Of a DNA stretch of 35,825 nucleotides, positions 1-35,825 are shown in pieces. The notes under the pieces are model-generated. The model worked only from the letters and a program-made list of their open reading frames with translations. It had not been told where the DNA came from and searched no databases. The stretch comes from a virus: IMG/VR virus record IMGVR_UViG_3300042691_008118, positions 1 through 35,825 of that record; one strand, written 5' to 3'. The first letter of the stretch is position 1. Each line of letters begins with the position of its first letter. The position numbers and the translations under genes are program-made.

Positions 1-143
1 GGGATCTGCAGACCGCTTACAACCGTGTTCATGGAAGCAACATGAGCAAGCTTGGAGAAGACGGTAAACCCATCCGCCGTGAAGACGGCAAGGTTCTCAA
101 GGGACCGAACTACTACGAACCCTCACTTATTGATCTTGTCTGA
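1..143 (+). CDS. 3' end of an unidentified phage gene (partial)
   Basis: An open frame enters from the left edge (first full codon at base 3) and ends at TGA 141-143. About 46 residues are visible, ending in ...YYEPSLIDLV, with a charged middle rich in Gly, Lys, Asp and Arg. I do not recognise the family. In P-SSP7-type cyanopodoviruses the genes before the RNR are replication genes (polymerase, exonuclease), so this may be the tail of one of those, but that is inferred from position only. The next gene starts 7 nt after the stop. Confidence 0.6.
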   Translation, partial: DLQTAYNRVHGSNMSKLGEDGKPIRREDGKVLKGPNYYEPSLIDLV

Positions 144-150
144 TATTACT

Positions 151-1533
151 GTGACTAAAGAACTCATCGCACGTACTGGCCGTGTGCAAAGTTGGATTGA
201 TGATCCGACATCTCGACTCCCCGTATCCTGCACCGTGTTTGTGGTGGAGGATGAAATGGAAGGTGACAATGGAATCGAAGCATCTTGGAGATTTGTTTCG
301 CACGCTCTACGCTATGGAGCGGGAGTTGCAGTCCATCTATCAAAGCTCCGGCCCCGAGGAAAGGAAAATGATAAAGGCTTGGTTGCATCAGGCCCCGTAT
401 CTTTTGCCAAGATCTACTCGACTCTGAATGAAATCCTGAGGCGTGGTGGAGTCTATAAAAATGGAGCAGTTGTATGCCATCTGGATCTTAACCATCCTGA
501 TGTGCTTGAGTTCATTACTGCTAGCCGTAGTGAGCTGCCTTGGGTTAAGCGTTGCGTTAACATTAACTGGCACTGGTGGAATCTTGCCACCGATGATGTC
601 AAGGAAGCGCTGATTCTTGCCATCAAACGCGGCGACGTTTGGCTCAACAAAACTAAGGTTGATAAGTATGGAAACCGTATCTACGGAAATGTTTGCCTGG
701 AAGTGTACCTGCCCTCACGGGGAACCTGTCTACTGCAACATGTCAATCTTGGGGCATGCGAATTTAGTGACATTCGACGTGCGTTCAGTACCGGAATGTC
801 AGAGCTGTGCTCGCTCCATGCCAAAACTGGTGTCGGAGACAGTGGCGAATACCTCACTCCAGAGATTGATCGCCAGGTCGGTCTCGGAATGCTTGGGTTG
901 GCAAACCTGCTCCGTCGCCAAGGGGTGACCTACAAGGAGTTTGGTGAGGCACTCGCTGCTATCAACAACAATCAGCCTCATGAACGGACACCTGCTGCGG
1001 TGTTGGCTCATGAGATCAATGCTGGTGTACGTGAGGCTGCTCAGATTGCTAAGGCTAACGGTATGGTCCGTGCCTTTGCCATTGCCCCCACAGCTTCGTG
1101 CAGCTACCGCTACACCGATCTCGATGGGTACACCACTTGCCCTGAGATCGCTCCTCCTATTGCCCGCCAGGTTGACCGTGACAGCGGTACGTTTGGTGTC
1201 CAGAGCTTTGACTACGGTCCGGTTGAGATCGCATCAGAAGTTGGCTGGGATGACTACTTCAAAGTGGCAAACGGCATCGTAAGGATGCTGTCAATCACGG
1301 GACTTCTTCACGGCTATTCGTTCAATTCGTGGTCAGATGTGATCACGTATGACGAAAGCTTTATTGAAGAGTGGCTGAATTCTGATCAGACCTCCCTTTA
1401 CTATTCGCTTCAAGTAATGGGAGACACTCAAGATAAGTCGAGTGCTTACGCTGCACTTGATGAATCTGAAGTCGACGATTACTTGGATGCGCTTCTTACT
1501 GATTCTGCTCCTGATTGTAATTGCGGCGAATGA
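151..1533 (+). CDS. nrdA: ribonucleotide reductase, class I-like large (alpha) subunit
   Basis: This is the catalytic subunit that reduces ribonucleotides to deoxynucleotides for phage DNA synthesis. From GTG 151 the protein is 460 aa. Visible motifs are the first redox Cys at C27 (PVSC), the active-site triad N180-x-C182-x-E184 (GNVCLE), the partner Cys C203 (NLGACEF), a paired tyrosine in TSLYYSLQ that matches the radical-transfer tyrosines of class I enzymes, and a C-terminal DCNCGE Cys pair. The YY pair and the adjacent beta-subunit gene favour class I over B12-dependent class II. There is no N-terminal ATP cone, and only about 26 residues precede the first catalytic Cys, much less than in typical class I enzymes. 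The frame stays open up to base 52, but that part overlaps the upstream gene, so GTG 151 is preferred; TTG 136 is an alternative. It overlaps nrdB by 4 nt (ATGA). Confidence 0.9.
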   Translation: MTKELIARTGRVQSWIDDPTSRLPVSCTVFVVEDEMEGDNGIEASWRFVSHALRYGAGVAVHLSKLRPRGKENDKGLVASGPVSFAKIYSTLNEILRRGGVYKNGAVVCHLDLNHPDVLEFITASRSELPWVKRCVNINWHWWNLATDDVKEALILAIKRGDVWLNKTKVDKYGNRIYGNVCLEVYLPSRGTCLLQHVNLGACEFSDIRRAFSTGMSELCSLHAKTGVGDSGEYLTPEIDRQVGLGMLGLANLLRRQGVTYKEFGEALAAINNNQPHERTPAAVLAHEINAGVREAAQIAKANGMVRAFAIAPTASCSYRYTDLDGYTTCPEIAPPIARQVDRDSGTFGVQSFDYGPVEIASEVGWDDYFKVANGIVRMLSITGLLHGYSFNSWSDVITYDESFIEEWLNSDQTSLYYSLQVMGDTQDKSSAYAALDESEVDDYLDALLTDSAPDCNCGE

Positions 1534-2243
1534 ACCCCTATCAGAAACTATTTAATCGAAAGCGTAAGTGGTCTCCTGTCCAGACCACAGCCGGTGCTGT
1601 GAAGGAGGGCTCGGAAGAAACTATCTTCCGGGCTCTTGCCCTGAGGCACATGGAACTCCCCGTTGGGGACTTTATCAAAGATGCACTAACCAATGAAGTT
1701 CCAGAGTTATCACGGGATTTACTTCTGTCCAATATCCGGGACGAAGAGAACCACGACCTGGCTCTCGGCTACATCGCGAACGCTTACGGCGTTGACGAGA
1801 AAGCTGAAGCCGAAGCAATGCGTCTCCGGGAAGCTTGGGTCTCGCATCCTGATCACACTGTCCTCAAAGCGATGGTTGCCGAGCGTGCGATTTTCTTCGT
1901 ACTTCTCCCCTTCTTCCGCTTTAATGGTGACGCTGGAATGCGAACAGTAAGTGCTGACATTTCACGCGATGAGCAAGTTCATGTGGCAACGAATAGCTTG
2001 GTATGTCGTGAGCTTGGTCTCACTGTCAGTCCTTCTCTGGATAAGCTCAGGAAGGCAACCATTAATTGGGTGATGCAACCACTGAAGAAGTCCGAGAACA
2101 AATACTTGGACAAGCAGTTTTGGTTGGATCAGAGCGATAGCTTGATGTATGCCGGTAAGGCAGAAGGGTTGATTGAAACACAACGTGCTCGGATGCCTGC
2201 GTTCTTTGAACATGCAAACCCCAATCTTCCTCAATACGCTTGA
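1530..2243 (+). CDS. nrdB: ribonucleotide reductase, small (beta) subunit, compact and lacking the usual radical Tyr
   Basis: Ferritin-like radical-generating partner of NrdA, 237 aa from ATG 1530, which overlaps the nrdA stop as ATGA and implies translational coupling. Metal-ligand motifs are visible: E72-x-x-H75 (EENH), E119 (AERA) and E148-x-x-H151 (DEQVH), with a likely first carboxylate near E42 or D47. The position four residues after H75, where E. coli NrdB has its radical tyrosine (Y122), is Leu79; the nearest Tyr is Y81. In known families a missing Tyr goes with an alternative cofactor, as in the Mn/Fe class Ic enzymes. The protein is well short of the usual 320-380 aa. The identity is secure; the cofactor type is inference. 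Confidence 0.85.
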   Translation: MNPYQKLFNRKRKWSPVQTTAGAVKEGSEETIFRALALRHMELPVGDFIKDALTNEVPELSRDLLLSNIRDEENHDLALGYIANAYGVDEKAEAEAMRLREAWVSHPDHTVLKAMVAERAIFFVLLPFFRFNGDAGMRTVSADISRDEQVHVATNSLVCRELGLTVSPSLDKLRKATINWVMQPLKKSENKYLDKQFWLDQSDSLMYAGKAEGLIETQRARMPAFFEHANPNLPQYA

Positions 2244-2409
2244 GACCCACGGTCTTCAGCTCAGCTCACTCATTGCTGAATTAGATGAGAACTTTCCACC
2301 AACGAATCCCAACCCTAGTGAATCCCTTTCACAAATAATGTACCGCTCTGGCCAACGTTCTGTGGTCGAGTGGATTCAACACCGACTCAACGAAGAGAAC
2401 AATGGGTAA
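2212..2409 (+). CDS. small hypothetical protein between RNR and virion genes
   Basis: This is a 65-aa frame from ATG 2212, overlapping the end of nrdB by 32 nt and the next gene by 8 nt. The C-terminal half is helical and polar (SLSQIMYRSGQRSVVEWIQ). An earlier in-frame start at 2173 would lengthen the overlap with nrdB and is less likely. I do not recognise a family. Small ORFs between the nucleotide-metabolism genes and the portal are usual in cyanopodoviruses. Confidence 0.6.
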   Translation: MQTPIFLNTLETHGLQLSSLIAELDENFPPTNPNPSESLSQIMYRSGQRSVVEWIQHRLNEENNG

Positions 2410-3175
2410 GAGTAAAGAACAAAAACAAGCTGCCAAAGCTGCTAAGCAAGAAGCTAAGGCTCTTAAGATTCAACAGCGGGAACAAAACCAACAAGACCGC
2501 TACGCCGCTGCTGCTGCTGATGGGAAGATCAGGGCGAGCGAACTCCAAGATATCTTTGGTAAAAATGTTGGTCGTCTTGGGGGACCAAGTCGTGAGCAGA
2601 TGGCAACTGAACTTGCCAAGTTTGCGTTGGGTAATCCTAATGTACAAATTGGTAAAGGTGTTACTCAGCAGACGGGCCTCAAGATGAGGACTGATGAAAG
2701 CGGCGGTCGCTTTGCTACTTACACTCCAGAAATGGTGACACCTCTGCGTAATCCAAACAGTTCAGTGTCATCTCCTTATCGTGCAACAGCTGACTTCGGT
2801 AAGGCCAACACTTCGTGGTCTGCAACTGCTGGTGGTATGTATCGCTTTGGCGGAAGTCCTAGTGCTCCTATGGCTCCAGCTTCTACTGGATCTGATTATG
2901 AGTACACACCCCCCTCGTTTGACACCTACAACCCCACACCTCTTGTGGACGGTTACGGTGGCAGTGGTAGTGGTGGTACTGCTCCTGATTCAGCACCTTC
3001 TCCTTCCCCTCAGTTCATGCCTGGTGGTGTTGGGAGTTCTGTTGATGGTGGAGCTACAGGTTTCCGTCGTAAAAAATCATCGGCTCGTGCTGCTGGTCTA
3101 ACAACCAAAGGTTCTGGTCGTCTCCGTATCAACCAGGGTTCTACTGGATCTACTGGTCTCAATATCGGTTTGTAA
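2402..3175 (+). CDS. putative virion/tail-associated protein before the portal gene
   Basis: A 257-aa protein with three zones. Residues 1-45 are Lys/Gln/Ala-rich and probably coiled (KEQKQAAKAAKQEAKAL). Residues 45-120 form a short folded-looking region. The rest is Gly/Ser/Pro/Thr-rich with a basic C-terminus (FRRKKSSARAAG). It starts at ATG 2402 inside the previous gene and ends 3 nt before the portal start. In T7 the same slot is held by gene 7.3, a small tail protein needed for adsorption. Position and low complexity suggest an analogous virion role, but there is no clear sequence match, so the function is inferred from synteny alone. Confidence 0.65.
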   Translation: MGKSKEQKQAAKAAKQEAKALKIQQREQNQQDRYAAAAADGKIRASELQDIFGKNVGRLGGPSREQMATELAKFALGNPNVQIGKGVTQQTGLKMRTDESGGRFATYTPEMVTPLRNPNSSVSSPYRATADFGKANTSWSATAGGMYRFGGSPSAPMAPASTGSDYEYTPPSFDTYNPTPLVDGYGGSGSGGTAPDSAPSPSPQFMPGGVGSSVDGGATGFRRKKSSARAAGLTTKGSGRLRINQGSTGSTGLNIGL

Positions 3176-3178
3176 TTA

Positions 3179-4792
3179 ATGTCTGCTAAATCACGTTATG
3201 ACTATTTAGCTAGCGACCGTTCCAACTTTCTCAACGTAGCAAGGCAAGCTGCTGACCTCACTCTTCCTTACCTAAACCGTGGTGAAGAAGAGTTTGTCAA
3301 AGGCGCACGTCATCTCCCTACACCGTGGCAAAGCGTTGGTGCAAAGGGCGTAGTCACTCTGGCATCTAAGTTGATGCTGGCTCTACTACCTCCTCAAACC
3401 AGCTTCTTTAAGCTCCAGGTAAATGACAGTGCATTGGGTACTGAGCTTCCCCCGGAGGCCAAGTCTGAGCTTGATCTTTCCTTTGCAAAGATTGAACGTA
3501 TTATCCTTGAATCCATTGCTGCTTCTAGTGACCGTGTTGTTGTACACCAAGCGCTGAAGCATTTGGTGGTGACTGGTAATGCGTTGATCTTCATGGGTGA
3601 GAAACAGCTTAAGCTGTACCCCTTGAATCGCTATGTAGTGGAAAGAGATGGCAACGGCAATGTGCTTGAAATAGTCACTAAAGAACGCATCTCTAAAAAA
3701 CTACTGCTTAAGGTTCTTCCTCAGATTCTGCCTAACCGTCCTGACGGTAATGAGGCGGATCGAAATGATGAGGTTGATATCTACACTCACGTTCGTCGAG
3801 ACAACAATCGTTTTGTCTGGCATCAAGAGTATGAAGACAAGATCATCCCTGGCTCAATGGGTAAAGCACCTGTTGATGCAAACCCATGGTTGGTTCTTCG
3901 CTTCAACACTGTTGATGGTGAGGTCTATGGACGTGGTCGTGTTGAAGAGTTCATTGGGGATCTACGGTCCCTTGAGGCACTCTCTCAGGCCCTCGTAGAA
4001 GGCTCTGCAGCAGCCGCCAAAGTGGTCTTCGTGGTATCACCATCAAGCACTACTAAACCCCAGACGCTGGCCTCTGCAGGCAACGGTGCAATCGTTCAAG
4101 GACGACCTGATGACATTGGTGTCATCCAAGTTGGTAAGACTGCTGACTTCCGAACTGCATTTGAAATGATGCAGCAGTTGGAGCGTCGGTTGTCTGAAGC
4201 ATTCCTGATCCTTTCTGTTCGTCAGTCTGAACGGACTACAGCAGAAGAAGTGCGGATGACTCAAATGGAACTTGAGCAGCAGCTTGGTGGACTCTTCAGT
4301 CTGCTGACTACTGAGTTCCTTGTACCGTATCTGAATCGAAAACTAAACGTCTTCCAGAAGACAGGTCAAATCCCTCGTCTTCCAAAGGAGATCGTCAAAC
4401 CCACCATTGTGGCTGGTGTGAATGCATTGGGCCGTGGTCAGGATCGTGAAAGCCTCAGCGCTTTCCTTCAGACCATTGCTCAGAATATGGGTCCAGAGGC
4501 ACTTGCGAAATACATCAATGGTGATGAGGTAATCAAACGTCTTGCTGCTGCACAAGGTATTGATGTACTCAACCTTGTCAAGTCTATGGCTGATGTCCAA
4601 GGTGAAGCACAGCAGAACATGGCAATGCAGAAGGACATGATGCTGACTCAGCAGATTGGTCAACTCGCTAAAACACCTCTTCTTGACCCAAGTAAAAACC
4701 CACAAGCAATGGAGATGATCGGTGGACAAGGTAACCCCGTCCCGCCCAACCAAGGCCAAATCGAAACCGGTAACGCCCCCGCTATCGGCTGA
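3179..4792 (+). CDS. portal (head-tail connector) protein, T7 gp8-like
   Basis: The 537-aa protein is the dodecameric portal through which DNA is packaged and ejected, and it nucleates capsid assembly. Its length is close to T7 gp8 (536 aa). It has the conserved podoviral start (RYDYLASDR, followed by LTLPYL) and the segment TPWQSVGAKGVVTLASKLMLA that links to LLPPQTSFFKL. The core continues with NPWLVLRFN and EALSQALVEGSAAAAKVVF, then ERTTAEEVRMT. The C-terminus is Gln/Asn/Pro-rich. The gene follows its neighbour after 3 nt and its 3' end overlaps a small ORF in another frame. The assignment is secure by family pattern and by position before the scaffold. Confidence 0.96.
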   Translation: MSAKSRYDYLASDRSNFLNVARQAADLTLPYLNRGEEEFVKGARHLPTPWQSVGAKGVVTLASKLMLALLPPQTSFFKLQVNDSALGTELPPEAKSELDLSFAKIERIILESIAASSDRVVVHQALKHLVVTGNALIFMGEKQLKLYPLNRYVVERDGNGNVLEIVTKERISKKLLLKVLPQILPNRPDGNEADRNDEVDIYTHVRRDNNRFVWHQEYEDKIIPGSMGKAPVDANPWLVLRFNTVDGEVYGRGRVEEFIGDLRSLEALSQALVEGSAAAAKVVFVVSPSSTTKPQTLASAGNGAIVQGRPDDIGVIQVGKTADFRTAFEMMQQLERRLSEAFLILSVRQSERTTAEEVRMTQMELEQQLGGLFSLLTTEFLVPYLNRKLNVFQKTGQIPRLPKEIVKPTIVAGVNALGRGQDRESLSAFLQTIAQNMGPEALAKYINGDEVIKRLAAAQGIDVLNLVKSMADVQGEAQQNMAMQKDMMLTQQIGQLAKTPLLDPSKNPQAMEMIGGQGNPVPPNQGQIETGNAPAIG

Positions 4793-4940
4793 AGACCGTC
4801 AGTTCTTTGATGAGTCTGGCAACAAATATGCACCACGACCCAAGATTGGCAAAGCCACGATTGGAGTTCCCAACCGAGTGGAACGTGTAGGACTCGGCAA
4901 TCTTAAAGTAACTACTGTAAATGGCTACTCTGACATTTGA
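4722..4940 (+). CDS. small hypothetical protein overlapping portal and scaffold genes
   Basis: A 72-aa frame beginning at GTG 4722. It overlaps the portal 3' end by 71 nt and the scaffold start by 20 nt. The N-terminal third is Pro/Lys-rich; the unique part reads ...DRQFFDESGNKYAPRPKIG and is followed by a Val/Gly-rich end. No ATG exists in frame before the unique part, so either the GTG is used or the gene relies on coupling. The roughly 128 bases between portal and scaffold stay open in this frame, which supports it being real. No family recognised. Confidence 0.55.
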   Translation: MDKVTPSRPTKAKSKPVTPPLSAEDRQFFDESGNKYAPRPKIGKATIGVPNRVERVGLGNLKVTTVNGYSDI

Positions 4941-5688
4941 TCCAACAGAAGCTCAAGACGGAGAATTTACTGCAGATGAGCTTGACTCCCTTCAAGTGGG
5001 TGAAGCTCTGGAACAACAGCAACAACAGCTGCTGGCAGGTAAGTTCAAAGATGCTGAGGATCTTGAACAAGCATACATTGAGCTGCAACGAAAACTTGGT
5101 GATCCCTCTCAGCGTAATGCTGATCAAGTAGAGGAAGCACCGGTTGAAGAACAAGACGAACCTCAAGATGAAATCGATACTGATTTCCTTGAACGTCTGT
5201 GGCAAGAATCTCAGGATGAATATTCTGAAGAGACGTTGAAAGCTCTTGAGGGTATGGATCCTGCTGACGTTGCACAGATGTACCTTGAGTATCGTGCTCA
5301 GGTTGAAGAAGGCGCTACCACTGAAACCATCAGTGAAGGTGACGTACAGGCCCTGTACGGTCTTGTTGGTGGTGAGCAGCAGTACTCACAGATGATTGGT
5401 TGGGCAAAGGATACTTTGTCTGAACAGGAGATCTCGATGTACGACGCTGTGATGGATAAGGGTGATCCTCTTGCTTGTTACTTCGCTGTCAATGCTCTTG
5501 CCTTCCGTTTTCAGGAGGCACAAGGCTATGACGGTCAGATGTTGACTGGTAAGGCACCTAGTAATCAACAGGGCTTCCGTAGCCAGGCTGAGCTTGTTCG
5601 TGCGATGAGTGATCCTCGATACGACAATGATCCTGCCTATCGAGCAGATGTGGCTGCAAAACTTGAAATGTCCGATCTTAATTTCTAA
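4921..5688 (+). CDS. capsid assembly scaffold protein, T7 gp9-like
   Basis: Internal scaffold that guides procapsid assembly and leaves before DNA packaging. It is 255 aa, strongly acidic and Gln-rich, with an N-terminal TADELDSLQVGEALEQQQQQ stretch, then the family-typical FKDAEDLEQAYIELQRKLG. A long acidic helix-rich middle (EEAPVEEQDEPQDE) follows, then a more basic C-terminus with QAELVRAMSDPRY, where scaffolds normally contact the coat protein. T7 gp9 is about 300 aa. Position directly after the portal supports the call. It is followed 2 nt later by a 15-codon mini-ORF and then a terminator-like hairpin. Confidence 0.92.
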   Translation: MATLTFDPTEAQDGEFTADELDSLQVGEALEQQQQQLLAGKFKDAEDLEQAYIELQRKLGDPSQRNADQVEEAPVEEQDEPQDEIDTDFLERLWQESQDEYSEETLKALEGMDPADVAQMYLEYRAQVEEGATTETISEGDVQALYGLVGGEQQYSQMIGWAKDTLSEQEISMYDAVMDKGDPLACYFAVNALAFRFQEAQGYDGQMLTGKAPSNQQGFRSQAELVRAMSDPRYDNDPAYRADVAAKLEMSDLNF

Positions 5689-5690
5689 TC

Positions 5691-5738
5691 ATGAAAGGCA
5701 AAGGCGGTAAAGGTGGCGGCGGCAAGAAGGGCTGCTGA
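5691..5738 (+). CDS. possible 15-aa Gly/Lys micropeptide (MKGKGGKGGGGKKGC)
   Basis: ATG 5691 opens 2 nt after the scaffold stop and runs 15 codons to TGA 5736-5738, encoding an extremely Gly/Lys-rich peptide ending in Cys. It sits between a real gene and a terminator-like hairpin. The restricted composition and position are suggestive, but at this length the ORF could be chance. Confidence 0.35.
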   Translation: MKGKGGKGGGGKKGC

Positions 5739-5748
5739 TCACTGATTG

Positions 5749-5778
5749 AAGACTGGGGTTGCGAGTGCCCCGGTCTTT
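5749..5778 (+). terminator. terminator-like hairpin after the scaffold gene
   Basis: Bases 5749-5758 (AAGACTGGGG) pair with 5768-5777 (CCCCGGTCTT): ten pairs including one U-G, with a 9-nt loop. Only a short TTT follows, so termination may be partial. It separates the portal-scaffold block from the RlpA and capsid block. Confidence 0.6.
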
Positions 5779-5819
5779 ACTGAAGCGTTGGTTATATAAA
5801 CGTCCCTTGCAATGAACCA

Positions 5820-6125
5820 ATGCTTTATTTGACACTCACTCTTGCTTCTCTTGCTTCGTGGTATGGACATCCGTATCACGGTAATCGCACCGCCTCCGGT
5901 GAGATTTACAACATGAACTCCATGACTGCTGCACACCCCTCGCTTCCATTTGGAACAAAGGTTCGTGTCTGCAGTACCTCAACTAAGAAGTGCGTCACTG
6001 TTCGCATCAATGACCGTGGACCTTTTGTTCATGGTCGTCAGATCGATTTGAGTCGTGCTGCTGCTGAGGCTATTGGATTGAGAAGTGCGGGTGTTGGTCA
6101 AGTCACCATTACACGTATCAAGTAA
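5820..6125 (+). CDS. RlpA-like double-psi beta-barrel protein
   Basis: A 101-aa protein that is almost entirely an RlpA domain: ASWYGHPYHG, then RTASGE, MTAAHPSLPFGTKVRV, VTVRINDRGPF, and GRQIDLSRAAAEAIG. In bacterial RlpA this fold is a lytic transglycosylase acting on peptidoglycan, and the Asp in NDRGPF belongs to the conserved core. The first 12 residues (MLYLTLTLASLA) are hydrophobic and could be a short export signal. It lies between scaffold and capsid genes, where cyanophages often carry accessory cargo, and its stop overlaps the next start (TAATG). The domain is clear; whether it acts in lysis, entry or host-wall remodelling is unknown. RlpA is not a standard T7-like gene at this position. 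Confidence 0.85.
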   Translation: MLYLTLTLASLASWYGHPYHGNRTASGEIYNMNSMTAAHPSLPFGTKVRVCSTSTKKCVTVRINDRGPFVHGRQIDLSRAAAEAIGLRSAGVGQVTITRIK

Positions 6126-6268
6126 TGAAACCTGGCTTGTATGCAAACATCCACGCCAAACGTCTTCGTATCCAGAATGGTTCTGGAGAGAAGATGAGAA
6201 AGGTTGGATCGGCTGGTGCTCCTACTGCAGCACAGTTCAAGCGGTCTGCAAAGACTGCTAAGAAATAG
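6125..6268 (+). CDS. small basic protein, cyanophage-type (47 aa)
   Basis: ATG 6125 overlaps the RlpA stop (TAATG). The 47-aa product is strongly basic, beginning MKPGLYANIHAKRLRIQNGS, then GEKMRKVGSAGAPTA and ending KRSAKTAKK. From memory of cyanophage genomes, small proteins with the KGLYANI-H-AKR type of start and a GAPTA motif are common, but their function is unknown. Nucleic-acid or capsid association is plausible from charge only. The gene is easy to miss because of its length. Confidence 0.75.
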   Translation: MKPGLYANIHAKRLRIQNGSGEKMRKVGSAGAPTAAQFKRSAKTAKK

Positions 6269-6394
6269 TACCCGCTCTGCTTCGGTATCGGGCTGAAATC
6301 CACAGCGATGTGGTCGGAGGACTGATCACCTCCGCTCGATAGAGCCTAAGCCCCTGTTATGTCCTGATGAGGCATATCACGCTTAGGCCATCAT
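6269..6394 (+). ncRNA. structured non-coding RNA region between small gene and tRNA
   Basis: No ORF is convincing here. Several hairpins follow one another. CCACA at 6300 pairs with TGTGG across a GCGA (GNRA) tetraloop. A CGGAGG/CCTCCG 6-bp stem at about 6315-6334 encloses an 8-nt loop, ACTGATCA. GCCTAAGC 6343-6350 pairs with GCTTAGGC 6381-6388 and contains an inner hairpin looped by TGATGA. The next bases begin the tRNA. It may be the leader or processing region of the capsid transcript, or a separate small RNA. That it is expressed is inference. Confidence 0.45.
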
Positions 6395-6465
6395 TTCGAT
6401 TTCGTCTAATGGTAAGACGCTGGTCTCCAAAACCAGAGATGGTGGTTCGATCCCATCAATCGGAG
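6395..6465 (+). tRNA. tRNA-Trp (anticodon CCA)
   Basis: A complete 71-nt cloverleaf can be folded. The acceptor TTCGATT pairs with AATCGGA (one U-G). The D-stem is GTCT/AGAC with loop AATGGTA. The anticodon stem is CTGGT/ACCAG with loop CTCCAAA (anticodon CCA at 6427-6429, reading UGG). The variable loop is AGAT. The T-stem is GGTGG/CCATC with loop TTCGATC, and the discriminator is G. No 3' CCA is encoded. The anticodon arm is like bacterial tRNA-Trp. It lies about 150 bases upstream of the major capsid gene, an unusual place. Confidence 0.85.
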
Positions 6466-6611
6466 TTGACTATCGGCCTCCTACGGGAGACAACCTTTAG
6501 TCATGACAGTCGGAGAGACGACAACAAATAAAACTGATTGAACACATGACACTTCATGTGATTCTCTAAGCGCTTAGAGGGAAACGAACACAACCTTCTC
6601 TCTTTACTATT
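6466..6611 (+). promoter_or_regulatory. major capsid leader with hairpins and a 16-bp palindrome
   Basis: No gene is visible between the tRNA and the capsid start. CACATGA 6543-6549 pairs with TCATGTG 6554-6560 over a 4-nt loop. CTCTAAGCGCTTAGAG at 6564-6579 is a perfect 16-bp palindrome. CTCC/GGGAG near 6479-6489 forms a smaller stem. The stems lie 30-130 bases before the capsid GTG. They could stabilise the abundant capsid mRNA, be processing sites, or be a protein-binding operator. I see no clear Shine-Dalgarno just before the GTG. Confidence 0.5.
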
Positions 6612-7631
6612 GTGGCTAACACTCTTATTACTCCTGTAGGTCGCGTAAATAATACGAGCGCGACCCCTCTTGCTCTTGGTACTGCTTACGATACCAAGTA
6701 TGCAACTTATCTGAAACTGTTCTCTGGCGAGATGTTCAAGGCGTATGAAAGCGCCACTATCGCCAAAGGCACTGTGCAGAGCCGTACCCTGAAGAACGGT
6801 AAGGCTATGCAGTTTATCTTCACCGGTCGCATGGAAGCGGCTTACCACGAGCCTGGCACTCCGATCCTGGGTAGTGGTGATCCCCCGGTGGCAGAAAAGA
6901 CCATCGTCTGTGACGACCTTCTCGTCAGCTCTGCCTTCGTGTACGACCTGGATGAGACCCTCGCTCACTACAGCCTGCGTTCGGAGATCGCTGCCAAGAT
7001 CGGCCACGCTCTGGCTGAAGCTTATGACAAAAAGATCTTCCGTCAGATCGCTAAGGCTGCTCGTGAAGCCCACCCCATCACTGCTGCTCCTGGCCCTGAG
7101 CCCGGCGGTTCGGTGATCCAACTGGGTGTGCAGAAAGAGTACGACGCTCAAGCCATTGTCGATGCCTTCTTTGAGGCTGCCTCGATCATGGATGAGAAGA
7201 ACCTGCCCAAGCAGGGTCGTATGGCTGTGCTGGCTCCTCGTCAGTACTATGCACTGATCAGCCAGGTTGACAGCAACATCCTGAACCGTGACTACGGTAA
7301 CACTCAGGGTAGCCTGAACTCTGGTGATGGCCTGTATGAGATCGCTGGTATTCCTATCAAGCGTTCCAACAACCTGCCCTTCCTGGCTGGCAACATTGCC
7401 GCTGTGAACGGTGAGAACAACAACTACTCTGGTGACTTCAGCACCCACTGTGGTCTGATCTATCACAAAGATGCTGCTGGTGTGGTTGAGGCCATTGGTC
7501 CTCAAGTGCAAACCACCGGTTCTGACGTGCGTACCATGTACCAGGGTGACATCATTGTGGGTCGTCTTGCCATGGGCTGTGGCACCCTGAATCCTGCTGC
7601 TGCTATCGAACTGCAGTCTGCTCGTTCCTGA
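6612..7631 (+). CDS. major capsid protein, T7 gp10-like
   Basis: The 339-aa coat protein of the icosahedral head (HK97 fold). The start is GTG 6612 (MANTLITPVGRVNNTS). Family-typical blocks are LKLFSGEMFKAYE, the TLKNGKAMQFIFTGR region, ILGSGDPPVAEKTI with DDLLVSSAFVYDLDE, MDEKNLPKQGRMAVLAP and the C-terminal region near ...IIVGRLAMGCGTLNPAAAIEL. Length matches T7 gp10A (about 345 aa). Codon choice is distinctly biased to C- and G-ending codons compared with neighbours, as expected of a very highly expressed gene. A gene for a 59-aa protein and a strong terminator follow, matching the T7 late-gene break after gene 10. Confidence 0.96.
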   Translation: MANTLITPVGRVNNTSATPLALGTAYDTKYATYLKLFSGEMFKAYESATIAKGTVQSRTLKNGKAMQFIFTGRMEAAYHEPGTPILGSGDPPVAEKTIVCDDLLVSSAFVYDLDETLAHYSLRSEIAAKIGHALAEAYDKKIFRQIAKAAREAHPITAAPGPEPGGSVIQLGVQKEYDAQAIVDAFFEAASIMDEKNLPKQGRMAVLAPRQYYALISQVDSNILNRDYGNTQGSLNSGDGLYEIAGIPIKRSNNLPFLAGNIAAVNGENNNYSGDFSTHCGLIYHKDAAGVVEAIGPQVQTTGSDVRTMYQGDIIVGRLAMGCGTLNPAAAIELQSARS

Positions 7632-7650
7632 TAATTAGAGGTAATTAACA

Positions 7651-7830
7651 ATGGCTGCTTCTGTTACCGCCGGTAACAATGGTGCTTGCACTACTGATGC
7701 CGTTCGTATTTCTGTCGCCAAAACCCGTAAAGGTTATGGCAGTGCAGTTGCTGATTCTGCTGTGGCCTCGACCACTAAAGGTCTGCGTACTGCATACCCC
7801 GGCGTTGAGTGCAATATCGCCAACGTCTGA
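7651..7830 (+). CDS. 59-aa hypothetical protein downstream of capsid (possible head accessory)
   Basis: ATG 7651 follows an AGAGGT Shine-Dalgarno-like sequence, 19 nt after the capsid stop. The protein is 59 aa, Ala/Thr/Val/Ser-rich and not membrane-like, starting MAASVTAGNNGACTTDAVRI and ending ...CNIANV, with two Cys. Codon use resembles the capsid gene, and it lies between the capsid and the terminator, so it should share the high late transcript. A head decoration or minor virion role is plausible from position only. Confidence 0.75.
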   Translation: MAASVTAGNNGACTTDAVRISVAKTRKGYGSAVADSAVASTTKGLRTAYPGVECNIANV

Positions 7831-7841
7831 TCTTTAATAAC

Positions 7842-7875
7842 GGGGAATCTTATTTAAGGTTCCCCCTTTTTCTTT
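7842..7875 (+). terminator. rho-independent terminator after the capsid block
   Basis: GGGGAATC 7842-7849 pairs with GGTTCCCC 7858-7865 (eight pairs, one U-G) over an 8-nt AT loop, followed by CTTTTTCTTT. This is the strongest-looking late terminator and occupies the place of T7 T-phi, between capsid and tail-tube A. Confidence 0.88.
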
Positions 7876-7885
7876 AAATAGTGAT

Positions 7886-8506
7886 ATGGCTTTTCCTAGT
7901 GCTTTAGTGTCCACCGAACTGGACGCCGTAAATCAAATACTCGGAGCAGTAGGACAGGCTCCTGTCACTACGCTCACTAATACCAACCCTGATGTAGCTA
8001 TTACTTACGACACCTTGCTTGAGGTTAATCGCGAGGTACAGGCCGAGGGGTGGGGGTTTAATACTGAAACAGAATATCCGTTCACTCCAGACGGTAACGG
8101 TCAGATTGTTATTCCTTCTAATGTGTTGAGCATTGACTTGTCTGACATCTATGAAAATAAAGGTCGTGAAGTAGTTCGACGATCTGGCAAGCTTTACGAC
8201 AAGATCAGCCATTCATTCTCGTGGTCTGATTATGACACGGTGAAGTGTGATGTTGTCTGGCTCTTTGATTTCGTCGATCTACCGCTCCCCGTCCGCGACT
8301 ACATCGTGGCTCGTGCTGCTGTTATGGCATCTACCAAGATCGTCGGTGACTCAACCTTGTACCAGATGCTGCAACAAAAGGAAGCTCTTACTCGTGCCAA
8401 CCTTATGGAGTACGACTGTAACCAAGGTGATTACTCATACTTTGGTTTCCCTCGTGGTGACAACTATTACTCCAGCTATCAACCCTTCCGCACCTTAGCA
8501 CGTTGA
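7886..8506 (+). CDS. tail tubular protein A, T7 gp11-like
   Basis: A 206-aa tail protein (T7 gp11 is 196 aa) that forms the ring joining portal to nozzle. The N-terminus has the family pattern TELDAVNQILGAVGQAPVTTL, followed by LLEVNREVQAEGWGFNTE. The later segment DLPLPVRDYIVARAAVMAST is also typical. It starts just after the capsid terminator and ends 1 nt before tail-tube B, so the two are co-transcribed and probably coupled. Confidence 0.95.
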   Translation: MAFPSALVSTELDAVNQILGAVGQAPVTTLTNTNPDVAITYDTLLEVNREVQAEGWGFNTETEYPFTPDGNGQIVIPSNVLSIDLSDIYENKGREVVRRSGKLYDKISHSFSWSDYDTVKCDVVWLFDFVDLPLPVRDYIVARAAVMASTKIVGDSTLYQMLQQKEALTRANLMEYDCNQGDYSYFGFPRGDNYYSSYQPFRTLAR

Positions 8507-8507
8507 T

Positions 8508-10934
8508 ATGGCTTCAATTACACAACGAATACCAAACTTTCTAGGTGGAGTCTCCCAGCAGACTGATGACCTGAAGTTCCCTGGTCAACTTACTAAGGTT
8601 GATAACGGATACCCTGACCCTACCTTTGGTCTGATCAAACGGCCTGGTGGTCAGTTTGTTAAGGATCTCCGTGACTCTAGTAATAACCTAATTGCACCGA
8701 ATACCTTTTCTAATGGTAAGTGGTTCTCGATCTTCCGCGATGAAGCTGAGCAATATCTTGTTGTTATCAAAGGTACTACCATCAGTGTCTGGAGTCTTTT
8801 AGATGGTACTCCTCGCACTGTTACCTATGGAGCTGGTGCTACAGCTTATCTGACTGGTGCAAAGGATGACTATGACATCCTGACTATTAATGACTACACG
8901 TTCATTACAAACAAGCTTGTTACGGTTACAACGTCTGCTGCACCGTCATACACAGCTCGTACTCGTGGAACGGTAGTACTCAAAGATGTTGCGTATGGTG
9001 CTGTTTACACCGTCAAGATTGATGCAACAACCAAGACCTATACGACCTTTAACTCTGAGGCAACCATCACTTCACCGTCTCAGACTCAGAACACGGTGAA
9101 TGCTGATGCGATCTTGAATGCACTCACCACTGACCTCAACACCATTGCTGGTGTAACTGCCACCCGTATTGGAACCACCATTGAAATCACAAAGACTGCT
9201 GCTTTCTCTCTTGAGGTAAGCGGTGGTCCTGATGGTGATGCCATGTTTGGTTACCAAGAGTCGGTTGATAATATTTCAAAGCTGCCTAGTAAGGCTAAGC
9301 ACGACCGTATTGTTCAAGTCTCTAATACGAATCAAAACCAAGATAACTACTACGTCAAGTTCATTGCTGATGATGGTGTCTCTGGTAATGGTTACTGGGA
9401 GGAGACTATTGCTCCAAACGTCAGCACAGGTCTGACTGCTTCCACAATGCCCCACCAGCTTGTACGCAATGCTAACGGGACATTCACTTTCCAACAGGTG
9501 AGCTGGGAGCCCCGCTTGGTTGGTGACGATGAAACCAATGAGCATCCAAGCTTCGTTGGCAATCAAATCCAACAGCTGTTCTTCTATAACAACCGGCTTG
9601 GTTTCTTGTCTGAGGAAAACGTCTGCCTCAGTCAAGCTGGTGATTATTTCAACCTGTACAACAACTCAGCGTTGACCTCTGTTGCGTCTGACCCTGTTGA
9701 TATCTCCTGCTCCAGTATCCGTCCTGCCAAGCTTCATGGTGTTGTACCTGTGGCTCAGGGCTTGCTGCTGTTCAGCCGGTCTCAGCAGTTCCTGATGCAG
9801 GGCAGTCAAGGCATCCTGACTCCTGGTGGTACAACCATTAAGACTGTATCCAACTATGAAATGGATCCGCTGAACGATCCAGTAGACATGGGTACAACAG
9901 TTTCTTTCATCTCTAAAACACCGTCTTACTGTCGTGTGTTTGAGATGTTGACTCGTGGACAAGATGATAGTCCCATTGTAACTGACATCTCAAGGATTGT
10001 TCCTGAGTGGATTCCGTCCACCATTGATCAGGTTGTTAGCTCTCCACAGAACAGCCTTCTGTCGTTGGGTAGCACATCAAGCCGTGAACTCTACCTCTTC
10101 CGCTTCTATGCAGAAGGAGAGAGTCGTGAACTTCAAGCTTGGTTTAAGTGGATTGCTTCTGGCAATGTCCTTCACCACGCTGTTGATCGTGATGTCTTCT
10201 GGGTTGTTACTCAACAGAGTTCCAGCATTGCTATTCAAAAGATTAGCATCATCCAAAGTCCTACGTCATCTACATTCCTGACTGCTGACGGTAGTCGTGT
10301 TGACCCAAGGCTTGACCTGTGGAAACCACCAACTAGCAAGACCTACGTCTCTACTGTTGGTGATGAGCACACAAAGGTTTACCTACCATTCACACCAGAT
10401 CCTAACCGGACTTTGTGTGTTGTTACAGCCAACCCTAATCAGATAACACCTGTCTACAGCAACTCTGGCCTTGTTGTCTTCCCCACAGTTCTTCAAGACG
10501 GTGGTGGTTACTACGCCAAAGTTGTTGGTCGTGACCTTACCAGTGATGATCTCATTGTCGGTTACACCTATGATTTTAACGTTGAAATGCCACGGTTCTT
10601 CTACCGTTCTGGTGACAACGATCAGGTTTCTGATTGGTCTGCATCTTTGACGGTAGCACGTGCTTTATTCCGTGTTGGCCTTGGTGGTGAGATTACATTC
10701 AGGTTGAAGGCTCGTGGTAGGTCTGACTGGGATGATGTTGAAACTATTCAAGACGCTGACTATTACGTCGCTAATGACATTCCTTTCCTTAAGACTAATC
10801 AGTACGCTGTGCCTATCCATCAGAAATCAGATAACTTCACGCTAAGTATTTTCTCAAGTTCTCCTTTCCCCGTGAGCCTTGTCTCAGCTAACTGGGAGGG
10901 TCGATATTCACCTCGTTATTACAGGAGGGCGTAA
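8508..10934 (+). CDS. tail tubular protein B (nozzle), T7 gp12-like
   Basis: An 808-aa tail nozzle protein (T7 gp12 is 794 aa). The opening QRIPNFLGGVSQQTDDLKFP and PGQLTKVDNGYPDPTFGLIKR is diagnostic of the family. Further conserved points are NNRLGFLSEENVCLSQAGDYFNLYN, DPVDISCSSIRPAKLHGVVP and LLLFSRSQQFLMQG. The C-terminus (NWEGRYSPRYYRRA) matches the family end. It forms the distal tail through which internal proteins and DNA pass. It is immediately followed by the internal virion protein genes. Confidence 0.96.
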   Translation: MASITQRIPNFLGGVSQQTDDLKFPGQLTKVDNGYPDPTFGLIKRPGGQFVKDLRDSSNNLIAPNTFSNGKWFSIFRDEAEQYLVVIKGTTISVWSLLDGTPRTVTYGAGATAYLTGAKDDYDILTINDYTFITNKLVTVTTSAAPSYTARTRGTVVLKDVAYGAVYTVKIDATTKTYTTFNSEATITSPSQTQNTVNADAILNALTTDLNTIAGVTATRIGTTIEITKTAAFSLEVSGGPDGDAMFGYQESVDNISKLPSKAKHDRIVQVSNTNQNQDNYYVKFIADDGVSGNGYWEETIAPNVSTGLTASTMPHQLVRNANGTFTFQQVSWEPRLVGDDETNEHPSFVGNQIQQLFFYNNRLGFLSEENVCLSQAGDYFNLYNNSALTSVASDPVDISCSSIRPAKLHGVVPVAQGLLLFSRSQQFLMQGSQGILTPGGTTIKTVSNYEMDPLNDPVDMGTTVSFISKTPSYCRVFEMLTRGQDDSPIVTDISRIVPEWIPSTIDQVVSSPQNSLLSLGSTSSRELYLFRFYAEGESRELQAWFKWIASGNVLHHAVDRDVFWVVTQQSSSIAIQKISIIQSPTSSTFLTADGSRVDPRLDLWKPPTSKTYVSTVGDEHTKVYLPFTPDPNRTLCVVTANPNQITPVYSNSGLVVFPTVLQDGGGYYAKVVGRDLTSDDLIVGYTYDFNVEMPRFFYRSGDNDQVSDWSASLTVARALFRVGLGGEITFRLKARGRSDWDDVETIQDADYYVANDIPFLKTNQYAVPIHQKSDNFTLSIFSSSPFPVSLVSANWEGRYSPRYYRRA

Positions 10935-10937
10935 GGT

Positions 10938-11804
10938 ATGGCAGACCCGTTTACTATTATTGGCGGCGCAGTACTTGGTGGTCTCAGCGCTTTGTCAGGC
11001 GCTAGCTCCCAGAACTCCGCACGAAGGGCTGAACAGCAACGCATCAACAGGCAGTTCAAATACGACAAGCAGGTTGATCAGTACAACTGGGATCAGACGC
11101 TTCGTGACTATAACTTCCGTTTAACTGAGAACGCAGTATCACGGAACAATCAGGAAAATAATCTCCGCTACCAAGAAGAGACATTTCGTAGGAACTACGC
11201 TTTTGACCTTCAAATCCGAGATTATGAGTACAACAATCAAGTTCGTCAGTTTAATGAGTCCGAGCGGATTTATGGGTTGCAGCGTGGTTTTAACGCCCAA
11301 GCTGCTCAACTCGCTTACTCCAATGAGAATCGCAGGTATCAGGAACTTATAACCAGCATGGCTTTTGACCAGCAGGACATGCTTGTCAAGATGCTGCAGG
11401 AGGAAGGTCAGGTTCAGGCAAGTGGCATTTCTGGGAGATCTGCTAGTAAGACCCTAGCCTCTGCTATGGCTGGCTACGGTCGAAATCAAGCGATCCTTGC
11501 AGAAAGCCTTCTAAGCGCCTCTAAGGATTCTGCAGCTTCTCGTAAGCAGATAGATCTGGACCGCTACTCAGCTGATCTTAATGCTGATGCACGTCGCATG
11601 CTGACCCCTCTGAAGGCTCCTGCACCGATGGCTCCGTTGGCTATGCCTCGTGCAACCATCCTTGACCCATCGAAGCCTGTACGTGGTCCTAAACCGATCA
11701 AAGGTACAAATACAGTTCCATCAGCAAATGCGTTCTCGGTAGCTAGTAACTTCCTTTCTACTGGTCTTAACGCCTATCAAATGTTTGGCGGTAAATTCAG
11801 TTAA
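10938..11804 (+). CDS. internal virion protein, T7 gp14-like
   Basis: A 288-aa protein in the slot of T7 gp14 (196 aa), the ejected core protein that forms a pore in the outer membrane. The first 25 residues hold a Gly/Ala-rich hydrophobic stretch (FTIIGGAVLGGLSALSGASS). It is followed by a long, charged, helical region very rich in Asn, Gln, Arg and Tyr (about 30-130), then MAFDQQDMLVKMLQEEGQVQ and a SGISGRSASKTLASAMAGYG motif seen in cyanopodoviral relatives. The C-terminus is Pro-rich. The assignment is by order and general character; sequence resemblance to T7 gp14 itself is slight. Confidence 0.85.
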   Translation: MADPFTIIGGAVLGGLSALSGASSQNSARRAEQQRINRQFKYDKQVDQYNWDQTLRDYNFRLTENAVSRNNQENNLRYQEETFRRNYAFDLQIRDYEYNNQVRQFNESERIYGLQRGFNAQAAQLAYSNENRRYQELITSMAFDQQDMLVKMLQEEGQVQASGISGRSASKTLASAMAGYGRNQAILAESLLSASKDSAASRKQIDLDRYSADLNADARRMLTPLKAPAPMAPLAMPRATILDPSKPVRGPKPIKGTNTVPSANAFSVASNFLSTGLNAYQMFGGKFS

Positions 11805-11812
11805 CTACTAAC

Positions 11813-14800
11813 ATGGATCAAATCAAGTATCAAGGGTACGCCCGAGATCGAGGATTTAATCCGATTCAACTCAGTACTGCCAGTGTTGATGCTATTGGTC
11901 AACAGGGCGGCGCAATGTTACGGCAAATGCGTGACAACCAAAGTGCTGAGAACCGGAATCGCGATGCATTCCTCAGTGGCATGCAAAATGCCCAGCAATT
12001 AGAGCAACAGAATAGAGCCTCTAACTTTGAGTTCTCTCAACGAAGCAATGACCGTTATCAAGAAGCTGTAGCTCGTAACCTACGTCAACAAGTTGTTGAC
12101 GCTACGCAAGCACAGCAAAACCTCGATCAACAAGTAACCATTCTTGGTGCATTGGCACCTCTCTCTAAAACGGTTGGCGAAATGCTCGTTAACTGGAAAA
12201 AGGAGAAGGATGAGAACGAGAAGATGGACGAGTATGTCAACACATACATCAATGGTCCTGATCCTCAAGAAGCTGTCCGAATCGAAAGTGGTCTCTCTAC
12301 AATAAGAGCTGCCGATCAACGTATTCAAACTACCGCTAATACTCTTCGGGATGCCAATGCTGCTCCAGAACAGGTTAGAGCCGTCCGTAAACTTTCTAAG
12401 ATGCAGAAGGTCGGCCGAGCTATGGCTTTGGCTGAGATGGCTGTGCCGCAGTATGCAGGTTTCTTGGAGGATAGTTATCAGAACGATGACCAACCTATCC
12501 AATTCCTAAATCCTGAGACAGGACAGGTTGAAGTTATCAGTCCCAAGAATCACAGAGGGCCAGATCAACGAGCTGCTGTCAACAAGGTACTGTTTAAGCA
12601 GTTCGTTAAGCAGCAAGGTCTACTTGGTATCAACCCTGCTCTTGTGGCTAAATCTCTTTTTGCCATGAAGCAAACTGAGAATAAGCTTTTAGAGGATGAA
12701 CGTCAGCTCTTTAATAAAGCTGAGAATGAAAATCGACTTGCCGAAACTAACTTCCAGCTAGAAGCAGGTCTCAACGCTGATCCAATTCGTGCCATTAATG
12801 ATGCCGTTCAAGCGTATGGCAACCTTGAAGACGAGAATGGTAGAGGCTTTACTCCGTTAGGATCTTTTAGGGCTGTTCTAAATCACCTCGTAAACATTGG
12901 CGACCGCAACGCTATTCAGACGTGGTCGGAATCAGAGTCCTATATGCCAGGTGTTCCCTGGGGTGTAGCTCGCCGTTCTGAGTTCACTAAAGCGTTCCAA
13001 GAGCTTGATAGTAAGCAAGCCGCTCAAGAGGATCTCCGTGATCGTATTCAATCCCAGGAGCTTGAGAACTGGACGGACAATGTCATCAATGAACTAAACG
13101 CTGTTGAAGGGGGTGCTGACGAGGCTTTAGTCGATAAGGCTATTGAAAGTTCTCGACGGATTTACAATGGTGAAGTTGATCAGCGTCTTCTCAGTTACCG
13201 CGATAATCAAACCCTTCAAGCTCGTACTAAACAGGAGCAGGAGGACTTCATCAAGGAACTCTACGCTCGCGATGAGCTGACAGTCGCTGAGCTTCGTTCT
13301 GGCAAATACAATCCGGATGTTGTTACTACTTGGTTAGGTCGAGCACAAGAGCAGGACAAGCGCCGTACTGTTGCTACCCAACCGTACCGTGATCAGTACG
13401 GTAAAGCAATCAAAGACAAACTTCTCCTCGCCATTAGGTGGCAAGGCGGTGCTAAGGACGCCACTTATAGTTTTGCAGAAGCTCATGCATTAGCGCAGCT
13501 AGATGCCAAGGCACGTGCCTACATGCAAAGTGGTGGCTCTAATATGGATCCTCAGGTTGCTTATTCCAAAGCAGCACAAGACATCGTAGCTGAGATCGAA
13601 AAGGACAACTCTAATCCTGATCCAGACAAGAACGTTGGTACTTATAGTGTTCGGGATCAGGAGTTTTATCGTTGGGGAAGTGCTGGATCTGGTGGCCAGG
13701 GCGGTCTAGCTAAAGCCAAGCAACGGGTAAATGGTATCATCTCCCAAGTCAAAAACGGTGGCCGTGCCGCTGTTATTGGACGCGAACTCATTACTCGCCA
13801 AGAAGCTCAATCACTTGTCAACCCAGACAGTCCTATCCCTGACATAGTTCGCGTGATTCAAAACGCTCTTCCCCGTGGCAAGGAGATGAGTGAGTTTGAG
13901 ATCATCGATGCTCAACTTCAGAAGTTTGATCTTCCCCCCCGTCAACGTCCTTTTGTTCAACGCCGTGTTGAGTCCGTAGAAAGCCCCCGTCTACGTGAGC
14001 TTCTTTATCGCACTCCTACTGCTCTACGTACCTCTCGTGCGTTGACAGATGCTGGACTAGTTGGTCCTGGTCAAGAGCGTCAAGCTATTGGATATATTGC
14101 TCAGCAACTTGGTGTCGACCCTGTTGATGTTGCTACTTTCATCAATTACGAAACTGCAGGTAGTCTTGTCTCTGGTCAGTACCGCCGTGGTCTGGATATC
14201 TTTGGTGGTGATGGTGGTGAGTACCTTGGTTGGATTCAATTCTCGCCTTACAACCAGAAGAAGTACGGTGTCCGTTCTGGCATGACTTCCATGCAGATGG
14301 CCGATGCTGTTGTCCGCTACATGAAAGATGCTGGTATTAAGCCTGGTGATGGGCTTGAGATGCTTTATCAAGCCGTCCAAGCGCCTGCCTATCTTGGCCG
14401 TGCTCGTGCCCAGGGACGTGTTATCGGTGCTGATAGCAACGGATCACTGGCTCAGCACATCAAAAACATGAGAGCTAGCCACCGTAATCGTGCAGGTTCA
14501 TGGCTCATGGAAGGTGCAGCTCCTGGCGGTACTACATCTGCATGGCGTGACCCACGTCTTATGAGTGCTCCTGCTAGGCGTCTGCTGTCACAGCTGCCGG
14601 TCACCTCCCGTTTCCTACAACAGGAAAGCTTTCGTAGGAACCCTCACGAAGGTATGGACTTCGGAGCCCCTACTGGTGTGAAGCTCAGTTTCAAACAACC
14701 TGGCACTGTTCTACAGGTTGGTTCACCTGACAAGGACAACGGAGGCTACGGCGGTTTCGTTGATGTAAGGCTTCAAGACGGCAATGTAGTCCGCATGGCC

Positions 14801-14998
14801 CACCTTTCTCGCGTCAAAGTCCAACCTGGACAACGTATAGGTGCCAAGCAAATTGCTGCCCTATCTGGAAATACAGGTCGTTCTACTGGCCCACACGTAC
14901 ATATCGAACACCTTTCTGGCCCTTCAGGCATTCAAGAGACTACACGAGGTAAGCGAGATCCTTCTTGGATTGCCTCTCAAGTCTACGCTGATATCTAA
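11813..14998 (+). CDS. internal virion protein (gp15-like) with lysozyme-like and M23 peptidase domains
   Basis: At 1061 aa it is about 310 residues longer than T7 gp15. Residues 1-750 are helical, Gln/Asn/Arg-rich core protein sequence. Around residues 755-890 lies a lysozyme-like (SLT-type) region with FINYETAG (likely catalytic E780) and GEYLGWIQFSPYNQKKYG. Residues about 940-1055 are an M23/LytM endopeptidase: H945-E-G-M-D949, then the MAHLS motif, then GPH1028-V-H1030. These residues match the zinc ligands and catalytic His of the family. The protein would be ejected with DNA and open the peptidoglycan during entry. In T7 the wall-degrading domain is at the N-terminus of gp16 instead. 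Both enzyme calls are from visible motifs. Confidence 0.9.
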   Translation: MDQIKYQGYARDRGFNPIQLSTASVDAIGQQGGAMLRQMRDNQSAENRNRDAFLSGMQNAQQLEQQNRASNFEFSQRSNDRYQEAVARNLRQQVVDATQAQQNLDQQVTILGALAPLSKTVGEMLVNWKKEKDENEKMDEYVNTYINGPDPQEAVRIESGLSTIRAADQRIQTTANTLRDANAAPEQVRAVRKLSKMQKVGRAMALAEMAVPQYAGFLEDSYQNDDQPIQFLNPETGQVEVISPKNHRGPDQRAAVNKVLFKQFVKQQGLLGINPALVAKSLFAMKQTENKLLEDERQLFNKAENENRLAETNFQLEAGLNADPIRAINDAVQAYGNLEDENGRGFTPLGSFRAVLNHLVNIGDRNAIQTWSESESYMPGVPWGVARRSEFTKAFQELDSKQAAQEDLRDRIQSQELENWTDNVINELNAVEGGADEALVDKAIESSRRIYNGEVDQRLLSYRDNQTLQARTKQEQEDFIKELYARDELTVAELRSGKYNPDVVTTWLGRAQEQDKRRTVATQPYRDQYGKAIKDKLLLAIRWQGGAKDATYSFAEAHALAQLDAKARAYMQSGGSNMDPQVAYSKAAQDIVAEIEKDNSNPDPDKNVGTYSVRDQEFYRWGSAGSGGQGGLAKAKQRVNGIISQVKNGGRAAVIGRELITRQEAQSLVNPDSPIPDIVRVIQNALPRGKEMSEFEIIDAQLQKFDLPPRQRPFVQRRVESVESPRLRELLYRTPTALRTSRALTDAGLVGPGQERQAIGYIAQQLGVDPVDVATFINYETAGSLVSGQYRRGLDIFGGDGGEYLGWIQFSPYNQKKYGVRSGMTSMQMADAVVRYMKDAGIKPGDGLEMLYQAVQAPAYLGRARAQGRVIGADSNGSLAQHIKNMRASHRNRAGSWLMEGAAPGGTTSAWRDPRLMSAPARRLLSQLPVTSRFLQQESFRRNPHEGMDFGAPTGVKLSFKQPGTVLQVGSPDKDNGGYGGFVDVRLQDGNVVRMAHLSRVKVQPGQRIGAKQIAALSGNTGRSTGPHVHIEHLSGPSGIQETTRGKRDPSWIASQVYADI

Positions 14999-15000
14999 CT

Positions 15001-18000
15001 ATGACTTCATCATACATTCCACCGTGGGCTGAGAAAAGCTCATCTTATGATTTTCTGCGTCAGCAACAAGCAGAAGCGGATAAGGCTGCTCTTGATTCAT
15101 TGGATGATGATGAAGAGTATCGCCAACAGCAAGAGGCACGAGCTAAGGAGATTCAAGCTCAAGAAGCTGCTAAACGGCAACAGACACAAGATCAAGCTGT
15201 ACAAGCTGGTGAAAAGGCAAGCCCTCCAAACCCAATTCAAGAGGTAGGCACTGCCGTCGTTGGTGCTGGTATCGACGCTGTAGAAGGTATTGGTGCTACT
15301 GCTGAAGCAACCGTCACTGGTCAACTACTTAACCCAGAGTTCAAGCCGACTTGGCTTCAGGTTGCTGATGAGAAGGAACCTATGAACCGTACCGTGTGGG
15401 GCAATGTCCTTCGTGGTGTTGGTGAGTACGCAATCCTTACTGGCCTCCTGCGTGGCGCAGCGAAGGGTGCAAAGGCTGTACGTGTGCCGGGTGCCAACGC
15501 TTTAAGTACAGCCTTGGCTTCTGATAAGGCTAAATCAGTATCTGGTCGAATAGTTCGTGACGCCACCAAAGGCGCAATCATTGGCGCTGCTGCGGACTTC
15601 ACTAGCTCTTACTCCCAAGGTGAGACTCTTTCTACGGAAGTTAACAAGCTCATGCCTTGGCTTCCTGACTGGCTTGTTACTGAAGAGAACGACACACCTC
15701 TTGAACGTAAGGCTAAGAACGTCATCGAGGGGCTCGGTATTGGTGCTGTTACCGATGTTCTCTTTGGCTGGCGAGCTGCTGCTAAAGCTGCTAAGGCTGC
15801 AGAAGTACCAGCTGAAGACTCGCTCCAAGCGTTTCAAAAGACAGAACGCGCACTTAACCGCGTCCAAGAACAACTCACGGCTAAGGTTTCTCAGGTCAAC
15901 CCTGATGGCAAGTTGACTGCAGATCAGGTTGCTTTCCTTCGTGACTCTGATCCTGAGTTTGTAGCTCTTGAACAGGCCCGTAAAGACCTTACTAAAGAGT
16001 ACAAAGATCTGCACGACAGCCTTGATCCTAAAGCTGTAGCTGAACACAAGATCAGAGATAGTGCTGATCGCCGTCAGGCTAACTTTGACGAAAAGGTCAA
16101 GAATGCTTTAGAGGATGATCCTGAAGGGCTTGAGCCTAATGCTTGGGTTAATTCTCCGATGTATGACCGTCCAGATAAGGGTCTTCTAAGTCCGGCTGGT
16201 GCTGGTGGTTATTACCGTTCCCTGTTGAACAGCTACAGGATGGAGACAGATGGCATACTCAAGAACGGCCGCCGTCCTTCTGTTTATACCGAGTCTGCTC
16301 TAGAGAAGCGTCTCTCCCAATTCGATCCTGTTCGTCGTAAGGCGATTGAGGATGTTGCCAAGAATCTAGAGATCGAGCTTAACCAAGCTAAGTCCCTTGA
16401 AGGTAAGAAAGATGCCATGAAGGGCTTCAGTGTTCAGCAACTTAAGGCGCTCTCAACCGCTAAGTACCTGGACATCCTTGATGATATTGCTAAGGATCCT
16501 GATGATCTAGAGCCGCTACGTAAGCGGCTGCTTGAAGACTCCGATGATTACCTTGAGCGCATGAACATCATCACGGGTAACAAGGAACGGTTCATGGGCC
16601 TCACCGACCACCGTGCTGTAGAGATGCTTATCCACACCACTGCTGGAGAACTCAGTGATCTTGCACAAGCAGCTCGTTCCATCGATGGTGTGATGTCCAA
16701 TGACCGTCAGGTCGAAGCGCTTATGAAGCGTATGGAGTTCATGCTCATGGAGACTGGTCGCTCTAAGTATGTTCGTGGTTTTGAGCTTAACGGTCTCAAA
16801 ACTGACCCTGCTTCCTTTGCTGCTGGTATCCGTCAGCGTGACGAGGATGTCAAGAAGTTTGTCACTGGACTGAAGGATCTATTTGACCGTGATCCTGAAG
16901 TGATGCGTCATTACCTTGATGTTCTTGCTATTGCGGATGGCAATGTCAAGGCTCTTGACGAGATGTACAAGTTCGCTAAGGACCAAGTCTTTAGCTGGGA
17001 TTCCATTATCGGTCGTAATGGCAAAAAGAGTGCCTTCATGGATGCTCTCACCAGCATCATGTACAACAGCGTCCTAAGCGGCCCCAAGACCATCATGAGG
17101 GCTGGTATGGGTAACACCCTTGTTACCTTTATGCGTCCTATGACAGCCGTTCTAGGTGGCGCTCTGAGCGGTGATGCCAAAGCCACGGCTATGGGTTTTG
17201 CCACCCTCAAAACTGCCTTCCAGTCCGTTGGTGAAGCCTGGACAATCGCTAACAAAGCCTTTGTTGCTGGCAAGAATAACCTTAACGATATTCCCTACGT
17301 TGAAAACCAACGTATTCCACTCACGATGACTGATAAGTGGAAGAACGTTGGTGCTGTTATTGAGCGTGAAGGATCATCTGCTGAAAAGATGATGTACCAC
17401 CTCACCACTGCTCTCTACGATTTCAACAACTGGATTGGCGTTAAGTACCCGATGGTCTCAATGTCTGCTATTGATGCAGGCACAAGTGTGATCATGGGTC
17501 GTATGGATGCCAAGATCCAAGCCTTTAGTAAGGCGTGGGATGAAACTGGCGGTAAGAACATGAAAGAGCTTGTTCAGAAATACGAGAAGGACTTTATCGA
17601 TCAAGTCTTTGATCATAAGAACCAACTGGTCAAATCTGAATATGCTATTCGTATGGCTGACGAGGCTGGCCTTAAGTTGCCACTTGGACAGAACCTTACT
17701 AAGGTCGAAAGTCTGATTCAGAACAGCCCACTTATTCGACCCTTCTTCCTTTTCATGAGGACTGGTTGGAACGCACTAGAGCTTGTTCAAAAGCACACTC
17801 CAATTCTTGCTAACTTCAATCAAGAAGTCCGCACTGTACTTGGTGCTTCTGCAGATAATCTTGAAAAGGTTGCGTTGTATGGTATCAACAACCCTGCTCA
17901 GCTTATCGAAGCTCAGGCTGTAATGCGTGGTCGTATTGCTGCTGGTTACCTTACTGTCGCTTCTGGTATTGGTCTTTACTTCAGTGGTCGCCTCACAGGT

Positions 18001-19008
18001 AACGGACCTGTTGACCGTGAGAAGCGTAATGCTTGGATCCAGGCTGGCTGGCGTCCGCGTTCCATCAATATCGATGGTAAGTGGGTTAGTTACGACAGCT
18101 TAGAGCCGTTCACTTCATTTATCTCCATGGTTGCTGATATCGGAGATAATGCGAACCTCCTTGGTGAATCAGCTACTCAGAACTGGTGGACAAAGCTTGG
18201 CCATCTCATTGCCATGAACGTCAGCAATAAGTCATTCCTTGCTGGTCTCGGCCCGCTCAATGAAGTGTTGTCCCTCAACCCCGCCCAGTCTGCTGTTTGG
18301 CTGGCCAACATCGCCAACAATCAACTGCCATGGGCTGGTGCTCGCAATGAGATTGCAAACGTCCTAAACCCCGGCATGCGTGAACTTGACAAGGATTTCC
18401 GCAAAGGTCTTCAGACTATTGCTAACCGAAACCCAATTATCAAAGACGAACTACCGCTCAAGTACGACATTCTTGATGGATCCGTTGTTCGTGAATTTGA
18501 TCCAATGGTTCGTGTATTCAACGCGATTAGCCCTTTGCAGATTAATTTCCTCGACAATCCCACACGTCGTATGTTGCGTGAGAGTGGATTTGATATTGTC
18601 AAGACTTTAAATACTGATAGTCAGGGCAACAGGCTTGATGCCAAGACACGGTCAAGGTATCAAAACCTCATTGGTAAACAGAACATTGAATCACAGCTAA
18701 CCACTCTCTTTAAAAATCCAGCCATCCGCAAAGAGATGGAGACCTACAAGAAGATCCGCGATCTTGGTATTCGTAGTGCCACCGGAGAAGGTTCTGATCC
18801 CGAAATGGGTATGGACGTTGAGAACTCTGAGTTCTATCGCCAGATCAAGCAAATCTTTACTAATGCTCAACGCATTGCTGAAGCAGAGCTGTATCAGCAA
18901 TATCCCGACCTGCGACATGCTGCTATGAATCGTCGGGCTACTGAAGCCCTTCAGAAGTCTAATCGCCCCGATGTTGCACTTCAGCGCATCCTCTCTGTGC
19001 CTAAGTAG
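15001..19008 (+). CDS. large internal virion protein, T7 gp16-like
   Basis: A 1335-aa protein (T7 gp16 is 1318 aa), the largest ejected core protein, starting 2 nt after the previous stop. The N-terminus is charged coiled-coil (QQQAEADKAALDSLDDDEEY). Two Ala/Gly-rich hydrophobic stretches around residues 80-180 (GTAVVGAGIDAVEGIGATAE and GEYAILTGLLRGAAKGAKAV) look membrane-active. A middle section holds SIMYNSVLSGPKTIMRAGMG. The C-terminal part has NARNEI-like and PLQINFLDNPTRRMLRESGF blocks common in cyanopodoviruses. No transglycosylase domain is visible at the N-terminus, consistent with its relocation to the preceding protein. Likely function: part of the periplasmic/inner-membrane DNA ejection channel. 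Confidence 0.88.
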   Translation: MTSSYIPPWAEKSSSYDFLRQQQAEADKAALDSLDDDEEYRQQQEARAKEIQAQEAAKRQQTQDQAVQAGEKASPPNPIQEVGTAVVGAGIDAVEGIGATAEATVTGQLLNPEFKPTWLQVADEKEPMNRTVWGNVLRGVGEYAILTGLLRGAAKGAKAVRVPGANALSTALASDKAKSVSGRIVRDATKGAIIGAAADFTSSYSQGETLSTEVNKLMPWLPDWLVTEENDTPLERKAKNVIEGLGIGAVTDVLFGWRAAAKAAKAAEVPAEDSLQAFQKTERALNRVQEQLTAKVSQVNPDGKLTADQVAFLRDSDPEFVALEQARKDLTKEYKDLHDSLDPKAVAEHKIRDSADRRQANFDEKVKNALEDDPEGLEPNAWVNSPMYDRPDKGLLSPAGAGGYYRSLLNSYRMETDGILKNGRRPSVYTESALEKRLSQFDPVRRKAIEDVAKNLEIELNQAKSLEGKKDAMKGFSVQQLKALSTAKYLDILDDIAKDPDDLEPLRKRLLEDSDDYLERMNIITGNKERFMGLTDHRAVEMLIHTTAGELSDLAQAARSIDGVMSNDRQVEALMKRMEFMLMETGRSKYVRGFELNGLKTDPASFAAGIRQRDEDVKKFVTGLKDLFDRDPEVMRHYLDVLAIADGNVKALDEMYKFAKDQVFSWDSIIGRNGKKSAFMDALTSIMYNSVLSGPKTIMRAGMGNTLVTFMRPMTAVLGGALSGDAKATAMGFATLKTAFQSVGEAWTIANKAFVAGKNNLNDIPYVENQRIPLTMTDKWKNVGAVIEREGSSAEKMMYHLTTALYDFNNWIGVKYPMVSMSAIDAGTSVIMGRMDAKIQAFSKAWDETGGKNMKELVQKYEKDFIDQVFDHKNQLVKSEYAIRMADEAGLKLPLGQNLTKVESLIQNSPLIRPFFLFMRTGWNALELVQKHTPILANFNQEVRTVLGASADNLEKVALYGINNPAQLIEAQAVMRGRIAAGYLTVASGIGLYFSGRLTGNGPVDREKRNAWIQAGWRPRSINIDGKWVSYDSLEPFTSFISMVADIGDNANLLGESATQNWWTKLGHLIAMNVSNKSFLAGLGPLNEVLSLNPAQSAVWLANIANNQLPWAGARNEIANVLNPGMRELDKDFRKGLQTIANRNPIIKDELPLKYDILDGSVVREFDPMVRVFNAISPLQINFLDNPTRRMLRESGFDIVKTLNTDSQGNRLDAKTRSRYQNLIGKQNIESQLTTLFKNPAIRKEMETYKKIRDLGIRSATGEGSDPEMGMDVENSEFYRQIKQIFTNAQRIAEAELYQQYPDLRHAAMNRRATEALQKSNRPDVALQRILSVPK

Positions 19009-19012
19009 TTAA

Positions 19013-20632
19013 ATGGCTATCACTGAAAATACTTACACAGGGAATGGTTCTACCGTTCTCTATTCTTTTACCTTCCCATATCTTGAGACAACCGATATTA
19101 AGGTCAGCCTTAACGGTGTCAACACAACTGCATACACCCTAGCCAACGCCACTACTGTTCAATTCAACACTGCTCCTGCTAATGGAGCGGCTATCAGGAT
19201 CTACCGTCAAACTGATGACGCTAGTACCAAGGCTACGTTCTTCCCTGGTAGTGCTATCCGCTCACAGGATCTGAACGATAACTTCCTTCAGGTGCTCTAT
19301 AAGAGCCAAGAGACGGAGACATTTGCTGCTAACACTGATGCTTCGGCTATTCAGTCGACGGCTAATGCTGCACTAGCTAATTCCAACACTGCTATTTCTA
19401 CGGCTAATGCCGCTTCTGCTACTGCTAATGCCGCTGACGCCACGGCTAATGCTATTGCTGCCACTGCTAACACTGCATTAAGTAATTCAACCACTGCTGT
19501 TAGTACAGCGAATACTGCTAGTACCAATGCGACTGCTGCTTTAACTACTGCCAATTCAGCCAGTACCGCAGCTTCGTCTGCTTTAACCCTTGCTAATGCT
19601 GCTTTACCACTTGCTGGTGGAACCCTTACTGGAACTCTAAACGTTCCGAGCCTTAATGGTGGACACCTTGCTGGTTCTCGCAACCGTATTATTAACGGAG
19701 ACATGAGGGTTGACCAAAGAAATATTGGAATTGCTGTAATTGCCCAAGGCTACGTAGTTGACCGTTTTCGTACGGATAGTGATGGATTAGTTGGACTCAC
19801 TGTGACTCGTAGTAATATTGCTCCTGCAGGTTTTAAAAACAGCCTTAGTATTACCATTGGAACCGCTGATCCGACGCTTTCCTCCACCGACTTTGCTGCT
19901 GTTGGCCAGAGAATCGAAGGTAATAATATTCTAGATTTTGGATGGGGAGCTTCAGGAGCATCTTCTGTAACGCTATCCTTTTGGGTGCGTAGCAGCGTAA
20001 CTGGTACTTTTGCTGGTGGACTTTCTAATGCTTCTGGGATTCGGTCTTACGTTTTCACCTACACTATTAGCAGTGCTAACGTTTGGGAGTATAAAACTAT
20101 TACTATTCCAGGCGTGACGCACGGTATTTGGGAAACTGGCACCACCACCGGTATCAACGTCCTATGGGATTTGGGGTCTGGATCTAATTATCAACAATCG
20201 CCAGGATCATGGAATCTTACTAGCTTTGGGGCGTGTTCAACTAGTACTTCTGTTAAACTTAGTGCAACACTTAACGCCACCTTCTACATCACCGGCGTCC
20301 AACTAGAACCCGGCACCGTCGCCACCCCGTTTGAACGCAGGAGCTACGGGCAGGAGCTGGCGTTGTGTCAGAGGTACTTTGAAGCAAAGACACATTTGTC
20401 CACTGGGGCAAAGTATGCAAATACGGGCGGCACTTGGTTTGCAGCAGACTTGCAATACGTAAGCAAAAGGGTCACGCCGACGATTGCCATTACTGCTTCT
20501 GTGCTCTCAGGAAGTTTTTCCCCAACTGTTGGAAATGTCAATTCAGATTGCGCAGCAGTTGGAGTAAGTACGACAGGCGCAACTCAATACACGACATCCA
20601 GTATTACTTTCACCGCCTCCGCCGAGCTGTAA
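19013..20632 (+). CDS. tail fibre protein with T7 gp17-type N-terminus
   Basis: A 539-aa receptor-binding protein. Residues 1-110 match the T7 tail-fibre attachment domain (NTYTGNGSTVLYSFTFPYLE, then FFPGSAIRSQDLNDNFLQVL). Residues about 115-200 are a long Ala/Thr/Asn/Ser repeat of the STANAA type, probably a trimeric coiled shaft. Residues 205-230 carry LAGGTLTGTLNVPSL and RNRIINGDMRVDQRN, a junction seen in many cyanophage fibres. A beta-rich domain follows, ending in the conserved ITGVQLEPGTVATPFERRSY and a variable tip. The base composition rises sharply in GC at the conserved VQLEPG block (about 20280-20370), which suggests module exchange. The stop is followed 3 nt later by a small fibre-associated gene. 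Confidence 0.92.
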   Translation: MAITENTYTGNGSTVLYSFTFPYLETTDIKVSLNGVNTTAYTLANATTVQFNTAPANGAAIRIYRQTDDASTKATFFPGSAIRSQDLNDNFLQVLYKSQETETFAANTDASAIQSTANAALANSNTAISTANAASATANAADATANAIAATANTALSNSTTAVSTANTASTNATAALTTANSASTAASSALTLANAALPLAGGTLTGTLNVPSLNGGHLAGSRNRIINGDMRVDQRNIGIAVIAQGYVVDRFRTDSDGLVGLTVTRSNIAPAGFKNSLSITIGTADPTLSSTDFAAVGQRIEGNNILDFGWGASGASSVTLSFWVRSSVTGTFAGGLSNASGIRSYVFTYTISSANVWEYKTITIPGVTHGIWETGTTTGINVLWDLGSGSNYQQSPGSWNLTSFGACSTSTSVKLSATLNATFYITGVQLEPGTVATPFERRSYGQELALCQRYFEAKTHLSTGAKYANTGGTWFAADLQYVSKRVTPTIAITASVLSGSFSPTVGNVNSDCAAVGVSTTGATQYTTSSITFTASAEL

Positions 20633-20635
20633 CCC

Positions 20636-20869
20636 ATGACCTATCAACTCACAACCGGCGACACCATCCTCCGCTTCTCCGATAACGCCTTCATCCCACC
20701 TGACCCCGCCAACACCGACTACGCCGCCTATCTGGCGTGGCTGGAGGAAGGCAACACCCCCTTACCTGCTCCTGCACCTGAACCCGCCCCAGTGCTCACC
20801 ACTGAGCAGAAGCTGGAAGCCGCTGGGTTGACCGTTGAAGAACTTAAAGAACTCTTCGGCCTAACATAA
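20636..20869 (+). CDS. small protein downstream of tail fibre (possible fibre assembly factor)
   Basis: A 77-aa acidic, Pro-rich protein. The N-terminal half has the pattern NTDYAAYLAWLEEGNTPLPA, recurring in small proteins next to fibre genes in many phages. It is followed by a Pro/Ala linker and a helical tail (TTEQKLEAAGLTVEELKELF). It begins 3 nt after the fibre stop. Similar proteins are often annotated as fibre assembly or phage tail proteins without experiment, so the role is a guess from context. Confidence 0.75.
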   Translation: MTYQLTTGDTILRFSDNAFIPPDPANTDYAAYLAWLEEGNTPLPAPAPEPAPVLTTEQKLEAAGLTVEELKELFGLT

Positions 20870-20884
20870 TACTCATTAAGTACA

Positions 20885-21088
20885 ATGATCACCATCTTTG
20901 GAGTCAAGGTCTCGCTTGAGGCCTTGGCTTTTTTTATTCTCTTTTTGGCGTCTGAGTACATCGGCCTTAATAAGAAGCTCCGTTCTAACAGCGTCACCCA
21001 ATTCGTTATACGGGCTGCTCGTCTTGCACGTCCATTCCGTAAGGAAGACGACAAGATCTCTCAAATTAAAAAGATTCTTCGCGGGTAA
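20885..21088 (+). CDS. small membrane protein, holin candidate
   Basis: A 67-aa protein with one hydrophobic segment at about residues 8-26 (VSLEALAFFILFLASEYIGL) and a strongly basic C-terminus (RAARLARPFRKEDDKISQI). T7 places its holin (gp17.5) just after the tail fibre, so a holin role fits the position, the size and the single segment. Comparable small membrane proteins occur in other cyanophages. No experimental function is known to me. It starts at ATG 20885, 15 nt after the previous stop. Confidence 0.7.
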   Translation: MITIFGVKVSLEALAFFILFLASEYIGLNKKLRSNSVTQFVIRAARLARPFRKEDDKISQIKKILRG

Positions 21089-21094
21089 TCACTC

Positions 21095-21430
21095 ATGTCT
21101 ACCACAATCAATCTTCCTAACGGTCGCTACGCATTTGATTACGTTGAACCTCTTGGTCAACCCGGTGTAGCACGTCAACTTTCAGCTACGACTACCTCAC
21201 AGAACACTGCTCTTACGCCCAGCATTGCACGTATTAGCATTCGTGCTCGTGGTTGTGATATTCGCTATGCGATTGGTGTAGGTGCTCAGACTGCTAATGC
21301 TTCCACAAGCCACTTCATCGCTAATGGTGAGCGTCTGGATCTTGCTGTACCTCTTGGTGCCAACATTGCAGTCATCCGTGAAACAGGTGCGACTGTTAAT
21401 GGTTCTCTGGCAGTAACGGAGCTGATCTGA
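21095..21430 (+). CDS. small virion-like protein of the fibre region
   Basis: A 111-aa beta-rich protein, with segments RISIRARGCDIRYAIGVGAQ, HFIANGERLDLAVP and ANIAVIRETGATVNGSL. It has the look of small jelly-roll or head/tail-decoration proteins found beside cyanophage fibre genes. The stop overlaps the start of the next fibre gene (TGATG), so they are probably co-translated. I cannot name a family with certainty. Confidence 0.75.
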   Translation: MSTTINLPNGRYAFDYVEPLGQPGVARQLSATTTSQNTALTPSIARISIRARGCDIRYAIGVGAQTANASTSHFIANGERLDLAVPLGANIAVIRETGATVNGSLAVTELI

Positions 21431-22737
21431 TGAGACTAAGTGGAACCAAGACAAGTACAATCAGCACATCACGAGGTCTTGGCAACCAACTTTATGATCT
21501 CGCAGGAGAACGCCCTAGCCTTGACCTTCAGTTCTCTGATCAGAAATCCCTAGTAGATGCTGCTACAGGATCACAGCCTGTCACCTTCACCCGCGCCAGC
21601 AGCGGCACCTACGTCGATAGCCAGGGTGTGATCAGAACGGCGACGACGAACGAAGCACGGTTTGACCACAACCCCACAACTGGCGAAAGCCTGGGGCTGT
21701 TGGTGGAGGAGCAGAGGACGAATTTGATTCTCAACTCTGAGGACTTTTCTCAAAATCAGGCAACCAATAGCGTCAGCATTTCAACCAATCAGACGATTGC
21801 TCCAGACGGCACATCAACGGCTGACCTGGTTACAGCCACCCTTGCATCTACGTCGAACACATGCTGGGTTCAGAACATAGCAACTATTGCACCATCTACA
21901 GCTACTTACACGATGTCGTGCTTTGTAAAGCAAGGAACATCGCCTAGTGTAAGTTTTAACATTGCGATGAACGGCGGCACATACATTGAAGCGTTTGCTA
22001 ATTTTAATTTTTCGACAAAAGCAATCGGCATTGGCGGCGGTGGTGCCGCTAGCGCTACTGCTGGATACCAGCAGCTAGGTAATGGGTGGTTCAGGCTTTG
22101 GCTTTCTTTGCCAAATAACAACACCGGAACCGGAGTGACCCATAGGGTTTATACGCGCTCTGAAGGCTCTACAAATGCTGTTGGAGACTCTGTTTATCTC
22201 TGGGGACGGCAACTAGAAGCCGGGGCGTTCCCCACCAGCTATATCCCCACCACCACAGCAGCAGTCACCCGCAGTGCAGACGTGGCCAGTATTACGGGAA
22301 GTAACTGGTCTAGCTGGGGAAGTTCAACGACGGGTACATATTACCTAGAAGCATCCGTAACTCGTTCTTCAGCTTCTGCCGCCAAAGTCTTTCTAGGGAC
22401 TTCCACCAGTCCGGCAGAAAGCTATTATTTATATCAGGTTCAAAACCAAAACGACCTTAGGACGTTTGACTCAACCACCGTTTTAGATACTGTTAATGTT
22501 ATTTCTGATGGTATTACTTTTAAAGGCGGAATTGCGTATTCATCAGCCGATTCAATGCGAAGTCTAGTGCTAGATGGTGGCGCTGTGGTGGAAGGAGCAT
22601 TTGATGGTACTTACGGCACGGACTTGTCTATTGGCAGTCGCATTGCTGGTGGAGCCCCTACAACCGGCACCATCCGCCGCCTCACCTACTGGCCCCAACG
22701 CCTCCCTAACTCCACCCTGCAGCAGATCACGCAATGA
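21430..22737 (+). CDS. second tail fibre or adhesin with lectin-like fold
   Basis: A 435-aa protein. The segment TFTRASSGTYVDSQGVIRTA followed by NEARFDHNPTTGESLGLLVEEQRTN is a widespread phage fibre/appendage motif. A predicted jelly-roll carbohydrate-binding region follows (ATYTMSCFVKQ, GWFRLWLSLP, YLWGRQLEAGAFPTSYIPTT). The end holds a second beta domain and RRLTYWPQRLPN, another recurrent C-terminal motif of such adhesins. The conserved motifs are carried on GC-rich patches (about 21580-21730 and 22200-22290) between AT-richer variable parts, consistent with recombination of receptor-binding modules. Start and stop both overlap neighbours by 1-4 nt. Confidence 0.85.
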   Translation: MRLSGTKTSTISTSRGLGNQLYDLAGERPSLDLQFSDQKSLVDAATGSQPVTFTRASSGTYVDSQGVIRTATTNEARFDHNPTTGESLGLLVEEQRTNLILNSEDFSQNQATNSVSISTNQTIAPDGTSTADLVTATLASTSNTCWVQNIATIAPSTATYTMSCFVKQGTSPSVSFNIAMNGGTYIEAFANFNFSTKAIGIGGGGAASATAGYQQLGNGWFRLWLSLPNNNTGTGVTHRVYTRSEGSTNAVGDSVYLWGRQLEAGAFPTSYIPTTTAAVTRSADVASITGSNWSSWGSSTTGTYYLEASVTRSSASAAKVFLGTSTSPAESYYLYQVQNQNDLRTFDSTTVLDTVNVISDGITFKGGIAYSSADSMRSLVLDGGAVVEGAFDGTYGTDLSIGSRIAGGAPTTGTIRRLTYWPQRLPNSTLQQITQ

Positions 22738-23015
22738 CACACTTTATTCGCTTCCCCGACGAAGCCACCGGCATGACTGCACTGCAAGCTGCTGGTCTGC
22801 TTACTGAAGACAACGAGTTTATCACTGCCTCCCACAATCACGCTTTAGATGTAATCGGAACCATCACCCGTGGCGGTGAATGGGACGAAGAAGGCAACGT
22901 CATCACACCCCCTACGGTCCTCGACGGCTGGCACGTCAACTACAGCGGTGAGTTGCCTGAGGGGTGGGAGGAGTTTGTGGTGGAGCCTGAGCAACCAGTA
23001 AGGGTGTTTGCTTAA
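22734..23015 (+). CDS. small acidic protein following adhesin gene
   Basis: A 93-aa acidic protein starting at ATGA overlap with the adhesin stop. It begins MTHFIRFPDEATGMTALQAA and contains LDGWHVNYSGELPEGWEEFV, rich in Trp, Glu and Pro. Proteins of this type appear immediately downstream of phage adhesins and may help folding or assembly. That is inferred from the repeated neighbourhood, not from any known mechanism. Confidence 0.7.
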   Translation: MTHFIRFPDEATGMTALQAAGLLTEDNEFITASHNHALDVIGTITRGGEWDEEGNVITPPTVLDGWHVNYSGELPEGWEEFVVEPEQPVRVFA

Positions 23016-23050
23016 ACATCCTCTTTTTACTTTTACTCTTATATAATACT

Positions 23051-23458
23051 GTGACAAAACGCTGCACAAAGTGCGGCGAAGATAAACCACTTGACAATTT
23101 CCATAAAGAACGACGCAGTTCTGATGGCGTTACAGCCCGATGCAAACCTTGCACAAGCGACTACGGAAAGGCTTGGCGTCAGACAAAGGGTAATGTCTAT
23201 CACCGCACTCAGCGATACGGCATTACACCAGAGGAATATACAGAGATGCTTGAAGAGCAGCTACACAAGTGTGCTTGCTGCCGGTCTAGCAATCCTAACC
23301 GTAAGGCGGGCTTCGTTATTGACCATGATCATTCAACCGGCCAAGTGCGAGGCTTGCTTTGCCATAACTGCAATATTGGAATTGGGCAACTTGGTGATTC
23401 TTTAAGCGGCCTCATGCAGGCTGTAGATTATCTTCGTAGGCACTATGACAATACTTAG
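23051..23458 (+). CDS. recombination endonuclease VII-like HNH nuclease
   Basis: A 135-aa protein from GTG 23051. It has an N-terminal Cys pair (CTKCGEDKPLDNFHKE) and a second (ARCKPC), typical of a zinc-binding lead. The endonuclease VII core follows: HKCACCRSS, then FVIDHDHSTGQVRGLLCHNCNIGIG. The Cys-x2-Cys pairs and DHDH/LCHNCN motifs define the family, known in T4 for cleaving branched DNA and in other phages as mobile HNH genes. A TATAAT at 23042-23047 lies 4 bases upstream of the start, too close to be a canonical promoter for this gene. The 3' end overlaps the endolysin by 14 nt. Confidence 0.9.
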   Translation: MTKRCTKCGEDKPLDNFHKERRSSDGVTARCKPCTSDYGKAWRQTKGNVYHRTQRYGITPEEYTEMLEEQLHKCACCRSSNPNRKAGFVIDHDHSTGQVRGLLCHNCNIGIGQLGDSLSGLMQAVDYLRRHYDNT

Positions 23459-24413
23459 AGTCCCCCAATATTATCTTCAGACGGACTCTGCCACCCGACA
23501 TGGTGACAGGATGTGCTTTAGCTCGACATGTGCTATGGCCATCAAGTATCTCCGTCCTGATGCCCTTAAAGGTAGTAATGCTGATGATGATTATCTAAGA
23601 ACAGTTCTCAAGTTTGGCGATACCACTTCCTCCACAAGTCAAATCAAAGCTTGTCAGCAGTACGGAGTGTTTGCCACCTTCTACACCAAAGGTGCTAAAC
23701 AGACACTCATTAACGAACTCAAGGCTGGCTACCCAGTAGCAACTGGCATCCTTCATAAAGGTCACGTCTCTAACCCCGTTGGTGGTGGGCACTGGATGCT
23801 CCTCATTGGTGATGATGGTGAACGAGGCATCTTCCACGACCCCTATGGAGAGATGGATAACGTCAATGGGGGCTACGTCACGATTGGCTCTGGTGGTAAG
23901 GACGTCCGCTACTCCTGGAAGAACTGGCTTCCCCGTTGGGAGGTAGAAGGCCGAGGGACTGGTTGGTTCATGAGCTTCCGACCCGTTAATACCCCCCTAC
24001 CTCAAGCGCCCGTTGAGAACACTTGGAAGGGCGTTAAAGCCGCTGCTAAGACGGCTGGAGCCAAGTTCCCTGAGGTTGTAGCTGCTCAGTGGGCATTGGA
24101 GAGTGGGTACGGTAAACACACCTCTGGTAAGAACAACTACTTCGGTCTCAAAGGTGAAGGCTCTGAACGTGAAACCAAAGAGTTCATTAATGGTCAGTGG
24201 GTGACAATCAAAGCAGGCTTTATTGACTTCCCAGACCTACAGACCTGTGTCTCCTACCTCGTAGATCGCTGGTATCGCGACTACAAGCAATACAAAGGCG
24301 TCAATCGCGCTAGTTCTCCTGAAGAATGTGCTCGCCTTTTAGTAACTGAAGGTTATGCAACTGATCCTCAGTACTCAGAAAAACTTATCAAACTACTTCG
24401 GGAGAATGATTGA
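23445..24413 (+). CDS. two-domain endolysin: C39-like peptidase plus glucosaminidase
   Basis: A 322-aa protein. Residues 1-180 look like a C39-type papain-fold peptidase: RMC24FSSTCAM carries the candidate nucleophile, GGGH116WMLLIG the His and FHD132PYGE the Asp. Residues about 190-322 are an N-acetylglucosaminidase (FlgJ/glucosaminidase type), with FPEVVAAQWALE219SGYG and NNYFGLKG. Together they would cut both peptide bridges and glycan strands of peptidoglycan. There is no signal peptide, so release needs a holin-type partner, and a small membrane protein gene overlaps its 3' end. T7 uses an amidase instead, in a different place. The domain calls are by motif; the catalytic Cys call for the first domain is likely but untested. 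Confidence 0.88.
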   Translation: MTILRVPQYYLQTDSATRHGDRMCFSSTCAMAIKYLRPDALKGSNADDDYLRTVLKFGDTTSSTSQIKACQQYGVFATFYTKGAKQTLINELKAGYPVATGILHKGHVSNPVGGGHWMLLIGDDGERGIFHDPYGEMDNVNGGYVTIGSGGKDVRYSWKNWLPRWEVEGRGTGWFMSFRPVNTPLPQAPVENTWKGVKAAAKTAGAKFPEVVAAQWALESGYGKHTSGKNNYFGLKGEGSERETKEFINGQWVTIKAGFIDFPDLQTCVSYLVDRWYRDYKQYKGVNRASSPEECARLLVTEGYATDPQYSEKLIKLLREND

Positions 24414-24639
24414 AGCCGCCGTATCTGCTGCCATTGCTGCAATTACCGCAATGGTAGCCCTCACCACACGTCTTAATAACAAGATTGTGGAAGTCGATTC
24501 ACGTATCGACAAGGTAGAACTCCGTGTTGCTGAGAACTACGTTCAAAAACAAGAGCTATCAACTGCTCTTCAAAAGATGGAGGACCACATGATCCGCATC
24601 GAGAACAAACTAGATCAGATTGTATTGAGAAATGGCTAA
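24406..24639 (+). CDS. small membrane-anchored coiled-coil protein (lysis or spanin-like candidate)
   Basis: A 77-aa protein from ATG 24406, overlapping the endolysin stop by 8 nt. A short hydrophobic N-terminal segment (AAVSAAIAAITAMVAL, residues 4-19) is followed by about 50 residues of heptad-patterned coil (VDSRIDKVELRVAENYVQKQ, then LQKMEDHMIRIENKLDQIV). The topology resembles the T7 gp18.5 Rz-like protein and small cyanophage proteins in the same position next to the terminase gene. A spanin or holin helper role is inferred. An upstream start at 24355 would overlap the endolysin more and is less likely. Confidence 0.72.
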   Translation: MIEAAVSAAIAAITAMVALTTRLNNKIVEVDSRIDKVELRVAENYVQKQELSTALQKMEDHMIRIENKLDQIVLRNG

Positions 24640-24895
24640 AACCACTAAAGCCACAGAAGATCAGTTCAACGAACTCCACCGTCTTGTAACTGAAGAATAC
24701 CTACGTCGTATCAAAACAGGTGAAGCCACCACACAAGATCTCAAGGCAATGTGTGACTGGTTGAAAAATAACGATATCAACGGCGTTGCTGTTGAAGGTT
24801 CCCCTCTTGATCAACTTGCTTCGATCATGCCGAAGATTGATCCAGAACTAGTACGGAGTCGTCTCAGTGGCAAGAGACTGGAAAGCCGAGTATAA
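24632..24895 (+). CDS. terS: small terminase subunit (DNA maturase A), T7 gp18-like
   Basis: An 87-aa protein, close to T7 gp18 (89 aa). It has the family features: TKATEDQFNELHRLVTEEYL, EATTQDLKAMCDWLKNNDIN and DQLASIMPKIDPELVRSR. The small subunit recognises concatemeric phage DNA and activates the large subunit. It overlaps the preceding gene by 8 nt and the following HNH gene by 29 nt. In T7 the large terminase follows closely, with only small genes between; here three nuclease-type genes and one long disordered gene intervene. Confidence 0.9.
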   Translation: MAKTTKATEDQFNELHRLVTEEYLRRIKTGEATTQDLKAMCDWLKNNDINGVAVEGSPLDQLASIMPKIDPELVRSRLSGKRLESRV

Positions 24896-25112
24896 GGCTC
24901 GCGCCGAATACCTCAAGAATTACCGCCGCAAAAACAAAGATAAAGACGCTAGTCGAGCGAGAGCACGTCGTTCAATGGGCAACATCCCAGCTGGTCATGA
25001 AGTAGACCACAAAGATGGTAACCCAATGAATAACTCCCGAGAGAACCTCAAGATCGTCCCTCGCAAAGTGAACCGTGCTAAAGGCGCTCGTAAGACTAAC
25101 AAGATGCGGTAA
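24867..25112 (+). CDS. small HNH-type endonuclease
   Basis: An 81-aa highly basic protein from GTG 24867, inside the end of terS. It has a Lys/Arg-rich N-terminal half and the compact HNH motif GHEVDHKDGNPMNNSRENLK, followed by IVPRKVNRAKG. This is the arrangement of many small phage homing or packaging-associated HNH nucleases. The stop overlaps the next HNH start (TAATG). It could be a free-standing homing endonuclease that settled in the terminase locus. Confidence 0.8.
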   Translation: MARDWKAEYKARAEYLKNYRRKNKDKDASRARARRSMGNIPAGHEVDHKDGNPMNNSRENLKIVPRKVNRAKGARKTNKMR

Positions 25113-25441
25113 TGACTCCCCTGTTTCCCTCGCCTGATCACTATCTCCAAAACCTTATAACCATGACAAGCCCCGAAGCGAAACGCCTTTGGAGGCGTGC
25201 GATAAAGGAACACTTTAATTGTCAATGTGTTTATTGCGGAGAATCTTATGACGCCAATGAACTTACACTTGATCACGTCCGACCACGTACCTTTGGAGGA
25301 CAAGACCTTACTAACAACCTTGTACCCAGTTGTAGAAAGTGTAATCAGGCAAAGGGAAGTCAAAACTGGCTCCAATGGATGAGAGCCACGTTTGGTGAGA
25401 ACCCCAGTAAAGAACAGCTTATTCTATCTTGGATTAATTAA
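25112..25441 (+). CDS. HNH endonuclease with Cys2-Cys2 zinc site
   Basis: A 109-aa protein with the classic McrA-type HNH pattern: CQCVYCGESY, ELTLDHVRPRTFGGQDLTNN, LVPSCRKCNQAKGSQN. The Cys-x2-Cys pairs bind zinc, and the DHV and N residues form the catalytic centre. ATG 25112 overlaps the previous stop. An in-frame ATG at 25163 is an alternative start that keeps the whole domain. It is the second HNH gene in direct tandem between the terminase subunits. Confidence 0.88.
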   Translation: MTPLFPSPDHYLQNLITMTSPEAKRLWRRAIKEHFNCQCVYCGESYDANELTLDHVRPRTFGGQDLTNNLVPSCRKCNQAKGSQNWLQWMRATFGENPSKEQLILSWIN

Positions 25442-25443
25442 TT

Positions 25444-26604
25444 ATGGCAACGCCTACCTCTTCTTCTAATCGCAGCAAGCGCAAGAGCCCCAAGCCAATC
25501 ACTCAAGGTCAAAACCCCCAGCGGGCCAATCGTCAGAAGGTCTCTAATGCTCAAGTCACCAATGATGGTGGCCGTGGCAATCGCGGTGCTCGTGTCACCA
25601 ATGCCAGCCAGCGTACCAACACTGGTTCTGCTCGCGTAACAGGTGCTACACCCAAAGCACTCCCGCCTGGTAAGCCTGGCGGTCAACTTGCGACCAAACC
25701 AGCGTCCCCCAATCAGCGGCGCCTTGAGGCGCAAGCAAAGCTGGATAAGGCTGCCAAGGGTTCCTCAGGCCCTAATCGTGTGGGCCAACCTCCCGGAGCT
25801 GCTAACCGTAGGTACGGTGCAAATGTAGTTGACGCAGCTGTTAAGCGTGCTCAATCTTCAACCCGTCTTGGTCGCAACATTTCTATCGGACGTGGGGGTG
25901 CTGCAGCCACGGTACTCGGCGCTCTCAATATGGTCGATGATGCTCGCCTTACTCCTGCCCAACGGGCTAAGAAGTATGAAGTCGTCAATCCTGATCGTGG
26001 TCAAAACATGTTGACCAAACTTCAGTCAGGAACTCTTGGTAAACCAACCAACTCTGTCAAGCCTGACCCTAATGGCCGCAGTAGCCGTGGTGTAAACACA
26101 CCTAAAGGTCGCACTGTAGCCACTGGTAGCCAGCAGTACAACGACTACCGCAACCAACAGATTGCAGCTGAACGTGAGCGTCTGAAGGGTGTTGGCAATG
26201 CCCCGAAACCAGCCGCACGTCCCAGCGCATCGCGTCCCTCCCAATCCACCCCCTCCCGCAGCACCGCTTCCGGCAGTGGTTCCCAGCGCTCTGCAGCTCC
26301 CCAGGCCACGAAGCCAGCAATGCCGGGACGGAAGTTTGAAGAGTTCAACCCTGGTCGTGGCACCAGCAAGTCCAACAACCCCCTTCTGGATCGTGACAGC
26401 GGTGGCATGAAGCTTCGTGATCGCATGAAGCAGCGTGAGTCATCCCAGCAATCTGAAGCCGCTAGCAAGCTCAGCAACAAGTTCGGTCAAGACTCTGGCT
26501 ACGAAACTAAGACCAAGGTTGACGGTTCTAAGTATGCCGACAAGAAACCTGACATGAAAAATGTCAGTGAATATGACCGCCGTAAGCGTCGGTACTACGA
26601 CTGA
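25444..26604 (+). CDS. disordered basic protein between terminase genes (possible virion protein)
   Basis: A 386-aa low-complexity protein rich in Arg, Lys, Ser, Pro, Gly, Gln and Asn throughout. Examples are KRKSPKPITQGQNPQRANRQ, RPSASRPSQSTPSRST and the C-terminal EYDRRKRRYYD. A single short hydrophobic or helical patch lies near residues 150-170 (GAAATVLGALNMVDDARLTP). No catalytic domain is visible. Several cyanopodoviruses have a long disordered protein in this region, whose role is unknown to me. Strong positive charge suggests DNA contact or a flexible virion component. A very good terminator follows. Confidence 0.75.
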   Translation: MATPTSSSNRSKRKSPKPITQGQNPQRANRQKVSNAQVTNDGGRGNRGARVTNASQRTNTGSARVTGATPKALPPGKPGGQLATKPASPNQRRLEAQAKLDKAAKGSSGPNRVGQPPGAANRRYGANVVDAAVKRAQSSTRLGRNISIGRGGAAATVLGALNMVDDARLTPAQRAKKYEVVNPDRGQNMLTKLQSGTLGKPTNSVKPDPNGRSSRGVNTPKGRTVATGSQQYNDYRNQQIAAERERLKGVGNAPKPAARPSASRPSQSTPSRSTASGSGSQRSAAPQATKPAMPGRKFEEFNPGRGTSKSNNPLLDRDSGGMKLRDRMKQRESSQQSEAASKLSNKFGQDSGYETKTKVDGSKYADKKPDMKNVSEYDRRKRRYYD

Positions 26605-26618
26605 TTCATAAACACACG

Positions 26619-26658
26619 GAGAGGTGCCTACAAGCGTCTGTAGGGCCTCTCTTTTTTT
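26619..26658 (+). terminator. strong rho-independent terminator
   Basis: GAGAGG 26619-26624 pairs with CCTCTC 26646-26651, and CCTACA 26627-26632 pairs with TGTAGG 26639-26644, with a small internal mismatch, a 6-nt loop and then seven T. It isolates the terS/HNH block from the HNH-terL block. Confidence 0.92.
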
Positions 26659-26681
26659 GTTTAGATTAATCTATTGCAAAT

Positions 26682-27167
26682 ATGCTTGAACGCCTCTCAG
26701 AGGCTTTCAGGAAGGGTTGCCATGTATACGCTTTATATCGGTGTCACTGCGGTGTTGAAAAGGTAATCCGTGATGATGCAGTAAAAAGCAATAATCAACA
26801 GTCTTGTGGATGTGAGCGTGGTGCTCACCTCAAGACACATGGTAGGTCCGCTTCCTTGGAGGCCTACATGGTTGATCGTAGTAAAAGCCGAGCCAAGCGT
26901 AAGGGGTTCGAGCACACGATCACCATTAACGATATCCACATTCCCGATAAATGCCCGTTACTCGGAATACCGCTATTTCCTGGTACTGACGGCAGGGTCT
27001 GTCCTAACTCTCCAACCTTGGACAGAATTGATTCATCTAGGGGTTACACACCAGACAACATCTGGGTCATTTCCTATAAAGCTAATACTATCAAATCTAA
27101 TGCCACGCCAGAAGAACTCCTCACCATCGCCACAAGACTCTCTGAGTTTGTTAAAAAACGATTTTAA
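26682..27167 (+). CDS. HNH-type (homing-like) endonuclease upstream of terL
   Basis: A 161-aa protein from ATG 26682. The N-terminal part has Cys/His spacing of a zinc ribbon (YRCHCGVEKV, then SCGCERGAH). The C-terminal part carries CPLLGIPLFPG and the sequence TLDRIDSSRGYTPDNIWVIS, followed by YKANTIKSNATPEEL, a signature of a phage HNH-like nuclease group in which Asp-Arg-Ile-Asp replaces the usual DH pair. Its last 68 nt overlap the start of terL in another frame, and it is preceded by a terminator and an AT-rich leader. The arrangement looks like a mobile nuclease inserted against the 5' end of terL. Confidence 0.78.
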   Translation: MLERLSEAFRKGCHVYALYRCHCGVEKVIRDDAVKSNNQQSCGCERGAHLKTHGRSASLEAYMVDRSKSRAKRKGFEHTITINDIHIPDKCPLLGIPLFPGTDGRVCPNSPTLDRIDSSRGYTPDNIWVISYKANTIKSNATPEELLTIATRLSEFVKKRF

Positions 27168-28875
27168 GATATTCATTCAAGCCTTGTGGAGTCAGCTTGA
27201 CCTTCCCTCTCCCACACGAGCACAGTACGCAATCTGCGATTATCTTCAAAACGGGCCAAAGCGTTTGCAAATACAGGCATTTCGTGGCGTCGGCAAGTCG
27301 TGGTTGACAGGTGGTTTTGTGCTATGGACCTTGTTCAACAATCCTGAAAAAAAGATCATGATTATCTCGGCCTCAAAGGAGAGAGCCGATAATATGAGCA
27401 TATTTTTACAAAAGCTGATTATCGAAACCCCTTGGCTACAACACCTACGCCCTAAATCGGATGATGCCAGATGGTCACGGATCAGCTTTGACGTGAACTG
27501 CTCCCCACACCAAGCACCATCCGTTAAAAGTGTGGGTATTACCGGTCAGCTGACTGGTTCTCGTGCAGACCTCATGATCCTTGACGACATCGAGGTTCCA
27601 GGCAACAGCATGACCGAGATGATGAGGGAGAAGCTTCTTCAGTTGTGTACTGAGGCTGAGTCCATTTTGACACCAAAGAAGGACTCCCGAATCATGTATC
27701 TCGGTACTCCTCAAACCACCTTCACCATCTATCGCAAACTAGCTGAGCGTAACTACAGACCTTTTGTCTGGCCATCCCGCTACCCCCGTAAGGACAAGCT
27801 CTCCCAATACGAGAATCTGCTTGCCCCACAGATCGTGGAAGACATCGAGATGGGTGTTGAGGAGTGGACACCAACAGATCCTGACCGCTTCACCAGCGAT
27901 GACCTGTTGGAACGGGAAGCTGCGATGGGTCGTAGCAACTTCATGTTGCAGTTTCAACTCGACACAACCCTGAGTGATGCAGAGAAATTCCCACTTAAGT
28001 TCTCCGATCTTGTCATTACCTCTGTTAACCCGACTCAAGCGCCGGATGCTGTTGTGTGGTGCAGTGACCCTCGTAATGTTCTCAAAGATCTGCCTACGGT
28101 TGGCCTACCGGGTGATTACTTCTACTCCCCGATGCAGCTCCAAGGTGACTGGGGACCGTACACCGAGACGATCTGCTCAGTAGACCCCAGTGGACGAGGC
28201 ACAGACGAAACAGCAGCTACATACATCTCACAAAAGAATGGCTTTCTCTACGTTCACGAAGTACGAGCGTATCGCGACGGTTATAGCGACAATACACTTC
28301 TTGACATCCTTCGTGGGTGTAAGCGCTATAACGTTACCAAACTTGTGGTCGAAACAAACTTCGGTGACGGTATCGTCGCAGAACTGTTTAAAAAACACCT
28401 CAGCCAAACCAAGCAAGCCATAGACGTAGAAGAGGTGCGAGCCAATGTCCGTAAGGAAGACCGCATCATCGACACCCTAGAGCCTGTGATGAACCAGCAT
28501 CGTTTGATTGTTGATCGAGGTGTGGTGGAGTGGGATTACGCCTCCAATAAAGACGCTCCTCCCGAAGACCGTCTTCTGTACATGCTCTTCTACCAGATGA
28601 GCCGCATGTGCCGAGAAAAGGGTGCTGTCAAACACGATGACCGCCTTGACTCTCTTGCTCAGGGGGTCAAGTACTTCACCGATGCCATGTCCATTAGTGC
28701 CTACGAGGCCGTCAAAGCCCGTAGACAGGAAGACTGGCAGGATCTCTTGGAAACCTTCCTGGATGACCCTCAGAGCGCCACAGATCACCTTGTGATGGGG
28801 TTCAATCTTGACCAACGGAGAGCTGCTAGAGGAGTCTCTAAAGGAAGAGGTATTCCCACCTGGGTCTCACAATGA
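27100..28875 (+). CDS. terL: large terminase subunit (DNA maturase B), T7 gp19-like
   Basis: A 591-aa packaging ATPase and nuclease (T7 gp19 is 586 aa). ATG 27100 gives 17 residues before the LKNDF motif, as in T7, so it is preferred to the longer open frame extending back to 26806. Walker A is FRGVGKSW (residues 61-68). Walker B is LMILDDIEV with the Asp pair at 162-163. VGITGQLTGSRAD and the YLGTPQT coupling motif are present. The RNase H-like nuclease motifs are VD362PSGRGTDE, ETNFGDG and KHDDRLDSLAQG. It translocates DNA into the procapsid through the portal. The 5' 68 nt overlap an HNH gene. Confidence 0.97.
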   Translation: MPRQKNSSPSPQDSLSLLKNDFKIFIQALWSQLDLPSPTRAQYAICDYLQNGPKRLQIQAFRGVGKSWLTGGFVLWTLFNNPEKKIMIISASKERADNMSIFLQKLIIETPWLQHLRPKSDDARWSRISFDVNCSPHQAPSVKSVGITGQLTGSRADLMILDDIEVPGNSMTEMMREKLLQLCTEAESILTPKKDSRIMYLGTPQTTFTIYRKLAERNYRPFVWPSRYPRKDKLSQYENLLAPQIVEDIEMGVEEWTPTDPDRFTSDDLLEREAAMGRSNFMLQFQLDTTLSDAEKFPLKFSDLVITSVNPTQAPDAVVWCSDPRNVLKDLPTVGLPGDYFYSPMQLQGDWGPYTETICSVDPSGRGTDETAATYISQKNGFLYVHEVRAYRDGYSDNTLLDILRGCKRYNVTKLVVETNFGDGIVAELFKKHLSQTKQAIDVEEVRANVRKEDRIIDTLEPVMNQHRLIVDRGVVEWDYASNKDAPPEDRLLYMLFYQMSRMCREKGAVKHDDRLDSLAQGVKYFTDAMSISAYEAVKARRQEDWQDLLETFLDDPQSATDHLVMGFNLDQRRAARGVSKGRGIPTWVSQ

Positions 28876-28984
28876 GACACACTGCGCTGGAAGAGGTCTG
28901 ACCGACCCGACACTATTAAGGGGACCGGGAAGGGGGGAGCCAGTCGAGTCTCACTGACGTAAGACACAACTGGCTCCTCTATCA

Positions 28985-29083
28985 ATGTCCCTGGGGATGG
29001 ACATTCTGTGAGTACTGAACTCACAAATGACACAAAACTAGTAGCTAATGACACAATTAGTTGATGTCCCTGGGGATGGACAT
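28985..29083 (+). repeat. two copies of a 20-bp imperfect palindrome
   Basis: ATGTCCCTGGGGATGGACAT occurs exactly at 28985-29004 and 29064-29083, 79 bp apart start to start. Each copy can fold on itself (ATGTCC with GGACAT over an 8-nt loop). Such paired palindromes suggest protein-binding sites or RNA stem-loops. Confidence 0.88.
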
Positions 29084-29167
29084 CCCTTAATTAACTGCTG
29101 AAACTCACACCTTGGGGTTAGAGGAGAATGGATCTAGATCATCCTGATCAACACTGAATGTTGATAC

Positions 29168-29197
29168 TTGATGATACTGATCCTTTTTCTGTATCTT
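29168..29197 (+). promoter_or_regulatory. possible sigma70-like promoter for the early gene block
   Basis: TTGATG 29168-29173 and TATCTT 29192-29197 are 18 bases apart, with the first ATG of the block at 29218. A host-type promoter would suit early genes in a T7-like phage. The match is modest and the region is AT-rich, so it may be chance. Confidence 0.28.
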
Positions 29198-29217
29198 AAA
29201 ATTCAGTAACTACTACT

Positions 29218-29412
29218 ATGTCTAGAACACATCGTAGCCCTACCTATTGGAAGTACCCATATAGGCATCCTCAAACCTTCAATGAAATCAAAGCTAACAG
29301 TGATGATTACTCTGATTCTCAATACTCTCTAAGTATTAGGAAGCGTTATATCCCTACTGCTTGGGATGATCGGGTTATCTCTGCTTATTACGAACAAGAC
29401 TACTCTAAATGA
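29218..29412 (+). CDS. small basic/aromatic hypothetical protein
   Basis: A 64-aa protein rich in Tyr, Arg and Ser (SRTHRSPTYWKYPYRHPQTF, then KRYIPTAWDDRVISAYYEQD). It is the first gene after the non-coding repeats and overlaps thyX by 4 nt (ATGA). Cyanophages often have short proteins with YWKY-type N-termini and a -FNEIK- motif; no function is known to me. Confidence 0.65.
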   Translation: MSRTHRSPTYWKYPYRHPQTFNEIKANSDDYSDSQYSLSIRKRYIPTAWDDRVISAYYEQDYSK

Positions 29413-30053
29413 CTCACTCCGTTCACCTTATCCACATCACACCTGATGCAGAGAGTCTCATCAGCTACATGGCTAGGGTATCCAATCCCTCTAATCAATC
29501 AAACACTGAGACCAGTGCTAAGCTAATTAAATACCTCATTGATCATCAACACTGGTCACCGTTTGAAATGGTGAACATGTGTGTTGAGATTAATACCACA
29601 CGGTCCATAGCAGCTCAGATCCTTAGACACCGTAGCTTCTCCTTTCAGGAGTTCAGTCAAAGGTATGCAGATGTAACTACCATTGGTACACCAGTCATTC
29701 CTGCACTACGTAGACAGGATCACAAAAACCGTCAGAACAGCACTGATGACCTTGGTACAAATCAAAAACAAGTGTTCCTACGTCGTATTCAACAGCACTT
29801 TGCTGAGGCTGAGGATCTTTACAGAGAGATGGTGAGTAGTGGTGTTGCTAAAGAGTGTGCAAGAGAAGTGCTTCCGTTAGCTGCACCGTCGAGGATCTAC
29901 ATGAATGGCTCTATTCGGTCTTGGTTGCATTATTGTGACTTGAGGACGGGTAATGGGACACAACGAGAGCATGCAGTGATTGCTGGCATGGTTCAAGATC
30001 TTCTCTATGACCACGTGCCTAATGTTTGTGAGGCGATGTGGAACAAAGATTAA
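29409..30053 (+). CDS. thyX: flavin-dependent thymidylate synthase ThyX
   Basis: A 214-aa enzyme converting dUMP to dTMP with FAD and methylenetetrahydrofolate. The ThyX signature RHR-x7-S is present: R73-H74-R75 followed by S83 in RHRSFSFQEFSQRY. Further typical parts are WSPFEMVNMCVE, LPLAAPSRIYMNGSIRSWLHY and the C-terminal region with REHAVIAGM. Length is usual for phage ThyX. It supplies thymidylate for phage DNA alongside the RNR encoded at the other end of the window. It overlaps the preceding gene by 4 nt and the next by 16 nt. Confidence 0.96.
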   Translation: MTHSVHLIHITPDAESLISYMARVSNPSNQSNTETSAKLIKYLIDHQHWSPFEMVNMCVEINTTRSIAAQILRHRSFSFQEFSQRYADVTTIGTPVIPALRRQDHKNRQNSTDDLGTNQKQVFLRRIQQHFAEAEDLYREMVSSGVAKECAREVLPLAAPSRIYMNGSIRSWLHYCDLRTGNGTQREHAVIAGMVQDLLYDHVPNVCEAMWNKD

Positions 30054-30322
30054 AGCTAGTTGAGTTCAGAGCACTCTATAAGGCATGGAAGAGGGGCATT
30101 CCATGGTTGGATCATCTTCTTCTTGGTCTTTTGGTGTGGTTGGAGGAGAAGCTCATTGACAACCGTGTCAATGTCGAGATCGATGAAGCGATTAAGGAAT
30201 ATGAAATGCTTCAACCTCCGATGCCTGATATGGTCACTCCTGTTTATACAGAAAAGCCCTCAGACACGTCTACAAGCCTCCCTGAGATGCGTCTAACTGC
30301 TCCTTGGTATAGAGACACCTAA
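30038..30322 (+). CDS. small hypothetical protein after thyX
   Basis: A 94-aa frame from GTG 30038, inside the thyX end. It has an amphipathic or hydrophobic segment near residues 22-37 (PWLDHLLLGLLVWLEE), then an acidic helix and a Pro/Thr-rich C-terminus. One membrane-associated helix is possible. It is followed 13 nt later by a good terminator, which marks the end of the thyX transcript. Function not recognised. Confidence 0.6.
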   Translation: MEQRLKLVEFRALYKAWKRGIPWLDHLLLGLLVWLEEKLIDNRVNVEIDEAIKEYEMLQPPMPDMVTPVYTEKPSDTSTSLPEMRLTAPWYRDT

Positions 30323-30335
30323 AGTGTTAAATAAG

Positions 30336-30370
30336 CCCCTTCTAGGTCATCCTGGAGGGGTCTTTAATTT
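30336..30370 (+). terminator. rho-independent terminator after the thyX operon
   Basis: CCCCTTC 30336-30342 pairs with GGAGGGG 30354-30360 (one U-G), followed by TCTTTAATTTT. It closes the block of terL-distal genes. Confidence 0.82.
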
Positions 30371-30712
30371 TCACCATAAATTTCTTAAGTCTATACGCGA
30401 GGGCAGGGGCGCAGATTTACCCCCATGCCCCCTCTTTGTCTAGGAATTGAGCGTGTTAGATCACCAATCTACCCACAAACTGTTCGCAGTGATACAGAAC
30501 CAGCCATTATTTCCTTATTGAGAACAGTGAGAACCGTTGCAGCGCAAGGGATCTGGGGCAGTCAGTATCACGAGATCTGTTCGCCCAAACCTTTTGTGTG
30601 TGAACTAATATGAACAGGCATGCCCTAAGCTCTGACCTATGCCCTACCATTGGCCCAAGCAACACAGCTCGACCGCTGCTCGTTGCTTACCTGACCTATG
30701 CCCTTAACACTC
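30371..30712 (+). other. gene-poor region with GC hairpin and repeated motifs
   Basis: Bases 30399-30434 can form a bulged GC stem (GAGGG...CAGGGG with CCCC...TGCCCCCTC) followed by TTT. An ORF from 30425 (62 codons) has no convincing character. Nearer the next gene are the 14-bp direct repeat CTGACCTATGCCCT (30632-30645 and 30691-30704), the inverted repeat AAGCAAC 30657-30663 with GTTGCTT 30682-30688, and copies of a TGCCCTAAGC-like motif. Likely regulatory, upstream of the small-gene array. Confidence 0.55.
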
Positions 30713-30889
30713 ATGATCACTAGCTACGAAGATTCAGTTCTTGCCTACATCGATGAGGATGGCTGCCTGCCTCCCGCCATCGCCAACGAGCTGATCAAAG
30801 ATCACTATTTGTGTATGGCTGATTATCTGGAGGAGACCCGCGACACTAAATTCCACGCTTCAGAACTGCTCAACTGGCTCGGTTACTGA
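30713..30889 (+). CDS. small acidic hypothetical protein
   Basis: A 58-aa acidic protein from ATG 30713 (MITSYEDSVLAYIDEDGCLP, ending FHASELLNWLGY). An in-frame ATG at 30698 would add five residues, but it is part of a duplicated motif also found in non-coding DNA, so the later start is preferred. First of a closely spaced array of small early genes. No family known. Confidence 0.6.
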   Translation: MITSYEDSVLAYIDEDGCLPPAIANELIKDHYLCMADYLEETRDTKFHASELLNWLGY

Positions 30890-30897
30890 TTAATCAC

Positions 30898-31110
30898 ATG
30901 GACACACCCACAATGTTTACTTCAAACCGCATCCCTCACGACTCCGGCCTTTATCACGAGATCCTCTACTACGGCGACGATGTGGCCGGGTACGTAATGT
31001 CAGACGACAACGGAGAGTATTGGTGGGCCATCAATGGAGGATCAGCCATCTCTCGTGGTTTCAAAACAGTCGCTGACTGTAAAGAGGATCTTATTCGTGT
31101 CCTTTCCTAA
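30898..31110 (+). CDS. small hypothetical protein
   Basis: A 70-aa protein with a compact, beta-type pattern: SGLYHEILYYGDDVAGYVMS, then DDNGEYWWAINGGSAISRGF, then a short helix ADCKEDLIRVL. It begins 8 nt after the previous stop; ATG 30913 is an alternative start. The aromatic, acidic character is common in phage inhibitors and small folded proteins, but no homology is recognised. Confidence 0.65.
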   Translation: MDTPTMFTSNRIPHDSGLYHEILYYGDDVAGYVMSDDNGEYWWAINGGSAISRGFKTVADCKEDLIRVLS

Positions 31111-31133
31111 TTAATCACAGGTACTCACCACAA

Positions 31134-31286
31134 ATGACAAACAAACAACGTACCCTCATCGAAACCTTCACCTTTTGCGGTTTCGCCTGCATCATCTCCA
31201 CCGTTACGATGCTTGGCTTCGCTGGGGTTGATCCTTTTACCCCAAATAATGCCCTAAGCAATACCACTGCAAAGGTTGCACAATGA
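31134..31286 (+). CDS. small membrane protein (50 aa)
   Basis: ATG 31134 to TGA 31284-31286. The product has a polar start (MTNKQRTLIETF), a hydrophobic segment at about residues 12-31 (TFCGFACIISTVTMLGFAGV) and a short polar end. One transmembrane helix is likely. The stop overlaps the next ATG (ATGA). A copy of the TGCCCTAAGCA motif (31250) falls inside its 3' coding part. Confidence 0.6.
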   Translation: MTNKQRTLIETFTFCGFACIISTVTMLGFAGVDPFTPNNALSNTTAKVAQ

Positions 31287-31477
31287 GTACTCACGAATTC
31301 AAAGCCTCTGACCTTACTTGGGCAGAGATCAATTTCGAGTCACCCGAGCAAGCTTTTAAGTTCGCTGATCGTCTCGAAAAAGAACTAGAGAATCCGAACA
31401 TCACACCAGAGCGCAAGGCTCACATTGATGAATGTTTGGATGATCTCTTTAGTTGTTTGTTTGATTCAGCCTTTTGA
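31283..31477 (+). CDS. small acidic hypothetical protein
   Basis: A 64-aa acidic protein starting at the ATGA overlap with the previous gene: TWAEINFESPEQAFKFADRL, then EKELENPNITPERKAHIDEC, then an acidic-hydrophobic tail. Probably a small helical bundle. It ends at a TTGA overlap with a possible micro-ORF. No family recognised. Confidence 0.6.
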   Translation: MSTHEFKASDLTWAEINFESPEQAFKFADRLEKELENPNITPERKAHIDECLDDLFSCLFDSAF

Positions 31478-31542
31478 TCCTCACACTACCGATTCCCGCA
31501 TTAATCGCGCTCACCTTTGCTCTTTACTTTCTCAAACGATGA
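31474..31542 (+). CDS. possible 22-aa hydrophobic micropeptide
   Basis: TTG 31474 overlaps the previous stop (TTGA), and the TGA at 31540-31542 overlaps the next ATG at 31539 (ATGA). The product is almost all membrane-type residues, beginning MILTLPIPALIALTFAL and closing with Lys-Arg. Stop-start overlaps at both ends, and the fact that it exactly fills the gap in a chain of small genes, argue for translation. The very short length and TTG start leave doubt. Confidence 0.4.
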   Translation: MILTLPIPALIALTFALYFLKR

Positions 31543-31679
31543 ATCACCCCTACCTTTATCCTGATCAGGCAGAGTGGACTGAGGATTATCAGGATCTCAA
31601 GGAAACAAGAGAGAGGAACTACCCTCGTGCTTTTGATGACGAGGAGGAGTTTCTAGATGCCCTGTTCTGGGTTGTTTAA
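31539..31679 (+). CDS. small acidic hypothetical protein
   Basis: A 46-aa protein from ATG 31539: MNHPYLYPDQAEWTEDYQDL, then KETRERNYPRAFDDEEEFLDALFWVV. Very acidic and aromatic. A longer frame back to 31425 exists but overlaps the previous gene fully, so ATG 31539 is preferred. Two copies of the TGCCCTAAG motif follow before the next gene. Confidence 0.6.
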   Translation: MNHPYLYPDQAEWTEDYQDLKETRERNYPRAFDDEEEFLDALFWVV

Positions 31680-31720
31680 CTTGCCCTAAGTAATGCCCTA
31701 AACACTACTACCACACAACC

Positions 31721-32398
31721 ATGGCTCACCAGTACCACCTAACTAAAAAGTCCAGCAACATCAAAACCGGGCCTATCGCTGTCAGCACAACATCAAAGGA
31801 TAGCTGCCCATCATCCTGCCCACTAAAGGGTAACGGTTGTTATGCTGAAACTGGCCCGCTATTTCTTCACTGGAATAAAGTCTCTGACGGTTCACGTGGT
31901 ATTGATCTTCAAACCTTTATTGATGCACTGAGAACACTACCGGAGGGTAGCTGCTTCCGTCACAATCAGGCAGGAGATCTTCCTCACCTTAGCGGCTTCA
32001 TTAACTATAAAGAACTAGAGGCTATCACTGAGGCTTGCGCTGAGCGTAAGCTAACAGCTTGGACATACACTCATCATAAGGTAGACAACTCTCACAATGT
32101 AGAGGTTATTCAAAAGGCTAACAATGACGGGCTTACAGTTAATGTAAGCGCCCACAGTCAGGCCCACGCTGTTGAGGTTTACAGAGAAGGGATGCCCGCT
32201 GTTTGTATCGTACCCAAAGATACTCAAGTAAACACGTGGTGCACCGATGGCGTTAAGTTTGTAGTATGTCCCGCTCAAACAAAAGCTAATAAAACCTGCG
32301 CTGAATGTAAGCTTTGCGCTAACGCTAACCGTACCTGTATCGTTGCATTTAAAGCCCACGGCACACAGGCTAAGAAAGTGGAGGCTACGATCAAATGA
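31721..32398 (+). CDS. Cys-rich Gp88-like phage protein
   Basis: A 225-aa protein with two Cys clusters. The N-terminal one is DSCPSSCPLKGNGCYAETGP; the C-terminal one is VVCPAQTKANKTCAECKLCA followed by NRTCIVAFKAHG. Between them is a region with FRHNQAGDLPHLSGFINYKE and LTAWTYTHHKVDNSHNVEVI. The pattern resembles the Gp88 family of phage proteins, in which clustered Cys may hold a metal or iron-sulphur centre; function is unknown. It lies in the early gene array and overlaps the next gene by 4 nt (ATGA). The family call is by recollection of the motif pattern, not by search. Confidence 0.7.
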   Translation: MAHQYHLTKKSSNIKTGPIAVSTTSKDSCPSSCPLKGNGCYAETGPLFLHWNKVSDGSRGIDLQTFIDALRTLPEGSCFRHNQAGDLPHLSGFINYKELEAITEACAERKLTAWTYTHHKVDNSHNVEVIQKANNDGLTVNVSAHSQAHAVEVYREGMPAVCIVPKDTQVNTWCTDGVKFVVCPAQTKANKTCAECKLCANANRTCIVAFKAHGTQAKKVEATIK

Positions 32399-32565
32399 AA
32401 AATATCTATGTTGTACACTACACCGCTAAACAATGGATGCACAAGCCAGACCCTAACGGGTTTGGAAAGTGTTCTAAAGCATTCCACAACTATGATACTG
32501 CACAACAATACGCGATCAAACGCCAATCAATGGGATGTAATACTGTGATTGAAGTTGTAGGCTGA
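32395..32565 (+). CDS. small basic hypothetical protein (56 aa)
   Basis: ATG 32395 overlaps the previous stop (ATGA). The product, 56 aa, starts MKNIYVVHYTAKQWMHKPDP and ends ...GCNTVIEVVG, with two Cys and a helical middle (YDTAQQYAIKRQSM). The stop-start coupling to the Gp88-like gene suggests a shared role. Not recognised. Confidence 0.65.
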   Translation: MKNIYVVHYTAKQWMHKPDPNGFGKCSKAFHNYDTAQQYAIKRQSMGCNTVIEVVG

Positions 32566-32741
32566 GATGGTAGACTGTGCTCACAACTAAAGACGGCAGC
32601 ACTCCGGCCCGCGCGGATGCATCCAGGCTCATGGCCCTGGGGTTGGAACTTCGGTTCCTCCCTGGGGCTTTTTTTTTGTGCCCAGGGTCGGGGGGAGTTC
32701 GTTACGACATCACAGGGACGCACCTAAGTTTTGAATCACTG
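32566..32741 (+). promoter_or_regulatory. GC-rich structured region before the RHH gene
   Basis: Although an open frame crosses it (from GTG 32577), the bases hold clear RNA structure. GGAAC 32645-32649 and GTTCC 32654-32658 close a TTCG tetraloop. CCCTGGG 32660-32666 pairs with CCCAGGG 32681-32687 around a run of nine T. The sequence is GC-rich and unlike neighbouring genes, so it is more likely a leader or attenuator than coding. The run of T after a GC segment could also end transcription. Confidence 0.45.
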
Positions 32742-32921
32742 ATGACTGCACTACATTCGCGGAAGCCGCAACGGCTCACGATCACTGTGTCGTGGGTCGT
32801 TTTTGAGCGTTTGGTCAAGCGTTCACAGATGGAGGGACGCAGCATGAGCAACCTATCGAGCTACATCCTTGAGCGACACCTGTGTGACGATTCAGGGACT
32901 GACCCATCAAGCATGCCCTAA
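32742..32921 (+). CDS. ribbon-helix-helix (Arc/CopG-type) DNA-binding protein
   Basis: A 59-aa protein from ATG 32742. The ribbon is QRLTITVSW, and the two helices are VVFERLVKRSQMEG and SMSNLSSYILERHL, with the typical GRS turn between them. This is the size and layout of dimeric RHH repressors. The frame is open further upstream to 32577, but that part covers strong hairpins and lacks protein-like character. A copy of the TGCCCTAAGC motif spans its stop codon. It is a good candidate regulator of early or lysogeny genes; its target is unknown. Confidence 0.68.
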   Translation: MTALHSRKPQRLTITVSWVVFERLVKRSQMEGRSMSNLSSYILERHLCDDSGTDPSSMP

Positions 32922-33130
32922 GCCATAGGTGCGGCATCATGTGTCTGTCGGGAGCGATCCCGATGCAATGCCGGAGCAGCCCTCATCACGGCTACATAAC
33001 GACGCACCGAGCCACCGCTGTTGAGAGTGGCTCCTCGCCCAAGGGGAGTTGTGGCGCGTGAAGTAACGCCCCTTCTTTATTTTACTCCCGCGACAGGAAA
33101 ACCCGTTGCACACACCAAGGCCACTACTGA
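32922..33130 (+). terminator. non-coding segment with hairpins and a terminator
   Basis: Three hairpins are visible: GGGA/TCCC over a GCGA loop at about 32950-32961, GAGCCAC 33009-33015 with GTGGCTC 33027-33033, and AAGGGG 33041-33046 with CCCCTT 33069-33074 followed by CTTTATTTT. The last is terminator-like. I see no ORF here. Confidence 0.6.
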
Positions 33131-33337
33131 GTGCCTGAACCGTTACAACAACGCCTAACTCGTCAATTCTGCATGCTCAATGCCTGCCTGGTTGATTGCG
33201 CGGGCGACCTGGAATCGATCCAGGAACTAGAACGATGCTTTAAATTACCGTCATATGGCCAAGAAAGATCCATTCCCCAACAACTGGGAGGAGGTGCAAA
33301 ACCTAGACGACGACGACATCGAGACTCCAACCTTTAA
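33131..33337 (+). CDS. doubtful small ORF
   Basis: A 68-codon frame from GTG 33131. The first 45 residues look helical (LQQRLTRQFCMLNACLVDCA, then DLESIQELERCF), but the end overlaps the next gene by 83 nt and becomes Arg-rich in the shadow of that gene. Only the first part could be meaningful. ATG 33170 is another possible start. Confidence 0.3.
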   Translation: MPEPLQQRLTRQFCMLNACLVDCAGDLESIQELERCFKLPSYGQERSIPQQLGGGAKPRRRRHRDSNL

Positions 33338-33554
33338 TGAGGTAATGGAGGACGTAATGATCTGGGACTTACCTGATCCTTACTGTGCGGTCGTGCGTGT
33401 CTACAACCCAACGACCAAAAAACTCAAGGAGTACGCCTACAAGCTTGAGTCAAAGGCTCATGATCGTATCCGTAGCTCTGCCCTTTCCGATGACGAGGTG
33501 ACCATCCTCACTCAAGCCGTCATTGGTTGCATCAACTACAACGCTGACACATGA
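33255..33554 (+). CDS. acidic hypothetical protein (99 aa)
   Basis: ATG 33255. It has an acidic N-terminus (DPFPNNWEEVQNLDDDDIET), then IWDLPDPYCAVVRVYNPTTK, KLKEYAYKLESKAHDRIRSS and an amphipathic helix DDEVTILTQAVIGCINY. Predicted alpha/beta. It overlaps the next gene by 4 nt (ATGA). Found in the regulatory/early block before the integrase; not recognised. Confidence 0.7.
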   Translation: MAKKDPFPNNWEEVQNLDDDDIETPTFNEVMEDVMIWDLPDPYCAVVRVYNPTTKKLKEYAYKLESKAHDRIRSSALSDDEVTILTQAVIGCINYNADT

Positions 33555-33721
33555 ACACACTCACCTCTGAGGAAACTGATGAACTGATGGCTAGGGACGA
33601 CATGTGTATCTTCCCGTCGCTCTATGCAGCTTCTGCATATGAGACGGAACTTAACACAAACCCCTATGACCAGATGGTACAAGCGTTCTACAATCTCCAG
33701 GTTTCGCGGGTGACTCCCTGA
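33551..33721 (+). CDS. small acidic hypothetical protein (56 aa)
   Basis: ATG 33551 overlaps the previous stop (ATGA). The product begins MNTLTSEETDELMARDDMCI and continues through FPSLYAASAYETELNTNPYD to ...VSRVTP. Probably helical, acidic. Coupling to the previous gene supports it. No family known. Confidence 0.6.
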   Translation: MNTLTSEETDELMARDDMCIFPSLYAASAYETELNTNPYDQMVQAFYNLQVSRVTP

Positions 33722-33723
33722 TC

Positions 33724-33912
33724 GTGACTTTAATTTATTTCTCGTGGATTCATTTCTATGTTGGCTGGGAGTCTATTTGTGCATCACGAAAGCTGCAGTT
33801 TTCCTGCACAAAGCAATGCCTTAAGCTGTTCTGGGGTTGTTTTGAGCTAATCTGGGATTGGATCGACATCTTCCCAGCTCATGGTTCTCAAGCGAACAAT
33901 CACCGTTTCTGA
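33724..33912 (+). CDS. doubtful aromatic/hydrophobic ORF
   Basis: A 62-codon frame from GTG 33724, 2 nt after the previous stop. It is unusually rich in Trp, Phe and Cys (LIYFSWIHFYVGWESICASR, then LFWGCFELIWDWIDIF). It overlaps the next gene by 32 nt. A small membrane protein is possible, but codon choice gives no clear support. Confidence 0.32.
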   Translation: MTLIYFSWIHFYVGWESICASRKLQFSCTKQCLKLFWGCFELIWDWIDIFPAHGSQANNHRF

Positions 33913-34243
33913 CCTGGAACTGTGGAATTTCTGTCGAGCTTTTGAAACGCTCAGACAACGGGTTCCCACCAAGGAGATGCCCGGACAATTGTTCTGTGTG
34001 TTCATGTTCATTGCGGCTGCAGGAGGGCCTGTTAAATGCATACAAATTGAAGAAGGACTTGGTTACAACCAATCCAGTGTGTCTCGTCTAACCAACTGGT
34101 TGTACGACAAAACACGGACAGGTAAACCGGGTTTACATTGGATCACTAAGGAGTACAGAGGTCAGGACAAGATCGTGATCTTGACACCACTTGGTGAACA
34201 AATCGCTCGTGAATTCTGGGAGACTGTTTATGGTCAAGCTTAA
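33881..34243 (+). CDS. MarR-like winged-helix DNA-binding protein
   Basis: A 120-aa protein from ATG 33881. PGQLFCVFMFIAAAGGPVKC starts the winged-helix domain, the recognition helix is in GLGYNQSSVSRLTNWL, the wing lies in LHWITKEYRGQDKIVILTPL, and the end is GEQIAREFWETV. The pattern of helix-turn-helix plus wing ending in an LTxxG-type turn is MarR-like. It lies directly before the integrase and overlaps it by 14 nt, so it is well placed to control integration or early transcription. Ligand and operator are unknown. Confidence 0.82.
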   Translation: MVLKRTITVSDLELWNFCRAFETLRQRVPTKEMPGQLFCVFMFIAAAGGPVKCIQIEEGLGYNQSSVSRLTNWLYDKTRTGKPGLHWITKEYRGQDKIVILTPLGEQIAREFWETVYGQA

Positions 34244-35219
34244 GACCTGGGGGCAGTGTGTCGATTACACGTTTGAGACACGGCCCACTTGGCGGAGCGG
34301 TCCCTCTGTGAAGTTCTACCGGATCAACACCGGGCATGTCACCAGCATGCGTGGTCGCTCCTTTCCGGTGGTCAAGATGGATGAGGACCAAGTAGCACAG
34401 ATCGTTGCTGAGCTGGAGGATGAGCGGCACATGTCGTCATCCACCCTCAATCGCGTGATGGCGACGATCAGTACTGTGTTCACGCATTGCCATGATAATC
34501 GGCGGATCGATGAGATCCCCTTCCGCAAGCTTCCCAAGCGTAAGGAAGGTGAACATCGGTTGCAGTGGTTCACCGAGGAGCAGGTGCATCACATGGCAGC
34601 AGCAGCACGCAATCCCTTTTGCAATCATGATCTCTCTGACCATATACTGGTTAGGGCATTTGCTGGGTTGCGCTCTGCAGAGCTGAATAAGCTTCAGGTG
34701 CTTGATGTCGATTTGGCACAGAAACGCATTCACGTTGGTGGACGTGATGGGTTTGTGACCAAAGGTAAAAACTACCGTTGCATCCCGATCTCTGAACAGA
34801 TCTACGAAATCTTCGTCAGACGCTGTGAGGGGCGCAGGGAATCAGCGTTGGTGTTTGGCAGCGACTTTGAGAACCCTGAACAGTTCCGGCGTGCTTTTAA
34901 CAAAGTGAGAAAGTTCATCGACCTTCCCGATGGTTACTGCCCACATTTGTTAAGGCATACATTTGGCACTCTGTTAAACGAGCGTGGTGTTGCTCCGTTG
35001 ACCATCAAGGAATTGATGGGTCACAAGCAAATTGAAACAACGTTACGATATGTAAAAGTTTCAGACCCCGCCAAACAGAACGCCATCGATGCATTGAGCA
35101 ACCACACATTGCCCAATACCACATCACCGGCAGTGCCAACTCTTGAGGATCTGATGCAAGCCTGGCTGACCCAACAGGGCCTCCAGAAGCTGGATCTGAG
35201 CCCGTCTACCGGCGTCTAA
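34230..35219 (+). CDS. int: tyrosine-type site-specific integrase
   Basis: A 329-aa recombinase from ATG 34230; the frame is open back to 34191, but that overlaps the previous gene further. An N-terminal core-binding helical region (about 50-105) precedes the catalytic domain. The catalytic residues are visible: R148 (AGLRSAELNKL), a Lys near 179 (TKGKNYR), H239-x-x-R242 (PHLLRHTFG), H265 (MGHKQIETT) and Y274 (LRYVKV). Known members catalyse recombination between phage attP and a host attB. It is followed within 120 bases by a tRNA-Leu 5'-half copy, the expected att core. This is the P-SSP7-like arrangement. The C-terminal tail beyond residue 290 is Pro/Thr-rich. Confidence 0.95.
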   Translation: MVKLKTWGQCVDYTFETRPTWRSGPSVKFYRINTGHVTSMRGRSFPVVKMDEDQVAQIVAELEDERHMSSSTLNRVMATISTVFTHCHDNRRIDEIPFRKLPKRKEGEHRLQWFTEEQVHHMAAAARNPFCNHDLSDHILVRAFAGLRSAELNKLQVLDVDLAQKRIHVGGRDGFVTKGKNYRCIPISEQIYEIFVRRCEGRRESALVFGSDFENPEQFRRAFNKVRKFIDLPDGYCPHLLRHTFGTLLNERGVAPLTIKELMGHKQIETTLRYVKVSDPAKQNAIDALSNHTLPNTTSPAVPTLEDLMQAWLTQQGLQKLDLSPSTGV

Positions 35220-35338
35220 CACCCCCTGTGTTAGGCTTCATTCATCGGTGAGACGCCTCGTTTCTTACGAGTCCAACATCGAGCCACAGCCGGTTTTCTT
35301 CCCTGAAAACCCTTGCAACCGTTGAGGTTGTGACACTT
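35216..35338 (+). promoter_or_regulatory. hairpin-rich segment between int and att
   Basis: CTAACAC 35216-35222 pairs with GTGTTAG 35228-35234 across the end of int. Further hairpins are CTCGT/ACGAG near 35257-35271, GGTTTTC/GAAAACC near 35293-35312 and CAACC/GGTTG near 35317-35331. These could be weak terminators or integrase arm-site structure. No T-run follows any of them. Confidence 0.45.
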
Positions 35339-35380
35339 GCGGATGTGGCGGAATTGGTAGACGCGCTAGTTTCAGGTTCG
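35339..35380 (+). other. attP-like core: 5' half of a tRNA-Leu(CAG) gene
   Basis: From GCGGATGTGG through TTTCAGGTTC the sequence equals the acceptor strand, D-arm and anticodon loop (CAG) of a bacterial tRNA-Leu, then departs from tRNA sequence: no variable arm, T-arm or 3' acceptor follows. About 40-42 bases match, close to the 42-bp tRNA-Leu match described for P-SSP7. It lies 120 bases after int. Such partial tRNA copies are typical of attP, restoring the tRNA on integration. It is a fragment, not a functional tRNA. Confidence 0.88.
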
Positions 35381-35408
35381 TCGATCTCAAGAATTGTCTA
35401 AGGCATGG

Positions 35409-35437
35409 AGCGGGTCCAAGTGGCCCGCTTTTCTTTT
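35409..35437 (+). terminator. rho-independent terminator before the RNA polymerase gene
   Basis: AGCGGG 35409-35414 pairs with CCCGCT 35424-35429 over a 9-nt loop, followed by TTTTCTTTT. It would stop transcripts from int and insulate the RNA polymerase gene. Confidence 0.82.
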
Positions 35438-35460
35438 GCTTAGGTGTATGCCCTAAGCAA
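35436..35460 (+). promoter_or_regulatory. operator-like inverted repeat TTGCTTAGG-N7-CCTAAGCAA
   Basis: TTGCTTAGG 35436-35444 and CCTAAGCAA 35452-35460 are perfect complements, 7 bases apart, 34 bases before the RNA polymerase start. The right arm is one copy of the TGCCCTAAGC motif family. The size is right for a dimeric repressor site; it could also be an RNA hairpin. Confidence 0.65.
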
Positions 35461-35494
35461 TGGACCATTTTCCGAATCTACCAACAAGTCTCTT

Positions 35495-35825
35495 ATGTCA
35501 ACTCCTGCTCTTATCGAGGAGGAACTGCTACTTGAAAAACGGGCTTGTGCTTACGGACGTGAGCGGCTCCTAGAGAACACCAGAAAGCTTGAGGATCGCT
35601 CCTACGCCTCAGCAAGTGTGTATGGCGCAGCAAGCATCCAAGCCGCCTTGGTGGACGTTGCAGCGGTCGTTCAGGACACGCTCAACCGCATCCACGAAGG
35701 GCACAACGGCAAGGACTTCATCACCATCCACCAGTACTTGGCGGAGATCGAGCCCGAGGCAGCAGCAGCCATTGCGTTGAAGCTGACCTTTGACCATGTG
35801 TTCAGCCCCAAAGACCGAGCCAACG
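35495..35825 (+). CDS. single-subunit phage RNA polymerase, N-terminal part (partial)
   Basis: ATG 35495 opens a frame without stop to the right edge (110 codons). The N-terminal helix is charged (IEEELLLEKRACAYGRERLL). The segment HQYLAEIEPEAAAAIALKLT followed by FDHVFSPKDRAN lines up with the T7 RNA polymerase N-terminal region that reads FLQEIKPEAVAYITIKT. This domain binds upstream promoter DNA in T7. Position just after int/attP is where P-SSP7-like phages keep it. Catalytic motifs are beyond the window, so the call rests on this N-terminal similarity and synteny. Confidence 0.8.
   Translation, partial: MSTPALIEEELLLEKRACAYGRERLLENTRKLEDRSYASASVYGAASIQAALVDVAAVVQDTLNRIHEGHNGKDFITIHQYLAEIEPEAAAAIALKLTFDHVFSPKDRAN

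Follow-up and report, generated by a model that had tools for sequence, protein, structure and literature searches.

A directional motif in the early block of a T7-like cyanopodovirus is a probable lineage-specific operator of a phage-encoded MarR-like regulator

The early block of the T7-like cyanopodovirus contig analysed here (the window, 35,825 nucleotides; a relative is Synechococcus phage S-SRP01) carries a short motif repeated in a single orientation, which raises the question of what reads it. The sequence-only reading counted about nine same-strand copies, and nine ATGCCCTAAGC-like sites, all on the + strand, are indeed present at 30620-35461. The window scan placed TGCCCTAAGC on the + strand throughout, with exact matches at 30621, 31250, 32914, and 35449 and single-mismatch copies starting at 31682, 31694, and 33817; weaker copies, ATGCCCTA at 30639 and ATGCCCTTAAC at 30698, bring the total to nine. 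Just two other one-mismatch matches exist in the 35.8 kb, both on the - strand (6381 and 34649). The majority of copies lie 0-65 nt 5' of the next gene, in agreement with their described placement at gene junctions, and the two copies said to touch coding sequence do so, at 31249 within the last part of a predicted ORF and at 32913 over the RHH stop codon. A PWM built from relatives alone, with the window held out, ranked seven window sites at the top, all on the + strand and all within 30621-35449. The sites upstream of the integrase gene are:

30620..30633, + strand: operator-like site ATGCCCTAAGCTCT of the left cluster, an exact 10-mer, conserved in S-SRP01 at 4050 (held-out PWM 21.3)
30639..30652, + strand: weak site ATGCCCTACCATTG, 19 bp from the first site, noted from the sequence
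30698..30711, + strand: site ATGCCCTTAACACT directly 5' of the first small early gene (~30716), orthologous to TATGCCCTAAACC at 4118 in S-SRP01 (PWM 17.9)
31249..31262, + strand: site ATGCCCTAAGCAAT within the last part of a small ORF, 5' of the gene at 31283, exact, conserved in relative L014 at 7230 (PWM 22.5)
31681..31694, + strand: site TTGCCCTAAGTAAT, first of a tandem pair 5' of the DUF7227 gene, one mismatch, degenerate in S-SRP01 (TTGCCTCAACC)
31693..31706, + strand: site ATGCCCTAAACACT 5' of the DUF7227 gene (31721), conserved in S-SRP01 and L014; in relative L019 this leader, next to homologous gene sequence, contains TCCACTAGTGCA
32913..32926, + strand: site ATGCCCTAAGCCAT across the RHH stop codon; its counterpart is a perfect 14-bp palindrome, ATGCCCTAGGGCAT, in S-SRP01 and TGCACTACTGCA in L019
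33816..33829, + strand: site ATGCCTTAAGCTGT, 65 nt 5' of the MarR start, conserved in S-SRP01, L014, and L016; L019 has TCCATTAGTGCA between homologous flanks

Seven + strand copies with at most one mismatch in 4.9 kb exceed all 60 shuffles (maximum 5). Since codon-repeat words reach 7-8 copies in other coding tiles of the window, the in-window enrichment alone is weak, and the claim is carried by conservation in relatives rather than by window counts. A scan of the full genome and of relatives, which had been proposed as a check, found the sites clustered in the early block with uneven density. In the window, S-SRP01, and genome G001, no comparable site on the + strand lies beyond the early block and the RNA polymerase (RNAP) gene, the middle and late genes being without the motif. 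Directional words found de novo in other cyanopodoviruses were mostly codon repeats; only those of S-CBP3 (10:0), S-CBP1 (7:0), and P-SSP7 were operator-like.

The ninth site belongs to a more elaborate arrangement in the RNAP leader:

35339..35382, + strand: attP core (role as attP: PMC8776855), the 5' portion of tRNA-Leu, of which about 42 nt recur unchanged in other cyanopodoviruses
35393..35406, - strand: site ATGCCTTAGACAAT in inverted orientation, the partner (O_L) of O_R, with 55 bp between the two centres; an identical 14-mer lies at 55 bp in L009, L014, L015, and L016
35407..35431, + strand: intrinsic terminator between O_L and O_R
35448..35461, + strand: site O_R ATGCCCTAAGCAAT, exact, 33 nt before the RNAP ATG at 35495; leader operator aligned over about 45 contigs
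35495..35825, + strand: T7-like RNAP gene, truncated by the contig end, 95% identical to the S-SRP01 RNAP over 110 aa

Nine + strand sites plus one inverted partner are thereby present in the window, and S-SRP01 and genome G004 are alike. About 45 cyanopodovirus contigs carry a related operator in the RNAP leader, often as a dyad (mean symmetry 2.97/5 vs 1.25 in the control), although leader sites of the TGCCC type fit an N6 dyad poorly (1/5). In 15 of 30 distinct leaders the inverted partner lies upstream at a spacing of exactly 55 bp, against a mean of 0.4 and a maximum of 4 in the controls, and this fixed spacing is a stronger sign of the partner than the own-versus-swapped test, which was marginal (p 0.03). 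The perfect inverted repeat noticed earlier before the polymerase gene is real (GCTTAGG/CCTAAGC at 35438-35444/35452-35458) but unconserved, S-SRP01 having TTTAGG and L016 and L017 being without the left arm, and it is incidental. A second leader element, CGGTTCTAGCGAG, was considered as a phage promoter and occurs in essentially one copy per genome.

Between the early genes and this leader lies a two-gene cassette:

33881..34243, + strand: MarR-like winged-helix regulator proposed to read the sites (match to PHROG 9665, transcriptional regulator, E 5e-16; AF2 pLDDT 89.7; Foldseek; covariation)
34206..35219, + strand: tyrosine integrase of the same cassette (Pfam PF00589, E 5e-22)

The structural model of the regulator is consistent with a winged-helix MarR fold. 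Its top Foldseek matches were MarR 4jba, AbfR-DNA 5hlg, and MepR (TM ~0.55-0.6, 15% identity), and a profile match to MarR 2eth was obtained (E 4.5e-6); a Pfam search with the window protein gave no match. In PMC9692554 the homologous pMarR of P-SSP7 is a dimeric DNA binder in which S66, R67, and G106 are essential. The alignment-invariant S68, R69, and G105 appear to correspond to these residues. The two regulators share the locus and the essential Ser-Arg and Gly; they differ in that the consulted portion of that source describes only a host target of pMarR (activation at the rne promoter) and gives neither a consensus nor phage targets.

In relatives the same positions, namely the RNAP leader, the regions 5' of early genes, and the interior of the RNAP gene (nt ~1375), hold coherent lineage variants (TGCCCTAAGC, TCCACTAGTGSA, TCCACTAATCA, and TTCCACTCRTCA). 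A cross-table showed most genomes to be enriched mainly for their own variant, variants C and D not being separated. The variant is independent of the RNAP, the RHH protein, and neighbouring genes and tracks the MarR-like gene beside the integrase. Between L019 and S-SRP01 the RNAP is 92% identical, MarR 33%, and Int 43%, and a different motif variant stands in the leaders of DUF7227, MarR, and RNAP, at the RHH end, and within the RNAP gene. L016 presents the converse: RNAP 83%, MarR 89%, motif unchanged. Against a MarR reading counts L015, whose sites are degenerate although its MarR is 91% identical. The internal site overrides protein conservation: a proline otherwise invariant in all RNAPs compared, including T7 P496, gives way to Ala in the TGCCC group and L015 alone.

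Covariation was computed on 14 close loci. The leader operator correlated with MarR (r=0.81, p 2e-4) and not significantly with RNAP (r=0.13). The leader site is, however, physically linked to the int/MarR cassette, so that independent evidence comes from unlinked sites only, above all from the one inside the RNAP gene. This site correlated with MarR at 0.74 (p 2e-4), with RNAP at -0.05, and with its own 300-nt flanks at 0.12. A blind scan over about 2,290 RNAP-gene windows put the internal motif at the global maximum against MarR distance (r 0.79-0.80; mean 0.12-0.13, sd 0.10), with no such correlation in the sequence flanking it; peaks downstream of RNAP are unreliable, with 7 loci only.

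Taken on sequence evidence, the motif is probably, at about 0.72, a lineage-specific operator of the phage-encoded MarR-like regulator that acts through the repression and roadblock scheme given below. Among the options raised earlier, a protein site is supported, while a promoter element of the phage is disfavoured; of the two proteins named as possible binders, covariation makes the MarR-like one a well supported candidate reader, and the RHH protein does not qualify. MarR dimers would bind the sites and so restrain the early block together with the polymerase. When bound to the leader pair, they may prevent transcription from starting or from entering the RNAP gene, and at the dispersed, uniformly oriented sites, including the RNAP-internal one, they may act as elongation roadblocks in the manner of mycobacteriophage stoperators. 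The site at 33816..33829 before the MarR gene possibly serves autoregulation. The circuit would set the balance between lytic and integrated states and give specificity groups of the immunity type. Blocking of initiation and elongation is what we infer, and the sign of regulation is the weakest step of the scheme.

The strongest alternative concerns this sign. MarR bound to the same operators might be an activator that directs recruited host RNAP, through an alpha contact, to the early genes. We regard this as rather unlikely, though possible because P-SSP7 pMarR contacts host RNAP alpha and, in a reporter assay in E. coli, increases expression from a host promoter while bound downstream of its start (PMC9692554). 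Sites in coding sequence and an inverted pair around a terminator before RNAP fit blocking better.

A promoter of the phage's own single-subunit RNAP would likewise have a fixed orientation and could lie within the RNAP gene, as the site in relatives does, and the P-SSP7 leader TATCCACTAAAGG resembles T3/T7-type promoters. In Syn5 a short directional promoter motif is located within the RNAP gene, at 4929, but it has another sequence, two copies per genome, and is recognised by the RNAP (PMC3950665), whereas the motif described here does not track RNAP. The promoter reading was dropped because L016 and L094 share identical specificity loops and yet differ in motif; moreover, no specificity-loop column separates the groups, and the leader operator correlated with RNAP at -0.09 given MarR (close loci). 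It is accordingly improbable. Host sigma-70 promoters were rejected as a separate candidate, with no enrichment around the sites.

The integrase, or a different protein linked to the cassette, is a very improbable owner of the sites. Integrase and MarR are co-inherited (r 0.96, close loci), but the internal site follows MarR given Int (partial correlation 0.47, p 3e-4) and not Int given MarR (-0.21), and some sites are as far as 5 kb from attP. Least probable of all is an RNA-level signal (boxA-like antitermination, a leader, or a minimal ORF ATG-CCC-TAA) or an RHH operator: the single strand, the mostly transcribed junctions, and the ATG CCC TAA read in many copies speak for RNA, but boxA and mini-ORF are both lost in variants such as TCCACTAGTGGA, dyads and an inverted site indicate DNA, and the RHH protein is 84% identical in L019 while the motif is switched.

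The proposed MarR operators resemble the stoperators of cluster A mycobacteriophages (L5/Bxb1), where many short junction sites are likewise spread across the genome in one predominant orientation (PMC6550527, PMC9283540) and the consensus diverges with the repressor, as it does here with MarR. Stoperators are, in contrast, asymmetric 13-mers read by a monomeric two-domain repressor (PMC6550527, PMC9283540), whereas here a MarR-fold reader would act in a T7-like phage on about ten sites, often dyads, confined to the early block and the RNAP gene. With a single wHTH protein and palindromic variants, the system does not belong to the L5 family. Closer in gene content is the temperate T7-like phage LUZ100, for which PMC10134795 (citing Boeckman et al. 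2022) describes a module of MarR-like regulator and integrase and proposes MarR sites flanking a promoter before the RNAP gene. Compared with that description, the site sequence is defined here, reaches through the early block into the coding part of the RNAP gene, and is connected with MarR through covariation.

T7-like cyanophages possess integrases and do integrate, yet PMC8776855 reports neither a repressor circuit nor stable lysogens. The lack of stable lysogens counts against the scheme above, as does our scan of bacterial genomes for such a prophage, which returned two loci only, both in MAGs. Tentatively, and with less confidence than the operator assignment, stoperator-type immunity may exist in these phages: a multi-site MarR-fold repressor would halt both host RNAP and the phage single-subunit RNAP, even inside the RNAP gene, and would define heteroimmune groups. 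If true, this would supply the repressor circuit reported missing. Now that the operator is defined, with a cognate regulator and distinct specificity groups, the pairing of MarR and site is testable, as are the questions whether a MarR-expressing cell resists phages with matching sites and whether RNAP-internal sites block the phage polymerase. With the operator variants, the immunity groups of abundant aquatic viruses could then be predicted from sequence.

The larger part of a T7-like cyanopodovirus genome lies in the window, and the closest isolate is Synechococcus phage S-SRP01, with 85.8% nucleotide identity across most of the region. The directional motif lies in the early block, where the Pfam match of the RHH-like protein is weak. 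A tRNA-Trp(cca) gene was found at 6394-6466 in the structural region.

Features of the early block and the polymerase leader
About 30.4-35.5 kb: early block with small ORFs, DUF7227 protein, RHH-like protein, MarR-like regulator, integrase, attP core, terminator and polymerase
Early block: attP core, consisting of the 5' part of tRNA-Leu
35393-35406, minus strand: inverted site, 55 bp from its partner at 35448-35461
35407-35431: terminator between the two sites of the inverted pair
35448-35461, plus strand: leader site before the polymerase gene, partner of the inverted site
35472-35494: second leader element (also, e.g., 4235-4254 in the related locus L010)
35495: ATG of the RNA polymerase gene, within which the contig stops

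The single orientation of the motif noted in the sequence-only reading proved real. Seven copies, four of them exact and three with one mismatch, all lie on the plus strand; two or three weaker ones add to these. The top seven window sites of a matrix derived from relatives only were all on the plus strand and in the early block. The cluster count exceeded that of shuffled sequence; similar numbers are, however, reached by codon-repeat words in other parts of the window. Hence, the claim rests on comparison with relatives.

The motif occurs at orthologous positions in S-SRP01 and the environmental relative L014/G001 and, in addition, within their polymerase genes around nt 1375. In other relatives the leader and interior positions of the polymerase agree with each other but hold another sequence. 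One group has TCCACTAGTGGA or TCCACTAGTGCA, a second combines TCCACTAATCA with TCCACTAGTCA, and a third TTCCACTC with TCCACTTGGCA. These variants recur throughout the early blocks of the respective genomes (TCCACTA in the related genome G004: 9 on the plus vs. 1 on the minus strand; group B genomes: 12-16 palindrome matches each, both strands counted). Further cyanopodoviruses seem to have directional operator-like words of their own, e.g. TCCACCtgGGTA in S-CBP3 (10 on the plus, 0 on the minus strand; at 220, 4894, 7162 and others) and CTGTGCctagctGCACAG ahead of the RNAP gene of S-TIP37 with a similar word inside this gene (5045, 5425).

Where MarR and integrase lie upstream of the RNAP leader (about 45 contigs), the operator is located at the same place in it, often as a dyad with 6-nt spacer (e.g. 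TATCC-ACTAAG-GGATA, TGTCC-ACTAAC-GGACA). The mean arm match was 2.97 out of 5, compared to 1.25 in control windows. Of 30 distinct leaders, 15 have a second, inverted site exactly 55 bp upstream, compared with a mean of 0.4 and a maximum of 4 in controls. Another conserved element, CGGTTCTAGCGAG (CGAATCTACCAAC in the window), follows 3' of the operator in essentially one copy per genome and is possibly a promoter or translation element.

The motif variant tracks the MarR-like gene across relatives, which favors this protein, already named as a possible reader, on comparative grounds. In the related locus L019, the early genes share 84-93% identity with those of the window and the polymerase shares 92% with that of S-SRP01; in contrast, its MarR (33%) and integrase (43%) differ. 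Its sites have switched to another variant at the DUF7227 leader, RHH end, MarR leader, polymerase leader and polymerase interior, with conserved flanks beside them. L016 is the mirror case, with the same motif, 89% MarR identity and only 83% polymerase identity. When distances were compared over 14 close loci, those of the leader operator correlated with those of MarR (r 0.81, p 2e-4); no correlation with those of the polymerase was seen (0.13). Since the whole leader physically adjoins the integrase cassette and also correlates with it, the polymerase-internal site provides an independent test. This site correlated with MarR (0.74, p 2e-4), vs. -0.05 with the polymerase and 0.12 with its own 300-nt flanks; partial correlations were 0.47 (p 3e-4) for MarR given integrase and -0.21 for integrase given MarR. 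In a scan of every polymerase-gene window, correlation with MarR peaked globally at the motif. Gap columns aside, the only polymerase columns setting the TGCCC group, the lineage with the window's variant, apart from all others are motif-encoded. Among these, a proline invariant in all other polymerases compared, T7 included, is alanine, which suggests DNA selected at the protein's expense. L015/G002 (IMGVR_UViG_3300020220_000127) has a MarR 91% identical to that of the window, yet degenerate sites (TGCCTGAAGAGC, TGCACTAGGCAA), a possible case of a decayed circuit or shifted specificity.

These comparisons show a trans-acting specificity, linked to MarR, that works at many sites. MarR is confidently predicted to adopt a MarR-fold winged helix. 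Besides A45, residues S68, R69 and G105 are invariant in 38 homologues; they seem to be the counterparts of S66, R67 and G106, described as essential in P-SSP7 pMarR (PMC9692554). A MarR dimer probably binds the sites and, less certainly, represses there. The inverted pair would govern polymerase expression, as previously proposed for MarR sites flanking the promoter in other temperate T7-like phages (PMC10134795), and a site 65 nt upstream of marR suggests autoregulation. Fixed-orientation sites at gene junctions and within the polymerase gene would be suited to blocking elongation, resembling the stoperators of cluster A mycobacteriophages, which are mostly oriented with transcription and diverge alongside the repressor (PMC6550527, PMC9283540). 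Alternatively, MarR may act as an activator, as P-SSP7 pMarR is described to bind downstream of the start of a host promoter and activate it (PMC9692554). Counting against repression, stable lysogeny was not found in these phages (PMC8776855), and our bacterial genome scan for integrated loci detected only two, both in MAGs. A promoter of the phage polymerase, the obvious first idea because the Syn5 promoter sits inside Syn5's own polymerase gene, was not borne out, since L016 and the related locus L094 have identical specificity loops but different motifs, and since the motif-encoded columns alone set the polymerases of the TGCCC group apart, gaps not considered.

The RHH gene is separated from the next conserved gene by a conserved, apparently non-coding stretch (32930-33175) that also occurs in L009 (6130-6380), L014, L015, L019, L088, L092, L093 and L096. 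This stretch is predicted to form a multi-stem structure that a long-range helix closes, with compensatory double changes at 9 of 43 predicted pairs; single-sequence folding was only weakly better than shuffles (z -1.7), and Rfam gave no convincing match. It is a candidate for a new structured RNA of these phages. The listed start of the RHH ORF (32577-32921) is probably too early, because its first part includes a hairpin that resembles a terminator and has a T run (32649-32669), and several homologues are alignable only from residue ~30.

Judged from sequence comparison, the motif is best read as a set of lineage-specific operators for the phage's MarR regulator, and this set would be a new variation on known repressor/stoperator logic. 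What stands out most is that an operator lies within the polymerase coding sequence and changes together with the regulator.
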